From Campylobacterales bacterium (GTDB lineage Bacteria; Campylobacterota; Campylobacteria; Campylobacterales; Sulfurimonadaceae), in the NCBI GenBank assembly GCA_026390115.1, contig JAPLGO010000038.1:124001-188000 (forward strand): DNA of 64,000 nt. Direction: 5' to 3'. Of this stretch, positions 1 to 64,000 are shown piece by piece (positions within the stretch are counted from its first letter, which is position 1; each line of letters begins with the position of its first letter). The notes below the pieces were generated by a model. That model worked only from the letters and a program-made list of their open reading frames with translations, was not told the DNA's origin and did no database searches. The translations under genes were made by a program, and so were the position numbers.

Positions 1-254
1 TGGGCACATGCACGACTTCCATTGCCACACATTTCAGCAACGCTTCCATCTGAGTTATAAAACTGCCATTCAAAATCAATGTTTTTTTGATTTCCCTGCT
101 CTGCAAAATAAGGAATTAAAACTATTAAACCGTCTGCCCCTACGCCATTTTGTCTATGGCAAAGTTCTTTAGCAGTTTGGCTTCTGTCTTTTTTTATAAA
201 TGTATGAAAAACAACAAAGTCATTTCCATTTGCGCTGTATTTAGATACCGTCAC
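1..254 (-). CDS. dapF: diaminopimelate epimerase, 5' part only
   Basis: Interconverts LL- and meso-diaminopimelate for lysine and peptidoglycan synthesis in the cytoplasm. Only the first 84 codons are present; the rest lies beyond the left edge. The N-terminal signature [12 protein letters not shown], the block GVGADGLI and the catalytic-cysteine motif [10 protein letters not shown] are all visible, which is diagnostic of DapF. I place the start at a GTG at 254, overlapping the end of coaE by 14 bases, because a GGAG Shine-Dalgarno sits just upstream and the family N-terminus begins there. It is the last gene of the cluster speE-like / coaE / dapF and is probably translationally coupled to coaE. 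Family assignment is firm; the start is inferred. Confidence 0.9.
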
Positions 255-855
255 TATTTTTCTCCAGATATTTTGCTTTTATTTTATCAACAAACTCTTC
301 ACACTCTTTTTGAAGATGTTTTAAATCTTTTGAGTTGTCTATAACCCATGTAGCTCTTTTCTTCTTCTCTTCTATAGGCATTTGAGAATTAATTCTTTTT
401 ATTGATTCCTCTTTTGAGTAGCCATTGCGTTTCATAAATCGCTCAAGTTGTATATCTCTCGGAGTATAAACTACAACACTATTCTTTATATCATAAGAGC
501 CTTTTTCAAAAAAAAGCGGAATGTCTATAAGGTATGGAAATTTAAAACTATCCTGTTTTATGCTTCTTTGCTCTATTTCGGCTCTTATTTTAGGGTGCAA
601 AAACTTTTCTAAAATTCTTTTTTTCTTCTCATCTGAAAAAATTAAACTTCCCAATTTTGTACGATTTACTTTTGCACCATCAACGAACTCTTTTCCAAAA
701 GTCTCTTCAACCCAAGAAACGGATGCATCTAATATTTCATGAGAAATTGTATCTGCATCTATAACTCTCATACCGTTGAGTGCCAGTAAAGAGGCAACAG
801 TACTCTTTCCGGTAGCAATTCCTCCGGTTAAGGCAATAGCATAACAAAAAGGCAT
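241..855 (-). CDS. coaE: dephospho-CoA kinase
   Basis: Phosphorylates the ribose 3'-hydroxyl of dephospho-CoA with ATP, the last step of coenzyme A synthesis. The 204-residue length is normal for the family. The P-loop GGIATGKST lies near residues 11-19, followed by the conserved [10 protein letters not shown] stretch that binds the substrate and a HPKIRAEIE segment in the middle. The start ATG overlaps the stop of the upstream speE-like gene by one base (TGATG), and its end overlaps dapF, so the three genes look like one transcript. Nothing unusual in the protein. Confidence 0.95.
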
Positions 856-1400
856 CAGTTTTTTATAATTCCTAGATATTCTTTACGAATATAGTTGGGC
901 ATTGCAAAAGAGGCAAGATGAATTTCAGTATTGTAGTAGTTCAAATTATCAAGCATGTCCGCTCTTTGTAAAATAATATCTGCTGTCGGATGGTACTCTT
1001 TTGATGCGAGTATCGCACTGTTGTCATTGCCTAAATTGTAAGGCATTATAATTTTAAAATAGTTAGCTAAATCTTGCATCAGCACCTTATTTGACTCTAC
1101 ATCTTCTAAAGGTTTATTATTGATTACAAGCTGTCCATCTGCTTTTAATATACGGTTTATATGTGCTAAAACAGCGCTGTCTCCGTACATTTCGCTTATA
1201 ACAACATCATAGCTTCCATCAGCTTCATCTCGAAGTTCATCAAGAGTGCATCCAATAACTTTTGAAGAAACTTCACCATATTTTTTCATTTCATCCATCA
1301 GTAATTCAGCGTTATTGCTAATGATTAAAACATTTTCTGGTGCTTTGCTCGTGCATAAGGCTACGTGCACCATCATTTCCGGGTAAATAAAAGATTTCAT
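855..1400 (-). CDS. spermidine synthase-like protein, N-terminally shortened
   Basis: Resembles the aminopropyltransferase SpeE: YPEMMVHVALCT near the N-terminus matches the HPEM-type core motif and YYNTEIHLASFAMPNY near the C-terminus matches the SpeE tail. At 181 residues it lacks the roughly 70-80 residue N-terminal beta domain of normal SpeE. The glycine-rich decarboxy-SAM binding loop (normally GGGDGG) reads ISNNAE, so catalysis is doubtful. The ATG at 1400 follows an AAGGAA ribosome binding site, so the short N-terminus looks genuine rather than a missed start. It heads the cluster with coaE and dapF. It could be a divergent or non-catalytic member; the enzyme activity is not established from sequence. 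Confidence 0.7.
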   Translation of the reverse strand: MKSFIYPEMMVHVALCTSKAPENVLIISNNAELLMDEMKKYGEVSSKVIGCTLDELRDEADGSYDVVISEMYGDSAVLAHINRILKADGQLVINNKPLEDVESNKVLMQDLANYFKIIMPYNLGNDNSAILASKEYHPTADIILQRADMLDNLNYYNTEIHLASFAMPNYIRKEYLGIIKN

Positions 1401-1531
1401 TTGAAAATTCCTTATATATAATTAAAAGTGATTTTAGCATATTTGCACTGATTATTTTTCAAAAGATTACAACTTACGGATAGATAAATAAAAGATGTGA
1501 ATCAGGCGTATTTTCTTTTACAAATAAGAGA

Positions 1532-1537
1532 TATAAT
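1532..1537 (+). promoter_or_regulatory. -10 box for DUF2892 gene
   Basis: Perfect TATAAT with a T-rich stretch in place of a clear -35, as is usual for Campylobacterota housekeeping promoters. It would start transcription near 1543, about 25 bases before the ATG at 1569. Confidence 0.6.
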
Positions 1538-1568
1538 TGCACAAAATTTTATTTAAAAGGTGCAAGAA

Positions 1569-1760
1569 ATGGATTTCAATAAAATAAGAAAATTTTGTAG
1601 AGTTTTTCGTATTATTATAGGTTTAGGATTGATAGTTGCAGGTTTTATAACAGGAATATATTGGTTTTATTTGGGAATACTTCCTCTTGTTGCAGGCATC
1701 GCAGATTTTTGTCCACTTTGTATAATCAGTAAAAAGTGCGATTTGCCAGAAGCAAAGTAG
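1569..1760 (+). CDS. DUF2892-family small inner-membrane protein
   Basis: A 63-residue protein with two closely spaced hydrophobic segments (IIIGLGLIVAGFITGI and FYLGILPLVAGIA), followed by FCPLCIISKKC, a short Cys-rich tail. This two-helix hairpin plus CP motif is typical of the DUF2892/YgaP-like membrane family, whose function is not settled. I choose the ATG at 1569 because AAAAGG lies eight bases upstream; a GTG nine bases earlier is in frame but overlaps that ribosome binding site. It is monocistronic between its own promoter and a terminator hairpin. The three tail cysteines could bind metal or form disulfides, but that is inference. Confidence 0.75.
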   Translation: MDFNKIRKFCRVFRIIIGLGLIVAGFITGIYWFYLGILPLVAGIADFCPLCIISKKCDLPEAK

Positions 1761-1768
1761 CACCAATA

Positions 1769-1792
1769 GAGATTCCATTTTCTTGGAATCTC
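1769..1792 (+). terminator. hairpin after DUF2892 gene
   Basis: Perfect 9-bp stem GAGATTCCA / TGGAATCTC with a 6-base loop directly after the stop codon. The downstream stretch is pyrimidine-rich but not a clean U-run, so termination strength is uncertain. Confidence 0.6.
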
Positions 1793-1829
1793 CTCACTCT
1801 TCTTAACACTTCTCTCAACTCTCATAAGC

Positions 1830-1835
1830 TATAAT
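1830..1835 (+). promoter_or_regulatory. -10 box for purM
   Basis: TATAAT preceded by AGC, ending 25 bases before the purM start. The short leader contains the GGAG ribosome binding site. Confidence 0.6.
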
Positions 1836-1860
1836 TTCGCATTTTAAAATGGAGTCTTTT

Positions 1861-2856
1861 ATGAGCCAAATAAGCTATAAAGATGCCGGCGTTGACATAG
1901 ATGCCGGTAACAGTTTTGTAGAAAACATCAAACCTTTAGTTAAATCTACCAAAATACCCGGAGTTATCGGTGGAATAGGCTCTTTTGCAGGAGCTTTTGA
2001 GTTGCCAAAAGGGTTTAAAGAACCTGTGATGTTGGCTGCTACAGACGGGGTCGGAACAAAACTTAAACTCGCAATTGATTCCGGTATTCACAACACAGTC
2101 GGGATAGATTTGGTTGCCATGTGCGTAAATGACCTTCTTTGCAACTTTGGAACACCCTCTTTTTTCTTAGATTACTATGCAACAGGAAAATTGGATGTAA
2201 AAACTGCTACGAGTGTTGTAGCAGGTATTGCAGAAGGGTGTATCAGAGCAGAGTGTGCGCTCATCGGCGGAGAAACTGCTGAGATGCCAGGCATGTATTC
2301 AAGTGATGATTACGATTTGGCGGGTTTTGCTGTGGGTGTTGCCGAGAAGAGTGAGATGGACAGGGTTGCTCTTGTGCGCGCTGGACAGAAACTTATAGCA
2401 CTTCCAAGTTCAGGGCTTCACTCCAATGGTTTTTCTCTTGCAAGAAAAGTGCTGTTTGAAAAGATGGGAATGAAATTCAGCGATGAGTTCAACGGCAAAC
2501 CGCTCATTGAAACGCTCCTTGAACCTACAAATATTTATGTAAAGATGTTTAAAGAGCTAAAAGAGAACATAGTAGCCATGGCTCATATTACAGGCGGTGG
2601 AATCGTTGAAAACCTGCCTCGCGTGCTTCCGGAAAATTTAAGAGCAGAGATTAAAAAAGATTCTATAAAAGTTTTACCTATTTTTGAACTCATCTCTCAA
2701 CATGTAGAGATAGATGAGATGTACAGAGCATTCAACATGGGTGTCGGAATGATTTTGGTCGTGGATGAAGCAGATGTTCAAACAGTGCTGTCTAAGACAG
2801 ACGGTTATATAATCGGTGAGATAAAAGAGGGCAAAAGAGAAGCTGTAATGATTTAG
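1861..2856 (+). CDS. purM: phosphoribosylformylglycinamidine cyclo-ligase
   Basis: AIR synthase: closes the imidazole ring of formylglycinamidine ribonucleotide using ATP, the fifth step of purine synthesis. The 331 residues match the family length. Typical blocks are YKDAGVDIDAGN at the N-terminus, AATDGVGTKLKLA, GIDLVAMCVNDLL, GGETAEMPGMY and the AHITGGGIVENLPR ATP-site loop. An in-frame ATG exists 12 bases upstream, but the GGAG at 1851-1854 is correctly spaced only for the ATG at 1861. It stands alone with its own promoter; purF is in the same window but 58 kb away. It converges on the gene at 3053-3877. Confidence 0.95.
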   Translation: MSQISYKDAGVDIDAGNSFVENIKPLVKSTKIPGVIGGIGSFAGAFELPKGFKEPVMLAATDGVGTKLKLAIDSGIHNTVGIDLVAMCVNDLLCNFGTPSFFLDYYATGKLDVKTATSVVAGIAEGCIRAECALIGGETAEMPGMYSSDDYDLAGFAVGVAEKSEMDRVALVRAGQKLIALPSSGLHSNGFSLARKVLFEKMGMKFSDEFNGKPLIETLLEPTNIYVKMFKELKENIVAMAHITGGGIVENLPRVLPENLRAEIKKDSIKVLPIFELISQHVEIDEMYRAFNMGVGMILVVDEADVQTVLSKTDGYIIGEIKEGKREAVMI

Positions 2857-3052
2857 TTGACATGTCAAAAATACTCATATGCTGACATGCCCTTTGTTCT
2901 AGTGCGAAAAAATATTGAAAATCTTCAGCATTTGTGTTGGAAGCTTTAGAGGGTTGTAGGGACAAATTTGTCCCTGCCACTTCAATGGGCTTTATTCTGT
3001 GCTTTGAAATGGCACAGAACACACAGGTGCTCATTGAAGTGCGTAACATCAG
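2857..3052. repeat. intergenic cluster of palindromes and nested inverted repeats
   Basis: This 196-base convergent gap holds TTGACATGTCAA (2857-2868), the 18-bp perfect palindrome AGGGACAAATTTGTCCCT (2958-2975) and a nested structure: CACTTCAATG (2978-2987) pairs with 3032-3041 and TTCTGTGC (2995-3002) pairs with 3012-3019. No U-run makes it a standard terminator. Part of the 18-mer recurs as AGGGACAGAT near 38105. It may be a dispersed intergenic repeat; no protein is encoded that I can support. Confidence 0.55.
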
Positions 3053-3877
3053 TTACATAAACGGTTTTTCTAGATTTTCTTTGATTTCACCCGGGATACT
3101 TGATATACCCATAAATGTTCCCATGTCAAGAAGTGGATAAGAGATTGCAAGATAATACTCACCATGAAGCATGGTAGCTGTTCCATCTTCCACGGAGATG
3201 CAGTAAGGTAATATAGCAGCATTTGCTCTGCCTATCTTTTCTACAAACTTATTTGTTTTTTCATCCAACTGGTATCCTAAAAGCGTACTTTTATTTGAAA
3301 GTTTAAGTTCAAATATCAGAAGTTTGCCTTTAGCTTTTGCGATTAACTCTTCATTTGTTGATTTTGCCAACTCAATAGTATCTTCATAGTAAGGTCTGCT
3401 TATCATAAAGTGGTATCCCGCTAAATCATTAAACTTTAACTTATCTGCAGATGGTGTAAGAGCTGGAAACGCTTTATTGACTGCTTCAAGTTGCGCATTA
3501 AATACTTTATGATTGTAATCATCCTGCATAAAAGCTTTTCCGAAATAAACCGGATTTGTAATGCTGATTGTTTTTGCTTGATTGTCTATAAATAGGCGCA
3601 AAACAGCTGCATGGGCCCTTTTAGGCTTAGCGCCCTCAGCTTTGAGTGCTGCATTTGTAAATACAATTGTTGTGCCATTCTCTACTGGTGCATAAGTAGC
3701 AAGCACTTCAAAACCTGCATCTTTTAATTTACTCTTAGCAGCATCAACATCTACATATCCCCCCACTAAATAAGTGCTGACTTCTTTCCCCTCTAACCCT
3801 GTATCGCCCGCGGCAACCTCTGTTGACGCAAAAAATGCTAATGAAGCATATAACATGAATGTAAATAATTTTTTCAT
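3053..3877 (-). CDS. exported hypothetical protein, partner of the DUF302-like gene
   Basis: I do not recognise this 274-residue protein with confidence. The N-terminus is a clear signal peptide (hydrophobic run LFTFMLYASLAFFAS, then AAG), so it should be periplasmic. The middle GGYVDVDAAKSKLKDAGFEVLATY looks like a small alpha/beta domain, and the C-terminal stretch HGEYYLAISYPLLDMGTF could be a second. No cysteine pairs or haem motifs are seen. Its ATG overlaps the stop of the upstream DUF302-like gene (ATGA), so the two proteins are almost certainly made together and probably act together. Confidence 0.6.
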   Translation of the reverse strand: MKKLFTFMLYASLAFFASTEVAAGDTGLEGKEVSTYLVGGYVDVDAAKSKLKDAGFEVLATYAPVENGTTIVFTNAALKAEGAKPKRAHAAVLRLFIDNQAKTISITNPVYFGKAFMQDDYNHKVFNAQLEAVNKAFPALTPSADKLKFNDLAGYHFMISRPYYEDTIELAKSTNEELIAKAKGKLLIFELKLSNKSTLLGYQLDEKTNKFVEKIGRANAAILPYCISVEDGTATMLHGEYYLAISYPLLDMGTFMGISSIPGEIKENLEKPFM

Positions 3878-4875
3878 AGCTCTTTGGCTCCTAAACTTAA
3901 CATAATTTTTGTAATATCTGCATCAAGGTCTGTCACAGATTTTTGCATAGTTTTGTCCTCTATATTTAAAACTGAAGTCCAGTTAGCAAGACGAGGCATA
4001 CCAATAACTAATTTGTTTGTCCCTTTTGGAATGTACATATACATAGAACATGGAGCAAATGCGCCGGCGTCTGGACGACCTTTGTTAAATATATTGTATG
4101 AGAATGTAAAGTGACACAAGGAGTAGGTAAAGTAAGCATCATATTTGCTAAACTCTAATTTTTTGTCGGTATAGGCATCTTTGTAGTTTTTAAATCCTGC
4201 GATAATATACTCGTTCTTCTCAAATGCAGCTTCAAACTGCTCTTGAAATGAATCTAAATAGCTGCTTAAATCGGCAGGTCTGTCAAATGTAATCTCAAAT
4301 TGCATCATAGGCTTTGCAGGAAGTGATTTGTACTCACTAAATTGAACCGTTCCTCCTATCTCTTTTGCAACCATTGCATCCAGTTCAGTAAATGTTGCGA
4401 TAAACTCTTTTCTTGCAGCTTCATCTTTGATGCCTACGATGTCAAGCATTGTCTGAGGAACGATATGTCCAACATATGTTTTATCTTCATTCGCAGCTTT
4501 GTATATGTGAAAGTTGAATGGAGAGAAACCGCCAAGTTCAGGATATTTTAAAAGTAACTCACGAATTTTTAAATCGTTAGAAACAGAGAAAAAACCAAGA
4601 TTGTCAAGGTTTTTAGCCCATGCAGGGTCATACTTTGGATTTGGTTTTCCGTCTGCCAATATTTTTGAACCATATTTAGTTGCATATGCATCGTTAATTC
4701 TTTCATGCGGATCTGAGAGAATAAACCCGATAGTTTTTATTTTTTCATTAACCATAGTATTATATTTTGTTTCAGCATTTCCGCCTACGACATTAAACAT
4801 AACACCTTGTGCACCAAAAGCCATAGTAGCAGCAATTGAGAGTGCAGCTATGCTCTTTACCATTTTGTCTATCAT
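3874..4875 (-). CDS. exported DUF302-like protein, possibly two repeats
   Basis: 333 residues with a signal peptide (SIAALSIAATMAFGAQG). The first half, from KIKTIGFILSDPHERIND through ELGGFSPFNFHIYK, has the layout of a DUF302 domain: a helix, a strand, then a G-x-x-x-P-hydrophobic strand. The second half contains AGAFAPCSMYMYIPKGTNKL, which reads like a repeat of that same core, so the protein may be a tandem duplication. Function is unknown for the family. The ATG at 4875 follows AGGGG. It overlaps the next gene by four bases and lies just downstream of a FadL-type transporter in the same direction, separated from it by a terminator. Confidence 0.6.
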   Translation of the reverse strand: MIDKMVKSIAALSIAATMAFGAQGVMFNVVGGNAETKYNTMVNEKIKTIGFILSDPHERINDAYATKYGSKILADGKPNPKYDPAWAKNLDNLGFFSVSNDLKIRELLLKYPELGGFSPFNFHIYKAANEDKTYVGHIVPQTMLDIVGIKDEAARKEFIATFTELDAMVAKEIGGTVQFSEYKSLPAKPMMQFEITFDRPADLSSYLDSFQEQFEAAFEKNEYIIAGFKNYKDAYTDKKLEFSKYDAYFTYSLCHFTFSYNIFNKGRPDAGAFAPCSMYMYIPKGTNKLVIGMPRLANWTSVLNIEDKTMQKSVTDLDADITKIMLSLGAKEL

Positions 4876-4985
4876 TTTTTCCCCTTTATTGAATTTTAAA
4901 TGGCGGATATTGTATCATAAAATAACATGAGTAATACAAAATTCCACGGGCTAAAGTTACTATTGCTTATTTGTGTATAAAAATA

Positions 4986-5010
4986 GAGTGTCGCCGAAAA
5001 CGCGACACTC
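4986..5010 (-). terminator. rho-independent terminator after fadL-type gene
   Basis: Perfect 9-bp GC-rich stem GAGTGTCGC / GCGACACTC with a 7-base loop. Read on the minus strand it is followed by TATTTTTAT, a proper U-rich tail, and it lies 31 bases past the transporter stop codon. Confidence 0.85.
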
Positions 5011-5040
5011 AAAACAAGAGGAAAGAGATTTATTTAAAGA

Positions 5041-6258
5041 TTAGAATTTATAGCTAAGTTGAGCACTTAGAGCTTGTTGACTGTGCTTAGTTTCGATTGT
5101 AGATGGACCGCCAGCTGTCATAATATCAAATTTTGCTGATGTTTCCGGTGAATAAACATATGCTAAATCAACAGCAGTTCTCTCACTCAGACTATAACTA
5201 CCACCCACTGTCATGTGTGATTGAACGATAGCAGGGAAACCAACTAAGTTAAACATGTTTGTCATAGTACCTTGCTGCATGGTTGCAGGAGTAGCTCCAA
5301 GACCTGCTGCCTCAATAGGAGACTTTGCATAGTTGTAACCAAGACGACCTACCCAAGTTTTTGCAGTGTACTGATAACCAAGCGCGATTACATCCTGATT
5401 TTTCCATCCGAAATCTGCGTAACCTTTTGTATCCTCCCACTTGATTTGTTTATAGTCAAGAGCTACTGTATTTGCACCAAAAGCGTAAGATGCTCCAACA
5501 CCCATTGTTGCAGGGGTTGATAATTTATCAGCCATTCCAAGATTAGAAAATTGGCCATTGTACTCCATGTCTATTTGTGATACATAAGTAGCACCAAGAG
5601 TAAGACCTGACATTACATATGCAACACCTAAGTTATAACCGAATTTTAAATTTTGAGATACTCCGTTGCCGTTATGAAATGGACCCGTTGCTGTAGGCAT
5701 TGTAAAATCCATATCCAAAGCGCCATATTGAAGTAACGGAGTAACAGCTACACTAAAGTTATTAATTTTATACGCTACAGGAACACCAAATTGCATTAAC
5801 TGTAGGTTTGTAACCATATTCATAGTACCGTTATTAGGATTCGTTGCACTAGCAAAATTTGTTTTAGCATTGCGGTAATCAGTACCCATACCAGCAGTTC
5901 CCCATATTCCTATGCCTAAATAAAGATTGTCATTTATCTTCGTAGCAATAGAAACTTCTGGGATAACATTCAATTTTGCATCACTATCGTTACTTACCAT
6001 ACCGCCAGTTCCACCGTCAGTGCTTACTGTTGGCATAAATACAGTACCACCGAAAGAGATCTCAGTATCATTTACAGATGTTATCAAAGCAGGGTTCACA
6101 AGTGCTGACTCTGCACCATGACTCATACCTATACCAACACCACCCATACCTGTTGCTTTAGCACCTGTTGCTATCATGTTTGATCCATTCGTTGCAAACG
6201 CTGATGTTGCACCCAAAGCCAATGCAGCTACTACTGCTAATCTAATTGTTTTTTTCAT
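5041..6258 (-). CDS. FadL/OmpP1-family outer-membrane transporter
   Basis: A 405-residue beta-barrel of the FadL family, which moves long-chain fatty acids and other hydrophobic compounds across the outer membrane. A signal peptide (MKKTIRLAVVAALALGATSAFA) is followed by the hatch-domain start TNGSNMIATGAKATGMGGVG and the SALVNPA motif with the conserved NPA. The chain ends in YKF, the terminal aromatic recognised by the Bam machinery. AAAGGAA precedes the ATG. It has its own terminator, so the two exported genes downstream are probably a separate unit, though they may share function. The substrate cannot be read from sequence. Confidence 0.88.
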   Translation of the reverse strand: MKKTIRLAVVAALALGATSAFATNGSNMIATGAKATGMGGVGIGMSHGAESALVNPALITSVNDTEISFGGTVFMPTVSTDGGTGGMVSNDSDAKLNVIPEVSIATKINDNLYLGIGIWGTAGMGTDYRNAKTNFASATNPNNGTMNMVTNLQLMQFGVPVAYKINNFSVAVTPLLQYGALDMDFTMPTATGPFHNGNGVSQNLKFGYNLGVAYVMSGLTLGATYVSQIDMEYNGQFSNLGMADKLSTPATMGVGASYAFGANTVALDYKQIKWEDTKGYADFGWKNQDVIALGYQYTAKTWVGRLGYNYAKSPIEAAGLGATPATMQQGTMTNMFNLVGFPAIVQSHMTVGGSYSLSERTAVDLAYVYSPETSAKFDIMTAGGPSTIETKHSQQALSAQLSYKF

Positions 6259-6612
6259 TCTTATTCCTTTAAATAAAGTAAATTATCAAATAGTTCTACT
6301 ACTTGCGTTAGAGAGATTATAGAAGAGTTAATTTTAATTCAATCTTAAAAATTTTTAAACTTACATGGCGGCTCTTTTGCTATAACGGCATATGTAACGA
6401 TAATTATTATAAATAGTACATAAGTCCATAACTAAAGTAGATAATAGTGTAATTAATTATTAGTTTATTAGATAAATTAATAATTGATATAAAAATGCGA
6501 TTGATTTTTATTTTGTGATAAAATTATCACATATGCGTAGTTTTGAAACATATATTTACTATTGGTTTAGGAAGAGATGCTTTGCATGTGTAATTTTACA
6601 CATGCAAAGTTT
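6259..6612. other. 354-base AT-rich gap, possible small RNA on plus strand
   Basis: No credible protein gene. The left end holds the promoter region for the FadL-type gene. Notable elements are the dyad GTGATAA-AA-TTATCAC (6515-6530) and a 13-bp hairpin at 6581-6608 that is followed by a U-run only in the plus direction. A plus-strand transcript starting near 6500-6535 and ending at that hairpin would be 80-110 bases long. It is a candidate only. Confidence 0.35.
6581..6608. terminator. hairpin between pycA-type gene and upstream gap
   Basis: Perfect 13-bp stem, arm TTTGCATGTGTAA at 6581-6593 and its complement at 6596-6608, with a 2-base loop. GTTTTTAA follows on the plus strand; the minus side has no U-run. 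It sits five bases beyond the stop codon of the biotin carboxylase. Confidence 0.65.
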
Positions 6613-8079
6613 TTAATATCTAGTTATAACCTTGTTTAATTTTAATCTTTCTATAAAATTCATAAGAGCAGACATTCTCTCATCTTCCTCTTTTGCAGAT
6701 TTCTCACTGTTAAGATTGAATAACTCGACTTTTTTGTCTAGATAGTTAGTCGTTAAATAACCGTCTATAAAATCTTTGTCTTTGACTATCTCCCTATGAA
6801 GTATTATGTTTGTCGGGAATCCATCTATATAATACTCATCCAAAGCTCTTTTTGCTTTTTTTACAGCTCCTTCCCAATCCATAGCCCAAACTATCAGCTT
6901 GCCGAGCATTGAATCATAATTTGTCGGTATTGTATAACCTGCATAAGCACTTGTGTCAAGCCTAACCCCTGGACCCCCAGGAGTTAGGTAGTTTGTAATA
7001 GTCCCTGAGGATGGCATAAAGTTGTTATTCGGATTTTCGGCATTAATTCTAAACTCTATCGCATAACCGCGGAACTGTATTTCCTCTTGCAGAAACTTCA
7101 GTTTCTCTCCTTCGGCTATTTCAATCATTTCCTGAACAATGTCGATTCCACTTATAAGCTCGGTTACAGGATGTTCTACCTGAACCCTTGTGTTTACCTC
7201 TATAAAATAGATATTATCATTATCATCCACTAAGAATTCTATCGTACCGACACTCTCATAGCCCAACTTGAACATAGCTTTAGTAGATATTCTTAACAAC
7301 TCTTTTCTCACTTCGCTATTAAGCTTAGGCGATGGTGCAATCTCTATAACTTTTTGATGTCTTCTCTGAATAGAACAATCTCTCTCGCCTAAATGCAGAA
7401 CATTCCCATACTTATCGGCAATGATTTGAACTTCAATATGCCGAGAATTTTCTACATATTTTTCTATAAACATTTCACCTTTTTTAAAATATTTGATAGC
7501 CTCTTGAGTCGCAGAATCAAATAGCCCCTCAAACTCATCTGCTCTTCTGACGATTCTCATGCCTCTTCCGCCACCACCAAAGGCAGCTTTTAGAATTATC
7601 GGAAAACCTATTTCGGCTGCTATTTTAGCAGCCTCTTTTTTGTCAGTAATAGGCTCGTCTGTTCCCTCCAAAATAGGAACTCCAACTCTCTTCATGGCAA
7701 TTTTTGAAGCCATTTTATCGCCAAACAGCGCAATGTGCTCAGGCTTTGGTCCGATAAAAATAATCCCGTTATCTTCACAAGCCTGTGCAAACTCCGCATT
7801 TTCAGACAAAAATCCATAGCCGGGGTGGATAGCATCACATGAAGCTTTTTTTGCTAATGCTATAATCGGGTCGTAGTTCAAATAAGCTTGCATCGGGTCG
7901 CCCATCATTGGATAACACTCATCCGCTTTTTTTATCCAGACACCCTCAACATCCACCTCAGAAAAAATAGCCACACTTACTATGTCCATCTCTTTGCAGG
8001 CACGAATAACTCTCAGGGCTATTTCACCGCGATTAGCAATTAAGATTTTTGATATCTTTCTTTTTGTAATACTATTCAT
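6613..8079 (-). CDS. pycA: biotin carboxylase, probable pyruvate carboxylase subunit A
   Basis: Carboxylates biotin on a partner protein using ATP and bicarbonate. At 488 residues it is about 40 longer than the AccC elsewhere in this window, with an acidic and basic helical tail. The ATP-grasp motifs ILIANRGEIALRVIRA, AAFGGGGRGMRIV, HLGERDCSIQRRHQK and FIEVNTRVQVEHPVTE are intact. Because a second copy sits beside accB, this one more likely serves pyruvate carboxylase (PycA, with PycB elsewhere) or a 2-oxoglutarate carboxylase of the reductive TCA cycle; sequence alone does not decide. Its ATG overlaps the stop of the DUF475 gene by four bases (ATGA), so they are co-transcribed. Confidence 0.8.
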   Translation of the reverse strand: MNSITKRKISKILIANRGEIALRVIRACKEMDIVSVAIFSEVDVEGVWIKKADECYPMMGDPMQAYLNYDPIIALAKKASCDAIHPGYGFLSENAEFAQACEDNGIIFIGPKPEHIALFGDKMASKIAMKRVGVPILEGTDEPITDKKEAAKIAAEIGFPIILKAAFGGGGRGMRIVRRADEFEGLFDSATQEAIKYFKKGEMFIEKYVENSRHIEVQIIADKYGNVLHLGERDCSIQRRHQKVIEIAPSPKLNSEVRKELLRISTKAMFKLGYESVGTIEFLVDDNDNIYFIEVNTRVQVEHPVTELISGIDIVQEMIEIAEGEKLKFLQEEIQFRGYAIEFRINAENPNNNFMPSSGTITNYLTPGGPGVRLDTSAYAGYTIPTNYDSMLGKLIVWAMDWEGAVKKAKRALDEYYIDGFPTNIILHREIVKDKDFIDGYLTTNYLDKKVELFNLNSEKSAKEEDERMSALMNFIERLKLNKVITRY

Positions 8080-9107
8080 CTGCTGATCCTATTATATTTA
8101 ATGGAGGACCAAACCGCAATAGCTATAAGGACTATCCCTATCAGCCCTGTTACAACCTCGGGAATGTGAAATTTTATACTCAAAAGCATAATGAGAGATA
8201 GAGCTCCTATTGCATAATGAGCGCCATGCTCGAGATATACATAACCGTCTAAAGTGCCTTTTTCTACAAGGTAAATAGTCATAGAACGAACAAACATGGC
8301 TCCTATTCCTAGCCCTATCATGATTACAACAATATCTTTTGTAATAGCAAAAGCTCCGATTACCCCGTCAAAAGAGAAAGAAGCGTCTAAAACCTCCAAA
8401 TAGAGGAATCCGCCGATACTCCCTTTTTTAACAAGATTGCCAATGTCGGGACTCTCTTCTTCCTCCGTCTCTAATATCTGTCCAATTAAATCTACCCCTA
8501 AATAGACAAGAATGCCCCAAATACCGGCTGTCAAAACAACAAATTTATTTGTATCATCCACTAATGCTAAGGAAGCCATTAGAACTGAGAGCGCTACAAA
8601 AATTGAGATTGCATTTATTTTTCCAAGCAATCCTAACTTTTGTTCAATCACACCTAGCCAATGAAGTTCTTTCTCTTCATCCAAAAGAAAATTAAGAAAG
8701 ACAAGCATTAAAAACATACTTCCAAAAGCGGAGACTTCCGCATGATGTGAGGTTAGTTTTAAAGAATATTCATGGGGATTGTTGATAGCCAAAGTCCAAA
8801 CTTCCAACATTCCCATATCGGCGGTTTGTGCTACTATAACAATTGGAAAAAGGAGTCTCATCCCAAAAACAGCGACTATCATGCCGACAGTCAAAAAGAG
8901 AGTTCTCCAATATTTATTCCATGTTTTTAAGATGGAAGCATTCACAACCGCATTATCAAAGGAAAGAGATGCTTCCATTACTGCTAAAATAAGAGCAAGC
9001 CAAATCATGCTAAGCGCCAAGGTTATCCCGCCACTGCTATATCCCCACCAACCTGCACATGCAAGTGCTATAGCAGAAAAAATCAAAGAAAATTTAAAGT
9101 GTTCCAT
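8076..9107 (-). CDS. DUF475 / TerC-superfamily integral membrane protein
   Basis: A 343-residue polytopic inner-membrane protein with about eight to nine hydrophobic helices. It has two copies of the acidic motif typical of the TerC/DUF475 superfamily: EASLSFDNAVVNA near the N-terminus and LDASFSFDGVIGAFA in the second half, which suggest metal-ion binding in the membrane. I start it at the ATG at 9107 (MEHFKF); an open frame continues to 9182 but adds residues unlike the family and would leave almost no promoter. It leads a two-gene unit with the biotin carboxylase, an unexpected pairing. Possible roles are metal export or metal loading of exported proteins; not established. Confidence 0.75.
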   Translation of the reverse strand: MEHFKFSLIFSAIALACAGWWGYSSGGITLALSMIWLALILAVMEASLSFDNAVVNASILKTWNKYWRTLFLTVGMIVAVFGMRLLFPIVIVAQTADMGMLEVWTLAINNPHEYSLKLTSHHAEVSAFGSMFLMLVFLNFLLDEEKELHWLGVIEQKLGLLGKINAISIFVALSVLMASLALVDDTNKFVVLTAGIWGILVYLGVDLIGQILETEEEESPDIGNLVKKGSIGGFLYLEVLDASFSFDGVIGAFAITKDIVVIMIGLGIGAMFVRSMTIYLVEKGTLDGYVYLEHGAHYAIGALSLIMLLSIKFHIPEVVTGLIGIVLIAIAVWSSIKYNRISR

Positions 9108-9270
9108 ATGTACCCATTTAAGAAATTTATAGATAAATTGTATCATTTTTTGATTGAAACCATAGACTTCACATGTTAGCAATGCACTATTGACATCTCT
9201 CCCATCAAAAGGTAAGATACAAATCTTAATTATTCTTTATGTAAAAGAATTAATCTTAAAAGGACTTTCT

Positions 9271-10716
9271 ATGAACTCTTCAACTCTTCAAAATGTGGCA
9301 CTCTCCAATCTCTGGCAACTTATAATCTTTGTTTTAGGTTTTGCAATTGAGACCTTTTTTCTTGGTTTTTCTGCTCTCGTTGTAATACTTACGATAGTTC
9401 ATATTTCATTGGCTCTCTATCTTCGTTCACAGCTGATGATAGTTAAGCATCCAATCGAAAATTTAACAAAAACAATATCCAAAGCTTCCGGCGGAGATTT
9501 TGAAACAGTCGCTTCAGTTATGGGAGAGGGAGAAATTAAACAGCTTTCTATAGAATTTAATTCTCTTCTTTCACAATTTAAATTTTTCATATGCGAGACA
9601 AGAAAAGCTATTGATTCAGCGGGAGATAACAAGAGTGCCTCGTATCATGCAAGAAGTGATAATTTAAATCCTACGTTGAGCAGTGCAGTTGAGTTTATCA
9701 ATACATCCGTAATAGAAATTGAAAAGGGTTATAAGCTTCAAATGCATGGCAGATTTACTCAAAAACTTCATGATTTAGGCGGAGGAATTGCACATGGTTT
9801 GCAAATCATTCAAAACAACTTACTCAATAACTCTCAAGAGGTAGAGAAAATATCTAAAATGTCGCAAAGTACTTCAGAAGAGGCAAGTAGAAGCATGGAT
9901 TCCATGGAGAATGTTCAAAATCTTTTTGGAGATTTGATAGAAAAAATTGATGCAACGCATAATAATATAAATTCACTCTCTGAACGTTCTAATGAAATAT
10001 CTACTATTGCAGGTCTTATTAAAGATATTGCGGAGCAGACAAATTTACTGGCACTCAATGCTGCGATTGAAGCAGCAAGAGCAGGAGAACATGGAAGAGG
10101 GTTTGCGGTCGTTGCCGATGAGGTTAGAAAACTGGCAGAGCGAACACAAAAGGCAACCCAAGAGATTTCTATAACTATTTCAACGCTTCAGCAAGAGACT
10201 CGAGATATTCAGCAAAACTCCGAAGAGATGGCAAGCATCGCCAAGGATGCGACGCATACGGTTGAAGAGTTTGCCGGTACGCTTGATGGTTTCCAAGTGA
10301 ATGCTCAAGATTCTGCTGATTATGCAAGCTATATCCGCAGTTCACTCTTTATGGTTTTAGTAAAAATTGACCATATTCTATTTAAGTCAAATGCTTATTC
10401 AGCAATTCTTTCAGAGGACATGGCAGCAGAATTTTCTAACCATGCAAGCTGTCGTTTAGGTAAATGGTATCTTGGTGCTGGCAAAGAGCATTATGGACAC
10501 ACAAACGGATATAAGCTTATTGATATTCCCCATGCTAAAGTCCACAATAATGTACTTAAAAATGCAGAGTTTGTTAAAAAAGGTGTTGCAATGAATCCTG
10601 CAAACGAAGATGCAATTATCAGCAACTTTCAAGAAATGGAAGCAGAGAGTGATAAACTTTTCATTATTCTTGATGGGATAGTCGGCGAGTTGGCTCCGGT
10701 TTCAAATAGAAAGTAA
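9271..10716 (+). CDS. methyl-accepting chemotaxis protein with CZB zinc domain
   Basis: A 481-residue chemoreceptor. Two N-terminal transmembrane helices (about residues 15-55) are separated by almost no periplasmic loop, so sensing is probably intracellular or in the membrane. A HAMP-like linker follows, then the highly conserved signalling hairpin tip around [19 protein letters not shown]. The C-terminus is a chemoreceptor zinc-binding (CZB) domain: [20 protein letters not shown] followed by PHAKVH, with an upstream His in [11 protein letters not shown] domains are known to bind zinc and sense oxidants such as hypochlorous acid in some bacteria. The ATG at 9271 has AAAGGA seven bases upstream; an earlier in-frame ATG at 9190 has no such site. 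Confidence 0.9.
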
Positions 10717-10760
10717 CGATATTAATTTTAAATTTTAAATTTTGCTTTTTATTTATATGT

Positions 10761-10766
10761 TATAAT
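10761..10766 (+). promoter_or_regulatory. -10 box for the 68-residue gene and tamAB
   Basis: TATAAT, start expected near 10773, followed by the strong ribosome binding site AGGAGG at 10781-10786. It probably drives the small gene and tamA-tamB as one unit. Confidence 0.55.
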
Positions 10767-10791
10767 TTTTGCAAACGAAGAGGAGGATATT

Positions 10792-10998
10792 ATGGAAATT
10801 ATACGTTATACATTTCAGTCACCTTATTCTAGTCAGATTCAAATCGGAAAGCCTGACGTAATTACTCTGAAGGGTGATGCGGAGCTCCCAAAAAGTACGA
10901 ATGAGGCGTTGAAAAATGCGGAAAATTTTAAAGCTACTCAAATAAAAGAGGTTACTCCAAAGGTAGATTCTAAAAAAGCTTTAGATGTGTATGTATAG
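10792..10998 (+). CDS. 68-residue protein of unknown function
   Basis: Real by signal rather than homology: a perfect TATAAT, a strong AGGAGG site and an ATG at ideal spacing. The protein is hydrophilic, with no signal peptide or membrane segment, a polar low-complexity middle and a hydrophobic C-terminal tip LDVYV. A second orphan at 25638-25844 also has 68 residues, a similar polar middle and a tip IDILV; the two may be distant relatives. It precedes tamA by 32 bases and is probably co-transcribed with it. I do not assign a function. Confidence 0.6.
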   Translation: MEIIRYTFQSPYSSQIQIGKPDVITLKGDAELPKSTNEALKNAENFKATQIKEVTPKVDSKKALDVYV

Positions 10999-11030
10999 TA
11001 ATTCTGTTCTGAAGTATAAAAAGGACAGTG

Positions 11031-12725
11031 GTGAACAAAAAATTTATATTTCTTGTCTTCTGTTCGCCACTTCTTCTTGCCAAAACATTACCGCTTTTTT
11101 TCCAAGGTAACCAACAAATTTCTGAGAGAGATTTGTATAACTCTGTCAACCTCAATAAACCCTTCTTTTATGAATTTTACAAAGAGCAACCGGTGGTTGA
11201 GTCAAAAACTGTGCCGTTATTAGTCCAAGCCATTAAAGATTACTATAGAAGCAGAGGCTATTTTCATGCAATAGTTACACATGCGATACGAGAGGACTCC
11301 GTTGTTATTGAAATTAATGAAGAAGCACCCGTCACTGTTGCAGATATTGCGAAAATATCAGAGTTGGATATCAGCGTAAAGATTCCTTTTTCGAAAGGAG
11401 AAGTTTTTGATTCGGGTAAATTTACACAAAGTAAACAAGATATTAAACTTTTGTATGCGACTCATAGCTATTGCAGTGCAGAGCTTGATGCAAAAGCCTG
11501 GGTTGATATAGAATCAAATAGTGCTTATTTGGTCTATGAAGCTGTTAAACATGAGCCATGTTTTTTTGGTGACATTGTCATTACTCCATCCAAAAATATT
11601 GATGCAGAAATTATAAAATCACTTCTCTATATTAAAAAAAATGAGACATTCTCACCAATTGAAATTACCAAAAGTTATGAGAGCCTCTATCGTTACGAGG
11701 GAATATCAAAGGTTATTATTGATACGGCAGTAGATGAAAACAGCAGCGTAAAAACTACGATAATTGTAAGTGAAAATGAGAAGCCTGTTCGTTTCCAAGC
11801 CGGAGTCGGAGCGAGCAGCGATGAGGGGGGAATGGTTTCCTTAGGTGTAAATAATAGAAATCTATATGGAAATTTAAAAACAGCAGGTTTAACTACAAGA
11901 GTCACAGAGATTAAACAGACAATTAAAATAAACTTTGATATGCCGATAGAAAATCGAAGTTCTGCAGGTGCCGAGTTAGGGTTTGAGAATGAAAAGTTTA
12001 TCGGCTATAAAGAGAGCAGAGTATTTGGTACTCTCTATCTTCAACAAAGAGAGAGCCCGCACACCTTTAAAGAGAGTTTGCTCTTTGACAGCTCTAATAC
12101 CTACGACAGCAATGACAAATTGCTGTTTCCGAAGGGTGTTTTATTTGTTTTATCGCCAAAATTAGAGTGGGGATATGATGTTAGAGATAAAATTTTAGAC
12201 CCCAGCCATGGTTATTTTTTTAACTCTGAAATTGCAGGTTCATGGATGTCGGATATCTCCGATGCTTCATACTATAAATTTAAGCTCACTGGCGGATATA
12301 TTGTACCTCTTAACTCTTCTATTCTTGCGCTCAAAGCCACGTTTGGTTCTCTGCACCTTTATCAGGGCAATCTTCCTGAATCTTATCTCTTTTATGGCGG
12401 TGGAATGAATAGTAACCGTGCCTACGGCTATCGCAGACTAAGTCCAACAAGCAGTTCGGGCGAATCGATAGGTTCGGACTCTATTTTAGATACCACTATG
12501 GAGTATAGGTTTCCGGTGTATGGAGATTTTAAAGGTGTTCTCTTTAACGACAATACATACATAGGCGAAAAAGAGGTTCCGGATTATAATAAGGGTTACT
12601 TTAGCGCCGGAGCCGGCATCCGCTACATGACTCCTATCGGGTCAGTTGCGATTGATTTTGGGTTTGACATGGCACATCCTATGGAACAATATGCACTCCA
12701 TTTTCATGTGGGAGAACTGTTTTGA
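11031..12725 (+). CDS. tamA: TamA-like Omp85 outer-membrane assembly protein
   Basis: Outer-membrane half of the translocation and assembly module. A signal peptide (FIFLVFCSPLLLA) is followed by POTRA-like repeats to about residue 270, then a 16-strand Omp85 barrel. The barrel includes the GYFFNSEI repeat region, the LYGGG-type lid loop around FYGGGMNSNRAYGYR (the conserved RGY-like turn reads RAYGYR) and a C-terminal Phe. 564 residues is typical of TamA. Two adjacent GTG codons at 11028 and 11031 are possible starts; AAGGA spacing favours 11031. Its TGA overlaps the TTG start of tamB, a classical tamA-tamB arrangement that couples their translation. Confidence 0.88.
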   Translation: MNKKFIFLVFCSPLLLAKTLPLFFQGNQQISERDLYNSVNLNKPFFYEFYKEQPVVESKTVPLLVQAIKDYYRSRGYFHAIVTHAIREDSVVIEINEEAPVTVADIAKISELDISVKIPFSKGEVFDSGKFTQSKQDIKLLYATHSYCSAELDAKAWVDIESNSAYLVYEAVKHEPCFFGDIVITPSKNIDAEIIKSLLYIKKNETFSPIEITKSYESLYRYEGISKVIIDTAVDENSSVKTTIIVSENEKPVRFQAGVGASSDEGGMVSLGVNNRNLYGNLKTAGLTTRVTEIKQTIKINFDMPIENRSSAGAELGFENEKFIGYKESRVFGTLYLQQRESPHTFKESLLFDSSNTYDSNDKLLFPKGVLFVLSPKLEWGYDVRDKILDPSHGYFFNSEIAGSWMSDISDASYYKFKLTGGYIVPLNSSILALKATFGSLHLYQGNLPESYLFYGGGMNSNRAYGYRRLSPTSSSGESIGSDSILDTTMEYRFPVYGDFKGVLFNDNTYIGEKEVPDYNKGYFSAGAGIRYMTPIGSVAIDFGFDMAHPMEQYALHFHVGELF

Positions 12726-15490
12726 TTCAGAAAACCTATCTGTTTTTTAGAAATATAATCCTGTTTCTTATAACAGTCATGACCATTGTTGGATTTTTAT
12801 TAACAACTGAGAAGTTGTTCCCATTCTTGGCAGAAAAATATTTAAAAGAGTTCGGAGTCGAATATTCTAAAATCCAAGGTTCACTCTTTGGCGGAATAAG
12901 TGTGTATGATTTGAAATATGGCGATTCGGTTAGTATCAAAAAAGTTGAGGTCAATTATAATTTTCTCATGCTTTTTACGCGTACGCCTAGTTTTTCAGAT
13001 ATTAATGTTGATAGTATTTCTCTTAACATGGACAAAATGCTATCTTCTGATGCAAATAAAATCCCGATTCCGTCGTTTAATATAGCAAAGCTAAATCTCA
13101 AAAATGTTGAGTTAATAGTCGGAGGCAAAAGCTATAGCTTTGATTTAGAGACACAAAATGTTCGTTATAACAACGGGTTTGATGCTCAAAATGTGGCATT
13201 AGATTTAAAATCTTCTTTTGCAAATGTAGTAATAAAAGAGGGAGAAATTTGCTCTAATGCGTTAAAGGGTGATGCAACTCTCGAGCTTAGCCCAGCTTTC
13301 TTAAAAGAGTATCTTGCTGCTTTTAAAGGTATTCCAAAAATTTTAGATGTAAAACTTGATGCCACTCTGCAGGGAATAAATGCCGCCACAAAAGGGCTGA
13401 GTTTGGGAGTTAAAGCAGACGAAAATCTGAGTATTAAACATGGGGATTTAAATCTTACCTATTTTATAGATGATGGTTATTTCAGTGCAAATGCCGCTTA
13501 TTTACTCTCTAATGGCGAATATGAAACTACGTTAAATCAGAGTGCCGTCTTTGGTGAAAATGGAGCTTTTTACACCAAGTTAGAAGCAAAGCTGAAAACA
13601 TACCCTATCTCTTTACCATTTGAAAATTTCAGCGTGGAAGCAGCTGGGGATATGCAGAGCGTTACAGCAAATATAGAAGCACAGAAACTAAAACTAAGTT
13701 TTTTCTCAAAAGATTATAAAAATTTTCTTCTTCATGCAAAGGGGGAGAAACTCTCCCTCTCTTTTTTAGATACTCTTCCGGAGATATTTAAAAAGAATGT
13801 AGTCTCGTTTGAGGGCGATGCCACTCTGAAAACTTCTCCCTTGTCTCTCTCAGGAATAGTTCAGAGCGATGGGCTATACGGCAAAGAAAAGATCGTGTTT
13901 GAGATGGATAAAAATAGTTCTCTCTATCAGGTAGAAATGCGTCCAAAACCAAAAAGTGACCTTTTTAAAAATTATAACATGAAAAAGTTTTCGCAAATAT
14001 CTCTTACTTTATATGATGATTATGCGTCGCAAATACTCAATGTTCATGCAAATCTGCTCAATGCCACTCTCCAAAAAAAAGGTGAAGCTCTTAGCGGCGA
14101 AGGAAATTTTGGTTCAAGCAACTTTAATATCAGCGGCAATCTCTCCAAAGATGGAGAGACCAATATAAAACTCTCTGCGAAACTTCCCTCTTTGAATAGA
14201 TTACTTCATGATTTTAATCTTGGTTCTAAGGATGATAACAGATTATATGATGGCGAAGTAAATTTTGATGCCACAGTGCGTTTTGCGGATAAAATCAGAG
14301 TAGCCGGCAACATCTACATGCCTTGGAATAGTATAAAATTAGACTCAGAGACGACTTACAGCGTAAAAGATATTTTTGTAAAACTGAGCAGTGAGGACAG
14401 AGAGATAACCATAGAGAGCTATCGCTTTGAGTTTATGAATCAGAAAGTTTACTCAAAAAAGCCATCAAAACTTCTCTTTGATATCAACGATAATATACTC
14501 TTTAAAGAGTTTTGGATTTATGATAATTTGCTTTTGAGTGGGATTTTGAATCCTGCTGGCATGCATGGAAATTTAAACCTGAAGAGTGAAAAGTTTATCT
14601 ATGAGGGCAACGAGGGAAATATTACGATAAAAGGGGATATAAAAGCAGATTTTGATGTGGATGGAACTCAAAAAATAGAAGGAAATATCACACTGCTTGA
14701 TGGATTAATCACCTATGCACCGCAGAAAGATTATGCTGTTTTGGACAGTGATATTATCGTTATACAAGAGATGAAAAACAGAAAAAAGCATAATCGTTTT
14801 GTAAATATTCATATAGATTCATCTCAGCCAATTCGTTATAAAGCTAGGGAGATAGATCTTCTTTTTACTCCCAATATAACGCTCTTTGAGGAGCCAAAAT
14901 CTGAATTGAAAGTTTTGGGAATGGTAACTATACATGAGGGGAAAGTGACGGGAGGCGATAAAACATTCGAGTTTGACAAAAGTGAAATCTATTTTTATGG
15001 AGCTATTCCGATGAATCCGTATCTAAACTTAAACTTACACTACTACACGCTCGATTATATTGACATAGAAATTTATGTGACAAACACCCTTAATGCACCC
15101 GTTCTTATTTTTGCATCCAAACCCGCCATGAGCCAGAATGATATCATGTCCTATATACTTTTTGGAGAGAGTGCAAGTTCAATTTTTGATACAACCGGTG
15201 CCGGAAATAAACTCTCAGTTAGCACACTGCTTCTTGGAACAGGACTAAAACAGATATTTAACTCCGCAACGGGAATAAAAGTAGATACTCTCAATATTTT
15301 AACAAACAAAGAGGGAACGCTGGGATATGAAATAGGCTCGAGATTTAACAAGCAGATACGGGTTGTTTACAAAAATGACACCGTCTCAAGCATAATCGTA
15401 CAATACAGTCTAAATAAATCAGTTAGAATAGATGTAGATGTCCGAGAGACGGGGCAGGGCGTAAGTATAGTCTATGTAAAAGATTTTTAA
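12722..15490 (+). CDS. tamB: TamB-like translocation and assembly module protein
   Basis: A 922-residue inner-membrane-anchored AsmA/TamB-type protein thought to span the periplasm as a hydrophobic groove carrying lipid or aiding outer-membrane protein assembly. One N-terminal transmembrane helix (IILFLITVMTIVGFLL) is followed by long beta-rich repeats. The C-terminal DUF490 domain ends with the recognisable GLKQIFNSATGIKVDTL and LGYEIGSRFNKQIRV segments. The start is a TTG at 12722, with GGAG seven bases upstream and overlap with the tamA stop; no ATG fits. It runs to within eight bases of the convergent GGDEF gene. At 922 residues it is shorter than the roughly 1250 of E. coli TamB. Confidence 0.87.
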   Translation: MIQKTYLFFRNIILFLITVMTIVGFLLTTEKLFPFLAEKYLKEFGVEYSKIQGSLFGGISVYDLKYGDSVSIKKVEVNYNFLMLFTRTPSFSDINVDSISLNMDKMLSSDANKIPIPSFNIAKLNLKNVELIVGGKSYSFDLETQNVRYNNGFDAQNVALDLKSSFANVVIKEGEICSNALKGDATLELSPAFLKEYLAAFKGIPKILDVKLDATLQGINAATKGLSLGVKADENLSIKHGDLNLTYFIDDGYFSANAAYLLSNGEYETTLNQSAVFGENGAFYTKLEAKLKTYPISLPFENFSVEAAGDMQSVTANIEAQKLKLSFFSKDYKNFLLHAKGEKLSLSFLDTLPEIFKKNVVSFEGDATLKTSPLSLSGIVQSDGLYGKEKIVFEMDKNSSLYQVEMRPKPKSDLFKNYNMKKFSQISLTLYDDYASQILNVHANLLNATLQKKGEALSGEGNFGSSNFNISGNLSKDGETNIKLSAKLPSLNRLLHDFNLGSKDDNRLYDGEVNFDATVRFADKIRVAGNIYMPWNSIKLDSETTYSVKDIFVKLSSEDREITIESYRFEFMNQKVYSKKPSKLLFDINDNILFKEFWIYDNLLLSGILNPAGMHGNLNLKSEKFIYEGNEGNITIKGDIKADFDVDGTQKIEGNITLLDGLITYAPQKDYAVLDSDIIVIQEMKNRKKHNRFVNIHIDSSQPIRYKAREIDLLFTPNITLFEEPKSELKVLGMVTIHEGKVTGGDKTFEFDKSEIYFYGAIPMNPYLNLNLHYYTLDYIDIEIYVTNTLNAPVLIFASKPAMSQNDIMSYILFGESASSIFDTTGAGNKLSVSTLLLGTGLKQIFNSATGIKVDTLNILTNKEGTLGYEIGSRFNKQIRVVYKNDTVSSIIVQYSLNKSVRIDVDVRETGQGVSIVYVKDF

Positions 15491-15498
15491 AATTGAAA

Positions 15499-16782
15499 TT
15501 ATTTTACTATAACCCTATTGCGACCACTTCTTTTTGCTTCATAAAGGGCATCATCTACTCTTTTAAAAGTTTTATGAGTATCTTCGCCTATGATGTATTT
15601 TGTAAGACCAAAAGAGGCTGTTACATTGATACTATTGTTTACTTTTGTTCCTTCTACGCTCGCTCTTACTTTTTCAATAATTATTTTTGCTTCATCTAAA
15701 CTTACATTTTTGAGCATTATTACAAACTCTTCTCCGCCCCATCTGGCAATCAAATCATTTTCTCTCAGAGCATTTTTGAGTGTATTGGCTATCGCTATGA
15801 GAGCATCATCGCCAACTTGATGTCCATAGGTATCGTTAATTGATTTAAAATGGTCAATGTCTGTGATTGCCAATGCGAAATCTATATCTGCTTTTCTTTG
15901 ATGTTTAGTAATAGAATTTATCGTATCATCAAAATGTGCGCGATTGTAAAGTTTTGTTAAAGGGTCGGTAATATAAAGTTCTGCAAGAAGTTTTGCATTT
16001 GTTATGTCATGATAGACGGCACTAAATTCAATAATCTCTCCCTTCTCATCCAAAATAGGTGTTACTCTCGATTGAACCCACTTTGTTGTGCCACTTGCAG
16101 TTTTGTTTTTTACTTCTCCACACCAAGATTTTTTACTTTTTATTGTGTCCCATAATTCTTTATAGGTTACATCTGGCATGTCTCCGCTTTTAAATAGCGA
16201 TACATTTTTACCGATAAGATCCTTTTTTTTATACTCTAGGAACTCACAAAAATAAGTACTGATGTCTATGATAACAGCGTCCAGCGATGTTTTCATCATC
16301 ATAATATTTTTGTCAATTATCTCTTGGTCGGCTTCTAATGCATCATTGAGTTTATTTACTTTAGCTATCTCTTTTCTTAGTGAGAGCTTTGTTTCGTAAA
16401 GTTCGCTTATATCATAAATAGAAACCATTACCTTGTTTTCATGCAGTAAATATGGAGAGATAGTGACTTGCTGCTGCATGAGAGAGAGGGAGGAGGTAGT
16501 CACCTTGTTTCTATTTATTGATATGAATTTTGTACTGCTATTGGCATCATAAAATGTCGGAGTATTGATAGTGAGTGCTGTTTTGATTTTTCTGTGAAGA
16601 ACTTTATAATTTAAATCCGGATAAAACTTTTCTAAGCTCTTACCGATTATCTCTTCTTTAGAAATTTGCGTATTTATTGCAAGCCATCTATTCCAATAAC
16701 TTACTCTGAATTTGTCATCAATAACCATGTGACCATTTTCAAGAGAGTCTAGTAATACATCGGGACACTTTAGCGATATCAT
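15499..16782 (-). CDS. PAS-PAS-GGDEF diguanylate cyclase
   Basis: Cytoplasmic c-di-GMP synthase, 427 residues. A first PAS-like region spans about residues 8-125 and a coiled linker follows. A second PAS/PAC spans about 150-265 (GEIIEFSAVYHDITNAK is a PAC ending), then comes the GGDEF domain from 270. The active site is GGEEF at 349-353, a functional variant. The inhibitory I-site RxxD (REND, 340-343) is at the standard five-residue distance, so product inhibition is expected. No membrane segment. Its ATG overlaps the CheC-like gene stop by four bases, making it the last gene of a receiver/CheC/cyclase operon, so its input may be tied to chemotaxis-type phosphorylation. Confidence 0.9.
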   Translation of the reverse strand: MISLKCPDVLLDSLENGHMVIDDKFRVSYWNRWLAINTQISKEEIIGKSLEKFYPDLNYKVLHRKIKTALTINTPTFYDANSSTKFISINRNKVTTSSLSLMQQQVTISPYLLHENKVMVSIYDISELYETKLSLRKEIAKVNKLNDALEADQEIIDKNIMMMKTSLDAVIIDISTYFCEFLEYKKKDLIGKNVSLFKSGDMPDVTYKELWDTIKSKKSWCGEVKNKTASGTTKWVQSRVTPILDEKGEIIEFSAVYHDITNAKLLAELYITDPLTKLYNRAHFDDTINSITKHQRKADIDFALAITDIDHFKSINDTYGHQVGDDALIAIANTLKNALRENDLIARWGGEEFVIMLKNVSLDEAKIIIEKVRASVEGTKVNNSINVTASFGLTKYIIGEDTHKTFKRVDDALYEAKRSGRNRVIVK

Positions 16783-17393
16783 CCGTAAATCTCTTCTATT
16801 TTTTTGTCTATCAGCATTTTTAGACTCTCTATTGCTTCATCTTTTGTCAATATATAAACGCTACCGATTATTTTCTGATCCTCAAATTCTAAAATAGTAC
16901 TAATTATAATAATTTTTGAATAGTGATTCAAATCATCGCTGTTGATAATTGAAGTTGAATCAACAAATTGTGACGACGGTGCAAAAAATTGTACCTGAGT
17001 ATCAAGTTCCTGAGTTAATTTGCTTATAATGGTAGATGACAAGATATTTGTTAACTCTATGACAGCATCACTAATATCATCTTCAGATGGAGTTTTTACA
17101 TCATAAAGATGTTTTCCAAGATTTTCTGCAGAATCATGGCTCATGATAAACATGCATTCGCCACCGAATTTGCCGGTAAAGAGCTGTTTCGTTACATAAT
17201 ACATTGAAGCAGAATCTATCGTTGACTTAACTCTTGACATAAGTTCGTTGCTATTGCAAATATCAATCTTCGGAATATGCATTGTCGCAAATGCATCTAG
17301 AAGATCTGCCAAATTTGCGGTTGCCGCACCAATGGAGACATTCATAAATTCTTTTAAAGCATCAATTTGGTCTTCGTTAAATTCTATATTCAA
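16779..17393 (-). CDS. CheC-like CheY-P phosphatase
   Basis: 204 residues of the CheC/CheX/FliY fold. Two phosphatase signature helices are visible: E15-x-x-N18 in DALKEFMNVSIGAATANLA and E113-x-x-N116 in DAVIELTNILSSTI. Proteins with both motifs dephosphorylate CheY-type receivers. There is no FliN-like C-terminal domain, so this is CheC rather than FliY. It lies 11 bases after a single-domain receiver, its obvious substrate, and overlaps the GGDEF gene downstream. The organisation suggests that phosphorylation of the receiver is reset here and passed to c-di-GMP output; that link is inferred. Confidence 0.8.
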   Translation of the reverse strand: MNIEFNEDQIDALKEFMNVSIGAATANLADLLDAFATMHIPKIDICNSNELMSRVKSTIDSASMYYVTKQLFTGKFGGECMFIMSHDSAENLGKHLYDVKTPSEDDISDAVIELTNILSSTIISKLTQELDTQVQFFAPSSQFVDSTSIINSDDLNHYSKIIIISTILEFEDQKIIGSVYILTKDEAIESLKMLIDKKIEEIYG

Positions 17394-17404
17394 TTGTGCT
17401 GCCT

Positions 17405-17758
17405 TTATATTAATAGGTCTTGTTGAAAAATTTGCAACATCTTCTCTTTGCTAATAGGTTTCGGATACATATTTTTAGCACCGGCTTGTAAAACTCTCAG
17501 TTTTGCTTCACTTTGAATATCTGCACTGATGACAATAACTTGCGCATTTTTATCTAATGCCATAATCTGCTTGAGTGCTTCATATCCATCCATAACGGGC
17601 ATCGTTAAATCCAAAAAAACAACTCTAGGTTTCTCACTTTTAAAAATATCAACAGCCTCAGCACCATTAGACGCCTGAAACAATTCGGCTCCTGGCTCTA
17701 TCTCTCTCAAACTATTCATCACAACTGTTCGAGCAAGTTTTGAGTCATCCACAATCAA
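17405..17758 (-). CDS. single-domain response regulator (CheY-like), unusual start
   Basis: A receiver domain with the phosphoryl-accepting Asp in VVFLDLTMPVMDG (D50 from the TTG start), the acidic pair IVDDS, the conserved Ser in VIVISAD and the KP pair. No output domain, so it works by protein interaction, most likely with the CheC-like protein and cyclase downstream. The start is odd. AAGG at 17776-17779 is ideally spaced for a codon at 17767, but that codon is TTA and an in-frame TAA precedes it. The first usable codon is TTG at 17758, 17 bases from the AAGG. Either a rare start is used or the start has decayed. Confidence 0.8.
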   Translation of the reverse strand: MIVDDSKLARTVVMNSLREIEPGAELFQASNGAEAVDIFKSEKPRVVFLDLTMPVMDGYEALKQIMALDKNAQVIVISADIQSEAKLRVLQAGAKNMYPKPISKEKMLQIFQQDLLI

Positions 17759-17853
17759 AATTTTTAATTACACTACCTTTTTTCTTTTTGATGAGACCAT
17801 ATTAACGAAATTGTATGAAAATTTTTATTAAGTTATTAGTTCAATAAAATATT

Positions 17854-18288
17854 TTATAAAAGCTTTTCGATGCTCACACCATTATCTTTTATAAACTTTG
17901 AAATTGTCTCTGAGTGTGTATGCTCGTATTCCTTTGCATATACAATTCGTTTGATGCCGCTTGCAATAAGGTTTTTGCTGCACTCGCTACATGGCTCTAG
18001 CGTCACATATATTGTGGCATCTTCAATCGAAATACCTTTTCTTGCTGCCCAGATTATTGCATTCATTTCTGCATGAATTTCATAAGTTTTCGACCAGTTA
18101 TGGTGCTCGCTAGTATATTCACCACTCCAATGCTCGCTGCAGTTTATATATCCGGCAGGGGTGCCGTTGTATCCGGTGCTAAGAATTCTTCCATCTTTGA
18201 CTATTACAGCACCAACCTGCTTGGATACGCATTTTGAAGCTTTTGCTAATTCTGTAGCAATATTTATAAAGTTTTGATCGCTTAGCAT
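17854..18288 (-). CDS. dCMP deaminase
   Basis: Zinc-dependent deoxycytidylate deaminase (ComEB/dCMP deaminase family) converting dCMP to dUMP for thymidylate synthesis. The zinc and catalytic motifs are complete: HAEMNAI with H72 and catalytic E74, and PCSECSKN with C100 and C103. NGTPAGYINC near residue 41 is typical of the dCMP-specific branch. 144 residues is normal. It faces away from accB across a 127-base shared promoter region. Confidence 0.9.
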   Translation of the reverse strand: MLSDQNFINIATELAKASKCVSKQVGAVIVKDGRILSTGYNGTPAGYINCSEHWSGEYTSEHHNWSKTYEIHAEMNAIIWAARKGISIEDATIYVTLEPCSECSKNLIASGIKRIVYAKEYEHTHSETISKFIKDNGVSIEKLL

Positions 18289-18375
18289 CTATTTATCACT
18301 TTTTTTGATTCATTCCTATTTGCTTTTAAGCCCATAATCTTCATTTCCTAAACATAATTATAATAATTTTTATGC

Positions 18376-18381
18376 TATTAT
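18376..18381 (+). promoter_or_regulatory. -10 box for accBC
   Basis: GCTATTAT, giving a -10 of TATTAT about 35 bases before the accB ATG. A TATATC overlaps it, so the exact box is uncertain. GGAG at 18404-18407 is the ribosome binding site. Confidence 0.45.
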
Positions 18382-18415
18382 ATCGCAAAATTATACACAT
18401 TTTGGAGTCTTACCA

Positions 18416-18859
18416 ATGGATACAAAACAGATAAAAGCGTTAATGCGTGAGTTCGATGAAAGCGGTCTTTCTAAGTTAAAAATTAAACAGGAAGATTTTT
18501 CTATTGAGCTTGAAAAAGCTACTGGTTTAGTTGCAGCACCTGTTCATTCGCCGGTCGCAGTTGTACAAGCTCCTGTTGCACAAATAGCAATTTCCAGCTC
18601 AATACCAGATGAAATTAGCGGTGATGCTATCCTTTCCCCTATGGTAGGAACATATTACTCTTCTCCATCCCCTGATTCTCCTGAATTTGTAAAAGTCGGC
18701 GATACTGTTAAAAAAGGTCAAGTTGTAGCTATTTTAGAGGCTATGAAAATCATGAATGAATTAGAAGCTGATTTTGATTGTAAGATTCTTAAAATTTTAG
18801 CTTCAAACGGTCAAGCTGTCGAATATGACATGCCACTTTTTATAGTAGAAAAGATATAA
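18416..18859 (+). CDS. accB: biotin carboxyl carrier protein of acetyl-CoA carboxylase
   Basis: Carries the biotin that shuttles CO2 between AccC and the carboxyltransferase in malonyl-CoA synthesis. The 147 residues split into an N-terminal helical region, an Ala/Pro/Val-rich linker (about 38-60) and a C-terminal biotinyl domain. The biotinylation motif EAMKIMNE has the acceptor at K111, and the thumb segment SPMVGTYYSSPSPDS is present. accC follows four bases after the stop, so the two are co-translated, as in most proteobacteria. Confidence 0.95.
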   Translation: MDTKQIKALMREFDESGLSKLKIKQEDFSIELEKATGLVAAPVHSPVAVVQAPVAQIAISSSIPDEISGDAILSPMVGTYYSSPSPDSPEFVKVGDTVKKGQVVAILEAMKIMNELEADFDCKILKILASNGQAVEYDMPLFIVEKI

Positions 18860-18863
18860 ATTT

Positions 18864-20204
18864 ATGCGAGAAATAAAAAGAATTTTAGTTGCAAATCGCG
18901 GAGAAATTGCTCTTCGTGCGATTAGAACTATTAAAGAGATGGGAAAAGAGGCAGTTGCGGTTTACTCAAAAGCAGACAAGGGGAGTGAATATCTCAATCT
19001 TGCAGATGCTTCTATCTGTATTGGCGATGGACCAAGTAATAAAAGTTATCTGAATATTCCTGCAATTATATCAGCCGCTGAAATCAGTCATTGTGATGCA
19101 ATCTTTCCGGGGTATGGTTTTTTAAGTGAAAATCAACACTTTGTAGAAATTTGCACACATCACAATATTAAATTTATTGGGCCAACTCCGGAAGTTATGG
19201 TTCTCATGAGCGATAAATCAAAAGCCAAAGATGTTATGGTTGCAGCAGGTGTGCCTGTTGTTCCGGGAAGTGACGGGGCAATAAGCGATATAGCCGATGC
19301 GAAAAAAAGAGCCGCAGAAGTCGGTTATCCTGTTATTCTTAAAGCTGCTCAAGGCGGTGGCGGTCGAGGAATGCGTGTTGTTGAAGAAGAGAGTTACCTT
19401 GAAAACGCATTTCTTGCGGCAGAGAGTGAAGCAATTACAGCTTTTGGCGATGGCACTATATACATGGAAAAATTCATAAAAAATCCTCGTCATATTGAAG
19501 TTCAAGTTATGGCGGATGCACATGGAAATGTTCTTCATATAGGGGAGAGAGATTGCTCTATGCAACGCCGTCACCAAAAGCTTATCGAAGAATCCCCTGC
19601 GATTATTTTAACGCAAGAAGTAAGGGAAAAACTTTGGGCTTCAGCAGTCCGTGCCACTAAATTTATCAAGTATGAGGGTGCCGGTACGTTTGAGTACCTG
19701 CTGGATGCTAATTTAGACTTTTACTTTATGGAGATGAATACAAGGCTTCAAGTAGAGCATACAGTATCAGAAATGGTAAGTGATTTAGATTTGATTAAAA
19801 TGATGATTGAAGTTGCTGAGGGCAAAGAGCTTCCTGCGCAAGATACCATTACACTCAAAGGTCATTCAATTGAGTGCCGTATTACAGCAGAAGACCCGAT
19901 TAAGTTCTTACCATGCCCCGGTAAAATTATCTCGTGGGTTGCACCTGGAGGAAAAGATGTCCGTATAGATTCGCATGCACATGCAGGCTATGTTGTACCT
20001 ATGATTTATGATTCAATGATTGGAAAACTGATTGTTTATGGGAAGACAAGGGAAGAAGCAATTGCAAGAATGCATAGAGCTTTAAGTGAATTTACAATAA
20101 CAGGCATAAAAACCACTATACCTTTCCATTTAAAAATGATGGAAAATGAAGATTTTAAATCTAATAACTTTAATACAAAATACTTAGAAAAGTATAACGG
20201 TTAA
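18864..20204 (+). CDS. accC: biotin carboxylase of acetyl-CoA carboxylase
   Basis: ATP-grasp enzyme that carboxylates biotin on AccB. 446 residues is the standard AccC length. ILVANRGEIALRAIR opens the protein, AAQGGGGRGMRVV is the ATP glycine loop, and HIGERDCSMQRRHQK and MEMNTRLQVEHTVSE carry the catalytic and bicarbonate residues. Pairing with accB makes the acetyl-CoA carboxylase role secure, in contrast with the stand-alone copy at 6613-8079. The accBC / surA-like / gltX neighbourhood matches Campylobacter jejuni Cj1291-Cj1288. Confidence 0.95.
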   Translation: MREIKRILVANRGEIALRAIRTIKEMGKEAVAVYSKADKGSEYLNLADASICIGDGPSNKSYLNIPAIISAAEISHCDAIFPGYGFLSENQHFVEICTHHNIKFIGPTPEVMVLMSDKSKAKDVMVAAGVPVVPGSDGAISDIADAKKRAAEVGYPVILKAAQGGGGRGMRVVEEESYLENAFLAAESEAITAFGDGTIYMEKFIKNPRHIEVQVMADAHGNVLHIGERDCSMQRRHQKLIEESPAIILTQEVREKLWASAVRATKFIKYEGAGTFEYLLDANLDFYFMEMNTRLQVEHTVSEMVSDLDLIKMMIEVAEGKELPAQDTITLKGHSIECRITAEDPIKFLPCPGKIISWVAPGGKDVRIDSHAHAGYVVPMIYDSMIGKLIVYGKTREEAIARMHRALSEFTITGIKTTIPFHLKMMENEDFKSNNFNTKYLEKYNG

Positions 20205-20218
20205 TTTTAACCGTTATA
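20193..20218. terminator. terminator overlapping accC stop
   Basis: Perfect 12-bp stem TATAACGGTTAA / TTAACCGTTATA with a 2-base loop. The accC stop codon is inside the left arm. A-rich sequence follows on the plus side, so it may work mainly for the convergent cytochrome gene. Confidence 0.65.
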
Positions 20219-20239
20219 AAAAAGAGAAGTAGTTAAAAA

Positions 20240-20629
20240 CTACCAACCTCTTACAATCGCATGACAACGAGTACAATCTTTCATTACATCTGAATGAAGA
20301 GCTGCAGCTTCTAACATTTTGTTTTGTTTGATGTATTCACGCATTGCTTCTAAATCTGAATTTAAACTTTTAGCACTCAAAAGGGTAACTCCTACAAGTT
20401 TCTTTTTGTCTTGTGGTAAAAATGAGTCAATCGACTCTTTACTACTAAGGGAGCCATTCACTTTTTCTATTTTATCAATTCCACTCACTACAGATTTGCT
20501 GTTGTTATATAAAAATCCGTCTTGCATCTCTTGAAGTCCATCTCTCATTGATTTCATATCCGAAGCAATGTCACCTGCCTGTAAGCCCAAAGTAACTAAC
20601 ACACATAAACTAACTACTATTTTTTTCAT
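20240..20629 (-). CDS. periplasmic class II-like cytochrome c (C-terminal haem)
   Basis: A 129-residue exported haem protein. It has a signal peptide (IVVSLCVLVTLGLQAG), a mainly helical body and a single haem-binding motif CTRCH at the very C-terminus. That layout, four helices followed by a C-terminal CxxCH, is that of class II cytochromes (cytochrome c' / c-556 type). It probably transfers electrons or binds small gases in the periplasm; the partner is unknown. It lies 80 bases downstream of the SurA-like gene on the same strand and AGGGGTG precedes its ATG. The gene interrupts what would otherwise be the accC / surA-like neighbourhood of Campylobacter. Confidence 0.8.
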   Translation of the reverse strand: MKKIVVSLCVLVTLGLQAGDIASDMKSMRDGLQEMQDGFLYNNSKSVVSGIDKIEKVNGSLSSKESIDSFLPQDKKKLVGVTLLSAKSLNSDLEAMREYIKQNKMLEAAALHSDVMKDCTRCHAIVRGW

Positions 20630-20709
20630 TTTTCACCCCTTTAATATTTGATTTAATAATAGCTAAACTAATCTTAAATATTTATCTTAATATAGAAAAC
20701 TTATAAAAT

Positions 20710-21546
20710 CTACTCCGGCATTCTCAATATTTTAATATCCGCACCAATGCGGAGTCTTGCAAAATAGTCACTCAAAACCTGCTCTCTTTTTTGTCCCATT
20801 AAATGATTTGCTATCTGCTCTTTGATACTATCTAGACTACTCTCTTTATTGTATACCATCTTTTTCATGTAAAAACAGATATATCCGCCCTTTGCATCCG
20901 AAATAACCTGCGTAAACTTGTTTTCTTCAGTTTTTTCAAGCAATGATGCTAACTCTGGAGCTAACCCTTCGTATGGTAAAGTTTGTTCACCGCTTTGAAT
21001 ATCTGATGAATTAAACATTGGATTTTCTATTTTTTGATTTAATTTGTCTTTATCTTTTGATTCATAAATTACAACACTAAATGAAGTCGGATGAACAAAA
21101 CTATCTTTATGAAGTTTATAGTACTCTTCTATTTCAGAGTCGCTTGGCTGAGCCATTTGAGCCAAAGATATGGCCGAGTAGAGTTTTTGACTGAGTAGTT
21201 TACTTTTGACATTATCTTTTATCTCTTCAGATGTTAATCCGTTTGAATTTCTTACAGCTTCATAAAACTGGCTTATGCTCAAATTGTTTCGTGATGCTGT
21301 TTTTTTGATATCTTCATAAACTTCTTCATTGCTCACATTAATGTTTCTTTCTGTTGTTTCTGCCAGTTCTAGCTTTTTACGGATTAAAATATCTGAAGCC
21401 ATTTTCGCCTCAACTTTTGATGCCATCATCTCTTTTTTTATATCAAGCAAAGTTATCTCGTTGCCTTTCACGACGATAGCGACACCGCCAACCATTTCAG
21501 CACTTAGTGATGCCGCGCAGAGAAGAGACAAAAAGAGTTTATACAT
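20710..21546 (-). CDS. SurA-like periplasmic chaperone (Cj1289 type)
   Basis: 278 residues with a signal peptide (LFLSLLCAASLSAEM), a SurA-type N-terminal helical domain (DILIRKKLELAETTERNI region) and one parvulin-like domain from about residue 150 to 240. It has no second PPIase domain. The neighbourhood, between accC and gltX, is that of Cj1289 of C. jejuni, a SurA-like chaperone of known structure; the orthology is inferred from context and architecture. It should help outer-membrane proteins cross the periplasm. It is divergent from gltX across about 95 bases. Confidence 0.75.
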   Translation of the reverse strand: MYKLFLSLLCAASLSAEMVGGVAIVVKGNEITLLDIKKEMMASKVEAKMASDILIRKKLELAETTERNINVSNEEVYEDIKKTASRNNLSISQFYEAVRNSNGLTSEEIKDNVKSKLLSQKLYSAISLAQMAQPSDSEIEEYYKLHKDSFVHPTSFSVVIYESKDKDKLNQKIENPMFNSSDIQSGEQTLPYEGLAPELASLLEKTEENKFTQVISDAKGGYICFYMKKMVYNKESSLDSIKEQIANHLMGQKREQVLSDYFARLRIGADIKILRMPE

Positions 21547-21640
21547 TATTTATTCACTTTATAAAAATTTAAGTCTGCATTTTACCAATTTTTAACCCAT
21601 ATTTGCCTAAAATTCGGCAATTATTTATAAAGGTTTTTCA

Positions 21641-23029
21641 ATGATTGTTACTCGCTTTGCTCCAAGTCCTACAGGTTATCTTCATATCGGCGGTCTCAGA
21701 ACCGCTCTTTTTTCTTATCTTTGGGCTAAAAAAAACGGCGGTAAGTTTTTTCTTCGTATTGAGGATACTGACAAAGCAAGAAACTCCGTAGAGGCTGCGG
21801 AGGCAATTGTCAAAGCGTTTGAGTGGCTGGGTCTCTCTTATGACGGCGAAGTGATTTACCAATCAAGCAGAGATGAAATATATGCAAAATATATCAAACA
21901 GCTTTTAGATGAGGGCAAAGCCTACTATTGTTACATGAGCAAAGAAGAGTTGGCTGAGCTTAGAGAGACGCAAATAGCGGCAAAAGAGCGAACCATGTAC
22001 AATGGAAAATACCGTGATTTTAACGGTACTCCGCCAGAGGGAGTTACACCTGCTATTCGTATAAAAGCGCCTCAAAGCGGAATAATAACCGTAAAAGACA
22101 AAGTGAAGGGAGATGTAGTTTTTAATGCTCTTGATATTCTTGATGATTTTGTCATTGCCAGAGCCGACGGAAGCCCTACTTATAATTTTGTTGTGGCAGT
22201 GGATGATGCGCTTATGGGAGTCAATGAGGTAATTCGCGGTGATGACCATCTCTCAAACACACCAAAACAGATTGTTGTATATGAAGCACTAGGATTTAAA
22301 ATACCGAATTTTTACCATGTTCCGATGATTCACAATCATGACGGTAAAAAACTAAGCAAACGAGATGGTGCGACCGATGTTATGGAGTATAAAGAGATGG
22401 GTTATACGCCAGAGGCACTCTTAAACTTTTTGGTTCGTTTAGGGTGGAGCTACGGAGACCAAGAGATATTTTCGATGGAGGAAATGAAAGAGCTTTTTAA
22501 TCCAAAAGATATCAATAAGTCGGCATCTATCTACAATACACAAAAGCTTGACTGGCTCAATTCTCACTACATCAAAAACATGCCAAACACTGAGCTTGCC
22601 GAGTTGTTGACACAGTATGATTTAGTTTTGACTTCGCATGACAAGAAAGAGATACTTTTGGATGTTATAAAAGAGAGAGCAAAAACCCTCAAAGAGCTTG
22701 CGGAACTTGCAAAAGAGATATTAGAAACTCCAACCGTGTATGACGAAAAAGCTTTCAAAAAAGCTTTTAAAGAGGATTCGATTGAGGTTCTAAACACCTT
22801 TGGAGCAAAACTTACAAAAGCAGACGAGCTTCACCTGCCAAGTGATTACCACCAAATAATGGAAGAGGTTGTCAATGAGATGAACATTGGTTTTGGAAAA
22901 ATCGGTCAGCCTCTTCGCATCGCACTTCTTGGAAAACTATCAGGTCCAGGCCTTGACAGCGTAATGGCGATAATAGGAAAAAATGAGACCATGCTCAGAA
23001 TTGCGCAAGTGATAGCAGTACACTCATAA
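21641..23029 (+). CDS. gltX: glutamate--tRNA ligase
   Basis: Class I aminoacyl-tRNA synthetase that charges tRNA with glutamate. The 462 residues have the HIGH-type motif PSPTGYLHIGG at the N-terminus, FLRIEDTD, and KLSKRDGATD as the KMSKS loop, followed by the helical anticodon-binding domain. Campylobacterota usually carry two GltX paralogues, one specialised for tRNA-Gln mischarging; the position beside the accBC / surA-like genes corresponds to gltX2 of C. jejuni, but the specificity cannot be read here. A -10-like TAAAAT sits at 21608-21613. Confidence 0.93.
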   Translation: MIVTRFAPSPTGYLHIGGLRTALFSYLWAKKNGGKFFLRIEDTDKARNSVEAAEAIVKAFEWLGLSYDGEVIYQSSRDEIYAKYIKQLLDEGKAYYCYMSKEELAELRETQIAAKERTMYNGKYRDFNGTPPEGVTPAIRIKAPQSGIITVKDKVKGDVVFNALDILDDFVIARADGSPTYNFVVAVDDALMGVNEVIRGDDHLSNTPKQIVVYEALGFKIPNFYHVPMIHNHDGKKLSKRDGATDVMEYKEMGYTPEALLNFLVRLGWSYGDQEIFSMEEMKELFNPKDINKSASIYNTQKLDWLNSHYIKNMPNTELAELLTQYDLVLTSHDKKEILLDVIKERAKTLKELAELAKEILETPTVYDEKAFKKAFKEDSIEVLNTFGAKLTKADELHLPSDYHQIMEEVVNEMNIGFGKIGQPLRIALLGKLSGPGLDSVMAIIGKNETMLRIAQVIAVHS

Positions 23030-23128
23030 ATTTTTTTCCTCCGCATTTGTGGTGGGCTTGCCTAACCACGACCTCTCCTTTCCAAAGATGAATGAAACTG
23101 GCATGCGGAAGTTCCTTTATGCCGAGAA
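23030..23128. other. convergent gap with hairpin
   Basis: Contains GTGGT-g-GGC-tt-GCC-ta-ACCAC, a compact hairpin near 23051-23071, and a longer-range pairing of CCGCAT with ATGCGG near its ends. No U-run. Probably a shared end for gltX and the NUDIX gene. Confidence 0.3.
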
Positions 23129-23707
23129 CTATTTCACCTCGATATTAAAAACCTCATTCAGCAAAATCAACAACTCATTTTTGGCAGAACCTGCGAAGCT
23201 GTTTTTTAGAAAGTGATTAATTCCTTTGCCCGCATGTTGCACAAGCGGAATGATTTTTATCCCCGTTATCTCTGACATGAAGTGCGATTTATCTCCCTCT
23301 TCGTAGGCATGAAGCAAAATTGAGCGGGAGAAGTTGTTGAGTATATGGTAGTAAATATGCAAAAACTCCGCTTCTTGGACTTCAAGTCCATAAAGATGCG
23401 TTGCAATTTTCCACTCATGTGAAGCGATAGGGCGGACTTTGTCAGGTTTGATATTGATACCGATTTCCTCTTTTACTTCTCGTACAAGTGCGTCTAAAAG
23501 CTCTTCTCCCTTATCTACCGTCCCGCCGGGAAAGCCCATCCGACCGTCCCATCTGTCTATCATGATTATTGCAGGGCACTTCATACTTTTAATATCATCA
23601 TTAAAATATTTCCAAGGCGATATTTCGTTTACATATATAACCAAAAAAACGGCATTCTTTTTATCTCTGTAGAAGTCGCCAAACTTTACTCTTTTCATCT
23701 CGCTCAA
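23129..23707 (-). CDS. NUDIX hydrolase resembling NUDT16
   Basis: 192 residues with a complete NUDIX box, G62-x5-E68-x7-R76-E77-V-x-E80-E81-x-G83, so Mg-dependent pyrophosphatase chemistry is expected. The C-terminal part, GINHFLKNSFAGSAKNELL, closely matches the end of animal NUDT16 (a FLENSF-GSA-LL pattern). NUDT16 acts on inosine nucleotides and RNA 5' caps. That similarity is from memory and should be tested. The substrate here could be a damaged nucleotide or a capped RNA. It is monocistronic, convergent with gltX and divergent from the ABC exporter. Confidence 0.8.
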   Translation of the reverse strand: MSEMKRVKFGDFYRDKKNAVFLVIYVNEISPWKYFNDDIKSMKCPAIIMIDRWDGRMGFPGGTVDKGEELLDALVREVKEEIGINIKPDKVRPIASHEWKIATHLYGLEVQEAEFLHIYYHILNNFSRSILLHAYEEGDKSHFMSEITGIKIIPLVQHAGKGINHFLKNSFAGSAKNELLILLNEVFNIEVK

Positions 23708-23774
23708 AGTTGCTCTTTATAAAAATTTTGCGCTATTTTACATTAAAAAAAAGTTACTTTACTCACTGCAAAGA

Positions 23775-23780
23775 TATAAT
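23775..23780 (+). promoter_or_regulatory. -10 box, possible leaderless start
   Basis: TATAAT ends six bases before the ATG at 23787, so the first transcribed base would be about the A of the start codon. No ribosome binding site is seen between the two. Confidence 0.5.
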
Positions 23781-23786
23781 ACGATC

Positions 23787-25556
23787 ATGAATAATAATCC
23801 AATCACTCTTAAAACTATACTCAAACTTATTTTGGATAATAAGCGCACGCTTATTTATGGGCAGATAATCACTCTGCTCGCGATACTTGTAAGCATTCCT
23901 GTTCCTCTGATGCTTCCTATATTGGTGGATGAGATTCTTCTAAACAAGCCCTCCTATTTTGTAAATAGCATAAACTATTTTTTGGGTTCGACTACGCCAT
24001 TTTATTATATTGCAATAGTTACCCTTGCCGTTATATTTTTGCGATTTATTTACTACTTTCTCGGCGTGGTTATTACAAAAATCTTCACTAAAATCTCAAA
24101 ATATGTCACTTTCATGATACGAAAAAGATTAATAGAACATCTAAAAATAGCCTCCATGAACGAGTATGAAACTCTCGGCAGCGGTGCGATTACCTCGAAC
24201 CTTATTACCGATGTAAACACCTTGGATAATTTCATAATTACGGCAGCAAGCCGTTTTGTCTCATCGGTTTTAACTCTTATCGGAGTAGGGATTGTTATGA
24301 TTGTTATAGATCCGATTCTTGGCATTATGATACTCGTTATTCAACCACTTATCATGCTTATAAGTAAAAAGATGTCAAAAACTGTTGGTCGTTTAAAGAA
24401 GGAAGAGAACGAAGCGATTGAGAAGTTTCAAGAAAATGTCGGGGAGACGCTTGAGCTTTTTGGTCAGATTAAAGCAAGCAATAAAGAGAAGTACTTTTTT
24501 GATCAAGCCTTAACGCATGCAGAGGAGATTCAAAGAAGTTCAAACGAGTATGGATATAAAAGCATGGCATACGAGAAACTCTCATACACAATATTTTTAA
24601 TCATGTTTGAAATTTTGCGCGCATCAGGGCTTCTTTTAGTGGCATATAGCGACCTTAGCATAGGAATGATGTTTGCAATGTTCGGCTATATCTGGTTTAT
24701 TATGACACCTGTCCAAGATATACTCTCTATTCAGTACAGCTACTCCTCTGCCATGAGTGCACTGAAAAGGATTAATAAAATACTCACACTGCAAACTGAA
24801 AAAACAGGAGATAAAACTCTTTCAGCTGAATATGTGGATATATCATTGAAAAATCTCTACTTTTCTTACATGAGTGACAAAAATATACTTGAAGATATTT
24901 CGATTGACATAAAATCAGGCTCAAAAATAGCACTCATTGGAGCAAGCGGAAGCGGTAAAACAACGCTTGCCCAAGTCATTTCCGGATTTTATGAAAAGCA
25001 GAGCGGCTCGCTTAGTTACAATAATATTGAAATGGAGGATTTAAATAAAAGCTCTCTAAGGGGGAAGATATTTCTGGTCTTGCAGATGCCGATACTTTTC
25101 AATTCTACTCTTAGATTTAATATCACAATGGGAGATGAGAGTATAAGTGATGAAGAGATTTTAAAAGCTCTGACTATTGCGCAACTCGGGGAGATGATAG
25201 AATCCATGCAGATGGGGCTTGACACCATAGTCGGGAGACATGGAATCAGACTCTCAGGAGGTCAGAGACAGCGACTGAGCATAGCAAGAATGATTATCGC
25301 AAACCCTTGCGTGGTCATCTTTGATGAATCTACATCTGCACTGGATGTTCATACAGAAGCAAAGCTTTTTACCACAATCACACCGCTTTTAAAAGATAAA
25401 ACAGTTATAACAATAGCCCACAGGCTAAGTACGGTTAAGAATGCCGATATAATCTATGTGCTTGATGGAGGAAAAATTGTTCAAAGAGGTACACATTCCG
25501 AATTGGAAATTGAGCAGGGGCACTACATGGAGTTTATTAAGAATCAGTTGATTTAA
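23787..25556 (+). CDS. ABC exporter, fused membrane and ATPase domains
   Basis: A 589-residue half-transporter of the MsbA/multidrug type. Six transmembrane helices occupy the first 300 residues. The nucleotide-binding domain follows with Walker A GASGSGKTT, signature LSGGQRQRLS, Walker B VVIFDEST and the H-loop ITIAHRLS. It should dimerise and export a lipid, peptide or drug. The substrate cannot be told from sequence, and no accessory gene (outer-membrane channel, peptidase domain) lies next to it. The -10 box is placed so that the mRNA may lack a leader. Confidence 0.88.
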   Translation: MNNNPITLKTILKLILDNKRTLIYGQIITLLAILVSIPVPLMLPILVDEILLNKPSYFVNSINYFLGSTTPFYYIAIVTLAVIFLRFIYYFLGVVITKIFTKISKYVTFMIRKRLIEHLKIASMNEYETLGSGAITSNLITDVNTLDNFIITAASRFVSSVLTLIGVGIVMIVIDPILGIMILVIQPLIMLISKKMSKTVGRLKKEENEAIEKFQENVGETLELFGQIKASNKEKYFFDQALTHAEEIQRSSNEYGYKSMAYEKLSYTIFLIMFEILRASGLLLVAYSDLSIGMMFAMFGYIWFIMTPVQDILSIQYSYSSAMSALKRINKILTLQTEKTGDKTLSAEYVDISLKNLYFSYMSDKNILEDISIDIKSGSKIALIGASGSGKTTLAQVISGFYEKQSGSLSYNNIEMEDLNKSSLRGKIFLVLQMPILFNSTLRFNITMGDESISDEEILKALTIAQLGEMIESMQMGLDTIVGRHGIRLSGGQRQRLSIARMIIANPCVVIFDESTSALDVHTEAKLFTTITPLLKDKTVITIAHRLSTVKNADIIYVLDGGKIVQRGTHSELEIEQGHYMEFIKNQLI

Positions 25557-25597
25557 TATTTTTCTATATATTATCCTTTAATTTACACTATTTTTAG

Positions 25598-25603
25598 TAT
25601 AAT
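25598..25603 (+). promoter_or_regulatory. -10 box for second 68-residue gene
   Basis: TATAAT with start expected near 25610; AGGAAGGAG follows as ribosome binding site. Confidence 0.55.
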
Positions 25604-25637
25604 TTTACATATATATCTTTCTAGGAAGGAGTTCAAG

Positions 25638-25844
25638 ATGCTTTCATCTCTTAGTACAAGTACAAATAATATTTATAGCATAATGTCGCATGAGAGTGCA
25701 GCAATGAGTAATACTGATACAAACAAAGCTGCTTCGATAGCTTCGGATGTGCAAAGAAGTATACAAGAGACTCAAGTAGCCCGCGAAAAAGGAAGTACAG
25801 ATAGTTATAAGCAAACCCTGCAGAAGATAGATATTTTAGTATAG
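25638..25844 (+). CDS. 68-residue protein of unknown function
   Basis: Supported by a perfect -10 box, a strong AGGAAGGAG site and its own termination hairpin. The protein is rich in Ser, Thr, Asn and Gln, predicted helical, without signal peptide or membrane helix, and ends with the hydrophobic tip KIDILV. It shares its length, polar body and hydrophobic last residues with the protein at 10792-10998, but I cannot claim homology. It stands alone between the ABC exporter and the convergent Rrf2 regulator. A motility-related small protein is one guess only. Confidence 0.55.
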   Translation: MLSSLSTSTNNIYSIMSHESAAMSNTDTNKAASIASDVQRSIQETQVAREKGSTDSYKQTLQKIDILV

Positions 25845-25871
25845 TTAGCTTTATTAGCATCTGTATCAAGA

Positions 25872-25889
25872 AAAACCTTTTTTTGGTTT
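25872..25889. terminator. weak convergent terminator
   Basis: Six-bp stem AAAACC / GGTTTT with a T6 loop between the 68-residue gene and the Rrf2 gene. Short and AT-rich. Confidence 0.35.
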
Positions 25890-25926
25890 TGGTAATCCAA
25901 ATTCTTTTCATGATTTCAGTTAAATA

Positions 25927-26325
25927 TTAAGACTCTTTGGAGATAAAGCCCTTTACATTAGTATTTAAAAAATCTTTTTTAATAGACTCTTTGGGCTTTT
26001 GCCAGGCGTCATGGTAATGGCATTTTTTTTTCTCATCGCACTCAATTTTTTCGATAATGCAATCTTTGGCTCTGTCCCCATCACATAATTTTAAGATATC
26101 ATATATTGTTATTATTTTTGAATTTATAAGTTTGAACCCGCCGTATCGTCCCTGTATAGACTCTATCATCTCATTTTTTGTAAATTTTGTCATAATTTTT
26201 GTAAGATATTTGTATGGAATATCGAGCTCTCGTGAGAGGGTTTTTGCGTTGCTAAGTCCCTCTTTATTCTCATTTAAATAGGCTAGAATTTTTAGAGCGT
26301 ATTGTGTGGTCGTACTAAATACCAT
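25927..26325 (-). CDS. Rrf2-family transcriptional regulator, probable Fe-S sensor
   Basis: A 132-residue winged-helix repressor of the Rrf2 family (IscR, NsrR, RsrR). The N-terminal HTH reads TTQYALKILAYLNEN through KTLSRELDIPYKYLTKIM, and QGRYGGFKL is the wing. Four cysteines follow, C81, C89, C96 and C102, a spacing suited to an Fe-S cluster but not identical to IscR. It is divergent from the anaerobic ribonucleotide reductase operon. The gap contains two identical dyads that fit an Rrf2 dimer, one overlapping both promoters, so I infer it represses itself and nrd and is released by oxygen, NO or cluster loss. The signal is not known. Confidence 0.85.
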   Translation of the reverse strand: MVFSTTTQYALKILAYLNENKEGLSNAKTLSRELDIPYKYLTKIMTKFTKNEMIESIQGRYGGFKLINSKIITIYDILKLCDGDRAKDCIIEKIECDEKKKCHYHDAWQKPKESIKKDFLNTNVKGFISKES

Positions 26326-26379
26326 TTTATTTATCCGAATATAATTTTTTGGTATTTTACATGTAATATCTTTTAACTT

Positions 26380-26413
26380 AGATTATATACTACTTTTAAG
26401 TAGTATATAATCT
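26380..26413. promoter_or_regulatory. 34-bp palindrome: Rrf2 operator O1 and divergent -10 boxes
   Basis: A perfect inverted repeat with 16-bp arms (26380-26395 and 26398-26413) around TT. Its centre is TACTAC-N6-GTAGTA (26388-26405). A TATAAT lies on the plus strand at 26406-26411 and another on the minus strand at 26387-26382, so two back-to-back promoters share the site. The symmetry and the divergent regulator point to an autoregulatory operator. Confidence 0.7.
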
Positions 26414-26435
26414 GTTTTTGTCTAAAATTTTCAAA

Positions 26436-26453
26436 TACTACTTTTTGGTAGTA
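26436..26453. promoter_or_regulatory. second Rrf2 operator O2
   Basis: TACTAC-N6-GTAGTA again, with the same two half-sites as O1, 48 bases downstream and just before the ribosome binding site of the first nrd gene. Two copies at this spacing would allow cooperative or roadblock repression. Confidence 0.65.
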
Positions 26454-26468
26454 ATTAAAGGATTATGT

Positions 26469-26612
26469 ATGAAAACAGAAAATAGAACAAGATGTATCAT
26501 TTATACAAGAGTGATGGGCTACCATAGACCAATAGAGAGTTTTAACATCGGCAAACTAGGTGAACATAGGGAGAGAAAATATTTTTTAGAACAAAAAACG
26601 GCCAATAAATGA
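26469..26612 (+). CDS. split glycyl-radical domain of anaerobic ribonucleotide reductase
   Basis: A 47-residue protein that corresponds to the C-terminal tail of NrdD. YTRVMGYHRPIESFNIGK matches the glycyl-radical motif RVxGY, with the radical glycine predicted at G17, and GEHRERKYF matches the last helix of NrdD. It is encoded before the catalytic subunit, not after it, and its TGA overlaps the next ATG (ATGA), so both are made together. The large subunit lacks this motif. I infer that the two chains assemble into one active class III enzyme, with NrdG activating the small chain. The ATG at 26469 follows AAAGGA; the longer open frame from 26418 runs through the operator and is not used. Confidence 0.8.
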   Translation: MKTENRTRCIIYTRVMGYHRPIESFNIGKLGEHRERKYFLEQKTANK

Positions 26613-28693
26613 ATTTTCTGATTTTAAAAAGAAATGGTTCGCAAGAGAATTTCTACTCTTATAAAATTGAAGATGCCATAAAAAAAGCGTATGAAAGCGT
26701 GAATGAACTCTACGACGAGAAAGTTTATTTAAATACGATTGAACATATCTCAAAGCTTGAAAAAGTTGAAGTTGAGTCGGTACAGGACATCATAGAGAAA
26801 GAGCTATTTCAATTCGGACATTTCAATGTAATGAAATCTTTTATCACTTACAGATTCTTGCATAAACTTCAAAGAGAGGAGTTCTGCGGCAACTTAAATT
26901 CTACCACCTTTATAAATTCTACCCAAAGTGTTGAAGAGTACATCCACAAAGAGGATTGGAGGATAAACGCAAATGCAAATATCAGTTACTCAAATGCGGG
27001 TCTTGTAAATAATCTTGCCGGAAAAGTTGTTGCAAACTATTGGCTCGATAAAGTTTATTCAAGCGATGAGGGTTACGCTCATAGAAACGGTGATATTCAC
27101 ATTCATGATCTTGATAATCTGAGCGGATATTGTGCTGGATGGAGCTTAAGAGTTCTTCTTGATGAGGGCTTCAACGGAGTGCGTGGGAGAGTTGAGAGCA
27201 AAGCACCAAGCCATTTTAGAGAAGCATTAGGTCAGATGGTAAATTTTTTGGGAATTCTGCAGAGTGAATGGGCGGGAGCGCAAGCTTTCAGCAGTTTTGA
27301 CACCTATCTTGCACCCTATCTCTTTAAGGATAAGCTGAGCGAAGATGAGATAAAAAAAGCGCTCAAAGGGTTTGTTTACAACCTGAATGTACCATCAAGA
27401 TGGGGACAAAGCCCCTTCACAAATGTAACGATTGATTGGACAGTGCCGAGTGATTTAAAAGAGCAAATTCCGACAAAAAATCAAAAGCATCTTTTGCATG
27501 GAATAGATGACGAACAACTGCTTGAAACTGCAAAAAAGAGAGATGAGAAAGTTACCTCATTAACAGATTTAACCTACAAACACTTTTATCATGAAATGAA
27601 ACAGATTAATAAAGCCTTTTTTGAGATTTTAACAGAGGGAGACGCGAGCGGTCAGCCTTTTACCTTTCCGATTCCGACTGTAAATATAACCGAGGAGTTT
27701 GACTTTGACGGTGAAAATACAGATATTTTATTTGAAAACACGGCAAAAATCGGAAGTGCCTATTTTCAAAATTTTATAGGAAGTCAATACACAAGAGACG
27801 CCGAGGGCAACCTGTGTGAAAACCCGAATGCCTATAAACCTGGGCATGTGAGAAGCATGTGTTGTAGGTTGCAGCTCGATTTAAGAGAGTTGCTCAAGCG
27901 AGGCGGCGGGCTTTTCGGTAGTGCCGAGATGACTGGAAGTATCGGGGTTGTGACGCTCAACATGGCAAGGCTCGGTTATTTATATAAAAATGACAAAACG
28001 GCACTCTTTGTAAGGATTGAAGAGCTTATGGAGTTGGCTTACTCAACTTTGGAGAAAAAAAGAGTTGTAGTGAATGAGCTGTTTCATAAGGGGCTTTACC
28101 CATATACAAAACGCTATCTGCACCATTTCAATAACCACTTCTCAACCATCGGTGTTAATGGAATCAATGAAATGATAAAAAATTTCAGTGGAGATACGGA
28201 CGATATTACAACTAAAAGCGGAATCGCATTTGCAGGTGAAATTTTGGATTTTATGAGAGAAAAAATCATCTCTTATCAGGAAAAAAGCGGAAATCTTTAC
28301 AATCTTGAAGCTACTCCGGCAGAGGGAACGACCTACCGTTTTGCAAAAGAGGACAAAAAAAGGTATTCAGATATTATTCAAGCGGGGTTTGCTCAAAATA
28401 TTTACTATACAAATTCATCCCAAATTCCTGTAAACTACACAACCGACCCTTTTGAAGCTCTTGATTTGCAAGATGATTTACAGTGCAAATATACGGGCGG
28501 AACAGTTTTACATCTTTACATGAGTGAAAAAATATCGAGTATAAAAGCAACAAAAAAGTTTGTAAAAACAGTGATAGAAAACTATAGACTTCCGTATATC
28601 ACAATCACTCCGCTCTTCTCTATTTGCCCGATTCATGGCTATCTGCATGGAGAGCATGAGTTTTGTCCAAAGTGTGACGAAGAGAATGCATAA
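26609..28693 (+). CDS. nrdD: anaerobic ribonucleoside-triphosphate reductase, catalytic body lacking the radical tail
   Basis: Reduces ribonucleotides to deoxyribonucleotides without oxygen. 694 residues: an N-terminal ATP-cone (FLILKRNGSQENFYSYKIED onward) that senses ATP/dATP, then the ten-stranded barrel with HIHDLDNLSGYCAGW and the conserved cysteine block RSMCCRLQLDL. The C-terminus ends with the zinc-finger remnant SICPIHGYLHGEHEFCPKCD and stops six residues after KC (DEENA and stop), exactly where normal NrdD continues into the RVxGY radical site. That missing tail is the separate gene at 26469-26612. The overlap with the upstream gene is four bases and with nrdG eight bases, so the three form one operon under the Rrf2 operators. 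Confidence 0.93.
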   Translation: MNFLILKRNGSQENFYSYKIEDAIKKAYESVNELYDEKVYLNTIEHISKLEKVEVESVQDIIEKELFQFGHFNVMKSFITYRFLHKLQREEFCGNLNSTTFINSTQSVEEYIHKEDWRINANANISYSNAGLVNNLAGKVVANYWLDKVYSSDEGYAHRNGDIHIHDLDNLSGYCAGWSLRVLLDEGFNGVRGRVESKAPSHFREALGQMVNFLGILQSEWAGAQAFSSFDTYLAPYLFKDKLSEDEIKKALKGFVYNLNVPSRWGQSPFTNVTIDWTVPSDLKEQIPTKNQKHLLHGIDDEQLLETAKKRDEKVTSLTDLTYKHFYHEMKQINKAFFEILTEGDASGQPFTFPIPTVNITEEFDFDGENTDILFENTAKIGSAYFQNFIGSQYTRDAEGNLCENPNAYKPGHVRSMCCRLQLDLRELLKRGGGLFGSAEMTGSIGVVTLNMARLGYLYKNDKTALFVRIEELMELAYSTLEKKRVVVNELFHKGLYPYTKRYLHHFNNHFSTIGVNGINEMIKNFSGDTDDITTKSGIAFAGEILDFMREKIISYQEKSGNLYNLEATPAEGTTYRFAKEDKKRYSDIIQAGFAQNIYYTNSSQIPVNYTTDPFEALDLQDDLQCKYTGGTVLHLYMSEKISSIKATKKFVKTVIENYRLPYITITPLFSICPIHGYLHGEHEFCPKCDEENA

Positions 28694-29357
28694 CTACAAT
28701 ATTTGCGATATTACACCTTTTACTCTGCAAGATTTTCCAGATACAATCGCTTGTATTATCTGGTTTAGCGGATGTAACATGCTTTGCTCCTACTGTCATA
28801 ACCTAGATTTAGTTTATGAGAGTGAGAAGCGTTTAAGTATTGAAGAAGTGGTGACTTTTTTACAAACTAGAAAAGGAAAACTTGAAGGTGTAGTTTTTTG
28901 CGGAGGAGAGCCGACTCTCTATCCAGAAATTTTGGAACTTTCGCAAAAAATAAAATCCATGGGATTTAAAATAAAACTTGACACAAACGGCTCAAAGCCT
29001 GAAGTTATACATGACCTTTTACCATATCTTGATTTTGTGGCACTTGATTTCAAATCCACAGAATTAAAGTTTTTAGAAATAACACACTCTAAACTCTACA
29101 GTAAATTTGAAGAGTCACTCGATTTGTTGCTCAGCTCTTCTGTTGAATTTGAAGTTCGTACAACATACCATAGTGAACTTTTAAGCTATGAAAATATTAA
29201 CGAAATGATAAATTTCTTAGAAAAAAAAGAGTACAAAAAAAGATATTTTATACAGCCATATATTACGCAATTAAGATTTATAAAAGAGCTTCCTAAATCA
29301 GTAGTTTTTGATGTTTCAAAAATTAAACTTTCTACCCTAAAGATAGGGATAAGATAA
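28686..29357 (+). CDS. nrdG: anaerobic ribonucleotide reductase activating enzyme
   Basis: Radical SAM activase that generates the glycyl radical on NrdD. The 223 residues carry the cluster motif C30-x3-C34-x2-C37 in SGCNMLCSYCH, a GGEP SAM-binding turn (FCGGEPTLYPE) and the DTNGS strand. The start at 28686 sits inside the nrdD end, with a GACGAAGAG site; an in-frame ATG at 28635 is deeper in nrdD and unlikely. Here its target would be the separate 47-residue chain, which makes recognition of the split enzyme an interesting question. Confidence 0.9.
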   Translation: MHNYNICDITPFTLQDFPDTIACIIWFSGCNMLCSYCHNLDLVYESEKRLSIEEVVTFLQTRKGKLEGVVFCGGEPTLYPEILELSQKIKSMGFKIKLDTNGSKPEVIHDLLPYLDFVALDFKSTELKFLEITHSKLYSKFEESLDLLLSSSVEFEVRTTYHSELLSYENINEMINFLEKKEYKKRYFIQPYITQLRFIKELPKSVVFDVSKIKLSTLKIGIR

Positions 29358-29413
29358 GAGTTTTTGATATAAATCAAGAAAAATATTATAAAATTATATA
29401 TAATAATACTCAT

Positions 29414-29490
29414 AAGCCGTCAATGCTAAAAAGCCTTCCGAGAGCCTCCCTAAATTCAAGCAATGCTTAGTCAAAATTTATTGACGGCTT
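29414..29490 (+). ncRNA. 77-base structured element closing the nrd operon
   Basis: AAGCCGTCAAT (29414-29424) pairs perfectly over 11 bp with 29480-29490 and is followed by AGCTCTTTTTG. Inside are smaller helices: GCT/AGC, AAGC/GCTT and TAAATT/AATTTA. It can act as a terminator for nrdG, but the 55-base branched interior is far larger than a normal loop and could be a regulatory or processed RNA. It is not a tRNA. No known class recognised. Confidence 0.4.
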
Positions 29491-29624
29491 AGCTCTTTTT
29501 GCCTGAATTAAAATATTTCTCTTCATTGAAATTTTACGTAATAATAATTCAAATGGTAACTTAAGTGTAACGGATGTATCATTTCACTTACTTTCGTTAA
29601 ATCTGCTACCATAAGGAATTTAAA

Positions 29625-30953
29625 CTGCAAACAGAAGATGTCAAAATAATTTTTATAAGTTTTGTTACTCTTGTCTTTATCGGTGCAATGCTGCTTATGC
29701 TACCGCTTGCACACAATGGTGATTTACGATTTGTCGATGCAATTTTCACAGCTACCTCTGCTGTTTGTGTGACAGGATTAATCGTCAAAGATACAGCGCT
29801 CGATTTCACTGGTTTTGGACATATTATTATCCTTGCGCTTATTCAAATCGGAGGTATCGGATATATGACAGCAGTTACTTTTATGGCAATTATGCGAGGT
29901 AAAAAGCTAACTTATCGTGACCGCTTAATCTTAAAAGAGTCACTCAATTATCCAGGGATGAGCGGAATTTTCCGTTTTTTAAAAATTGTATTTGCTAGTA
30001 TTATTTTTATAGAGCTTACTGGTACAATTATTTTGGCACTACGATTTTGGGCAGACATGCCACTTTTAGATGCTTTATGGTACGGTTTATTTCACTCAGT
30101 TTCTGCTTTTAATAACGCTGGTTTTTCACTCTTTAGTACAAATCTTATGGATTATCGCGGAGATTTCGTTATAAATTTCACAATTCCATGGCTTATTATT
30201 ATTGGAGGGTTGGGATATTTAGTTTTGTTAGAGCTTTATAACTATCGTAAAGAATCACTTACTCGCCTCTCTACTCACACTAAAATCGTACTATGGACGA
30301 CAGGATTTATGATACTTGCCGGAATGGCAATTATCCTCTCGTTAGAGTGGAATAATCCAAATTCTTTAGGAAATATGAGCATATACGAAAAAATCCTCTC
30401 TGCATGGTTTGCTTCAGTAAACTATCGTACAGCAGGGTTTAATACTATAGATTTTTCAACTTTCAGCGACTCTGACTTGTTTTTTGGAACTGTTTTTATG
30501 ATGACGGGAGGCAGTCCAGGCGGTACAGCCGGTGGTGTTAAAACCACGGTTATAGCACTTGCAATAATTGGTGTTTGGTTTACTCTTCGCGGTCAAAATA
30601 ACCCTCACATTTTTCGCAGAAGTTTGAACCCATATCAGATAAACAAAGCGTATGCTACTATTTTTGTTGCATCTTTTTATGTATTGATTTCGACTGTTAT
30701 TTTAAATGAGAGTGAGCATCTTCACTTTGTCCGTACGCTTTTTGAGACATGCTCGGCGTTTGGTACGGTTGGTGTTTCTACCGGAGATGGCGGAGTGCTG
30801 AGTTACAGCGCATTGTTTAGCGATATAGGAAAATTAAATATTATTTTGTTGATGTTAATGGGACGTATCGGTGTTTTTGCCTTTACTATCGTTATAGTCG
30901 GAAAAGCGGTGCAAACCCGCATTAAATATGCAGAAGGGAAGGTTATTATATGA
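29625..30953 (+). CDS. potassium uptake channel subunit TrkH/KtrB, probable CTG start
   Basis: K+ translocating subunit of a Trk/Ktr system. Four pore-loop repeats with the filter glycine are visible: ATSAVCVTGLI, SVSAFNNAGFS, SVNYRTAGFNT and TCSAFGTVGVS. The first ATG in frame (29688) would remove half of the first transmembrane helix. The frame is open upstream to 29601, and AAGGAA at 29613-29618 is six bases before a CTG at 29625, giving 442 residues and a complete helix, so a CTG start is most likely. The stop overlaps the ATG of the TrkA/KtrA gene by four bases. Osmotic and pH homeostasis is the expected role. Confidence 0.88.
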   Translation: MQTEDVKIIFISFVTLVFIGAMLLMLPLAHNGDLRFVDAIFTATSAVCVTGLIVKDTALDFTGFGHIIILALIQIGGIGYMTAVTFMAIMRGKKLTYRDRLILKESLNYPGMSGIFRFLKIVFASIIFIELTGTIILALRFWADMPLLDALWYGLFHSVSAFNNAGFSLFSTNLMDYRGDFVINFTIPWLIIIGGLGYLVLLELYNYRKESLTRLSTHTKIVLWTTGFMILAGMAIILSLEWNNPNSLGNMSIYEKILSAWFASVNYRTAGFNTIDFSTFSDSDLFFGTVFMMTGGSPGGTAGGVKTTVIALAIIGVWFTLRGQNNPHIFRRSLNPYQINKAYATIFVASFYVLISTVILNESEHLHFVRTLFETCSAFGTVGVSTGDGGVLSYSALFSDIGKLNIILLMLMGRIGVFAFTIVIVGKAVQTRIKYAEGKVII

Positions 30954-31597
30954 CATATGTAGTTATTGGATTAGGAAAATTCGGATTTCATGTTGCTCAG
31001 GGACTTGCGCAGCAGGGTGAAACAGTAATTGCAATTGATAATGATGAGGATAAAATCCGTAACATTAGTGAATTCGTTCAAGATGCGATTATGCTTGATT
31101 CGACAGATGCAAAGGCATTGCGTGAGGCAGGAATTGCAGATGCCGAAGTTGCAATTGTCAGTATTGGTGAGCATCTTGAGTCAAGCATTCTTACCATTAT
31201 GGCACTCAAAGAAGTTGGCATTGAAACAATAATTGCCAAAGCTATCACTCCCGTACATGGTCAAATTCTTTCAAAATTAGGAGCTGCAAAAGTTATCTAT
31301 CCTGAGATGGAATCGGCTAAAAAGCTGGTTAAAAAAATTGTAGCAAATATGAATTATGAGACAATCGACCTCTCAATTACCATGAAGATTGCCAAAATGA
31401 CTGTTCCTGCTTTTTGGGTTGGGACTTCCATTTTATCGCCTACTTTTGAGAAAGATTATGAGGTGAAACCAATTGCTTACAAACATCAAGGCGAGTGGCA
31501 TACATCCTTTGAGAAGAATGATATTCTTGAAAAGGGCGATTTACTGGTTGTTCTTGGCAACAGTAATCATGTTGCGGCGCTTAGCAAGAAAGTGTAG
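30950..31597 (+). CDS. potassium uptake regulatory subunit TrkA/KtrA
   Basis: A 215-residue cytoplasmic RCK protein that gates the TrkH/KtrB channel. The RCK-N Rossmann motif GLGKFG is at residues 7-12, with the acidic residue of IAIDND that contacts nucleotide ribose. The RCK-C domain begins near residue 135. One RCK-N and one RCK-C (not two of each) makes it KtrA-like rather than E. coli TrkA-like. Nucleotide (ATP/ADP or NAD) binding is the known family mechanism. Confidence 0.9.
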   Translation: MTYVVIGLGKFGFHVAQGLAQQGETVIAIDNDEDKIRNISEFVQDAIMLDSTDAKALREAGIADAEVAIVSIGEHLESSILTIMALKEVGIETIIAKAITPVHGQILSKLGAAKVIYPEMESAKKLVKKIVANMNYETIDLSITMKIAKMTVPAFWVGTSILSPTFEKDYEVKPIAYKHQGEWHTSFEKNDILEKGDLLVVLGNSNHVAALSKKV

Positions 31598-31618
31598 TTG
31601 TAAATAATAGGAAATAAA

Positions 31619-32401
31619 ATGCAGTTATCATTTCTAGAAAAACCACATCAAGAAGATATGTATAACGGTGATCATCCATCTATTTTTTTTCAACACGAAA
31701 ATTATAAATTACTAATTTACAGACTTTTTTCTAAAAATTTTAATAAATTAAATGTTACATCTCATGCCTATGTTATAGATAACGGTAATAATATTTTTAC
31801 CTTTAATAGGTATGAAGAAAGATTTATAAAAATAGATGATTATAAATCTTTTTACCATATTTTAGATACATTAGTAGATAAAACCATGGAAGAGATAGAG
31901 AATCATGTCGAGCTGATTGAAGAGCTTGAAGAGAGTATATATGAAAATAAAGATGCCATTAAAGAGTGGTTCACACTTAAAAAAGAGATGGTGAGAATGG
32001 AGAGGCTTCTATCGCAAGCTGCTAAAATTCATATGGAATTTATTAAAAGTTCAGATGTAATTATGCATGATAACGAGTTGCTGGTAGGATTCGAGGATAT
32101 TGAAGAGCATCTCAATCGTGTTTTTAGGTTTTGTGTTATGAATATCGATAAGCTTGATAATATCTATAGTCTTTATACAATAATTGCAAATGAGAGCATG
32201 AGAAAGACAATGCTGTTTCTTACAATAATATCGGCTGTCTTTTTACCTATAAATATTGTGGTTGGTTTTTTTGGCATAAATACTGCGGGACTCTATTTCT
32301 CAGGAAACCCACATGCTACGGATTATGTAGCTCTAATAATTATATCAATACTGACCGCTCTAGGCATAATTCTGTTTATAAAAAGAAAAAGTTTTTATTG
32401 A
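31619..32401 (+). CDS. CorA-like divalent cation channel
   Basis: 260 residues: an acidic, helical cytoplasmic domain (EEIENHVELIEELEESIYE is the long stalk region) and two C-terminal transmembrane helices (MLFLTIISAVFLPINIVVG and YVALIIISILTALGIILFI). The loop between them, where CorA has the GMN selectivity motif, reads GIN in FFGINTAGLYF. It should form a pentamer passing Mg2+ or another cation, but the changed motif and short N-terminus leave the ion in doubt. It lies 20 bases after the K+ system with an AGGAAA site, so ion transport genes are grouped. Confidence 0.75.
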   Translation: MQLSFLEKPHQEDMYNGDHPSIFFQHENYKLLIYRLFSKNFNKLNVTSHAYVIDNGNNIFTFNRYEERFIKIDDYKSFYHILDTLVDKTMEEIENHVELIEELEESIYENKDAIKEWFTLKKEMVRMERLLSQAAKIHMEFIKSSDVIMHDNELLVGFEDIEEHLNRVFRFCVMNIDKLDNIYSLYTIIANESMRKTMLFLTIISAVFLPINIVVGFFGINTAGLYFSGNPHATDYVALIIISILTALGIILFIKRKSFY

Positions 32402-32407
32402 CATAGT

Positions 32408-34492
32408 TTAGATAATTACATCATCGCTATCTAACGGCATTTGAAGCGGTTTACTAAAATAATATCCCTGTCCGTATTCTATCCCTATCTCTTTTAAAAG
32501 CATAGCACTCTCTTTAGTCTCAACAAATTCAGCGACACTCTGCATATCCATTCCATGAGAGAATTTATGAATACTTCTTAGCATGTGGAGCTTTCTATTG
32601 TTTGTGGTGATTTCACGCACAATAGAGCCATCTATTTTTACTATGTCAATATCTAAATCTGAGAAGTACGAGAAGTTTGAGTAGCCTGAGCCAAAATCAT
32701 CTATAAGAATTTTTGAGCCAAATTTATGCAGCTCTTTTATAAACTCTTGAACCATTTCTAAATTCTCAAGATGTTCTACTTCTAAAAGTTCTATATCAAT
32801 TCTTGAGGATATCAAAGGATTGAGTCTTAGGCTCTGAAGCAGCATGTCTGTTATCTCTTGATCCAATATATCTTGCATTGAGATATTAAGGCTAAATCTG
32901 TATTTTGGAAACTGCCCTGCTACTTTTATTGTTTTTTCAATCATGATTTTTGTAATTTCATGGTAGTAAGAGGTCTTTTTTGAAGTGTCTAAAAATTTTA
33001 TCGGAGGCAAAAAAGTTCCATCAGGGAGTTTTAACCTCACCAAAGCTTCATATTTTTCAATTTTGGCTGTTTGCAGATTTACGATTGGCTGAAAAAAAGG
33101 AACTATTTTGTCATTTGAAACAGCATCTTTTATTAACTTCAAAGTGTCTAAGTTTTCCTGAACGCTTTTTTTGAGATTCAGGCTCTCTTTATAGGCAATT
33201 ACATGTTTTCTATGCTCTTTTTTAATCAGCTTAAGAGCCAAGTCTGCATTTTCCAAGATAGGAGTTATATTATTGCTTGCAATGCTGACTGTAAGATTCA
33301 GCCGAAGTTCGTCAATAGCAAAGATATGTTCGGAAATATTTTTTTCAAGCTTAATAGCTATGTTGAATGCAACATCTTTATTGATATCATCAAACAATAT
33401 TGCAAACTCATCTCCGCCAAGGCGATAAATTTTAAAGTCATGAATATCGGTACGACTATTTTTTAAAAAAGTTGCTAAATCTTTTAAAAGAGTGTTCCCG
33501 ACATCATTCCCATAAACATCATTGATATCTTTGAATCCGTTAATATCTAAAATAAGAACATGTGGAAAATCTATCTGGCTCAGCTCGGCTTCGAGAGCTT
33601 TTCTATTATATAAGCCGGTGAGCATGTCATAAGTGAGTGAGTATTCCAGAGATTTTTTCGTCTCTTGGAGTTTTTTGTTTTCATGAGAATTTTTGACAAA
33701 AAGAGAAACAATAATAAAAAGTGAGACTATATACACGCTAAAAACAATTAAGGCGAAAATATCAAGTGCTTTAAAATCATTTAGAGCAAGAGTTGAAAAA
33801 TCATCTCTAATTTTTTTGATTAATTCATGGATATTACTGTGCGTGACAGCTTGCGTGGCTTCTATAAATAACGGATATTTTTGGATAAGATAATCGGCAT
33901 GCATGTTGAAAGTATGTATAAAATTTATCGTATCACTGCTTTGTAAATCAGATACTGTTAAAACATGCAGGTTGGTAATGTAATCTAAATCTTGCATTTT
34001 TACCGCATCATTAAAATGTTTTAAAATCTGATTTGCTTTTAAAAATGTATCGCTGTCAGCATTTAAGGCATTTGAATCATCTAGATGCCGAGTTAAAAAG
34101 ATGAGGGAATTCTTAATTCCGGCATTTAACATTAAATACTCGTCAATATTTTCTAGGTCGAGAGTCAATTTTTGTTTTAGCTTTGTAAGGTTTTCTTGAA
34201 TGGGATTATAATTTTTATTAAGCAGAATAGTTGATTTTTTTAAGTTTTCATACTCTTCTAATAACTTTTTAATCTCAAGTGAAATTTGATCTTGATTGTT
34301 GTAGGCATATAAAGAATTTTCTAAAATAATATAGGATAAGTCGGATTGAGTGTTTTCAAAATTATTAATGGAGATTAGAAATTCTCTGTGATTTTTTGTA
34401 AAATCTCTTTGCATCATATAAAAGTAAATTAATACGGCAGATGAGATTATTCCAACCAATATAACTGTAAAATTGAGTCGACTTAGTTTCAA
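32408..34492 (-). CDS. membrane GGDEF-EAL protein (c-di-GMP turnover)
   Basis: 694 residues. Transmembrane helices at about 7-27 and 245-267 enclose a 215-residue, all-helical periplasmic sensor domain. The GGDEF domain has an intact GGDEF at 359-363 but no RxxD I-site. The EAL domain has EAL at 482-484 and the metal and catalytic motifs IDDFGSGYSN and VKIDGS, and AEFVETKE near the end. Both activities are possible in principle; in such hybrids the phosphodiesterase often dominates. Its ATG overlaps the stop of the dihaem peroxidase by four bases, linking c-di-GMP turnover to a periplasmic redox enzyme. Confidence 0.9.
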   Translation of the reverse strand: MKLSRLNFTVILVGIISSAVLIYFYMMQRDFTKNHREFLISINNFENTQSDLSYIILENSLYAYNNQDQISLEIKKLLEEYENLKKSTILLNKNYNPIQENLTKLKQKLTLDLENIDEYLMLNAGIKNSLIFLTRHLDDSNALNADSDTFLKANQILKHFNDAVKMQDLDYITNLHVLTVSDLQSSDTINFIHTFNMHADYLIQKYPLFIEATQAVTHSNIHELIKKIRDDFSTLALNDFKALDIFALIVFSVYIVSLFIIVSLFVKNSHENKKLQETKKSLEYSLTYDMLTGLYNRKALEAELSQIDFPHVLILDINGFKDINDVYGNDVGNTLLKDLATFLKNSRTDIHDFKIYRLGGDEFAILFDDINKDVAFNIAIKLEKNISEHIFAIDELRLNLTVSIASNNITPILENADLALKLIKKEHRKHVIAYKESLNLKKSVQENLDTLKLIKDAVSNDKIVPFFQPIVNLQTAKIEKYEALVRLKLPDGTFLPPIKFLDTSKKTSYYHEITKIMIEKTIKVAGQFPKYRFSLNISMQDILDQEITDMLLQSLRLNPLISSRIDIELLEVEHLENLEMVQEFIKELHKFGSKILIDDFGSGYSNFSYFSDLDIDIVKIDGSIVREITTNNRKLHMLRSIHKFSHGMDMQSVAEFVETKESAMLLKEIGIEYGQGYYFSKPLQMPLDSDDVII

Positions 34493-35418
34493 AATATTTC
34501 CAATATTTTAGGTGTTTCACCCTTGAGCGTCTCTAAAAAAGATATTATTTTGTCTATCTCTTCGTTGGTGAAGTTTCTTCCTAAGCTGTATTTTGACATG
34601 GTCTCTATGGCTTCTTTGAGCGTTGCAGCACTTCCGTCATGAAAATAGGGTGCGGTAAGCGTTATGTTTCTCAGAGTAGGAACTTTGAATACATTTTTAT
34701 GACTCTCCTTTTTTGTTATAGCAAACCTGTCAGGGTAAGAAGTGTTGTTTGAACCGTACTCTAGAAATGTGCCCATCTTTTGAAACGAGTTTGCCCCGAT
34801 GTTTATGCCGTTATGGCATGTTATGCAGCCAAGCTGTTTAAAAAGAGTGTACCCCTCTTTCTCATTCGGACTCAGTTGAATTTCTTGCCGTAAGAATTTG
34901 TCAAATTTAGAATTGGGAGTCGTGAGATTGTTTTCAAACTCTACGATTGCATCTAAAACCAACTCATATTTTATGCGTGAAACACCGTAAACTTCATTAA
35001 ACTCTTTTTTGTATTTGTATGAGTTGTTAAGTCTCTCTTCTATTTCTTTGGGGTTCATGTTGTGTTCTACGGGATTGTTGAGCGGACCATCTGCCTGCTC
35101 AAGAAGATTCGCAGCTCTGCCGTTCCAAAATTGTCTAAAGTTGTATTTTGCGTTTAAAACCGTAGGGGATTGAATATTGCCTTTTTTGTTTTCAAAGCCG
35201 ACCGAAACTATTTTGGAGTCAGCTCCTCCATTGAAAACATCATGACAACTCACACATGCCGTTGAGTTGTCCTTGGATAATAGGGTGTCGAAAAAAAGTT
35301 TTTTTCCAAGTAAGGCTTTTTTTATATCGACGATACTCTCAATAGGAATAGGAGAAATAGGTTCAAAAGCATTAATATTTGTTATAATAAAAAAAAGAAA
35401 TAAGATAAATTTAAGCAT
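34489..35418 (-). CDS. dihaem cytochrome c peroxidase / MauG family protein
   Basis: A 309-residue exported protein with two haem c motifs, CVSCH (55-59) and CITCH (198-202), and the family fold typical of bacterial cytochrome c peroxidases: FDTLLSKDNSTACVSCHD, FWNGRAANLLEQADGPL and KVPTLRNITLTAPYFHDG. It should reduce hydrogen peroxide in the periplasm with electrons from small cytochromes. The signal peptide is LKFILFLFFIITNINA. It follows mqnA by 22 bases and overlaps the GGDEF-EAL gene by four, so the three share a transcript. Confidence 0.9.
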   Translation of the reverse strand: MLKFILFLFFIITNINAFEPISPIPIESIVDIKKALLGKKLFFDTLLSKDNSTACVSCHDVFNGGADSKIVSVGFENKKGNIQSPTVLNAKYNFRQFWNGRAANLLEQADGPLNNPVEHNMNPKEIEERLNNSYKYKKEFNEVYGVSRIKYELVLDAIVEFENNLTTPNSKFDKFLRQEIQLSPNEKEGYTLFKQLGCITCHNGINIGANSFQKMGTFLEYGSNNTSYPDRFAITKKESHKNVFKVPTLRNITLTAPYFHDGSAATLKEAIETMSKYSLGRNFTNEEIDKIISFLETLKGETPKILEIF

Positions 35419-35440
35419 AAAATATTCTAGCGAACTGGGC

Positions 35441-36088
35441 TTAAAAATTTACTTTATTGTAGAACTTCTTTAAGCCAAGTTTTGCTTTTGTATCTAAATC
35501 ATACGAAATGTACTTCAAATATTCTAAAATATCTTTAGTTGTTATGTTTGTTCTTGTTGATGCCTGTTTTAGCAAGTATTGAGGTATTTTAACTCTCTGT
35601 TTTAGGAAATTTTTTTCTATTTTTTCGTATAGTTTTTTATCTCTGTGGTAGCAGAGCAAGGCAAATACAAAGGGAAGATTGTATCTTCTGTTCCACTCTG
35701 CGCCTAAATCGACATGCGGTCTGTTTTGCAGATAATATCGCAGAGCTTTATCTCCGATTATGACTTCGCCTTTGAGACCTAAAATTCGAGCCAAAATATT
35801 TGAAGTAGCCGAATCTGTGTCAATAACATAATCGGCATGTGGAATTACCAATACACTACGAACCTCTTTTTTTGCGATGATTCCAAGATTCACATGCCGA
35901 TGTTTTTTCGCACGGATACTGGAGATGAAGGCGGCATCAACTTTGCGGGATAAAAATTTTTTATTTATATTTGAAGGCACACCTTTTTTATAATCCATGC
36001 TCATACTCTGCTGGCTGCTAGAAGTAAATCGTTTCATAAAGACATGAAAAGGCAGCAGATTCAGATACTCTATTTTTCCAAAAACCAA
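35441..36088 (-). CDS. mqnA: chorismate dehydratase, futalosine menaquinone pathway
   Basis: MqnA removes water from chorismate to give 3-(1-carboxyvinyloxy)benzoate, the first step of the futalosine route to menaquinone used by Campylobacterota. 215 residues, periplasmic-binding-protein-like fold: GKIEYLNLLPFHVF at the N-terminus, a substrate loop KGVPSNINKKFLSRKVDAAFISS and RSVLVI. No signal peptide, consistent with a cytoplasmic enzyme. It is divergent from moaD and is the first gene of the peroxidase / c-di-GMP operon. Menaquinone feeds the same electron-transport chain as the nuo operon in this window. Confidence 0.85.
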   Translation of the reverse strand: MVFGKIEYLNLLPFHVFMKRFTSSSQQSMSMDYKKGVPSNINKKFLSRKVDAAFISSIRAKKHRHVNLGIIAKKEVRSVLVIPHADYVIDTDSATSNILARILGLKGEVIIGDKALRYYLQNRPHVDLGAEWNRRYNLPFVFALLCYHRDKKLYEKIEKNFLKQRVKIPQYLLKQASTRTNITTKDILEYLKYISYDLDTKAKLGLKKFYNKVNF

Positions 36089-36143
36089 AAGCTTTCTCCT
36101 CTTTATTTGTTGCTGAAATTATACATCGCTTAACTTATTTTGA

Positions 36144-36149
36144 TATAAT
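36144..36149 (+). promoter_or_regulatory. -10 box for moaD-moaE-moeA
   Basis: TATAAT in TGATATAATC, start expected near 36156, with AGGAG at 36171-36175 as ribosome binding site. Confidence 0.55.
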
Positions 36150-36181
36150 CGTCCTCATAAAAAATAGCATAGGAGCCACCT

Positions 36182-36403
36182 TTGGTACGAGTAGAATTTT
36201 TAGGTCCAATCCAAAAAGCACCATTAGAGTTGGAGATAACAAATTTGAGTGAGTTGGCAATTGTTTTACAAAAAGATAGTGAAATGTCGGAGTGGCTAAA
36301 AAATTGTGCAGTAGCCGTTAATGACACACTTGTGAGTTCGCTTTATGTGGATTTAAAAGACGGCGACAGAGTTTCTCTTCTCCCGCCTGTTTGTGGAGGA
36401 TGA
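36182..36403 (+). CDS. moaD: molybdopterin synthase sulfur-carrier subunit
   Basis: A 73-residue ubiquitin-like protein ending in the obligatory Gly-Gly (PPVCGG), whose C-terminal thiocarboxylate donates sulfur to precursor Z. The start is a TTG at 36182, six bases after AGGAG; no ATG fits. moaE follows three bases after the stop. Confidence 0.92.
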   Translation: MVRVEFLGPIQKAPLELEITNLSELAIVLQKDSEMSEWLKNCAVAVNDTLVSSLYVDLKDGDRVSLLPPVCGG

Positions 36404-36406
36404 TAA

Positions 36407-36853
36407 ATGCTTTATCTTTATAACGGTGCATTAGAGGTAACCGCAATATTAAAGGAGTGGTACGAGCAAGAAGCAGGTAGCAACTACGGTGCATATATAC
36501 CTTTTGTAGGAACAGTAAGAAATGAGGACGGCATTGAAGGGCTAAGCTTCGACATTTATGAGCCTATTTTAGAGAGTTGGTTTAAAGAATGGCAGGAGAG
36601 AGCAAAAGCCAGAGGCGCAGTGATAAAAATGGCACACTCCCGTGGTGATGTTATGCTCCATGAATCCTCCTACATAGCTGCGGTCTTCTCTCCAAAGCGT
36701 CGAGTGGCACTAGAATTTATAGATGAGTTTGTGGAAGATTTTAAAGCCTCCGCACCGATATGGAAGTATGATTTAAAGGGCGGAAAAAGAATTTACGCGC
36801 TAGAGCGTTCTACGGCTATAAAAGGCAGCGGAATTTTGGGAGAAAAGAGTTGA
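36407..36853 (+). CDS. moaE: molybdopterin synthase catalytic subunit
   Basis: A 148-residue MoaE that converts precursor Z to molybdopterin with MoaD. The conserved GAYIPFVGTVRN opening, HSRGDV, the FIDEFVEDFKASAPIWKYDL block with the catalytic lysines and the C-terminal ERS are present. Its TGA overlaps the TTG start of moeA. Products of this set serve molybdenum or tungsten enzymes such as nitrate reductase and formate dehydrogenase, not encoded in this window. Confidence 0.92.
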   Translation: MLYLYNGALEVTAILKEWYEQEAGSNYGAYIPFVGTVRNEDGIEGLSFDIYEPILESWFKEWQERAKARGAVIKMAHSRGDVMLHESSYIAAVFSPKRRVALEFIDEFVEDFKASAPIWKYDLKGGKRIYALERSTAIKGSGILGEKS

Positions 36854-38061
36854 AAATGCTTTTATATGATATAAGTATAAACATGTTGAATTTATTAAAT
36901 GTCGGAGCAGCAAGAAGTGCAAATGTTGCTCTTAGCGCATCTTTGGGAAGAGTTTTGGCGGAAGATGTGATTGCAAAATATAACGACCCGCAATTCCCGA
37001 CCGCTTCCATGGACGGCTATGCAATCATATCAGCAGACCAAGAGTTGGAATCTATCAAGATTTTAGGCACGAATCCGGCCGGAAACAATGAGCAGAGAGT
37101 TGTCTCTTCCGGCGAGTGCATTAAAACTTTTACAGGTTCGAAAATGCCTGCGGGGAGCGATACTCTCATTCAGATAGAAAATGTGAGTGTAGAAAACGAT
37201 ACAATCATCATAAATTCTCAGGTAAAAAGAGGCGCATCCGTACGTCCAATCGGGGAGGGGTATAGTGCGGGCGATGTGCTAATAAAAAAAGGTACTAAAA
37301 TTGGTTTTGCCGAGATAGGCGTGATGGCGGCGCTCAACCGTGTAATGGTGAAAGTTTCTATTCGTCCCCGTGTGGCTATTGTAGCAACAGGGAGCGAAAT
37401 TTTAGATTTAGGGGTTGATAGTGATAATCCTGCACAAATAAGAAGCTCAAACAACTACACTCTCGCAGCACTCTTTGAGCAGGCGGGTGCCGAGGTGATT
37501 CAACTCGGAGTGGTTGCCGACGACAAAGCCTCAATTACGCAAGCATTCCAGAATGCACTTGAGTCTGCCGATATTTTGGTAAGCACCGGCGGAGTGAGTG
37601 TTGGAGATTATGATTTTGTTAAGGACATTGTACCGCGCATAGGTGCTGAGATAGTATTTAAAGGTGTCTCCATCAAGCCGGGAAAACATATTTTAGTAGC
37701 AAGTAAAGAGAACAAATTTGTCATCTCCCTCCCTGGATTCGCCTATTCTTCGACTGTAACAGCTATACTCTATGTGCTTCCTCTTATTGCAAAAATGTTA
37801 GGCAAAGAGAAGCCCTATAAAATGGTGGAAGCAAAACTAGGTGAAAATTTCCAAAAAAGAAGTAACCTCAGAGAGTTTACCGCATGTAATGTTGCAGTAG
37901 AAGAGGGCAAAAATTTTGTCAATTTTAGAGATAAAAAAGTGGGAAGCTCCGCGATTTTGACAAATCTTTTAGACCATAGTGCTTTGATGGTAAGCGGTGA
38001 AGAGGATGGGGATTTAGAACAGGGTACTTTGGTGAATGTGATTTTATTGGATAGTTTTTAA
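36850..38061 (+). CDS. moeA: molybdopterin molybdenumtransferase
   Basis: Inserts molybdate into adenylylated molybdopterin. 403 residues, with SMDGYA, GAALNR-like segments, VAIVATGSEIL and the catalytic STGGVSVGDYDFVKD block; SLPGFAYSSTVTA is the C-terminal domain marker. Two starts are possible: TTG at 36850 overlapping moaE, or ATG at 36856. GGGAG spacing favours the TTG, a nearer AAGAG the ATG. It ends 60 bases before the convergent pflA, with a palindrome between. Confidence 0.9.
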   Translation: MKMLLYDISINMLNLLNVGAARSANVALSASLGRVLAEDVIAKYNDPQFPTASMDGYAIISADQELESIKILGTNPAGNNEQRVVSSGECIKTFTGSKMPAGSDTLIQIENVSVENDTIIINSQVKRGASVRPIGEGYSAGDVLIKKGTKIGFAEIGVMAALNRVMVKVSIRPRVAIVATGSEILDLGVDSDNPAQIRSSNNYTLAALFEQAGAEVIQLGVVADDKASITQAFQNALESADILVSTGGVSVGDYDFVKDIVPRIGAEIVFKGVSIKPGKHILVASKENKFVISLPGFAYSSTVTAILYVLPLIAKMLGKEKPYKMVEAKLGENFQKRSNLREFTACNVAVEEGKNFVNFRDKKVGSSAILTNLLDHSALMVSGEEDGDLEQGTLVNVILLDSF

Positions 38062-38074
38062 CACAGATATTACG

Positions 38075-38102
38075 CATCTAAACGAACGCGTCCGTTTAGA
38101 TG
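38075..38102. repeat. 28-bp imperfect palindrome between moeA and pflA
   Basis: Arms CATCTAAACG and CGTTTAGATG around AACGCGTC, whose core ACGCGT is itself symmetric. No U-run on either side. Immediately right lies AGGGACAGAT, matching half of the palindrome at 2958-2975. Confidence 0.5.
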
Positions 38103-38120
38103 GCAGGGACAGATGTGCAG

Positions 38121-40493
38121 TTAAAGATTTTTAGCATCTTTTGCCAGCTTTGCCCATGCCGAAGTTGGATCTGCATCTATTACCTCTTGATATGCCTTCT
38201 TTGCATCTTCTGCTCTCAAGAGCCTTGAGTAAACTGTTCCCAGCAGATACTTTTGTCTTGCTCTTTGAGGGTTTGTCAATTCTACAGAGTCGAGCGATTT
38301 TATTATCTCAAGCGCCTTTTCAAAATTTTCTTTATTTATATAAGATTGGTAAAGTGTGAACTCTACAAATGGGCTCTGAGCATACGATTTTGATCTGTTT
38401 TGTAAATTAACAACTTCATTTCCATATTTAATTACCATATTATCATCTTTGTTGCTGTTGCCGATGCTCATCACTGCCACATATCTGTCTATATCTTTAT
38501 AATCTAAGCCATATACCTGCTCTATGGCAACAATAGCTTCTATTTGCTTGCTCTTTTGTTCAAGCCTCTGATAAGTATCAAATAGATATCTGTGAACATC
38601 TTTGTACTCTGACTCTTTATCCTCTTGTATAAGTGTAATCAGCTCTTTTGATGCCTCAATCACATCGCTGTAATTTCCGGTTGCGAAGTCAACTTTTATA
38701 TATCTGTAGAGCCATTTTTTTCGTAACTCTAAATCTTTTGATTTTAAGTTTTTGCTTGCTATATTTTTGGAAAGCAGGTAATCTCCTCCCTTCATAGCAC
38801 AATCATAAATTCCCTCATCCCACTCGTGTGAGAGAGTAATGTTGTAGTCTGCCGAAAGGTTTAGCACTTCTGCGCACTCTTTATTTTCCAAATAGAGTTG
38901 CATAGCTCCCACTGCAGATTTTTTTACAATTTCCTCTGTATCTTTGTATAGCTCGCTGTCTAGTGCTAATATCGACTCTTTAAATGTCAAAACATCTCTA
39001 AACATGCCATTTTCTAAAAGAACTTTAGCTTTCTCGTAGGTCGCACGTGCGCCGATTGTGTCATCTTTATATGTCTCAATTAATTCATCATATTGACTTA
39101 ACCGTGCTGAAACATTACTGTCGGTTGTATCAAAGAAAAGGGAATCTTTAGCTATTTTTATCTCTTTTACAAACTCTCCATCCGGATATTTTTTAAGATA
39201 TTCATTTAATGATTCGAGAGCCTCTTCTTTTTTATTTGTTTGTGCGAGCCACACGCCTCTATTTTTTAGAAGCTTTTCATATTCATCGTTCGTTTCATCT
39301 ATCTGGTCTAATATTACTTTTGCAAGTGCAGCGGCAGTTACATTATCACCATCCTCCTGAACCGAATACATCATCTCCAGAGATGTTTTTAAATCATTCA
39401 TAAAAAAGCTAGGTTTTACATTTATTATTTTCATAATATATTCTGCCCCCTCATTTTTATGAGACATTAAAATTTTAAAATGAGCTAACTTATATGCCGC
39501 AGTTGCCGCTATATCTACATCGCTTGTATCGCTCAATGCTTTTTCATAATAATAGGCTACTTTAGTTATAGCTCCGGCAGCCTCCAGCATCTCTCCTTTA
39601 TAGATATATCCCCACTGGACAAAAGGCGAAGTATCATGTTCACTAAATAATCTGTCAAAAAAGTAATCAGCATCGCTATTCAATCCGGCAAGGGCATTTG
39701 CTCTTGCCATAAGCGATAAAACTTCTGGAATATTTTCATCTGACGAGTACTCTTGCAGATAGAGTTTTGAAAGTTTTATTACGCTGTCAACATCTTTCAG
39801 CTCGTTAAAAGCTTTGATTCTATAATAAACGAGTTCCGGATTAAAGAGTGAATTTGGGTACTGCTTTTGAATACTATCTATAAGATCCAAGCATAAATCA
39901 TACTCTTTATTTTTAAAAGCCTCTTTTATTTTCAGATAATCTGAAACATCCTGTGCTTTTTTAATGTGAACAGGCTTTCCGTCAATATCCAATCCGCCTA
40001 CAAAGGGAAGTGTGTCCTCAGATAAATAAAATGGAAAGTTAATTCCGGAATCTGAGGTTTTTTTACTTTTTATATAGGGCAATTTATCTTTATACCCTAT
40101 TATCATCCAGTGTTTAGAGAGTTTCACATCAGCCTGATAAACAGAGTCATCTTTACTGATATCAAAAACCATAGGGTACTGTTTAAGCTTGAAAAAAGGG
40201 GTGATTACTAAAAAAAAGGTATTTTTTTTGGTTTGAGATTCTATTTTGAAAAAATCATTTTGTATAGTTTTTAATTTTTTATTCGGTTGTTTTGAGAAAG
40301 CGCAAACAACTTGTACTACTTCTTCAAAATCATTTTTCATCTCTTGACATAAAAAATCATCTGAATCTTTGATATGAAGCGTTGAATAATTTTGAAAGCT
40401 TTCTTTTGCACCTGAAAGAGAGACTTCAAGCGCAAACAGAAGTGTTGCTGACATAGTATTCAGCAACAAGAGTAAGAGTATCCATTTAAACAA
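38121..40493 (-). CDS. pflA: paralysed-flagellum protein PflA (motor scaffold)
   Basis: A 790-residue exported protein built mostly of TPR-like helical repeats from about residue 170 to the end, after a signal peptide (ILLLLLLNTMSATLLFALE) and a beta-rich N-terminal domain. The length and position directly downstream of nuoN match C. jejuni Cj1565c (788 residues, pflA), a periplasmic component of the flagellar motor disk that, with PflB, positions stator units for high torque. The assignment rests on architecture plus synteny. It is separated from nuoN by 34 bases, so it is probably read from the nuo transcript. Confidence 0.82.
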   Translation of the reverse strand: MFKWILLLLLLNTMSATLLFALEVSLSGAKESFQNYSTLHIKDSDDFLCQEMKNDFEEVVQVVCAFSKQPNKKLKTIQNDFFKIESQTKKNTFFLVITPFFKLKQYPMVFDISKDDSVYQADVKLSKHWMIIGYKDKLPYIKSKKTSDSGINFPFYLSEDTLPFVGGLDIDGKPVHIKKAQDVSDYLKIKEAFKNKEYDLCLDLIDSIQKQYPNSLFNPELVYYRIKAFNELKDVDSVIKLSKLYLQEYSSDENIPEVLSLMARANALAGLNSDADYFFDRLFSEHDTSPFVQWGYIYKGEMLEAAGAITKVAYYYEKALSDTSDVDIAATAAYKLAHFKILMSHKNEGAEYIMKIINVKPSFFMNDLKTSLEMMYSVQEDGDNVTAAALAKVILDQIDETNDEYEKLLKNRGVWLAQTNKKEEALESLNEYLKKYPDGEFVKEIKIAKDSLFFDTTDSNVSARLSQYDELIETYKDDTIGARATYEKAKVLLENGMFRDVLTFKESILALDSELYKDTEEIVKKSAVGAMQLYLENKECAEVLNLSADYNITLSHEWDEGIYDCAMKGGDYLLSKNIASKNLKSKDLELRKKWLYRYIKVDFATGNYSDVIEASKELITLIQEDKESEYKDVHRYLFDTYQRLEQKSKQIEAIVAIEQVYGLDYKDIDRYVAVMSIGNSNKDDNMVIKYGNEVVNLQNRSKSYAQSPFVEFTLYQSYINKENFEKALEIIKSLDSVELTNPQRARQKYLLGTVYSRLLRAEDAKKAYQEVIDADPTSAWAKLAKDAKNL

Positions 40494-40527
40494 ATTCTCT
40501 TCCCCTGATAGTTGTTTTATATATTAA

Positions 40528-42036
40528 TTAGTATCCACTGTTATATACAAAAGCTGTAATTAACTCTAAAAGCGGATTTAGTGTAACAAAAGCAAATATA
40601 GTTCCTATTGCTGCGATTCCTATAATAGTTTTGAGTGCAATAGTTGCATTTGCAACATATATATGTCCATCATTCCCCATAATAGGTTCTTTCATAAACA
40701 TATATACTATTAGTTTTAAGTAGTAGTAACCGGCGATAGCTGAGTTAAGTACCATAATAAAGGCTAAAACTGTATATCCGCCTGTAACAGCAGATGAAAC
40801 AAGATAGAGTTTACCCCAAAAGAGTGCAAACGGAGGAACACCCGCCAAGCTAAGCATAAAAAGACCCATTATAGAAGCAGCAATAGGTGATGTTTGAACC
40901 ATTCCTGCAAATTTGTCATAAGTGTGGTCTGATCTTTGGTGTTCCGGAAGATGTTTTTGACGAGAAATCCAAAGCATGCTGAATGAACCAAGATTTGTAA
41001 AACTAAAGAGTATCCAGTATAAAAAGAGGGCACTATTTGACTGTGTCGTACCGATTAGGATAGCTGCCATTACAAAACCGGCATGCGAAACTGAGCTGTA
41101 TGCTAGCATTCTCTTAACATCAGTTTGAACTAACGCCCAGATATTTGCCGCAGTCATAGTAACAATAACAAAAGTGTAAAGTACAACCTCCAGCCATGCA
41201 ACACCGCTGTGAATTAAGAATTCAAAGAGTCTCATGGCAACAACAAAGGCTGCGATTTTTGGCACTATAGACATGAATCCTGCCATTGAAGCACTTGCAC
41301 CTTCATAAACATCCGGTGCCCATGTGTGAAACGGAACGAGAGAGAGTTTAAATCCAAATGATGCCAGCATAAATACTACGCCAACCAAAACATAGCCGAT
41401 ATCAACATACTTATTTGCTGCCAATACCGCAGCTATCTGGTTGATTTCAACTGATCCTGTAAGTGCATAAAATACCATTGCTCCAAAGCTGAAAAAACCG
41501 GCTGCCAAAGCACCCATGGTAAAATATTTAACCGCAGCTTCAAATGATTTGTCACGGTTGTGCATAGCTACGAGTGTGTAAAGCGCTAAAGAGGAAGTCT
41601 CAAGTCCGACAAATACAAGAATCAGGTTGTCTGTTGCAACCATAAACTGGAAGCCTGCAATCATAAATAAAAAGAGTGCAAAGAACTCCGGATAGGAAAA
41701 CTCATGGAACCTTTTATGTGTTAATGCAAGGGGAATGAAAAGCATCGAAGCCCCAACAATAATAAATTGAGACAAAATAGCTAAACCGTCTATAAGCATA
41801 ACATTAAAAACACCCATCATTATGCCGTCTTGGGTGAAAACTCCTGCTGAACCTAGCAAAGCACTAAAATCCATCAATAAGAAAAGAAGACTTATAGAAA
41901 CATAGAGAGTTTTATCTAAGCCAACTTTGAAAATATCAATAACAAGAATTAAGAGTGCACCAACTATAGGAATTAACATTGGTGCCAGCGTCATTAAATT
42001 TAATGACGCTAAAGAAACATTTACCGGCTCTATCAT
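40528..42036 (-). CDS. nuoN: complex I membrane subunit N
   Basis: A 502-residue antiporter-like proton-pumping subunit with about 14 helices. Family markers are FKLSLVPFHTWAPDVYEG with the conserved Lys and His, and MLAYSSVSHAGF. Shares a base with the end of nuoM. Last nuo gene of the operon. Confidence 0.93.
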   Translation of the reverse strand: MIEPVNVSLASLNLMTLAPMLIPIVGALLILVIDIFKVGLDKTLYVSISLLFLLMDFSALLGSAGVFTQDGIMMGVFNVMLIDGLAILSQFIIVGASMLFIPLALTHKRFHEFSYPEFFALFLFMIAGFQFMVATDNLILVFVGLETSSLALYTLVAMHNRDKSFEAAVKYFTMGALAAGFFSFGAMVFYALTGSVEINQIAAVLAANKYVDIGYVLVGVVFMLASFGFKLSLVPFHTWAPDVYEGASASMAGFMSIVPKIAAFVVAMRLFEFLIHSGVAWLEVVLYTFVIVTMTAANIWALVQTDVKRMLAYSSVSHAGFVMAAILIGTTQSNSALFLYWILFSFTNLGSFSMLWISRQKHLPEHQRSDHTYDKFAGMVQTSPIAASIMGLFMLSLAGVPPFALFWGKLYLVSSAVTGGYTVLAFIMVLNSAIAGYYYLKLIVYMFMKEPIMGNDGHIYVANATIALKTIIGIAAIGTIFAFVTLNPLLELITAFVYNSGY

Positions 42037-43589
42037 TAGTGTGCCCCCTGCTCAGAAGTTTTAGCTATTTCTGCACCTTTAACAAGGTTCGGAATTCTAG
42101 TTTTTGCTTCATTGGTTATAGATTTGTCATGCATTAATTGAACTATTGACTCTACACTATTGTTGATTGGTGCTAAAATCGGTTTAGGGTAGATGCCTAA
42201 CCAAATTGTTATAATCGACAAAGGGATAAGTGCCAAAAGTTCTCTTTTGCTTACATCCGGAAGATTCTTATTCTTCTCATTTGTAACTTCTCCAAAGAAC
42301 ATTTTTTTGTAAGCCGCTAACATGTAGATAGCTCCAACTATAATTGCTGTTCCGGCAAGAAGTGTTAATATATGAGACTGTTTATAAAATCCAAGTAAAC
42401 TCAAAAATTCACCGACAAAGTTGATTGTGAGCGGCATACCGACAGAAGCCATAAGCATAAGTCCAAAGATAGTTGCATATCGTGGCATAACATGTGCAAG
42501 TCCACCAAACTCATTCATCATCTTCGTATGTCTTCTGTCATAGATAACACCAACTAGTAAGAAGAGTGCGCCAGAGACAACACCGTGTGCAATCATTAAA
42601 AATATTGAACCCGTAATACCTTCTACATTGAGTGCAAAAGTACCAAGAATGATAATACCCATGTGCGATACAGAACTATAGGCTACAACCTGCTTCACAT
42701 CTTCTTGAGCATATGCAACCATGGCTGTATAAATAACCATAATAATGGCTAAGACTGCTATTGGGAACATAAAAAATACAGAAGCATCAGGAAACATAGG
42801 TAATGAAAAACGGATAAATGCGTAAGTACCCATTTTTAGCAAAATAGCTGCCAGTATCACAGACCCTATTGTCGGTGCTTGACCGTGTGCATAAGGTAAC
42901 CATGTATGAAATGGAAACATAGGAACCTTTATAGCAAAGCCTATAAAAAATGCTGCAAATAACCAAAGTTGGAAACTCTCAGGCAGAATCAAACGATACC
43001 AGTCAAGAATTGCAAAACTCCAAGTTCCGGTTGCCTGATAGTAAAAATATGCCACAAAGAGCATACCGACTAACATGACAAGTGAACCGGCAAATGTATA
43101 TAAAAAGAATTTAACAGAAGCATAAATTCTTAAAGGTCCTCCCCAAGCACCGATAATATAGAGCATAGGGACAAGTGAAAGTTCCCAAAATATATAAAAC
43201 ACGATTCCATCAAGAGCCGCAAATACCCCAGCCATTGTCATCTGTAAAAACAGAAGAGTAACAATCATATTTTTTTCATTTTTAGTATCAGTCAAAGATG
43301 CGATACCAATCATAGTAAAAAAAGATGCCAATATAATAATAAAGAGTGAAATTCCATCCACCCCTAAAATATAGTTGATCCCAAATGCCGGAACTAAAGG
43401 AAGATGCTCCATAAATTGCATTCCTGATGCACTTGAGTCAAAAGAGAACCAAAGCCATAAAGAGAGAGAAAACTCAATTGCAGCTATTGCTACACCATAA
43501 GCACGAATGCTGTCTTTGTGAATAATAAATCCAAGCATCGCTGCCAATGCCGGAAAGAAAATTAAAATTGATAAGATATGATTTAACAT
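42036..43589 (-). CDS. nuoM: complex I membrane subunit M
   Basis: A 517-residue antiporter-like subunit. FWELSLVPMLYIIGAWGG carries the conserved Glu of the proton path, VPMFPFHTWLPYAHGQAP the trans-membrane Lys/His region, and VVAYSSVSHMG the discontinuous helix. Starts three bases after nuoL. Confidence 0.93.
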   Translation of the reverse strand: MLNHILSILIFFPALAAMLGFIIHKDSIRAYGVAIAAIEFSLSLWLWFSFDSSASGMQFMEHLPLVPAFGINYILGVDGISLFIIILASFFTMIGIASLTDTKNEKNMIVTLLFLQMTMAGVFAALDGIVFYIFWELSLVPMLYIIGAWGGPLRIYASVKFFLYTFAGSLVMLVGMLFVAYFYYQATGTWSFAILDWYRLILPESFQLWLFAAFFIGFAIKVPMFPFHTWLPYAHGQAPTIGSVILAAILLKMGTYAFIRFSLPMFPDASVFFMFPIAVLAIIMVIYTAMVAYAQEDVKQVVAYSSVSHMGIIILGTFALNVEGITGSIFLMIAHGVVSGALFLLVGVIYDRRHTKMMNEFGGLAHVMPRYATIFGLMLMASVGMPLTINFVGEFLSLLGFYKQSHILTLLAGTAIIVGAIYMLAAYKKMFFGEVTNEKNKNLPDVSKRELLALIPLSIITIWLGIYPKPILAPINNSVESIVQLMHDKSITNEAKTRIPNLVKGAEIAKTSEQGAH

Positions 43590-43592
43590 CTA

Positions 43593-45515
43593 CTAAACTC
43601 CTAAACCTGATAAAATAGTTTTAATTTCACCAGAATATCTAACTGCCAGTCCAAAAACTACAGCGAATGATAACAAACCTATAGTGCCTGCAACCATCCA
43701 CTTAAGCATTGTTGAGAGATTTCCGCTCTGCATTACTCTTGTTTTTTCTCCACCTGCGTAAATTATGCCGGCTATACCGTCGACTGTTGCATCCACAACT
43801 TTCATATCTACCTGTTTCCAGAACACAGTTGAGAGCTCTCTATATGGCTTAACCAAATACTCTTCATAAATATATGGAATATAGTATTGGTTGCTCAAAA
43901 TTTTGTAACAGAGACGGTTCTCCATTTTAGATGTACCGTCCGGAACTTTTACTTTATTGTTCGCATATTTTTTGTATGCAAAAGCTATTGCTAAAATAAC
44001 AAAGAGTTGAGTTCCTATAGTCATAATCCAATATGCGATTGTACTATGAACATGGTACTCGGTTGCAGGAAGTACTGCCGTTACCATTTCGAAATATGTC
44101 ATTTTAAATGAACCCGCAATGATTGCCAACAGTAAGAGTGGACTCATAGCAACCAGCATAAATTTATATGCTTCATGCGGATGTATACCAAAGAGTTTAT
44201 ATCTCTCTTCGCCATGGAAAATAAGTGCCACTAATCTAAATGAGTAGAATGCTGTTAAACCTGCTGTAAATAGTAGTACTGTGTAGATAATATAATGATG
44301 CTCTACAAATCCAACTTCTAGGATTAAATCTTTTGAAAAGAACCCTGCAAATGGATAGATACCGGCAAGCGCAACCGATGCAAGAGTCATCATGATAAAT
44401 GTACCCTTCATCACTTTGCGTAAACCGCCCATTTTAAACGGGTCAAGTTCATTGTGCATAGCATGCATAACATTGCCGGCACCTAAAAATAGGAGTGCTT
44501 TAAAAAATGCATGTGCCATTAAGTGAAACAGAGCAACCCAATATGCACCTAACCCAGCTGCAACAAACATATAGCCCAGTTGTGAAAGTGTAGAGTATGC
44601 AATGATTCTCTTCATGTCACGATTTACTAACGCCATAGAAGCAGCAAATAGTGCCACAAATGCTCCTAGCGAAGCGATAAAGAGACCTACATTCGGGATT
44701 AAATCATACAAAGGATTTGCACGAACAACCAAATACACACCTGCCGTTACCATAGTCGCAGCATGGATTAATGCAGAAACAGGAGTTGGACCCTCCATCG
44801 CATCTGCAAGCCATGTATGAAGTGGAAACTGAGCCGATTTACCCATGGCACCGATAAACAGAAAGATTCCCATCCATGTCAATACCTCTTTATCTAAAGC
44901 GCCTACTGTAGCAAACACATGATCATACTGAAGTGAACCTGTATTCCAATACACTAAGAATATACCGATTAGCATCCCAAGGTCAGCGATACGATTCATA
45001 ATGAACGCTTCATTGGCTGCCCAAGTTGCACTCTCTTTGTGGTACCAAAAACCGATGAGCAACCATGAACAAAGCCCTACACCTTCCCAGCCTATAAATA
45101 AACCCGCAAAGTTATCACTCATAATAAGAATCATCATTGAAAAAACGAATGCTGAAAGGTAAGAGAAAAATCTGTTGAAACCTTTGTCGTGATCCATGTA
45201 TCCGATTGAGTAAAAATGAACAACTGTTGATACCAAAGTTACAACCATCATCATAGTCACAGAAACCTGATCTACAACAAAACCAAAAGGAATATACAAA
45301 TCGCCCGTTGCCATCCATGTCATCATTTCAACATGTACTTTTTCGCCGCCACTGAGTATGTAAATTAAAAGAACAGTGCTACTCACAAAAGACAATAAGA
45401 GCAATAAGCTCGGAACAACACCGGCTATTTTAGTTCTAGGAGACGCACCGAAGAGTCCGGCAAAAAGTGAACCGACTAGTGGTGAAAATAATGCTAGATA
45501 TAAATACAGTTCCAT
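43593..45515 (-). CDS. nuoL: complex I membrane subunit L
   Basis: The 640-residue distal antiporter-like subunit with the long lateral helix at its C-terminus. FIGWEGVGLCSWLLIGFW contains the essential Glu and SAQFPLHTWLADAMEGP the conserved Lys-side loop; IIAYSTLSQLGYM follows. Normal length, four bases after nuoK. Confidence 0.94.
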   Translation of the reverse strand: MELYLYLALFSPLVGSLFAGLFGASPRTKIAGVVPSLLLLLSFVSSTVLLIYILSGGEKVHVEMMTWMATGDLYIPFGFVVDQVSVTMMMVVTLVSTVVHFYSIGYMDHDKGFNRFFSYLSAFVFSMMILIMSDNFAGLFIGWEGVGLCSWLLIGFWYHKESATWAANEAFIMNRIADLGMLIGIFLVYWNTGSLQYDHVFATVGALDKEVLTWMGIFLFIGAMGKSAQFPLHTWLADAMEGPTPVSALIHAATMVTAGVYLVVRANPLYDLIPNVGLFIASLGAFVALFAASMALVNRDMKRIIAYSTLSQLGYMFVAAGLGAYWVALFHLMAHAFFKALLFLGAGNVMHAMHNELDPFKMGGLRKVMKGTFIMMTLASVALAGIYPFAGFFSKDLILEVGFVEHHYIIYTVLLFTAGLTAFYSFRLVALIFHGEERYKLFGIHPHEAYKFMLVAMSPLLLLAIIAGSFKMTYFEMVTAVLPATEYHVHSTIAYWIMTIGTQLFVILAIAFAYKKYANNKVKVPDGTSKMENRLCYKILSNQYYIPYIYEEYLVKPYRELSTVFWKQVDMKVVDATVDGIAGIIYAGGEKTRVMQSGNLSTMLKWMVAGTIGLLSFAVVFGLAVRYSGEIKTILSGLGV

Positions 45516-45519
45516 ACTT

Positions 45520-45828
45520 TTATCCTTTCATCGTTGACATGTGATCTAAGTCGATATTGCCATGGCGCTTGTGCCAAACAATTAATAGACCAAGTCCTAC
45601 GGCTACTTCTGATGCAGCAATTGCAATTACAAAGAATACAAAAAGTTGACCGGTTAAATCACCGTAGTAGTGTGAAATCGCAGCAAAGGCAATATTAACA
45701 GAGTTGAGTAATATTTCAGTTGCGAAAAACAGTAAAAGAAGGTTCTTTCTACGCATGACCCCAATCAATCCAATAGCAAAAAGGAGTGTTGAGAGTACAA
45801 GGTAGTGGTTCAGTCCTATTTCCATCAT
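45520..45828 (-). CDS. nuoK: complex I membrane subunit K
   Basis: A 102-residue subunit with three helices. The conserved membrane glutamate lies in ATEILLNSVNIAF and a second acidic site in ASEVAVGLGLL. Its start overlaps the nuoJ stop; two adjacent ATGs are possible. Confidence 0.94.
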   Translation of the reverse strand: MMEIGLNHYLVLSTLLFAIGLIGVMRRKNLLLLFFATEILLNSVNIAFAAISHYYGDLTGQLFVFFVIAIAASEVAVGLGLLIVWHKRHGNIDLDHMSTMKG

Positions 45829-46406
45829 TAGAGCACCTTTTTATGTTGTTCTTTTTTAGCATCAATTATCTCTGCGTCACTCATAAGAGTAAGAGATAAA
45901 TCCATTTTTTTGCCGGCTAAAACAATTCCTGAAACCATTGCAACGAGCAGCATGACAGCAGCAACTTCAAATGGAACCAGATATTTGGTAAAGAGAACCA
46001 TTCCCAGCTCTTGAGTATTTCCTGCACCTTCAATCATAGGATGCAGTGCTACAATATTGTTTGTAACCATCGGAGCAGCAAAAATAACAACAACCAAAAC
46101 AGCAGCTAAAATGCTTAAGCCAAAAACGATATATTTATTACCGTTCTTCTCTTTCACGTCTCTAGTCGTATCAAAAAACATCATACCAAAGGCATATAGT
46201 GCCATAACCGCACCGGAATAAACAACGATTTGAATCGCACCCAAAAAGTCAGCACCTAGAATAAAGAAAAATGCTGATATAAATATCATTCCTGCTGCTA
46301 ATGCAGTAAGCGCGTGCAACGCCTGTGTTGTTGTTACTGCTATAAAAAACATGACAGTTGTCAAAAAAGCAAACAGATAAAAAGCAATCGCTTCAAACAT
46401 AATCAA
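45828..46406 (-). CDS. nuoJ: complex I membrane subunit J
   Basis: A 192-residue five-helix subunit. The pi-bulge helix QIVVYSGAVMALYAFGMMF is characteristic. Placed five bases after nuoI, with its stop shared with nuoK. Confidence 0.92.
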   Translation of the reverse strand: MIMFEAIAFYLFAFLTTVMFFIAVTTTQALHALTALAAGMIFISAFFFILGADFLGAIQIVVYSGAVMALYAFGMMFFDTTRDVKEKNGNKYIVFGLSILAAVLVVVIFAAPMVTNNIVALHPMIEGAGNTQELGMVLFTKYLVPFEVAAVMLLVAMVSGIVLAGKKMDLSLTLMSDAEIIDAKKEQHKKVL

Positions 46407-46411
46407 ACTCC

Positions 46412-47029
46412 TTAATATGAGAGAGGTGTTTTTTTAACACGCTCATCTTCATGTGGTGTGATAGCACCAAAACCTTCAAACTCCAGCTGTTTACCAGCTT
46501 TTAGAGTATCAATCGGTGTTAACATATCTTCAAACATTACAAAGTGTTCTCTCTGCTCGCTTGCATTCTCATACCTTCCGCCATGTGTAATAGCAAGTTC
46601 CGGACAAACTTCGGCGCAATAGCCGCAGAAAATACAGCGACCAAGATTGATACTGTACTCTGTAACCTCTTTGCGAGAATTCTCATCCACTTTGGTGTCT
46701 ATTCTGATACAGTCTGAGATACAAATCTTCTCACAGAGACCACAACCGATACATCTTTCGGTTCCTGACTCCCACAATCTTTTCATCTCATGCACAGCAC
46801 GGTATCGTGGACCTATCGGCATCTTCTCCTGTGGATAAGATACTGTGTGAATATCAAACTTTATCATCTCACGAAGAACTACCCAAAGACCGACAAAAAG
46901 TTCGCCCCTGAAAGTTCTCTTTACAACCCTCTTAAACTTACCCCAGCCATCCGTTGGATAATCTTCAATATCTACTAAATAGTAGCCATTGTCACTCACA
47001 TTTCTGTTGTTAAATTGCTCATTATGCAT
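46412..47029 (-). CDS. nuoI: complex I 8Fe ferredoxin subunit I
   Basis: A 205-residue subunit carrying clusters N6a and N6b. Two complete motifs are CIGCGLCEKIC and CIFCGYCAEVC, followed by the cysteines' partner prolines. These pass electrons toward NuoB. The N-terminus is about 30 residues longer than in E. coli (roughly 180 residues), as often in Campylobacterota. 10 bases after nuoH. Confidence 0.93.
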   Translation of the reverse strand: MHNEQFNNRNVSDNGYYLVDIEDYPTDGWGKFKRVVKRTFRGELFVGLWVVLREMIKFDIHTVSYPQEKMPIGPRYRAVHEMKRLWESGTERCIGCGLCEKICISDCIRIDTKVDENSRKEVTEYSINLGRCIFCGYCAEVCPELAITHGGRYENASEQREHFVMFEDMLTPIDTLKAGKQLEFEGFGAITPHEDERVKKTPLSY

Positions 47030-47039
47030 TCATATCCCC

Positions 47040-48029
47040 TTAAAACATCATCACAAGACCAGTGATTACGATATTAATCACGGCAATTGGCATAAGCACT
47101 TTCCAGCACAGCCACATTAATTGGTCTGGCCTTACATCCGGCCAAGCAGCCCTTGTCCATAAGAAAAAGAAGAAGAAAAATGCCATTTTTCCAAGTAATC
47201 CTAAAGCACCTAACATACTTCCATCCCCGTATCCACCTAAGAAAAGAAGAGGAATTACAAACGAGATAAAGAACATATTCGCATATTCACCGATAAAGAA
47301 AAGACCCCATCGCATGCCCGAATACTCCGTACCAAAACCATCGATTATCTCATGGTCATTTGCTATCAAGTGAAACGGTGTTCGACCAGTTTCAGCAAAA
47401 GCAGCAATCCAAAAAAGAACAAATGCAACAGGTTGCGACCATACTAGCCAATGGGTAATACCACCAGATTGATACGCATTAAAATCAACAAGAGAGAGTG
47501 AACCGACAATCATAATTGGAGCAAGAATCGATAAACCCGTAACAACCTCATAAGAGATAAACACTGCAGCACCCCTTGCAGCCGAGAGCAAAGAAAATTT
47601 ATTAGCCGATGCCATACCGCCAAGAAGAGGTCCATACAAACCAACACCCATCATGCCCAGAACATATAAAATACCTATGTTAATATCAGCAACTATCGGA
47701 TGAACCGTGTAGCTAAAGAGTGTAAATTGTGGTAAAAAAGGTATCGCGGCCGCTGCCATAAATGCTGTAGCCGCCGTGATTACTGGCGCAATTTTAAAGA
47801 TATTAGGCACAACATTACTTGGGATAATATCCTCTTTTGTAAAAAGTTTTACACCATCGGCTGCAACTTGCAGTAAGCCATAAGGTCCAACATTCATGGG
47901 TCCGAGACGACGTTGCATAAAAGCAAGAACTTTTCTTTCAAAATAGGTTCCAATCCCCGCCAAAGCAGAGAATATAAGTAAAACAACAACGACCTTGATA
48001 ACCGTTTCTATTAAATACGCTACATCCAT
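47040..48029 (-). CDS. nuoH: complex I membrane subunit H
   Basis: A 329-residue subunit that forms the quinone chamber with NuoB and NuoD. ERKVLAFMQRRLGPMNVGP and the FAETGRTPFHLIANDHEI loop with acidic residues are conserved, as is TRAAWPDVRPDQLM near the end. Starts one base after nuoG2. A run of six phenylalanines lies in the last helix pair and is normal for the subunit. Confidence 0.94.
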   Translation of the reverse strand: MDVAYLIETVIKVVVVLLIFSALAGIGTYFERKVLAFMQRRLGPMNVGPYGLLQVAADGVKLFTKEDIIPSNVVPNIFKIAPVITAATAFMAAAAIPFLPQFTLFSYTVHPIVADINIGILYVLGMMGVGLYGPLLGGMASANKFSLLSAARGAAVFISYEVVTGLSILAPIMIVGSLSLVDFNAYQSGGITHWLVWSQPVAFVLFWIAAFAETGRTPFHLIANDHEIIDGFGTEYSGMRWGLFFIGEYANMFFISFVIPLLFLGGYGDGSMLGALGLLGKMAFFFFFFLWTRAAWPDVRPDQLMWLCWKVLMPIAVINIVITGLVMMF

Positions 48030-48030
48030 A

Positions 48031-50520
48031 TTACACCCTTTCTATCGAAGCTGAATTAAAACGGTAACCGCTAAAGAGAGCTTCTGAATTTAATTTACTA
48101 TCAAAAGTCGGCAAACATATTATGTTGCCGCTTATTTTGTTATCACTCACGATTTTAGCAACTATTTCACCTTTGTCGCTCTTGATACGCACACTCTCCC
48201 CCTCATTGAAATCAGAATTTTTAAGAAACTCCTCACTCATGTAAACACCGCTCACTTCATCAAGATTCGTAGCTTTATTGGTAAATGCACTGAATTGTCT
48301 TACAGGATTTACTAGATAAATCAAACTTTCTCCAAGAGATAATGAAGTGTCTATCTTCTCTACATTTTCATTTCCGGCATGTGAAACTGCTAGATTTTCT
48401 AGCTTATAACCACGAAGTTCTTCGCCTGAGTTTGTATAATGATTCGGCAATGTGTCAAATTTTTCAGCTTTAAATCCCTTTGACATTGGAAGCTCCACAG
48501 TATAATCAATTGTGTTGCCCGCAACAATTCCAAGGGCAGAAGCGATATCATTTAATTCATAACCTCCATAAGAGAGTGCCGCATTTGTAGGATTTACTCT
48601 TTTGTTAATCGAAGTGAGTGTTCCCTCTTGCTGATTCATAGCCGGCATGTCTAAATCACCGTCGCCCAGCGCCGAGAGCGTGAAATCACCCTTTGTGTTG
48701 TACCCTATAGTGTATTTGCCGATTTCACTTGAGAGTTCATTGATAAGAGCAACCCCTAAGCTATTTGTCAAAGATGGAATCATAACAAGTTGAAATGCAC
48801 TGTACTTTTCAATAAGAGCGACTAAACGAGCCAAGTTTTTAGCATGTGGATGCGCATATAAATCTGCTCCCACAACCAAAGAGAAAGTCTCTTTTTTAGC
48901 AAGTAATTTTTCTAAAGTATCGCTAAAATTTTTTGGCGCTCCGACAAGCTCAAAGAGTTTGTTGTCATCGACTTCAACCTCTTTAGAGATTTTTTTAGGA
49001 ACAACTTTTGAGACTTCCTCTTCAACCTCTTCTTCTGCCCCTGTCTCTTCATTAAGTTTCATACTCTTTACAACTTCTACAATCGTCTCTTTGATAGTTT
49101 CTTCAACAGTTATGGTTTTAGTTGAGTGAAATGTTTTCAAATACTCACTTATTTCTGACGGCAATTTTTCTTTATCGGCAAATAAGTCAAGAATAAGATA
49201 TAAAATAGTCTCTTCTTGAAGCGGCTTATGCTTGATGCTTACGATGCTTTTACCAAGTCCATCTATTATTGGATCGCTAAGCGGATGAAAGTACAGAGCC
49301 GCACCCTTATTTACTGTGAGTGAGTTATTGAGTGCATATCTTGCATTTGGATTATCGCTTTTTATTGCAGTCCCGACCGAGATTATAAAGTTACTCTGGG
49401 CAACTTCTTTAAGATTTCCGCTGTAAAGAGTTGTACCGCTTATCTCAGAGTAGTTATTCAAAAATGTTTGAAATGCTAAAGCTTCACTGTTTACAAGTTT
49501 GTACCCAAATTTTTCTTTGAGTTTCTCTAAAATCAATGCCTCTTCATTTGTTATTGTTGAAGTAAATTTGATTGTATCCGCTTTTTTAAATGCTTCAACT
49601 GCTTTGTGAAAGGCAGCTTCATCTTTTGATACATTGGCATTTTGGTAGTCAAACCCATATCTTCCGGCTCCACAAAGTGAAACATAGTTCCACTCATTCA
49701 TAACACGGTAGATTTTATCTTCAGGATTTGCAATGCTCTCATGTTTGACATCGTAAGAGATTTGACATCCCGCGCTGCAATGTCCGCATGTTGCAGGAAT
49801 TTGTTTGAGTTCCCATGCGTTTGATTTATAAATAAAATGGGTGTCCGTAAGTGCTCCAACAGGACAAACAGCCGCGCACTCTCCACAAGAGGTACAATCA
49901 AGCATCTCCTCTCCCGAGGTTAAGCCAATAAGAGATTTATTGAGTTTATTCCACATGCTGTATGCATCTTTTGGCATAGACTCTTTATACTCCGCAGCAA
50001 GGGCATCTGAACCTCTTGCAACTGTTTTAAGGGCATTGTCTCCGATCATATCTTTACAAACAGTAACGCATCGTTCACAAACAATACAAAGACCCGGATT
50101 GTAATGAATATGTCCCCAATCCTTATCTTTTCTCTCAACATCTTTGATGCTGTAGCTTTGAGAATCAACGCCCATCTCTAAAGTATAGTTTTGTAGTTCA
50201 CACTCTCCTGACTGGTCGCAAACACCGCATTGAAGAGGGTGATTGACATCATAAACTTCCATGATTGCACGACGTTCTTGTTTGATGGCATCTGTAGTTG
50301 TCGTGATATTCATTCCATCTTTAGCTTTTGCGTTACAGGCATAGACCTGTTTTCCGTCCGCTTCAACAAGACAGATACGACAGGCTAATGTTGGACTACA
50401 TCTTGTTAAATAACATATTGCAGGAATAAAAACACCATTCGCACGAGCAGCGTTTAAGAGATACTCGCCCTCTTGCGTCTGAATCGTTTTTCCGTCAATA
50501 TTTATAGTAATTTCACTCAT
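48031..50520 (-). CDS. nuoG: complex I NuoG, second copy
   Basis: An 829-residue iron-sulfur subunit with an N-terminal [2Fe-2S] ferredoxin domain (CYLTRCSPTLACRIC and a later C), the HPLQCGVCDQSGECELQN cluster site, a CIVCERC site, CTSCGECAAVCPVG and the N7-type set CGHCSAGC plus a downstream C. The C-terminal molybdopterin-oxidoreductase-like half has no cofactor. An acidic insert rich in Glu and Val (about residues 475-525) is absent from copy 1. Length is like C. jejuni NuoG (820). It overlaps copy 1 by eight bases. The two proteins share all cluster motifs but diverge widely elsewhere. Confidence 0.9.
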   Translation of the reverse strand: MSEITINIDGKTIQTQEGEYLLNAARANGVFIPAICYLTRCSPTLACRICLVEADGKQVYACNAKAKDGMNITTTTDAIKQERRAIMEVYDVNHPLQCGVCDQSGECELQNYTLEMGVDSQSYSIKDVERKDKDWGHIHYNPGLCIVCERCVTVCKDMIGDNALKTVARGSDALAAEYKESMPKDAYSMWNKLNKSLIGLTSGEEMLDCTSCGECAAVCPVGALTDTHFIYKSNAWELKQIPATCGHCSAGCQISYDVKHESIANPEDKIYRVMNEWNYVSLCGAGRYGFDYQNANVSKDEAAFHKAVEAFKKADTIKFTSTITNEEALILEKLKEKFGYKLVNSEALAFQTFLNNYSEISGTTLYSGNLKEVAQSNFIISVGTAIKSDNPNARYALNNSLTVNKGAALYFHPLSDPIIDGLGKSIVSIKHKPLQEETILYLILDLFADKEKLPSEISEYLKTFHSTKTITVEETIKETIVEVVKSMKLNEETGAEEEVEEEVSKVVPKKISKEVEVDDNKLFELVGAPKNFSDTLEKLLAKKETFSLVVGADLYAHPHAKNLARLVALIEKYSAFQLVMIPSLTNSLGVALINELSSEIGKYTIGYNTKGDFTLSALGDGDLDMPAMNQQEGTLTSINKRVNPTNAALSYGGYELNDIASALGIVAGNTIDYTVELPMSKGFKAEKFDTLPNHYTNSGEELRGYKLENLAVSHAGNENVEKIDTSLSLGESLIYLVNPVRQFSAFTNKATNLDEVSGVYMSEEFLKNSDFNEGESVRIKSDKGEIVAKIVSDNKISGNIICLPTFDSKLNSEALFSGYRFNSASIERV

Positions 50521-52762
50521 GTGATACTCTCATTATTTTAGATTTTTCAAACTTATATCTGCTTGCATCTGTGACATTGTCAAACATAGGATTGAGCGCT
50601 ATCGTTCCTTTGAGGGTATTATCAAGATTAAACTCTCTAAGAATCATTTGAGTGTCAAATCGTATCTCAACCCTGTCTCCATCCGAAATTTTGGCTGCCG
50701 TTGCAAATTGAGCCGAACCTCGTAGAGTGTTGTCTTTTTCAAGCTGTTTTGAAATATTTGTATAGCCGTTAAACTGTAAAACAGGGTTAGAATTATAAAT
50801 GACTGTACCGTTAAACTCCGGTAAATCACTTACTTCTTCAAGTTTACCGTTCATTTCACATACGACTTCATCAAGCAGATAGCCTCGAATATCCTCACCC
50901 AATGGAGATAAAAAGTTTGACAAAGAATCAAAATCGATATTTTTAAATCCTGAGTTAGGGGTTAACTTCGCTGTATAATCTATTGTATTTTCACTTTTTA
51001 CTCCGCATGCAGCTGCTATGTCACTCAGTGTATAACCATCAAATTTTACTGCAACGTTTGTAGGAAGAACTCTGTTGTCGATGTTTACAAAAGTTCCCTC
51101 CTGTTGATTGAGTGCACCAACTGATAAATTTGCAAATTTGAGGGATGAGATTAGGAAGTTGCCTTTGGCGTTGTATCCAACTACATCAATACTATCTTCA
51201 TCTTTATCTAAATCAGCAATTAGCGAAACACCAAGCGTGTTTACTTCGTTTGGCACAATTACTAAAGAGAAGTCGCTGTATTTTTCAATCAGAGCTGCTA
51301 ATTTAGCGATATTCAAAGCTCTCTCATGCGCTATCAAATCATTTCCGATTATCAGAACATGATTTTTTGTTCTTGAAAATGACTTAATCATCTCTGAAAT
51401 CTCTTCATGCCCGATGTTACTCTCAGCTTCAAGATAGCCTAAATCAAGAGCATCAAAAAATGCTTTTTCATCTTCTCCTAGGTCAGCATCTTTAAGCAGA
51501 GCATTCGCCAAAAGTGCCAGTACTCCCTCTTCGGTGCCAACTTCATATTTCATAAACTGCGTCACTGTATTTTGCATCAAAGCATCTTCTATTGGATGTG
51601 CATAAATAATTTTTGCACCGTTATGTTTTGAAGCGGTTGTCAGAGCATATCTCAGTGCCGGATTATCAGTTGCAACTTTTGTGCCTATTACAATCGCTGC
51701 ATCCGAGAGTTTTACTGCATCGAGTGAGCCGCTGTGGTGCTTTTTACCGCTGATTGAGCTATATGATTTCATAAACTCTTGATATTTTCTGGCATCTTCA
51801 TTGAAGAGCTTAACCCCTAGTTTTTCTTTGAGAAGTTGTAAAATATGGGTTTCTTCGTTCGTAATCATAGATGAAAAACGGATAGCTTTTGCACTCTTAA
51901 CAGCTTCAATAGCCTTGTGAAATGCGGCTTCATCACTTTTATCTCTGTTATCAAAGTCAAAACCGAAACGCCCAGCTCCGCAAAGAGATGCAAATTCAAA
52001 ATTATTTTTTACTCTGTAGATGGATGTGTCGCCGTCAATTCCTGCATGACGGGTCTCGTATTCCAAAGAACATCCAGCCGAGCAGTGCACACATGTTGCA
52101 GGTACACGGGAAAGTTCCCAAGCATTTGCGCTATATTTAAAATCCGAACTCACAAGTGCACCAACAGGGCAAACTGCGATACACTCTCCACAGAATGTAC
52201 AATCAAGAGTTTCACTGTTTTTAGGAATAATAGTCGAGCTGTATCCGCCGAATTTTACTTCAATTGCATCATCGCCTATCACTTCGTTACAAACATGCAC
52301 ACATTTTTCACACAAGATACACAGAGATGGGTCGTAATTGATTAAGCCCCAATTCTCTATCTTGCGTGATTGGTCACGCGCACTGAAGTTTTGAGCAGAT
52401 ATCCCAAACTCTAGAGTTTTGTTCTGCAAATCACACTCTCCCGATTTATCGCAAACGCCACACTCTAAGGGGTGGTTTACATCATAAAGTTTCATGATGT
52501 TTGTTCGCTCGTTCTCAAGCTCTTTTGTGTTTGTTTTTATCTCAATGCCCTCAGTCGGAGGCGTGTTACAGCTAAGTACAAATCCCTCAACACCCGTAGC
52601 CTCGACAACACACATACGGCACGATGCGCAGGGAGTTGTTTTTGAGATGTAGCACATAGTAGGTATATAAATGCCGTTTTTGCGAGCAACCGTTAAAATT
52701 GTCTCGCCTTTTTTTGCCTCTACAGAGATACCGTCAATCTTAAAATTTATTAATTTTTCCAT
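50513..52762 (-). CDS. nuoG: complex I NuoG, first copy
   Basis: A 749-residue NuoG paralogue, about 80 shorter than the second copy. All expected cluster motifs are seen: CYISKTTPCASCRMC for the [2Fe-2S] site, HPLECGVCDKSGECDLQN, CILCEKC, CTFCGECIAVCPVG and CVHCSAGC with the distal C. I start it at the ATG at 52762 because AGGAGG lies seven bases upstream; the ATG at 52768 is too close to that site and the open frame to 52804 overlaps the NuoF-like gene. Two NuoG subunits in one operon suggest either an extra wire in one complex or alternative complexes. Confidence 0.9.
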   Translation of the reverse strand: MEKLINFKIDGISVEAKKGETILTVARKNGIYIPTMCYISKTTPCASCRMCVVEATGVEGFVLSCNTPPTEGIEIKTNTKELENERTNIMKLYDVNHPLECGVCDKSGECDLQNKTLEFGISAQNFSARDQSRKIENWGLINYDPSLCILCEKCVHVCNEVIGDDAIEVKFGGYSSTIIPKNSETLDCTFCGECIAVCPVGALVSSDFKYSANAWELSRVPATCVHCSAGCSLEYETRHAGIDGDTSIYRVKNNFEFASLCGAGRFGFDFDNRDKSDEAAFHKAIEAVKSAKAIRFSSMITNEETHILQLLKEKLGVKLFNEDARKYQEFMKSYSSISGKKHHSGSLDAVKLSDAAIVIGTKVATDNPALRYALTTASKHNGAKIIYAHPIEDALMQNTVTQFMKYEVGTEEGVLALLANALLKDADLGEDEKAFFDALDLGYLEAESNIGHEEISEMIKSFSRTKNHVLIIGNDLIAHERALNIAKLAALIEKYSDFSLVIVPNEVNTLGVSLIADLDKDEDSIDVVGYNAKGNFLISSLKFANLSVGALNQQEGTFVNIDNRVLPTNVAVKFDGYTLSDIAAACGVKSENTIDYTAKLTPNSGFKNIDFDSLSNFLSPLGEDIRGYLLDEVVCEMNGKLEEVSDLPEFNGTVIYNSNPVLQFNGYTNISKQLEKDNTLRGSAQFATAAKISDGDRVEIRFDTQMILREFNLDNTLKGTIALNPMFDNVTDASRYKFEKSKIMRVSHE

Positions 52763-52773
52763 ATCCATACCTC

Positions 52774-54774
52774 CTAAATCGCTACCATGGCGATGTAATA
52801 ACAACGCATACAGCGTTCAGCTTCGCTGAGAGCCTGTTCTTGTGTAAAGCCCAAGTTAACCTCTTTGTTGTTGTCTTTTCTAATATCGACACCGAGAATT
52901 TCACTATGTTCTCGCGGTAAACCTGGCAACCAGCCCTTTATCTTCTCTTTTTTGTTGTAAACATGCAGTTTACGAAGATGGTCTTCCATAATTTCATCGT
53001 CTGTGAGGGTAATTTCGCCGTTTTGCAGGTATCTACTCATAACCGAAGAAGCTCTTTTTGCCTGCCCGACTGCGTTAACAATTGTCATAGGACCATATTC
53101 ACAATCCCCCGAAGCAAAGATGCCGGTGCGAGAAGTCATATAATCTTTGCCATTTGTTTTGATAGTTCCCCATGAGGTTTTTTCTATCTCCCACTCTTCC
53201 GGCAAAAGCTTCAAATCGGCTGCCTGAGATACCGCAGGAATTAAGAAATCCGTTTCAATGACATAAGATTCGCCTTCAACTTTTACAAGTTCTGCACGAC
53301 CGCCATTTGGATCCGGAACCAACTCAAATTTATCGACTAAAAGAGATTTGAGCACATTCTCATCATCATTCATTCTTGCTACTGCCGAGTGAAATAAAAA
53401 CTCAACTCCCTCTTCTACAGCTTCATGATACTCTTCATAGGTCGTATTTCTGATAATCGTTTTTTCATCACGGCGATAAATCATATAAACTTTTTTTGCA
53501 TTTGCTCGGATTGCACATCGCACAACATCCATAGAAGTAAAACCGCCACCGACGCAAACAACAGTTTTTCCAGTTAAATCGACCGCTTCCCCGATGCCGT
53601 ATTTGTCCCAAAGATTAATCTGATCAAGCATCTCAATAGCCGACCAGTAACCCTTAATCTCAAATCTTTCATTATCACAATACACTTTTTTGGAGATACG
53701 TGTTCCGGTAGCAACCATAGTTGCATCATAATCGCTTTCAAATTTTCGCATGTCTTCGGCAGTAATTTTTCTGTTAACTAAGAAATTAACACCCATATCT
53801 CGGACGCACTCGATATCTTGATTATATTTTCCTATTGGCATACGGTATTCAGGAACACCGACAGCAACTTCACCGCCTAAAACAGGAAGTTCTTCGTAAA
53901 CATCCACCTCTACGCCCTCAGCCGCTAAATAGTAAGCTGTTGTAAGTCCTGCAGGGCCTGCACCGATTACTGCTACTTTTTTTCCAGTACTTGGTTTTTT
54001 CTCCATAGGATGAAAAAAGCCGTATCCGTGGTCAGTCTCCCAATCTGCACCGAGTCTCTTGAGTGCCATGATAGAAATAGGTTCATCAAGGTTTGTTCTT
54101 CTGCAAGCCTCTTCACACGGGTGTGGGCAAACGCGGCCGCAAACATGTGCCAAAGGCATAGTTTGACGGGTAGCAAGAAGGGAATCATCAAATCTTAAAT
54201 CTCTTACACCCTCAATATAAGCAGGGATGTCAACATGCGCAGGACAAGCGTCCGTACATGGAGCCGTAATTTTTGCAATGTAGCCAACACTTTCATTGTA
54301 ATGTTTTGAAGGTTTTTGCTCATTGATACATGCCATAAACTCATCTTCAAAGTGGTGCATTAAATCTAAAATAGGATTTGGAACGGTTTTTCCAATTTCG
54401 CATTTAGAGGTAATCTGCATACTTTTGCCAATTTCTTTTAAGTGGTTTAAATCAGAAACAGACCCTTCCCCGCGAGCAATTTTATCGAGTTGGTCATACA
54501 AAATTCTGCCGCCCCATCTTCCGGGTGCGCATCTTCCACATGCCTCGGAGTACTCTTGGTATTGTGCAGCATACTCCATCGCAAGACGGATTACATCTAC
54601 ATCTTCACTGAATAAAGACACACCGTCCCAGCCTATAAAAGCTTTTGAATCACGGTGGGAGTCATATTGTGCGGGTAGGTTATAGGCTGATTCTTGCCAC
54701 TCATCATGCGGCTTATTGACATTGTTTACCAACTCACCATTCCAAGTAGAAAAATAGACTTTACTCAAAATCAA
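52774..54774 (-). CDS. NuoF-position hybrid: NuoF Fe-S tail fused to GltD-like flavoprotein
   Basis: 666 residues. Residues about 60-150 resemble the C-terminal Fe-S region of NuoF, but the C-x2-C-x2-C motif reads C79-GR-C82-AP-G85, so the third cysteine is lost; C125 remains. Residues about 170-245 are a GltD/NfnB-type two-cluster domain (C173, C177, C212, C216, C220, C224). Then come an FAD site GAGPAGL (271-277) and an NAD(P) site GGGFTSMD (409-416) with YRRDEK. No NuoF NADH/FMN domain (SLBB/Rossmann) is present. It occupies the nuoF slot and should deliver electrons, from NAD(P)H or ferredoxin, to NuoG. The electron donor is not proven. Confidence 0.85.
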   Translation of the reverse strand: MILSKVYFSTWNGELVNNVNKPHDEWQESAYNLPAQYDSHRDSKAFIGWDGVSLFSEDVDVIRLAMEYAAQYQEYSEACGRCAPGRWGGRILYDQLDKIARGEGSVSDLNHLKEIGKSMQITSKCEIGKTVPNPILDLMHHFEDEFMACINEQKPSKHYNESVGYIAKITAPCTDACPAHVDIPAYIEGVRDLRFDDSLLATRQTMPLAHVCGRVCPHPCEEACRRTNLDEPISIMALKRLGADWETDHGYGFFHPMEKKPSTGKKVAVIGAGPAGLTTAYYLAAEGVEVDVYEELPVLGGEVAVGVPEYRMPIGKYNQDIECVRDMGVNFLVNRKITAEDMRKFESDYDATMVATGTRISKKVYCDNERFEIKGYWSAIEMLDQINLWDKYGIGEAVDLTGKTVVCVGGGFTSMDVVRCAIRANAKKVYMIYRRDEKTIIRNTTYEEYHEAVEEGVEFLFHSAVARMNDDENVLKSLLVDKFELVPDPNGGRAELVKVEGESYVIETDFLIPAVSQAADLKLLPEEWEIEKTSWGTIKTNGKDYMTSRTGIFASGDCEYGPMTIVNAVGQAKRASSVMSRYLQNGEITLTDDEIMEDHLRKLHVYNKKEKIKGWLPGLPREHSEILGVDIRKDNNKEVNLGFTQEQALSEAERCMRCYYIAMVAI

Positions 54775-54781
54775 ACCCCAT

Positions 54782-55003
54782 CTATTTTTTTGCTACGATA
54801 GTCCAATCGACTTCGTTAAACTTTAAAGAGTTCATCAACTCATAACCGCACTCTTTTACTAAATCTGCCGACTTTTGAATTGGTGAAAAATCACCGATTT
54901 CAAATAAAAAGATTGCAACTTCACCCATTTTATGCATTCCTAAAATCTCTTTCATTCGAGGTTCAAATTCACTCTTTAAACTTCTTAAATCATATCTTTT
55001 CAT
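54782..55003 (-). CDS. NuoE-position small subunit
   Basis: A 73-residue protein in the nuoE slot, without any cysteines, so it cannot carry the NuoE [2Fe-2S] cluster. It matches the small Campylobacterota-specific proteins found there (C. jejuni Cj1575c, H. pylori HP1264). Predicted as a small alpha/beta protein. It shares its first base region with the nuoD stop and ends seven bases before the hybrid NuoF. Likely a structural subunit of the input module. Confidence 0.8.
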   Translation of the reverse strand: MKRYDLRSLKSEFEPRMKEILGMHKMGEVAIFLFEIGDFSPIQKSADLVKECGYELMNSLKFNEVDWTIVAKK

Positions 55004-56244
55004 TAGCGATCAACCTCTCCAAAAACGATGTTTGTTGTACCGATTATTGAAACAACATCCGGAATATAATGCCCCGGCAAAAGGTCTGTTAAAATCCCTG
55101 TATGCCAAAAAGAGGGTGCACGAAGCTTCAATCTATATGGGTATGGTCCGCCTTGAGAATTTATATAAAATCCCAGCTCACCTTTTGGCGATTCTGTAGC
55201 CACATAAACCTCTCCGACAGGAGGTCTCATCCCTTGCGTTACAAGTACAAAGTGCTGCATCAAAGAGTAGTTCTGCGTCATAATATCTAGCTTAGAAGCT
55301 GATATATATTTTGGAGCATGCGCCATCAGCTCTGTCTGATTATTTTTGACACAAGCCGCGTACATATCCATTGTCTGATAAAGAATCTTTGCAGACTCTC
55401 TCATCTCTTCCATGTATATACGATATCTTGCGAAGTTATCGCCCTTGTCAGAGAACGGAACACTAAATTCTACTTCATCATAAAGCTCATAAGGCTCTTC
55501 TTTACGAATATCCCATGCTGTTCCGCTTGCTCGAAGCATTGGACCAGTACAACCCCATGAGAGTGAAAGTTCTTTAGAAATATGTCCAACTTCTTCCATT
55601 CTCATGAGCCAGATACGGTTTGTATCTAGTAAATCTTCATAATCTTTAATATTTTGAGGCAATTTATCTAAAAAAGTTTTTAATTGAATCAAAAAAGTAT
55701 CTTGAATATCCAGAGGAACACCGCCGATACGTATAGCGGAGTGCGTAAGTCTCGCTCCACAATACCCCTCGATAATGTCCATCAGATACTCTCTTTCACG
55801 GAAGGCAAAAAGGAAGACTGTCATAGCCCCGATATCAAGCGCAGTTGTTGCCAACCAGAAAAGGTGAGACATAATACGGTTAATCTCGAGTAGCATCATG
55901 CGGATAACTTTTGCACGGCGAGGAACTTCTAAACCGATAAGTTTCTCAACTGCTAAAGCAAAACCGTAGTTGTTCGAGCTTGATGCGATATAGTCCATAC
56001 GGTCAGTTGTCGGCATGAACTCATTATAAATCATATTTTCAGCCATCTTCTCCATTCCGCGGTGGAGGTATCCTATATCAGGATGTGCTTTTACAATCTG
56101 CTCTTGCTGGAGGTGAAGCATCAAACGAAGCTGTCCATGCGCCGATGGATGCTGAGGACCAAAGTTTAGGATAATCTCATTATCATCTCTATCGAATGTG
56201 ATATTTTCAAAAAATGGTGTTAATCTATTTGTTATTTGTGCCAT
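55003..56244 (-). CDS. nuoD: complex I subunit D (49 kDa)
   Basis: 413 residues of the hydrogenase-large-subunit fold. [16 protein letters not shown] holds the quinone-site His, and [10 protein letters not shown] and [15 protein letters not shown] follow; the C-terminal VFGEVDR is conserved. With NuoB and NuoH it forms the quinone-reducing site. 11 bases after nuoC. Confidence 0.95.
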
Positions 56245-56255
56245 ATTTTACCACC

Positions 56256-57062
56256 CTATCTTTGTGGGTCGTCAATAACCACTGACGACTTTTTATCAAA
56301 TTTTTTAATCATGAACACGCCGCCCTCTTCTTGGTAGCTCTGCTCAGTTTTTGGTTCATGTCCTGTAATAACTGTGCCTTTTGGAACTTCAAATCCGAGT
56401 CTTGCAAATCGTTCTGAATCATATCTGTCCACTCTTGCAGGATCACGAAGTTCAGGCCCGATGATATCTCTTGCCTCTTTCCCGTAAATCTTATCTATTT
56501 CATACCAAGCAGCAAATTCATCGCCTTCTAGAGGGTAAGTTTTAAGAAGTGGATGTCCTTGCCAGTCGTACGGTAAAAGAATTCTTTTCATAAAAGGATG
56601 TCCATTCGCCTCAATGCCGAACATGTCAAACATTTCTCTTTCAGACCAATCGGCAGAACGGAAAAGTTCGTTCACGGAATTTACTGCCTGTCCATTTTCT
56701 ATAAACATCTTAATACGAACTCTTTTGCGTTTGTTCATGCTCAGCATCTGATAAAAAATCTCAAATTTGTTCTCTTTAGCCAACCAGTCAATTGCACTCA
56801 TTTCCGTTAATTGTGTATATTCAAGTTCATCTCTCAGAAGTTCAAGAACTCCATAATTGTTTTTTGCATGAATGTAAACAACCATCTGCCCAACTTGAAT
56901 ATAAGCATCACTTACTTCAAATTTTGCTTTTATAGCCGCTAAATCTGCTGCGAAAACCGCATCGTTTTCAATGGCTTCTTTAGGCACTTGCGGAGAGATA
57001 TAAAATCTGTCTGTGTAGTACGGTTTTGCTTGTACATTGTCTTTAGGTGTATAGGCTCTCAT
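56256..57062 (-). CDS. nuoC: complex I subunit C (30 kDa)
   Basis: 268 residues, not fused to NuoD as in E. coli. SEREMFDMFGIEANGHPFMKR is the 30-kDa signature, and KTYPLEGDEF follows. The longer C-terminal tail and N-terminal extension are usual in Campylobacterota. Shares a base with nuoB. Confidence 0.95.
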   Translation of the reverse strand: MRAYTPKDNVQAKPYYTDRFYISPQVPKEAIENDAVFAADLAAIKAKFEVSDAYIQVGQMVVYIHAKNNYGVLELLRDELEYTQLTEMSAIDWLAKENKFEIFYQMLSMNKRKRVRIKMFIENGQAVNSVNELFRSADWSEREMFDMFGIEANGHPFMKRILLPYDWQGHPLLKTYPLEGDEFAAWYEIDKIYGKEARDIIGPELRDPARVDRYDSERFARLGFEVPKGTVITGHEPKTEQSYQEEGGVFMIKKFDKKSSVVIDDPQR

Positions 57063-57571
57063 TACATCAACCTTTTTGGTTTTTGTGCATTACCGGCTTT
57101 GTTCGCACGAATTTTTTTCTGAAGCAACATGACACCATACTGAAGCGTTTCCGGTCTTGGTGCACATCCCGGTAAATACAAATCAACCGGAATAATTCTA
57201 TCAACACCCTGGACAGTTGCATAGGTGTTAAACATACCGCCCGTGTTTGCACATGAACCCATTGAAATAACCCATCGTGGTTCGGTCATTTGGTCATAAA
57301 GTCTTTTAATAAACTCTGCATGTTTTTTTGTAAGCGTTCCTGCAACTATCATAACATCTGCTTGACGAGGAGAAGCTCTAAAAATAGTGCCGTAACGGTC
57401 AAAGTCAAATCTTGACGCGCCCGAAGCCATCATCTCGATACCGCAACAAGCCAATCCATAAGTCAGTGCCCAAAGAGAGTTTGAACGACCCCAGTTTACG
57501 ATTTTGTCAATACTTGTAAGTGCGACGGGTAAACCGCCATCCTGTGTATAATTTATTTTATGTTGTGCCAT
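57062..57571 (-). CDS. nuoB: complex I subunit B (cluster N2)
   Basis: 169 residues. The ligands of the terminal cluster N2 are seen: [17 protein letters not shown] and PGCAPRPE. Electrons pass from here to menaquinone. It overlaps the 3' end of nuoA by 19 bases. Confidence 0.96.
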
Positions 57572-57942
57572 TCAAGCGCTCCTTTTTTCCATGCATATAC
57601 AAAACCAATTGCAAGCAGCAAGATAAACATTAACATCTCAGCAAAACCGAACCAGCCAAGTGCCTTGAAATCAACCGCCCAAGGGAACATAAAAACAATC
57701 TCTACATCAAACAATAAAAAAAGAAGTGCAAAAAGGTAAAACTGAGGCGAAATTCTATTTGGCTGCTTCGTAACCTCAGGACCACACTCGTAAACCGATA
57801 ACCTAATTTTTTCGCTATCTTTGCGTGCGAGTGCACGACTGGCAAGACGAGCGATTATCGTTGTTGCCGTAAATGCACCGAATGTTATTACAAAAAGTAC
57901 AAATACCCCAAAATACGGATTTGCTGTAGCAATATGTTCCAT
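57553..57942 (-). CDS. nuoA: complex I membrane subunit A
   Basis: A 129-residue three-helix subunit and first gene of the operon. YECGPEVT and [13 protein letters not shown] are the family signatures. I start it at the ATG at 57942, just after AGGTAGG; the frame remains open to 57972 but that leader is unlikely to be translated. Confidence 0.94.
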
Positions 57943-58284
57943 ATAACCTACCTTTAAATTTAACAATTGCATTCCTTGAAATACAACTATTTAATATATT
58001 TGTTTTCAAATACCAAAAAGTATCAGAAAAAACAGTTAGTGCACTATAACAAAAAGAGTATTAAATATAAGAGTTACGGATATTAAGAAATAAAAGAATG
58101 TCACAAATTGCAACACTAAATTTGGCATACAAATGTGAATGTACCGAATGGTGACACTTTTTGTTCCTTTTTGGGTAAATGCTATTTTATTTCATATTCT
58201 GAGTTTCTGTCGCTTTTGACTGAGTGTAATCCACTCGTAACCAAACTTTTTTATACTTTCACCAACAAAAAACAAGGAAACAAA
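57943..58284. other. 342-base divergent regulatory region between nuo and porin
   Basis: No gene. For nuo, a minus-strand TATAGT lies at 58048-58043 and would give a leader near 95 bases. For the porin, TTTTTTATACT places a -10 at 58252-58257. A small dyad GAGTG/CACTC at about 58222-58236 sits just upstream of the porin promoter and could be an operator. All are candidates by eye. Confidence 0.45.
58252..58257 (+). promoter_or_regulatory. -10 box for porin
   Basis: TATACT preceded by a T-run, giving a leader of about 20 bases that holds AAGGAA (58274-58279) before the ATG at 58285. Confidence 0.5.
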
Positions 58285-59514
58285 ATGAATAAAATCGTTT
58301 TATCAGCTATAGCTGCTTTAACTATCGGTTCGATTGCTGCATCTGCAAGTGATGTTAAATTTTATACAGACGCAAACGGACAAGTGTTTACAATGCCGGC
58401 TGAAGGTCGTACAGAGGTTGTTTCTAAAGAAACTCCGGTATTTGCTAATACTTCTAAATTAGATTTTAGCGGTCTTCATTACTTAGGTTATGACTATAAG
58501 AGTACAAGTGATTTAAATAAAGCTGATATAACAGCAAATGGTCTTACTCCTGCTGATAAAACAGGTACAGCCACTGGTGCCTTTGAAATGCGTCGTAACT
58601 ATGTTCAGGCAAAAGGATTTTTCTTTGAAGATCCAAAAAGTTATGCGCGTATAACTTTAGATACTACATATAATGCGGACGGATATAATGCTGTTATCGT
58701 TAAATATGCCTACATCTATTTAAATGAAGTTTTACCATTCACAGGTGTTGAATTCGGTCAAGCGCACCGTCCATGGATAGATTACGAAGAGCATAACGGC
58801 TGGTTTTACCGTTCAATCTCTAAAGTTTTAACAGAAGCGGATGAAACAGCAAATTTATCTAACTCAGCAGATTTAGGTGTGAATTTTAAAACAAAAACTG
58901 ACCACTTTACATCAGAAATCGGTCTATTTAATGGTGAAGGTTACCATGGTAAAGATGGAGCAAACGATAAAATCGGTACTGGCAACTCTTTAGAGTGGAG
59001 ATTGACAGCTGCGATGCTCGGTGACGGCAAAACACACCGTCATGATACAAAAGATACTTGGTTTGACGCATCATTCTGGGGTCAATTAAATGCTAAAAAC
59101 TCTTCAAATGAAGATGCAAAAAAAGATGCTCAAAGCTATAAAATTTATGGCTTACATACGGTTTATAACATGCCATCATTATTATTATCAGCTCAATACA
59201 TTAAAGCTGATAATGATAATAAAGTTACTTATAAAAAGAATGGTTCTGGCTACTCAGCAAATGCCACATACCGTATGGGCAAAAATTATCAGTATGAAAT
59301 CTTAGCGCGTGCTGACGGTTGGACAGCTAAAGAAGATGGTCTTGATGATTTAAACACAAACAATTATATCTATGGTGCAGCATGGAAAGAAAACAAAAAC
59401 TTAAAATGGATTTTAAATGGTCAAACATTTAAAGCTAAAGACCATGGTAACTACGCGGGTGCCGTTGTTCAAGATTATACAGCCGGTTTGTTAACTGCTG
59501 AAATTAGCTGGTAA
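58285..59514 (+). CDS. outer-membrane porin
   Basis: A 409-residue beta-barrel protein. The signal peptide is KIVLSAIAALTIGSIAASAS. The mature chain has alternating amphipathic strands, aromatic girdles, and ends in ISW, a Bam-type terminal aromatic. RITLDTTYN and EVLPFTGVEFGQAHRPW resemble general or phosphate-selective porins of Campylobacterota, but the specificity cannot be assigned. The ATG at 58285 is preceded by AAGGAA; the open frame upstream to 58135 lacks a site and a signal sequence. A strong promoter and a clean terminator suggest an abundant protein. Confidence 0.8.
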   Translation: MNKIVLSAIAALTIGSIAASASDVKFYTDANGQVFTMPAEGRTEVVSKETPVFANTSKLDFSGLHYLGYDYKSTSDLNKADITANGLTPADKTGTATGAFEMRRNYVQAKGFFFEDPKSYARITLDTTYNADGYNAVIVKYAYIYLNEVLPFTGVEFGQAHRPWIDYEEHNGWFYRSISKVLTEADETANLSNSADLGVNFKTKTDHFTSEIGLFNGEGYHGKDGANDKIGTGNSLEWRLTAAMLGDGKTHRHDTKDTWFDASFWGQLNAKNSSNEDAKKDAQSYKIYGLHTVYNMPSLLLSAQYIKADNDNKVTYKKNGSGYSANATYRMGKNYQYEILARADGWTAKEDGLDDLNTNNYIYGAAWKENKNLKWILNGQTFKAKDHGNYAGAVVQDYTAGLLTAEISW

Positions 59515-59558
59515 GCCCTACAAAAACTCATTTTAAAATTCATTCATTCCCCTGTTTA

Positions 59559-59582
59559 TATAAAGCCTCTTTAGGCTTTATA
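59559..59582 (+). terminator. terminator after porin
   Basis: Perfect 9-bp stem TATAAAGCC / GGCTTTATA with a 6-base loop, followed by a pyrimidine-rich stretch with CCCTTTTT. Confidence 0.75.
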
Positions 59583-59714
59583 TTCGCCTCCCTTTTTAAA
59601 CATATACATCAAAGTTTATGATATTAATTTGGCTATATTCATATTCAAGCAAAGCTATTTGAGTTAAAAATGATTCAATAAGACTGAGAGAAGAAGTGAA
59701 AGTTTTTATGGCAA

Positions 59715-60674
59715 CTAATATTTGAGTCCTATCTTTTTTAAAGCTCTATTTATATTTTTAATTTGACTATTTTTATCTCTACACCAGTTTGGTGCAAGCA
59801 GTGTATTATCATTAATTCCGGCAGTAACCCTTTGAACCGAGACACTCTTGGGCTTCATCTGAATAGATTTTACCAATACATCCAGATACTCTTCTTCACT
59901 AATCGGAATAAAACTGCCACTGATAAAATCATTTGCAAGTGCAGTCTTTTTTACAACATAGAGAGGATGGTACTTAACTGAGTCGATTTCCCATTCATAA
60001 GCTTGTTTAGAAGTTTCAAGCATCATCTCTTTGGTCTCATCCGGCAGACCGAAGATGAGATGCCCGCAAACATTTAGGCCTTTTGTTTTTGCCTTTGTAA
60101 TCCATTTTTTTACATTTGCACTGTCATGTCCGCGGTTGATTTTTTTGAGTGTCTCATCATATACTGATTGAATACCAAATTCAATCCAAATTTCTTTTTC
60201 GCGGCTAAGTTTCGCAAGATAATCAAGTGTTTCGTCCGTGACGCTGTCCGAGCGAGTTCCAATGCTAAGACCCAAAACGTTATCAAACGAGAGGGCTTTT
60301 TCGTAGAGGGCTTTTAGCGTATCAAATGGAGCATATGTGTTTGTAAAAGATTGAAAATAGACAATAAATTTTTGAGCGCCATACTCACTTTTTTGTCGTT
60401 TGCTGATTGCATTAAATTGGATTTCCAATTGTTGCAGCTGTTTTTTAAGGAATGGATTTTCAGTTGAATGAAGGTTGAGATGAAACCCTTTTAGTTCTTG
60501 TATTTGATTTGTACTTGCACTGAAAGAGTCATTTTCGCAAAATGTACATCCGCCATAAGCCGCTGTTCCATCTATGTTAGGGCAGGTGAAACCGGAGATA
60601 TTTATACCTACTTTGTAAACTTTGCAACCAAATTTTTTGCTGAGATAGTTGCCGTAAGTATATATCTGCTCCAT
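59715..60674 (-). CDS. YhcC-family radical SAM protein
   Basis: A 319-residue radical SAM enzyme of the TIGR01212/YhcC type. The cluster cysteines have the family spacing C31-x11-C43-x2-C46 (TCPNIDGTAAYGGCTFC), and HLIFGLPDETKEMM and SVKYHPLYVVK are further family blocks. The reaction is uncertain; related Elp3-like proteins modify RNA or proteins. The start ATG lies two bases after the purF stop and lacks a Shine-Dalgarno, so it probably depends on translational coupling. The open frame extends upstream inside purF but is not likely used. Confidence 0.83.
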   Translation of the reverse strand: MEQIYTYGNYLSKKFGCKVYKVGINISGFTCPNIDGTAAYGGCTFCENDSFSASTNQIQELKGFHLNLHSTENPFLKKQLQQLEIQFNAISKRQKSEYGAQKFIVYFQSFTNTYAPFDTLKALYEKALSFDNVLGLSIGTRSDSVTDETLDYLAKLSREKEIWIEFGIQSVYDETLKKINRGHDSANVKKWITKAKTKGLNVCGHLIFGLPDETKEMMLETSKQAYEWEIDSVKYHPLYVVKKTALANDFISGSFIPISEEEYLDVLVKSIQMKPKSVSVQRVTAGINDNTLLAPNWCRDKNSQIKNINRALKKIGLKY

Positions 60675-60676
60675 AT

Positions 60677-62020
60677 TTAAACTATATATTCGCCTGTAAA
60701 ACAAGCTGTACAGTAATCATTGGATGTGTTGTTGACGCTTCTGAGCAGGGCGGCAGAATCAAGATATGCCAAAGAGTCGGCTTCAATAAAATCGCATATT
60801 TCCTGTGTAGTCATGTTCGCCGCTATGAGTTTCTCTTTGTCCGGAGTATCAACGCCGTAAAAACATGGGTCAGTTGTCGGAGGGCTGGAGATTCGCATGT
60901 GAACTTCGCTTGCTCCTGCTTCTTTTAACATTTTTACTATTCTTCTTGAGGTAGTTCCACGAACAATCGAATCATCTATTACGATAATTTTTTTACCCTT
61001 TATTGTATCTGTCATAGGTGAGAGTTTCATCTTTACCTTTAGGTCTCTCATCTCTTGCGTAGGCTCTATAAAAGTTCTGCCTATATAGTGGTTTCTCATA
61101 ATTCCCATCTCGTAAGGAATTCCACTCGCTTGAGCGTAACCAATAGCCGCAGGAACTCCGCCGTCAGGAACAGGAATAACCATGTCAGCTTCTACAGGTT
61201 GTATTTTTGCAAGCTCAATGCCCATGTTTTTTCTCATCTGATACACACTCTGACCAAACACTTTTGAATCCGGTCTGGCAAAATAAACATACTCAAAAAT
61301 ACATTTTTTTGGAGTAGGTTCAAAAACTTTTATAGAGATAGGCGCTTTATCTTCTTCAAAAATAAGAAGCTCCCCCGGTTCTACATCACGAATAAAAGTA
61401 GCACCGATTAAATCAAAAGCACATGTCTCGCTTGCTACAACATAGCCTCCGTTTGCGATGCGACCAAGGCTGAGCGGGCGAAAACCGTGACGGTCTCGCA
61501 TGGCAAACATTTTTGTTCTGCTCAAAAAAACTAAAGAAAAAGCACCCTCAATTTTGTTTACGGCATCTATAATTCTGTCAATCAGTTTTTCTTTTTCACT
61601 CTTTGCAATGAGGTGAATAAGGTTTTCTGTGTCCATAAAAGTTTGAAAAATTGCACCTTTTTTAATAAGTGCCTCGCGAATTTCATGAGCGTTTGTCAGA
61701 TTTCCATTGTGCACTATCGCCATCTCGCCTAAATCATATCTTGCAAAAACAGGCTGGGCATCAAGAATTGAGTCATCTCCGGCAGTTGAGTAACGTGTAT
61801 GACCTATGGCACTGGTTCCGCTAAGTGTTTTAAGTTTATCTTCATTGAAAACGCTCATAACTAAGCCACGATCTTTAATTGTATGAAGTTTTACGCCATC
61901 TGAAGAGCTTATTCCAGCTGCTTCTTGACCACGGTGTTGCAAAGCGTGAAGCGAAAAGTAAGCTAACTTTGAAGCCGCTTTATGACCAAATATACCAACA
62001 ACCGCACACTTTTCATTCAT
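60677..62020 (-). CDS. purF: amidophosphoribosyltransferase, Fe-S type
   Basis: First committed step of purine synthesis. The 447 residues begin MNEKCAVVGIFGH: the Cys is the Ntn nucleophile after removal of a four-residue propeptide. The chain has a glutaminase half with HNGNLTN and a PRTase half with IVIDDSIVRGTTS. Cysteines in KKCIFEYVYFARP, TDPCFYGVDTP and YCTACFTGEY are the four [4Fe-4S] ligands of the B. subtilis type, so the enzyme should be oxygen-sensitive and regulated by AMP-type inhibition. The ATG at 62020 is chosen because the propeptide fits; the frame runs open to 62086. Confidence 0.94.
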   Translation of the reverse strand: MNEKCAVVGIFGHKAASKLAYFSLHALQHRGQEAAGISSSDGVKLHTIKDRGLVMSVFNEDKLKTLSGTSAIGHTRYSTAGDDSILDAQPVFARYDLGEMAIVHNGNLTNAHEIREALIKKGAIFQTFMDTENLIHLIAKSEKEKLIDRIIDAVNKIEGAFSLVFLSRTKMFAMRDRHGFRPLSLGRIANGGYVVASETCAFDLIGATFIRDVEPGELLIFEEDKAPISIKVFEPTPKKCIFEYVYFARPDSKVFGQSVYQMRKNMGIELAKIQPVEADMVIPVPDGGVPAAIGYAQASGIPYEMGIMRNHYIGRTFIEPTQEMRDLKVKMKLSPMTDTIKGKKIIVIDDSIVRGTTSRRIVKMLKEAGASEVHMRISSPPTTDPCFYGVDTPDKEKLIAANMTTQEICDFIEADSLAYLDSAALLRSVNNTSNDYCTACFTGEYIV

Positions 62021-62160
62021 ATTTTCAAGCAAATTGTATATCCTTAGAAGAGATAGATAAGTAAAATAATTCGCAATTATACTCACAAAAACCTATATAA
62101 AACTTATGGTATTTATTTGAATAATAAAAGTAATAATCTTCCAAAAACTAAAAAAAAATG

Positions 62161-62177
62161 TGGAACTGATATTGCTT
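62161..62177 (+). promoter_or_regulatory. sigma-54 promoter for J-domain gene
   Basis: TGGAAC-N5-TTGCTT, with GG at 62162-62163 and GC at 62174-62175 separated by exactly ten bases, the defining sigma-54 -24/-12 spacing. The start would be near 62187, 26 bases before the ATG. Sigma-54 in Campylobacterota mainly serves rod and hook genes of the flagellum. Confidence 0.7.
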
Positions 62178-62212
62178 AATAATAAAAAAATATCCAAAGA
62201 GAGGTAGGAGAT

Positions 62213-63016
62213 ATGGAAATTGTTTTACGCAATAATCTTATTCTTATCACTACGGGATTTGATACACTCAATGCGAAATGGATGACCAATTTTTTAAATC
62301 ATCATGCCCGTGGTATGCTTTTTTTACCAAAAGCTGTTCTAGTTTTTAGAAATGAAACATTAAGAGAGATAAGAGAAGAATTTTTACATGAACTCAGTGC
62401 TTTTCATGCCAGAACACATGACTTCTCGCACGAGTTCTTTTTGCGTTCTATGTTGCGATACGGTGCACAGCCTATAAAGATTGAGCTAGATAAATTAGAG
62501 GAGCCGGAGAGTGTAAAGGTAAATCTTTACGCTTATGACAGAGACACTGTTTTGATATCGCTTAGTGCGCCGAATATGTGGGTTCTCAATTATCTTCGTT
62601 CGCAGCTTGAAGTTTATGTAGAGCGAGGTACCGACCAATCTTTGGTGATAGATGTCTCCGACTACAAGGCTAAAGCAAGACTTGAGAGGGCGTTAAACAA
62701 GCGACATATTTTGCATTATCAGATTCAATACACATACGACAACCATTTTATGAGTAAACTTTACTCAGATTTTGCAAGTTTCAGTTTTGGCAACTTGTGC
62801 AAAGATGAAGAGGAGGATGAGACGATGCAGTTTTACACCGTCTTGGAGTGTCCGGTAGGGGCAAGTCAGGATGCACTCAAAAAAAGTTACAAGAAGCTTA
62901 CAAAAGTGTATCATCCCGATAAAATATTTAATGAAAAACCTCATATGATTCAGCATTACACCCAGAAATTTCAGCTCTTGCAAGAGGCATATACGGCACT
63001 TCGCATAGTCTCTTAG
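62213..63016 (+). CDS. C-terminal J-domain protein
   Basis: 267 residues. The N-terminal 190 residues are a family-specific domain I do not recognise, with many basic and aromatic residues. The last 65 residues form a J-domain with the invariant HPD in KVYHPDK between two helices, so it should stimulate a DnaK-type Hsp70. It lacks the G/F region, zinc fingers and C-terminal domains of DnaJ. Transcription from a sigma-54 promoter suggests a role in flagellar assembly. Its end overlaps the convergent DUF234 gene by four bases. Confidence 0.82.
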   Translation: MEIVLRNNLILITTGFDTLNAKWMTNFLNHHARGMLFLPKAVLVFRNETLREIREEFLHELSAFHARTHDFSHEFFLRSMLRYGAQPIKIELDKLEEPESVKVNLYAYDRDTVLISLSAPNMWVLNYLRSQLEVYVERGTDQSLVIDVSDYKAKARLERALNKRHILHYQIQYTYDNHFMSKLYSDFASFSFGNLCKDEEEDETMQFYTVLECPVGASQDALKKSYKKLTKVYHPDKIFNEKPHMIQHYTQKFQLLQEAYTALRIVS

Positions 63017-63957
63017 AGAGTCAAAAAGTTTTCTTCTTGTTCTTCTTTTGAGCTCTGTTTTACGAGTGCCTCAAACTCCTTTGAGCTATAGAGTGCTAAC
63101 TCTTTGCCCTTCATGCTCTCAAGCTCTTTAGAAAATCCTCTTTTTGAGAAGAGAACTATTTGTGTTGGTTTTATTTCTAAGCTTTCACATTTTTGCATGA
63201 GTTTATGCAACTCTTTTTTGTTTACTCTGTGATTCGTCCATTTGCACTCTGCGACATATATCTTCTCGTCGTTTGTAATCGTCAGAATATCTATTTCTAC
63301 TTTTGCGTCCCAGTAGCTTCCGGAGCTTACTATCTGCGAATCTCTAAGGTGATAGTTGAGCAGAACCTCTGAAAGCTCTTCAAAAACCAGACTTGTATAA
63401 GCGTTCTGTTTTATCAGAAAATTGTTTATACAATTTTCAAACTTTTTCTCCCCTATCTCTTTATTGAAGGGAGCTATAAAGTAAAACCAGAATCTTATAA
63501 ATGGGTGCACAAAGAGAACTTTGTGAGAGATTCTATGTCTTGCAATCTCTCGTTTTAGTTTGCCATGCGGATTGAGGCTTCGAGCAGGCTCTTCCCTTGA
63601 GAACTCTATTTGAATGAGACCCTTCTCTTGCAAAAAGTTGAGTGCGGATCCTCCGTTAGCATTATTGAGACTCGCCCTGTTAAAGGCAGAAAATATCTTT
63701 CTATCGCCAATAGCCAAGGCTCTCAAAAGTCTTTTGTTGTTTTTATCTCCAAGGGTGAGCTCTTCTATCTTCTCATTTAAAGCATCAAATCTTTTTAAAA
63801 TCAGTTCCTCAATAAGGAGTTCAAGGGGTTTGCTTGTATCTATCACCCAGCCAAGACCGCCGAAGACAGAAAAATACTCAATTTGGAGCTCCATGTCCTC
63901 AGGATAGTTCCTAAAATAGAAGGAGCGGAATTGATTGATGAGTTTGCTGTTTGTCAT
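63013..63957 (-). CDS. DUF234-type protein with a PD-(D/E)XK nuclease-like C-terminus
   Basis: 314 residues resembling only the C-terminal part of archaeal/bacterial DUF234 ATPases. A winged-helix-like middle (GSALNFLQEKGLIQIEF) is followed by a nuclease-like core: EIDIL then VAECKWTN, the D-x(n)-E-x-K pattern of PD-(D/E)XK enzymes, and helix KKELHKLMQK. The N-terminal AAA ATPase of the family is missing. There is no clear ribosome binding site before the ATG at 63957. It could be a nuclease, a DNA-binding protein or a remnant of a defence gene; function is not known. Confidence 0.65.
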   Translation of the reverse strand: MTNSKLINQFRSFYFRNYPEDMELQIEYFSVFGGLGWVIDTSKPLELLIEELILKRFDALNEKIEELTLGDKNNKRLLRALAIGDRKIFSAFNRASLNNANGGSALNFLQEKGLIQIEFSREEPARSLNPHGKLKREIARHRISHKVLFVHPFIRFWFYFIAPFNKEIGEKKFENCINNFLIKQNAYTSLVFEELSEVLLNYHLRDSQIVSSGSYWDAKVEIDILTITNDEKIYVAECKWTNHRVNKKELHKLMQKCESLEIKPTQIVLFSKRGFSKELESMKGKELALYSSKEFEALVKQSSKEEQEENFLTL

Positions 63958-64000
63958 GCGGAGATTCTAGCATAATTCGCTTCCCCATTTCAATGTGTCG

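Follow-up and report, generated by a model that had tools for sequence, protein, structure and literature searches.

The rrf2-nrd intergenic region

We studied a region of a 64,000-nucleotide stretch of DNA (hereafter the window) from a sulfur-oxidising bacterium of the Campylobacterales, family Sulfurimonadaceae. Between a minus-strand gene for an Rrf2-family regulator and a divergent, plus-strand class III ribonucleotide reductase (RNR) operon, the window carries two copies of the dyad TACTAC-N6-GTAGTA (Table 1). The original prediction had placed two identical operators between the Rrf2 gene and nrd. Their location was confirmed, with the correction that the operon starts with a 47-aa ORF and not with nrdD; as for identity, the six-base arms are the same in both copies but the spacers differ. 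The first copy lies within what had been described as a 34-bp perfect palindrome: its 16-bp arms are paired and 32 of 34 positions are symmetric, but it is not strictly perfect because the two bases of the TT centre are unpaired. The TATAAT boxes that had been noted on opposite strands within the palindrome arms are present as described, and so is the second 18-bp dyad, 48 bp downstream of the first; from its end, the ribosome binding site is 3 bp away and the first ATG (position 26469) 15 bp away. A consensus sigma-70 scan scored no promoter at the TATAAT boxes and found no good -35 sequence; both boxes are kept in two related genomes, G132 and G123 (see below).

Table 1 Features of the rrf2-nrd region (positions in the window)
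Feature	Position	Strand	Evidence or description
Rrf2-family regulator, 132 aa	25927-26325	-	PF02082, E 1.9e-22; TIGR00738 over cut-off; C-x6-C-x5-C-x2-H
Putative operator 1	26380-26413		Inverted repeat, 16-bp arms, TT centre; core TACTAC-N6-GTAGTA at 26388-26405, TACTACTTTTAAGTAGTA
TATAAT, candidate -10 of rrf2	26382-26387	-	Inside operator 1
TATAAT, candidate -10 of nrd operon	26406-26411	+	Inside operator 1
Putative operator 2	26436-26453		TACTAC-N6-GTAGTA, TACTACTTTTTGGTAGTA; just 5' of the ribosome binding site
AAAGGA, ribosome binding site of first nrd gene	26457-26462	+	Sequence
47-aa ORF, glycyl-radical loop of class III RNR (RVMGY)	26469-26612	+	PF13597 positions 530-562
NrdD, ATP cone and catalytic barrel, without glycyl-radical loop	26609-28693	+	PF13597 positions 2-530; PF03477
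NrdG2-type radical SAM activase	28686-29357	+	TIGR02495, E 2.8e-54, over cut-off

The dyads are not a product of chance, since no exact copy appeared in 300 dinucleotide shuffles of the window; the longest perfect arm measured 16 in the window versus 9-12 across 20 shuffles. A matrix trained only on loci linked to nitric oxide reductase (nor) genes, with the nrd clade left out, gave 27.5 bits for operator 2 and 23.4 bits for operator 1, the next-best site in the window scoring 8.9. An Rfam search of the window returned no match.

A search of the whole genome (2.64 Mb) for a regulon, as had been proposed, yielded only these two exact copies, both at nrd, and no regulon beyond nrd. When three mismatches were allowed, the pattern had fewer matches genome-wide than its reversed control. 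The sole near match to the dyad, at C18:17243, was rejected as a regulon site; its neighbours are a MarR-type gene on one side and a rubredoxin-like reading frame on the other. TTACTA-like inverted sites were also seen in locus L003 (contig C18) at ~1501 and ~987, before a MarR-type gene and before a YceI-like gene; this MarR-type regulator is unrelated and the half site a look-alike. Another candidate, before an mntP-like gene (C39:219), was discarded: it scored 13.4 bits, and the weakest training site 18.1. The cNor operon of the window genome was also rejected as a target: the dyad is absent there, which puts NO detoxification outside the regulator's regulon in this genome.

A class III RNR with a separate radical loop

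All parts of a class III RNR are encoded in the operon, i.e., the ATP cone, the barrel, the glycyl-radical loop and NrdG, with the loop on a separate ORF. This 47-aa ORF, whose stop codon overlaps the nrdD start (ATGA), matched the last 33 model positions of PF13597 with an E value of 2.1e-5 and 23.8 bits, slightly under the curated cut-off of 26.2, and has more than 30 homologues with the motif RVMGYHRP.ESFN.GK. A PDB search with the 47-aa piece alone gave no match. Compared with class III NrdD proteins (e.g., PDB 8p23 and 9d3x), the system of the window has the same ATP cone, barrel and NrdG activase, and differs in that the loop is a separate 47-aa protein encoded 5' of nrdD.

Elsewhere in the genus, NrdD (~72% identical) is also split, and the small piece is usually located between nrdD and nrdG; it lies downstream of nrdD in most of the genus, and upstream in the clade of the window and in L127, a locus discussed below. 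Across 298 Campylobacterota genomes, most NrdD matches ended at profile positions 528-537; fused NrdD, reaching position 562, made up a minority of this draw, and many of these cases belong to a single genus of family f11. These profile matches indicate that class III RNR is split across most of the Campylobacterota, with the radical loop as a predicted separate protein of ~45 aa which, being encoded separately, must act in trans. The split radical loop brings to mind GrcA/YfiD and pyruvate formate-lyase. At 29380-29500, in the gap that separates nrdG from a Trk-like potassium transporter gene, an imperfect long inverted repeat AAGCCGTCAAT...ATTGACGGCTTAGC is followed by a T run; it had no Rfam match and is probably a terminator.

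The Rrf2 regulator

The regulator scored 80.3 bits against PF02082 (cut-off 30) and 82.5 bits against TIGR00738 (cut-off 73.3). Its predicted structure, weak in the cluster loop, showed the Rrf2 fold in a Foldseek search, with matches to CymR, RsrR, IscR and NsrR at TM scores of ~0.7-0.8. Residues C88, C95, C101 and H104 (A1 numbering) were invariant in an alignment of 11 relatives, and the C-x6-C-x5-C-x2-H pattern is common to nearly all relatives collected, with a longer form in L075 and L077. These features suggest that the regulator is a probable Fe-S sensor. Judged by the Rrf2 gene, the closest named relatives of the window genome are metagenome bins that carry the labels Sulfurimonas sp. 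and Helicobacteraceae.

The protein fell well outside the NCBIfam equivalogs for NsrR (25.5 bits versus a cut-off of 182) and IscR (49.2 bits versus 207.55), and its best named families were IscR, RirA and CymR, not NsrR. With NsrR of Streptomyces coelicolor (PDB 5n07, 7b0c) it shares the Rrf2 fold, three cysteines, a small regulon that would include its own gene (PMC9338935) and the expected control of NO-tied genes. In contrast, the operator is a 22-bp TACTAC dyad here and a 23-bp site for ScNsrR, the target here is nrd, and the ligand set looks IscR-like: the aspartate at position 8, a known ScNsrR ligand (PMC5411485), is absent from the regulator. IscR, which is among the best PDB matches, has the same Cys3-His pattern with C-x5-C-x2-H; the regulator differs from it by one extra residue between the first two cysteines (C-x5-C-x5-C-x2-H in IscR), by the lack of an isc operon and by a different operator.

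The dyad at nitric oxide reductase loci

Clear relatives of the regulator were found in ~40 of 135 genomes of the genus and in 49 of 399 genomes of the order. Among the genus loci examined, the regulator lies beside nrd only in the window genome, G132 and G123; elsewhere its relatives are usually divergent from norC-norB or, in Arcobacteraceae and MAG DE12.003, from qNor. We collected 55 nor loci, defined as an Rrf2 relative with a divergent norC (50) or qNor (5). The strict dyad was present in 53 of them and two dyads in 37 to 45 (looser patterns); a reversed control pattern had no occurrence. The two dyads are mostly 45-47 bp apart and the last one mostly 18-20 bp before the start codon, a design that the window promoter shares (48 and 15 bp, respectively). 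A shared operator at NO-related genes, a trait of NsrR-type regulators, thus holds for the group, this member having nrd as its target. The dyad would then be the operator of an apparently undescribed Rrf2 group of the Campylobacterota, with nitric oxide reductase genes as its usual target.

As single cases, the neighbour of the regulator gene was a globin-like or a hemerythrin-like gene; no isc or suf gene was seen beside members of the group. At loci L081, L031, L079, L080, L086 and L087, Rrf2 relatives are divergent from a globin-like gene, a hemerythrin-like gene or the gene of a MTFLNSLELLAFHN... protein, the latter loci having one dyad each; these genes are likely further members of an NO regulon. 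Open-access literature searches returned nothing on Rrf2 with epsilonproteobacteria or Campylobacterota, nor on NsrR with Sulfurimonas, and no description of NsrR control of nrdD was found in the open-access listings. The Campylobacterota NO regulators in the literature examined are of the CRP/FNR type (NssR, Nss family).

Conservation and origin of the nrd arrangement

Both dyads are kept at the nrd promoters of G132 and G123. In these two genomes the second arm of operator 1 reads GTCGTA, so the 34-bp symmetry is not kept and the core dyad remains. Operator 2 scored 19-27 bits in all three nrd-linked species; dyad 1 of L125 and L126 was weaker, at 16-17.5 bits. The regulators of the three species (83-87% identical to that of the window) retain the reading frame and the metal motif. 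The search detected no dyad in any of the 26 remaining nrdD promoters that were scored, all of them without this regulator beside nrd, and the dyad was discarded as a general nrd element of the genus. The expectation that it would be conserved upstream of nrd in relatives thus had a mixed outcome that favours the original prediction: it held in the two relatives with an adjacent regulator and failed in the remaining nrdD promoters read within the genus, where the regulator is not adjacent.

Other nrdD promoters showed elements of their own. Many in the rest of the genus (L038, L042-L047, L051, L052 and L056-L059) share a different element that reads approximately GTGAC-N6-TGTGACA and then TTTTTATTATA; it lies some tens of bases 5' of the start codon and is probably bound by another regulator. 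In the Arcobacteraceae MAG locus L169 (G271:C41; coordinates 2919-2940 and 5995-6414) the operon order is nrdD-grd-nrdG-rrf2. Its best matrix match, 12.4 bits, is near the 95% point of shuffles and ends 60 bp before nrdD, and a diverged dyad, AATGCGAC-N6-GTAGCAAT, precedes nrdD. L169 may represent a separate Rrf2-nrd link whose operator specificity has shifted; as a second, weaker case it gives a hint that nrd came to be linked to this regulator group on more than one occasion.

In the Rrf2 tree, the three nrd-linked proteins grouped together (99), were joined by the qNor-linked protein of L127 (91) and fell inside a qNor-linked group (88). The tree was built from few columns with a short search, and its branches are long, including the one by which L127 joins the nrd clade. 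The NrdD tree, independent of the former, also united the same three species with L127 (100). The L127 locus combines rrf2-qNor, with two dyads, and grd-nrdD in the unusual order of the window ~2.4 kb beyond qNor, with no dyad at the promoter there. In the window genome and G132, qNor is absent; the sole match spans the catalytic half and corresponds to the cNor operon. Aligned end to end, the window promoter matched the L127 qNor promoter at 67 of 85 positions and norC promoters at up to 66, and the promoter alone is no proof of qNor descent because the similarity to L127 is barely above that to norC promoters.

By the gene trees and gene orders, the nrd regulator descends from qNor-linked regulators. 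Most likely, an ancestral block of the L127 type, rrf2-qNor-...-grd-nrdD, lost its qNor, which would have placed grd-nrdD-nrdG behind a nor-type promoter. A replacement in the opposite sense is less probable, given that the regulator and the dyads are otherwise nor-linked.

Proposed regulation and alternative explanations

Considering the dyads, their conservation, the co-occurrence of regulator and site and the descent of the regulator, we find it probable that a promoter was captured and that the dyads are operators of the adjacent Rrf2 protein, an NO-type Fe-S repressor governing nrd and itself. We are evenly divided on the fuller proposal, that the class III RNR of a denitrifier came under an NO-sensing Rrf2 repressor via a captured nitric oxide reductase promoter, with NO gating synthesis of the radical subunit and the glycyl-radical peptide as the first gene. 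Binding, repression, the cluster and NO as the signal are all parts of a proposed mechanism. The cluster-loaded Rrf2 dimer would occupy both dyads and keep nrd and its own gene from being transcribed, on the model of other Fe-S Rrf2 repressors, in which the holo form binds the operator (PMC9338935). Operator 1 would span the core of the divergent promoters and, with both candidate -10 boxes inside it, would let nrd and rrf2 be repressed jointly; operator 2 would lie at the start of the nrd message, just before the ribosome binding site. The cluster would be destroyed or nitrosylated by NO that the cell's NirS makes during denitrification; this would release the repressor and open nrd and rrf2, and class III RNR would be made when NO is present. 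In the window genome NirS adjoins the cNor operon and a class I RNR is also encoded; NO would therefore be a mark of growth by denitrification, and it would make sense for the cell to change from class I to class III RNR when NO is present.

A comparable link is known in Pseudomonas aeruginosa, where nrdDG is activated by the NO sensor Dnr (PMC5645315). In both cases an NO sensor, presumed here, would govern the class III RNR of a denitrifier; Dnr, however, is a CRP/FNR-type activator with an Anr/Dnr box (PMC5645315), whereas the regulator of the window is an Rrf2 protein and presumably a repressor. The redox- or NO-responsive Rrf2 switch on anaerobic nucleotide reduction, controlling its own gene, that the original prediction had put forward is supported, at the level of sequence, by the dyads at nor loci and the conserved Cys3-His motif.

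The same regulator and operators could respond instead to Fe-S or redox status, as an IscR-like switch linking the choice of RNR to cluster supply. This signal has to be considered because the ligand motif resembles that of IscR more than that of NsrR, in the C-x2-H spacing and in the missing position-8 aspartate (a known ScNsrR ligand; PMC5411485); the best named families point the same way, and NrdG needs a 4Fe-4S cluster. We nevertheless regard it as unlikely: the targets of the group are overwhelmingly NO reductases, with the globin-like and hemerythrin-like single cases, isc/suf genes were not seen beside the group, and loss of the cluster in oxygen would turn on an enzyme that oxygen kills. 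It is very improbable that the dyads are remains of a nor operon that has since disappeared, with a regulator that has ceased to act on nrd; qNor was lost and the arrangement is common to three species only, but all three have kept both dyads, the regulator's reading frame and metal motif, and a well-scoring operator 2 (see above). There is likewise very little chance that operator 1 is an RNA hairpin serving as terminator or attenuator (on the plus strand, the 16-bp stem runs into TTTTTGTC, and the region has one terminator-like match versus 0.2 expected in shuffles), as the stem is broken in both close relatives with the core dyad kept, only rrf2 antisense lies upstream on the plus strand with nothing else to terminate, and operator 2 and dozens of nor promoters have the dyad at fixed places before the start codon.

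With the NO-responsive Rrf2 repressor as the preferred explanation, the comparison defines, across the Campylobacterota, a regulator group of NO reductases and its operator, both apparently undescribed, and in one clade the switch would have been rewired recently onto DNA-precursor synthesis. The move of the regulator to its new target can be tested, because natural loci from before and after the change exist. If the proposal is true, NO may turn on the supply of DNA precursors in the bacterium of the window and in its two close relatives.
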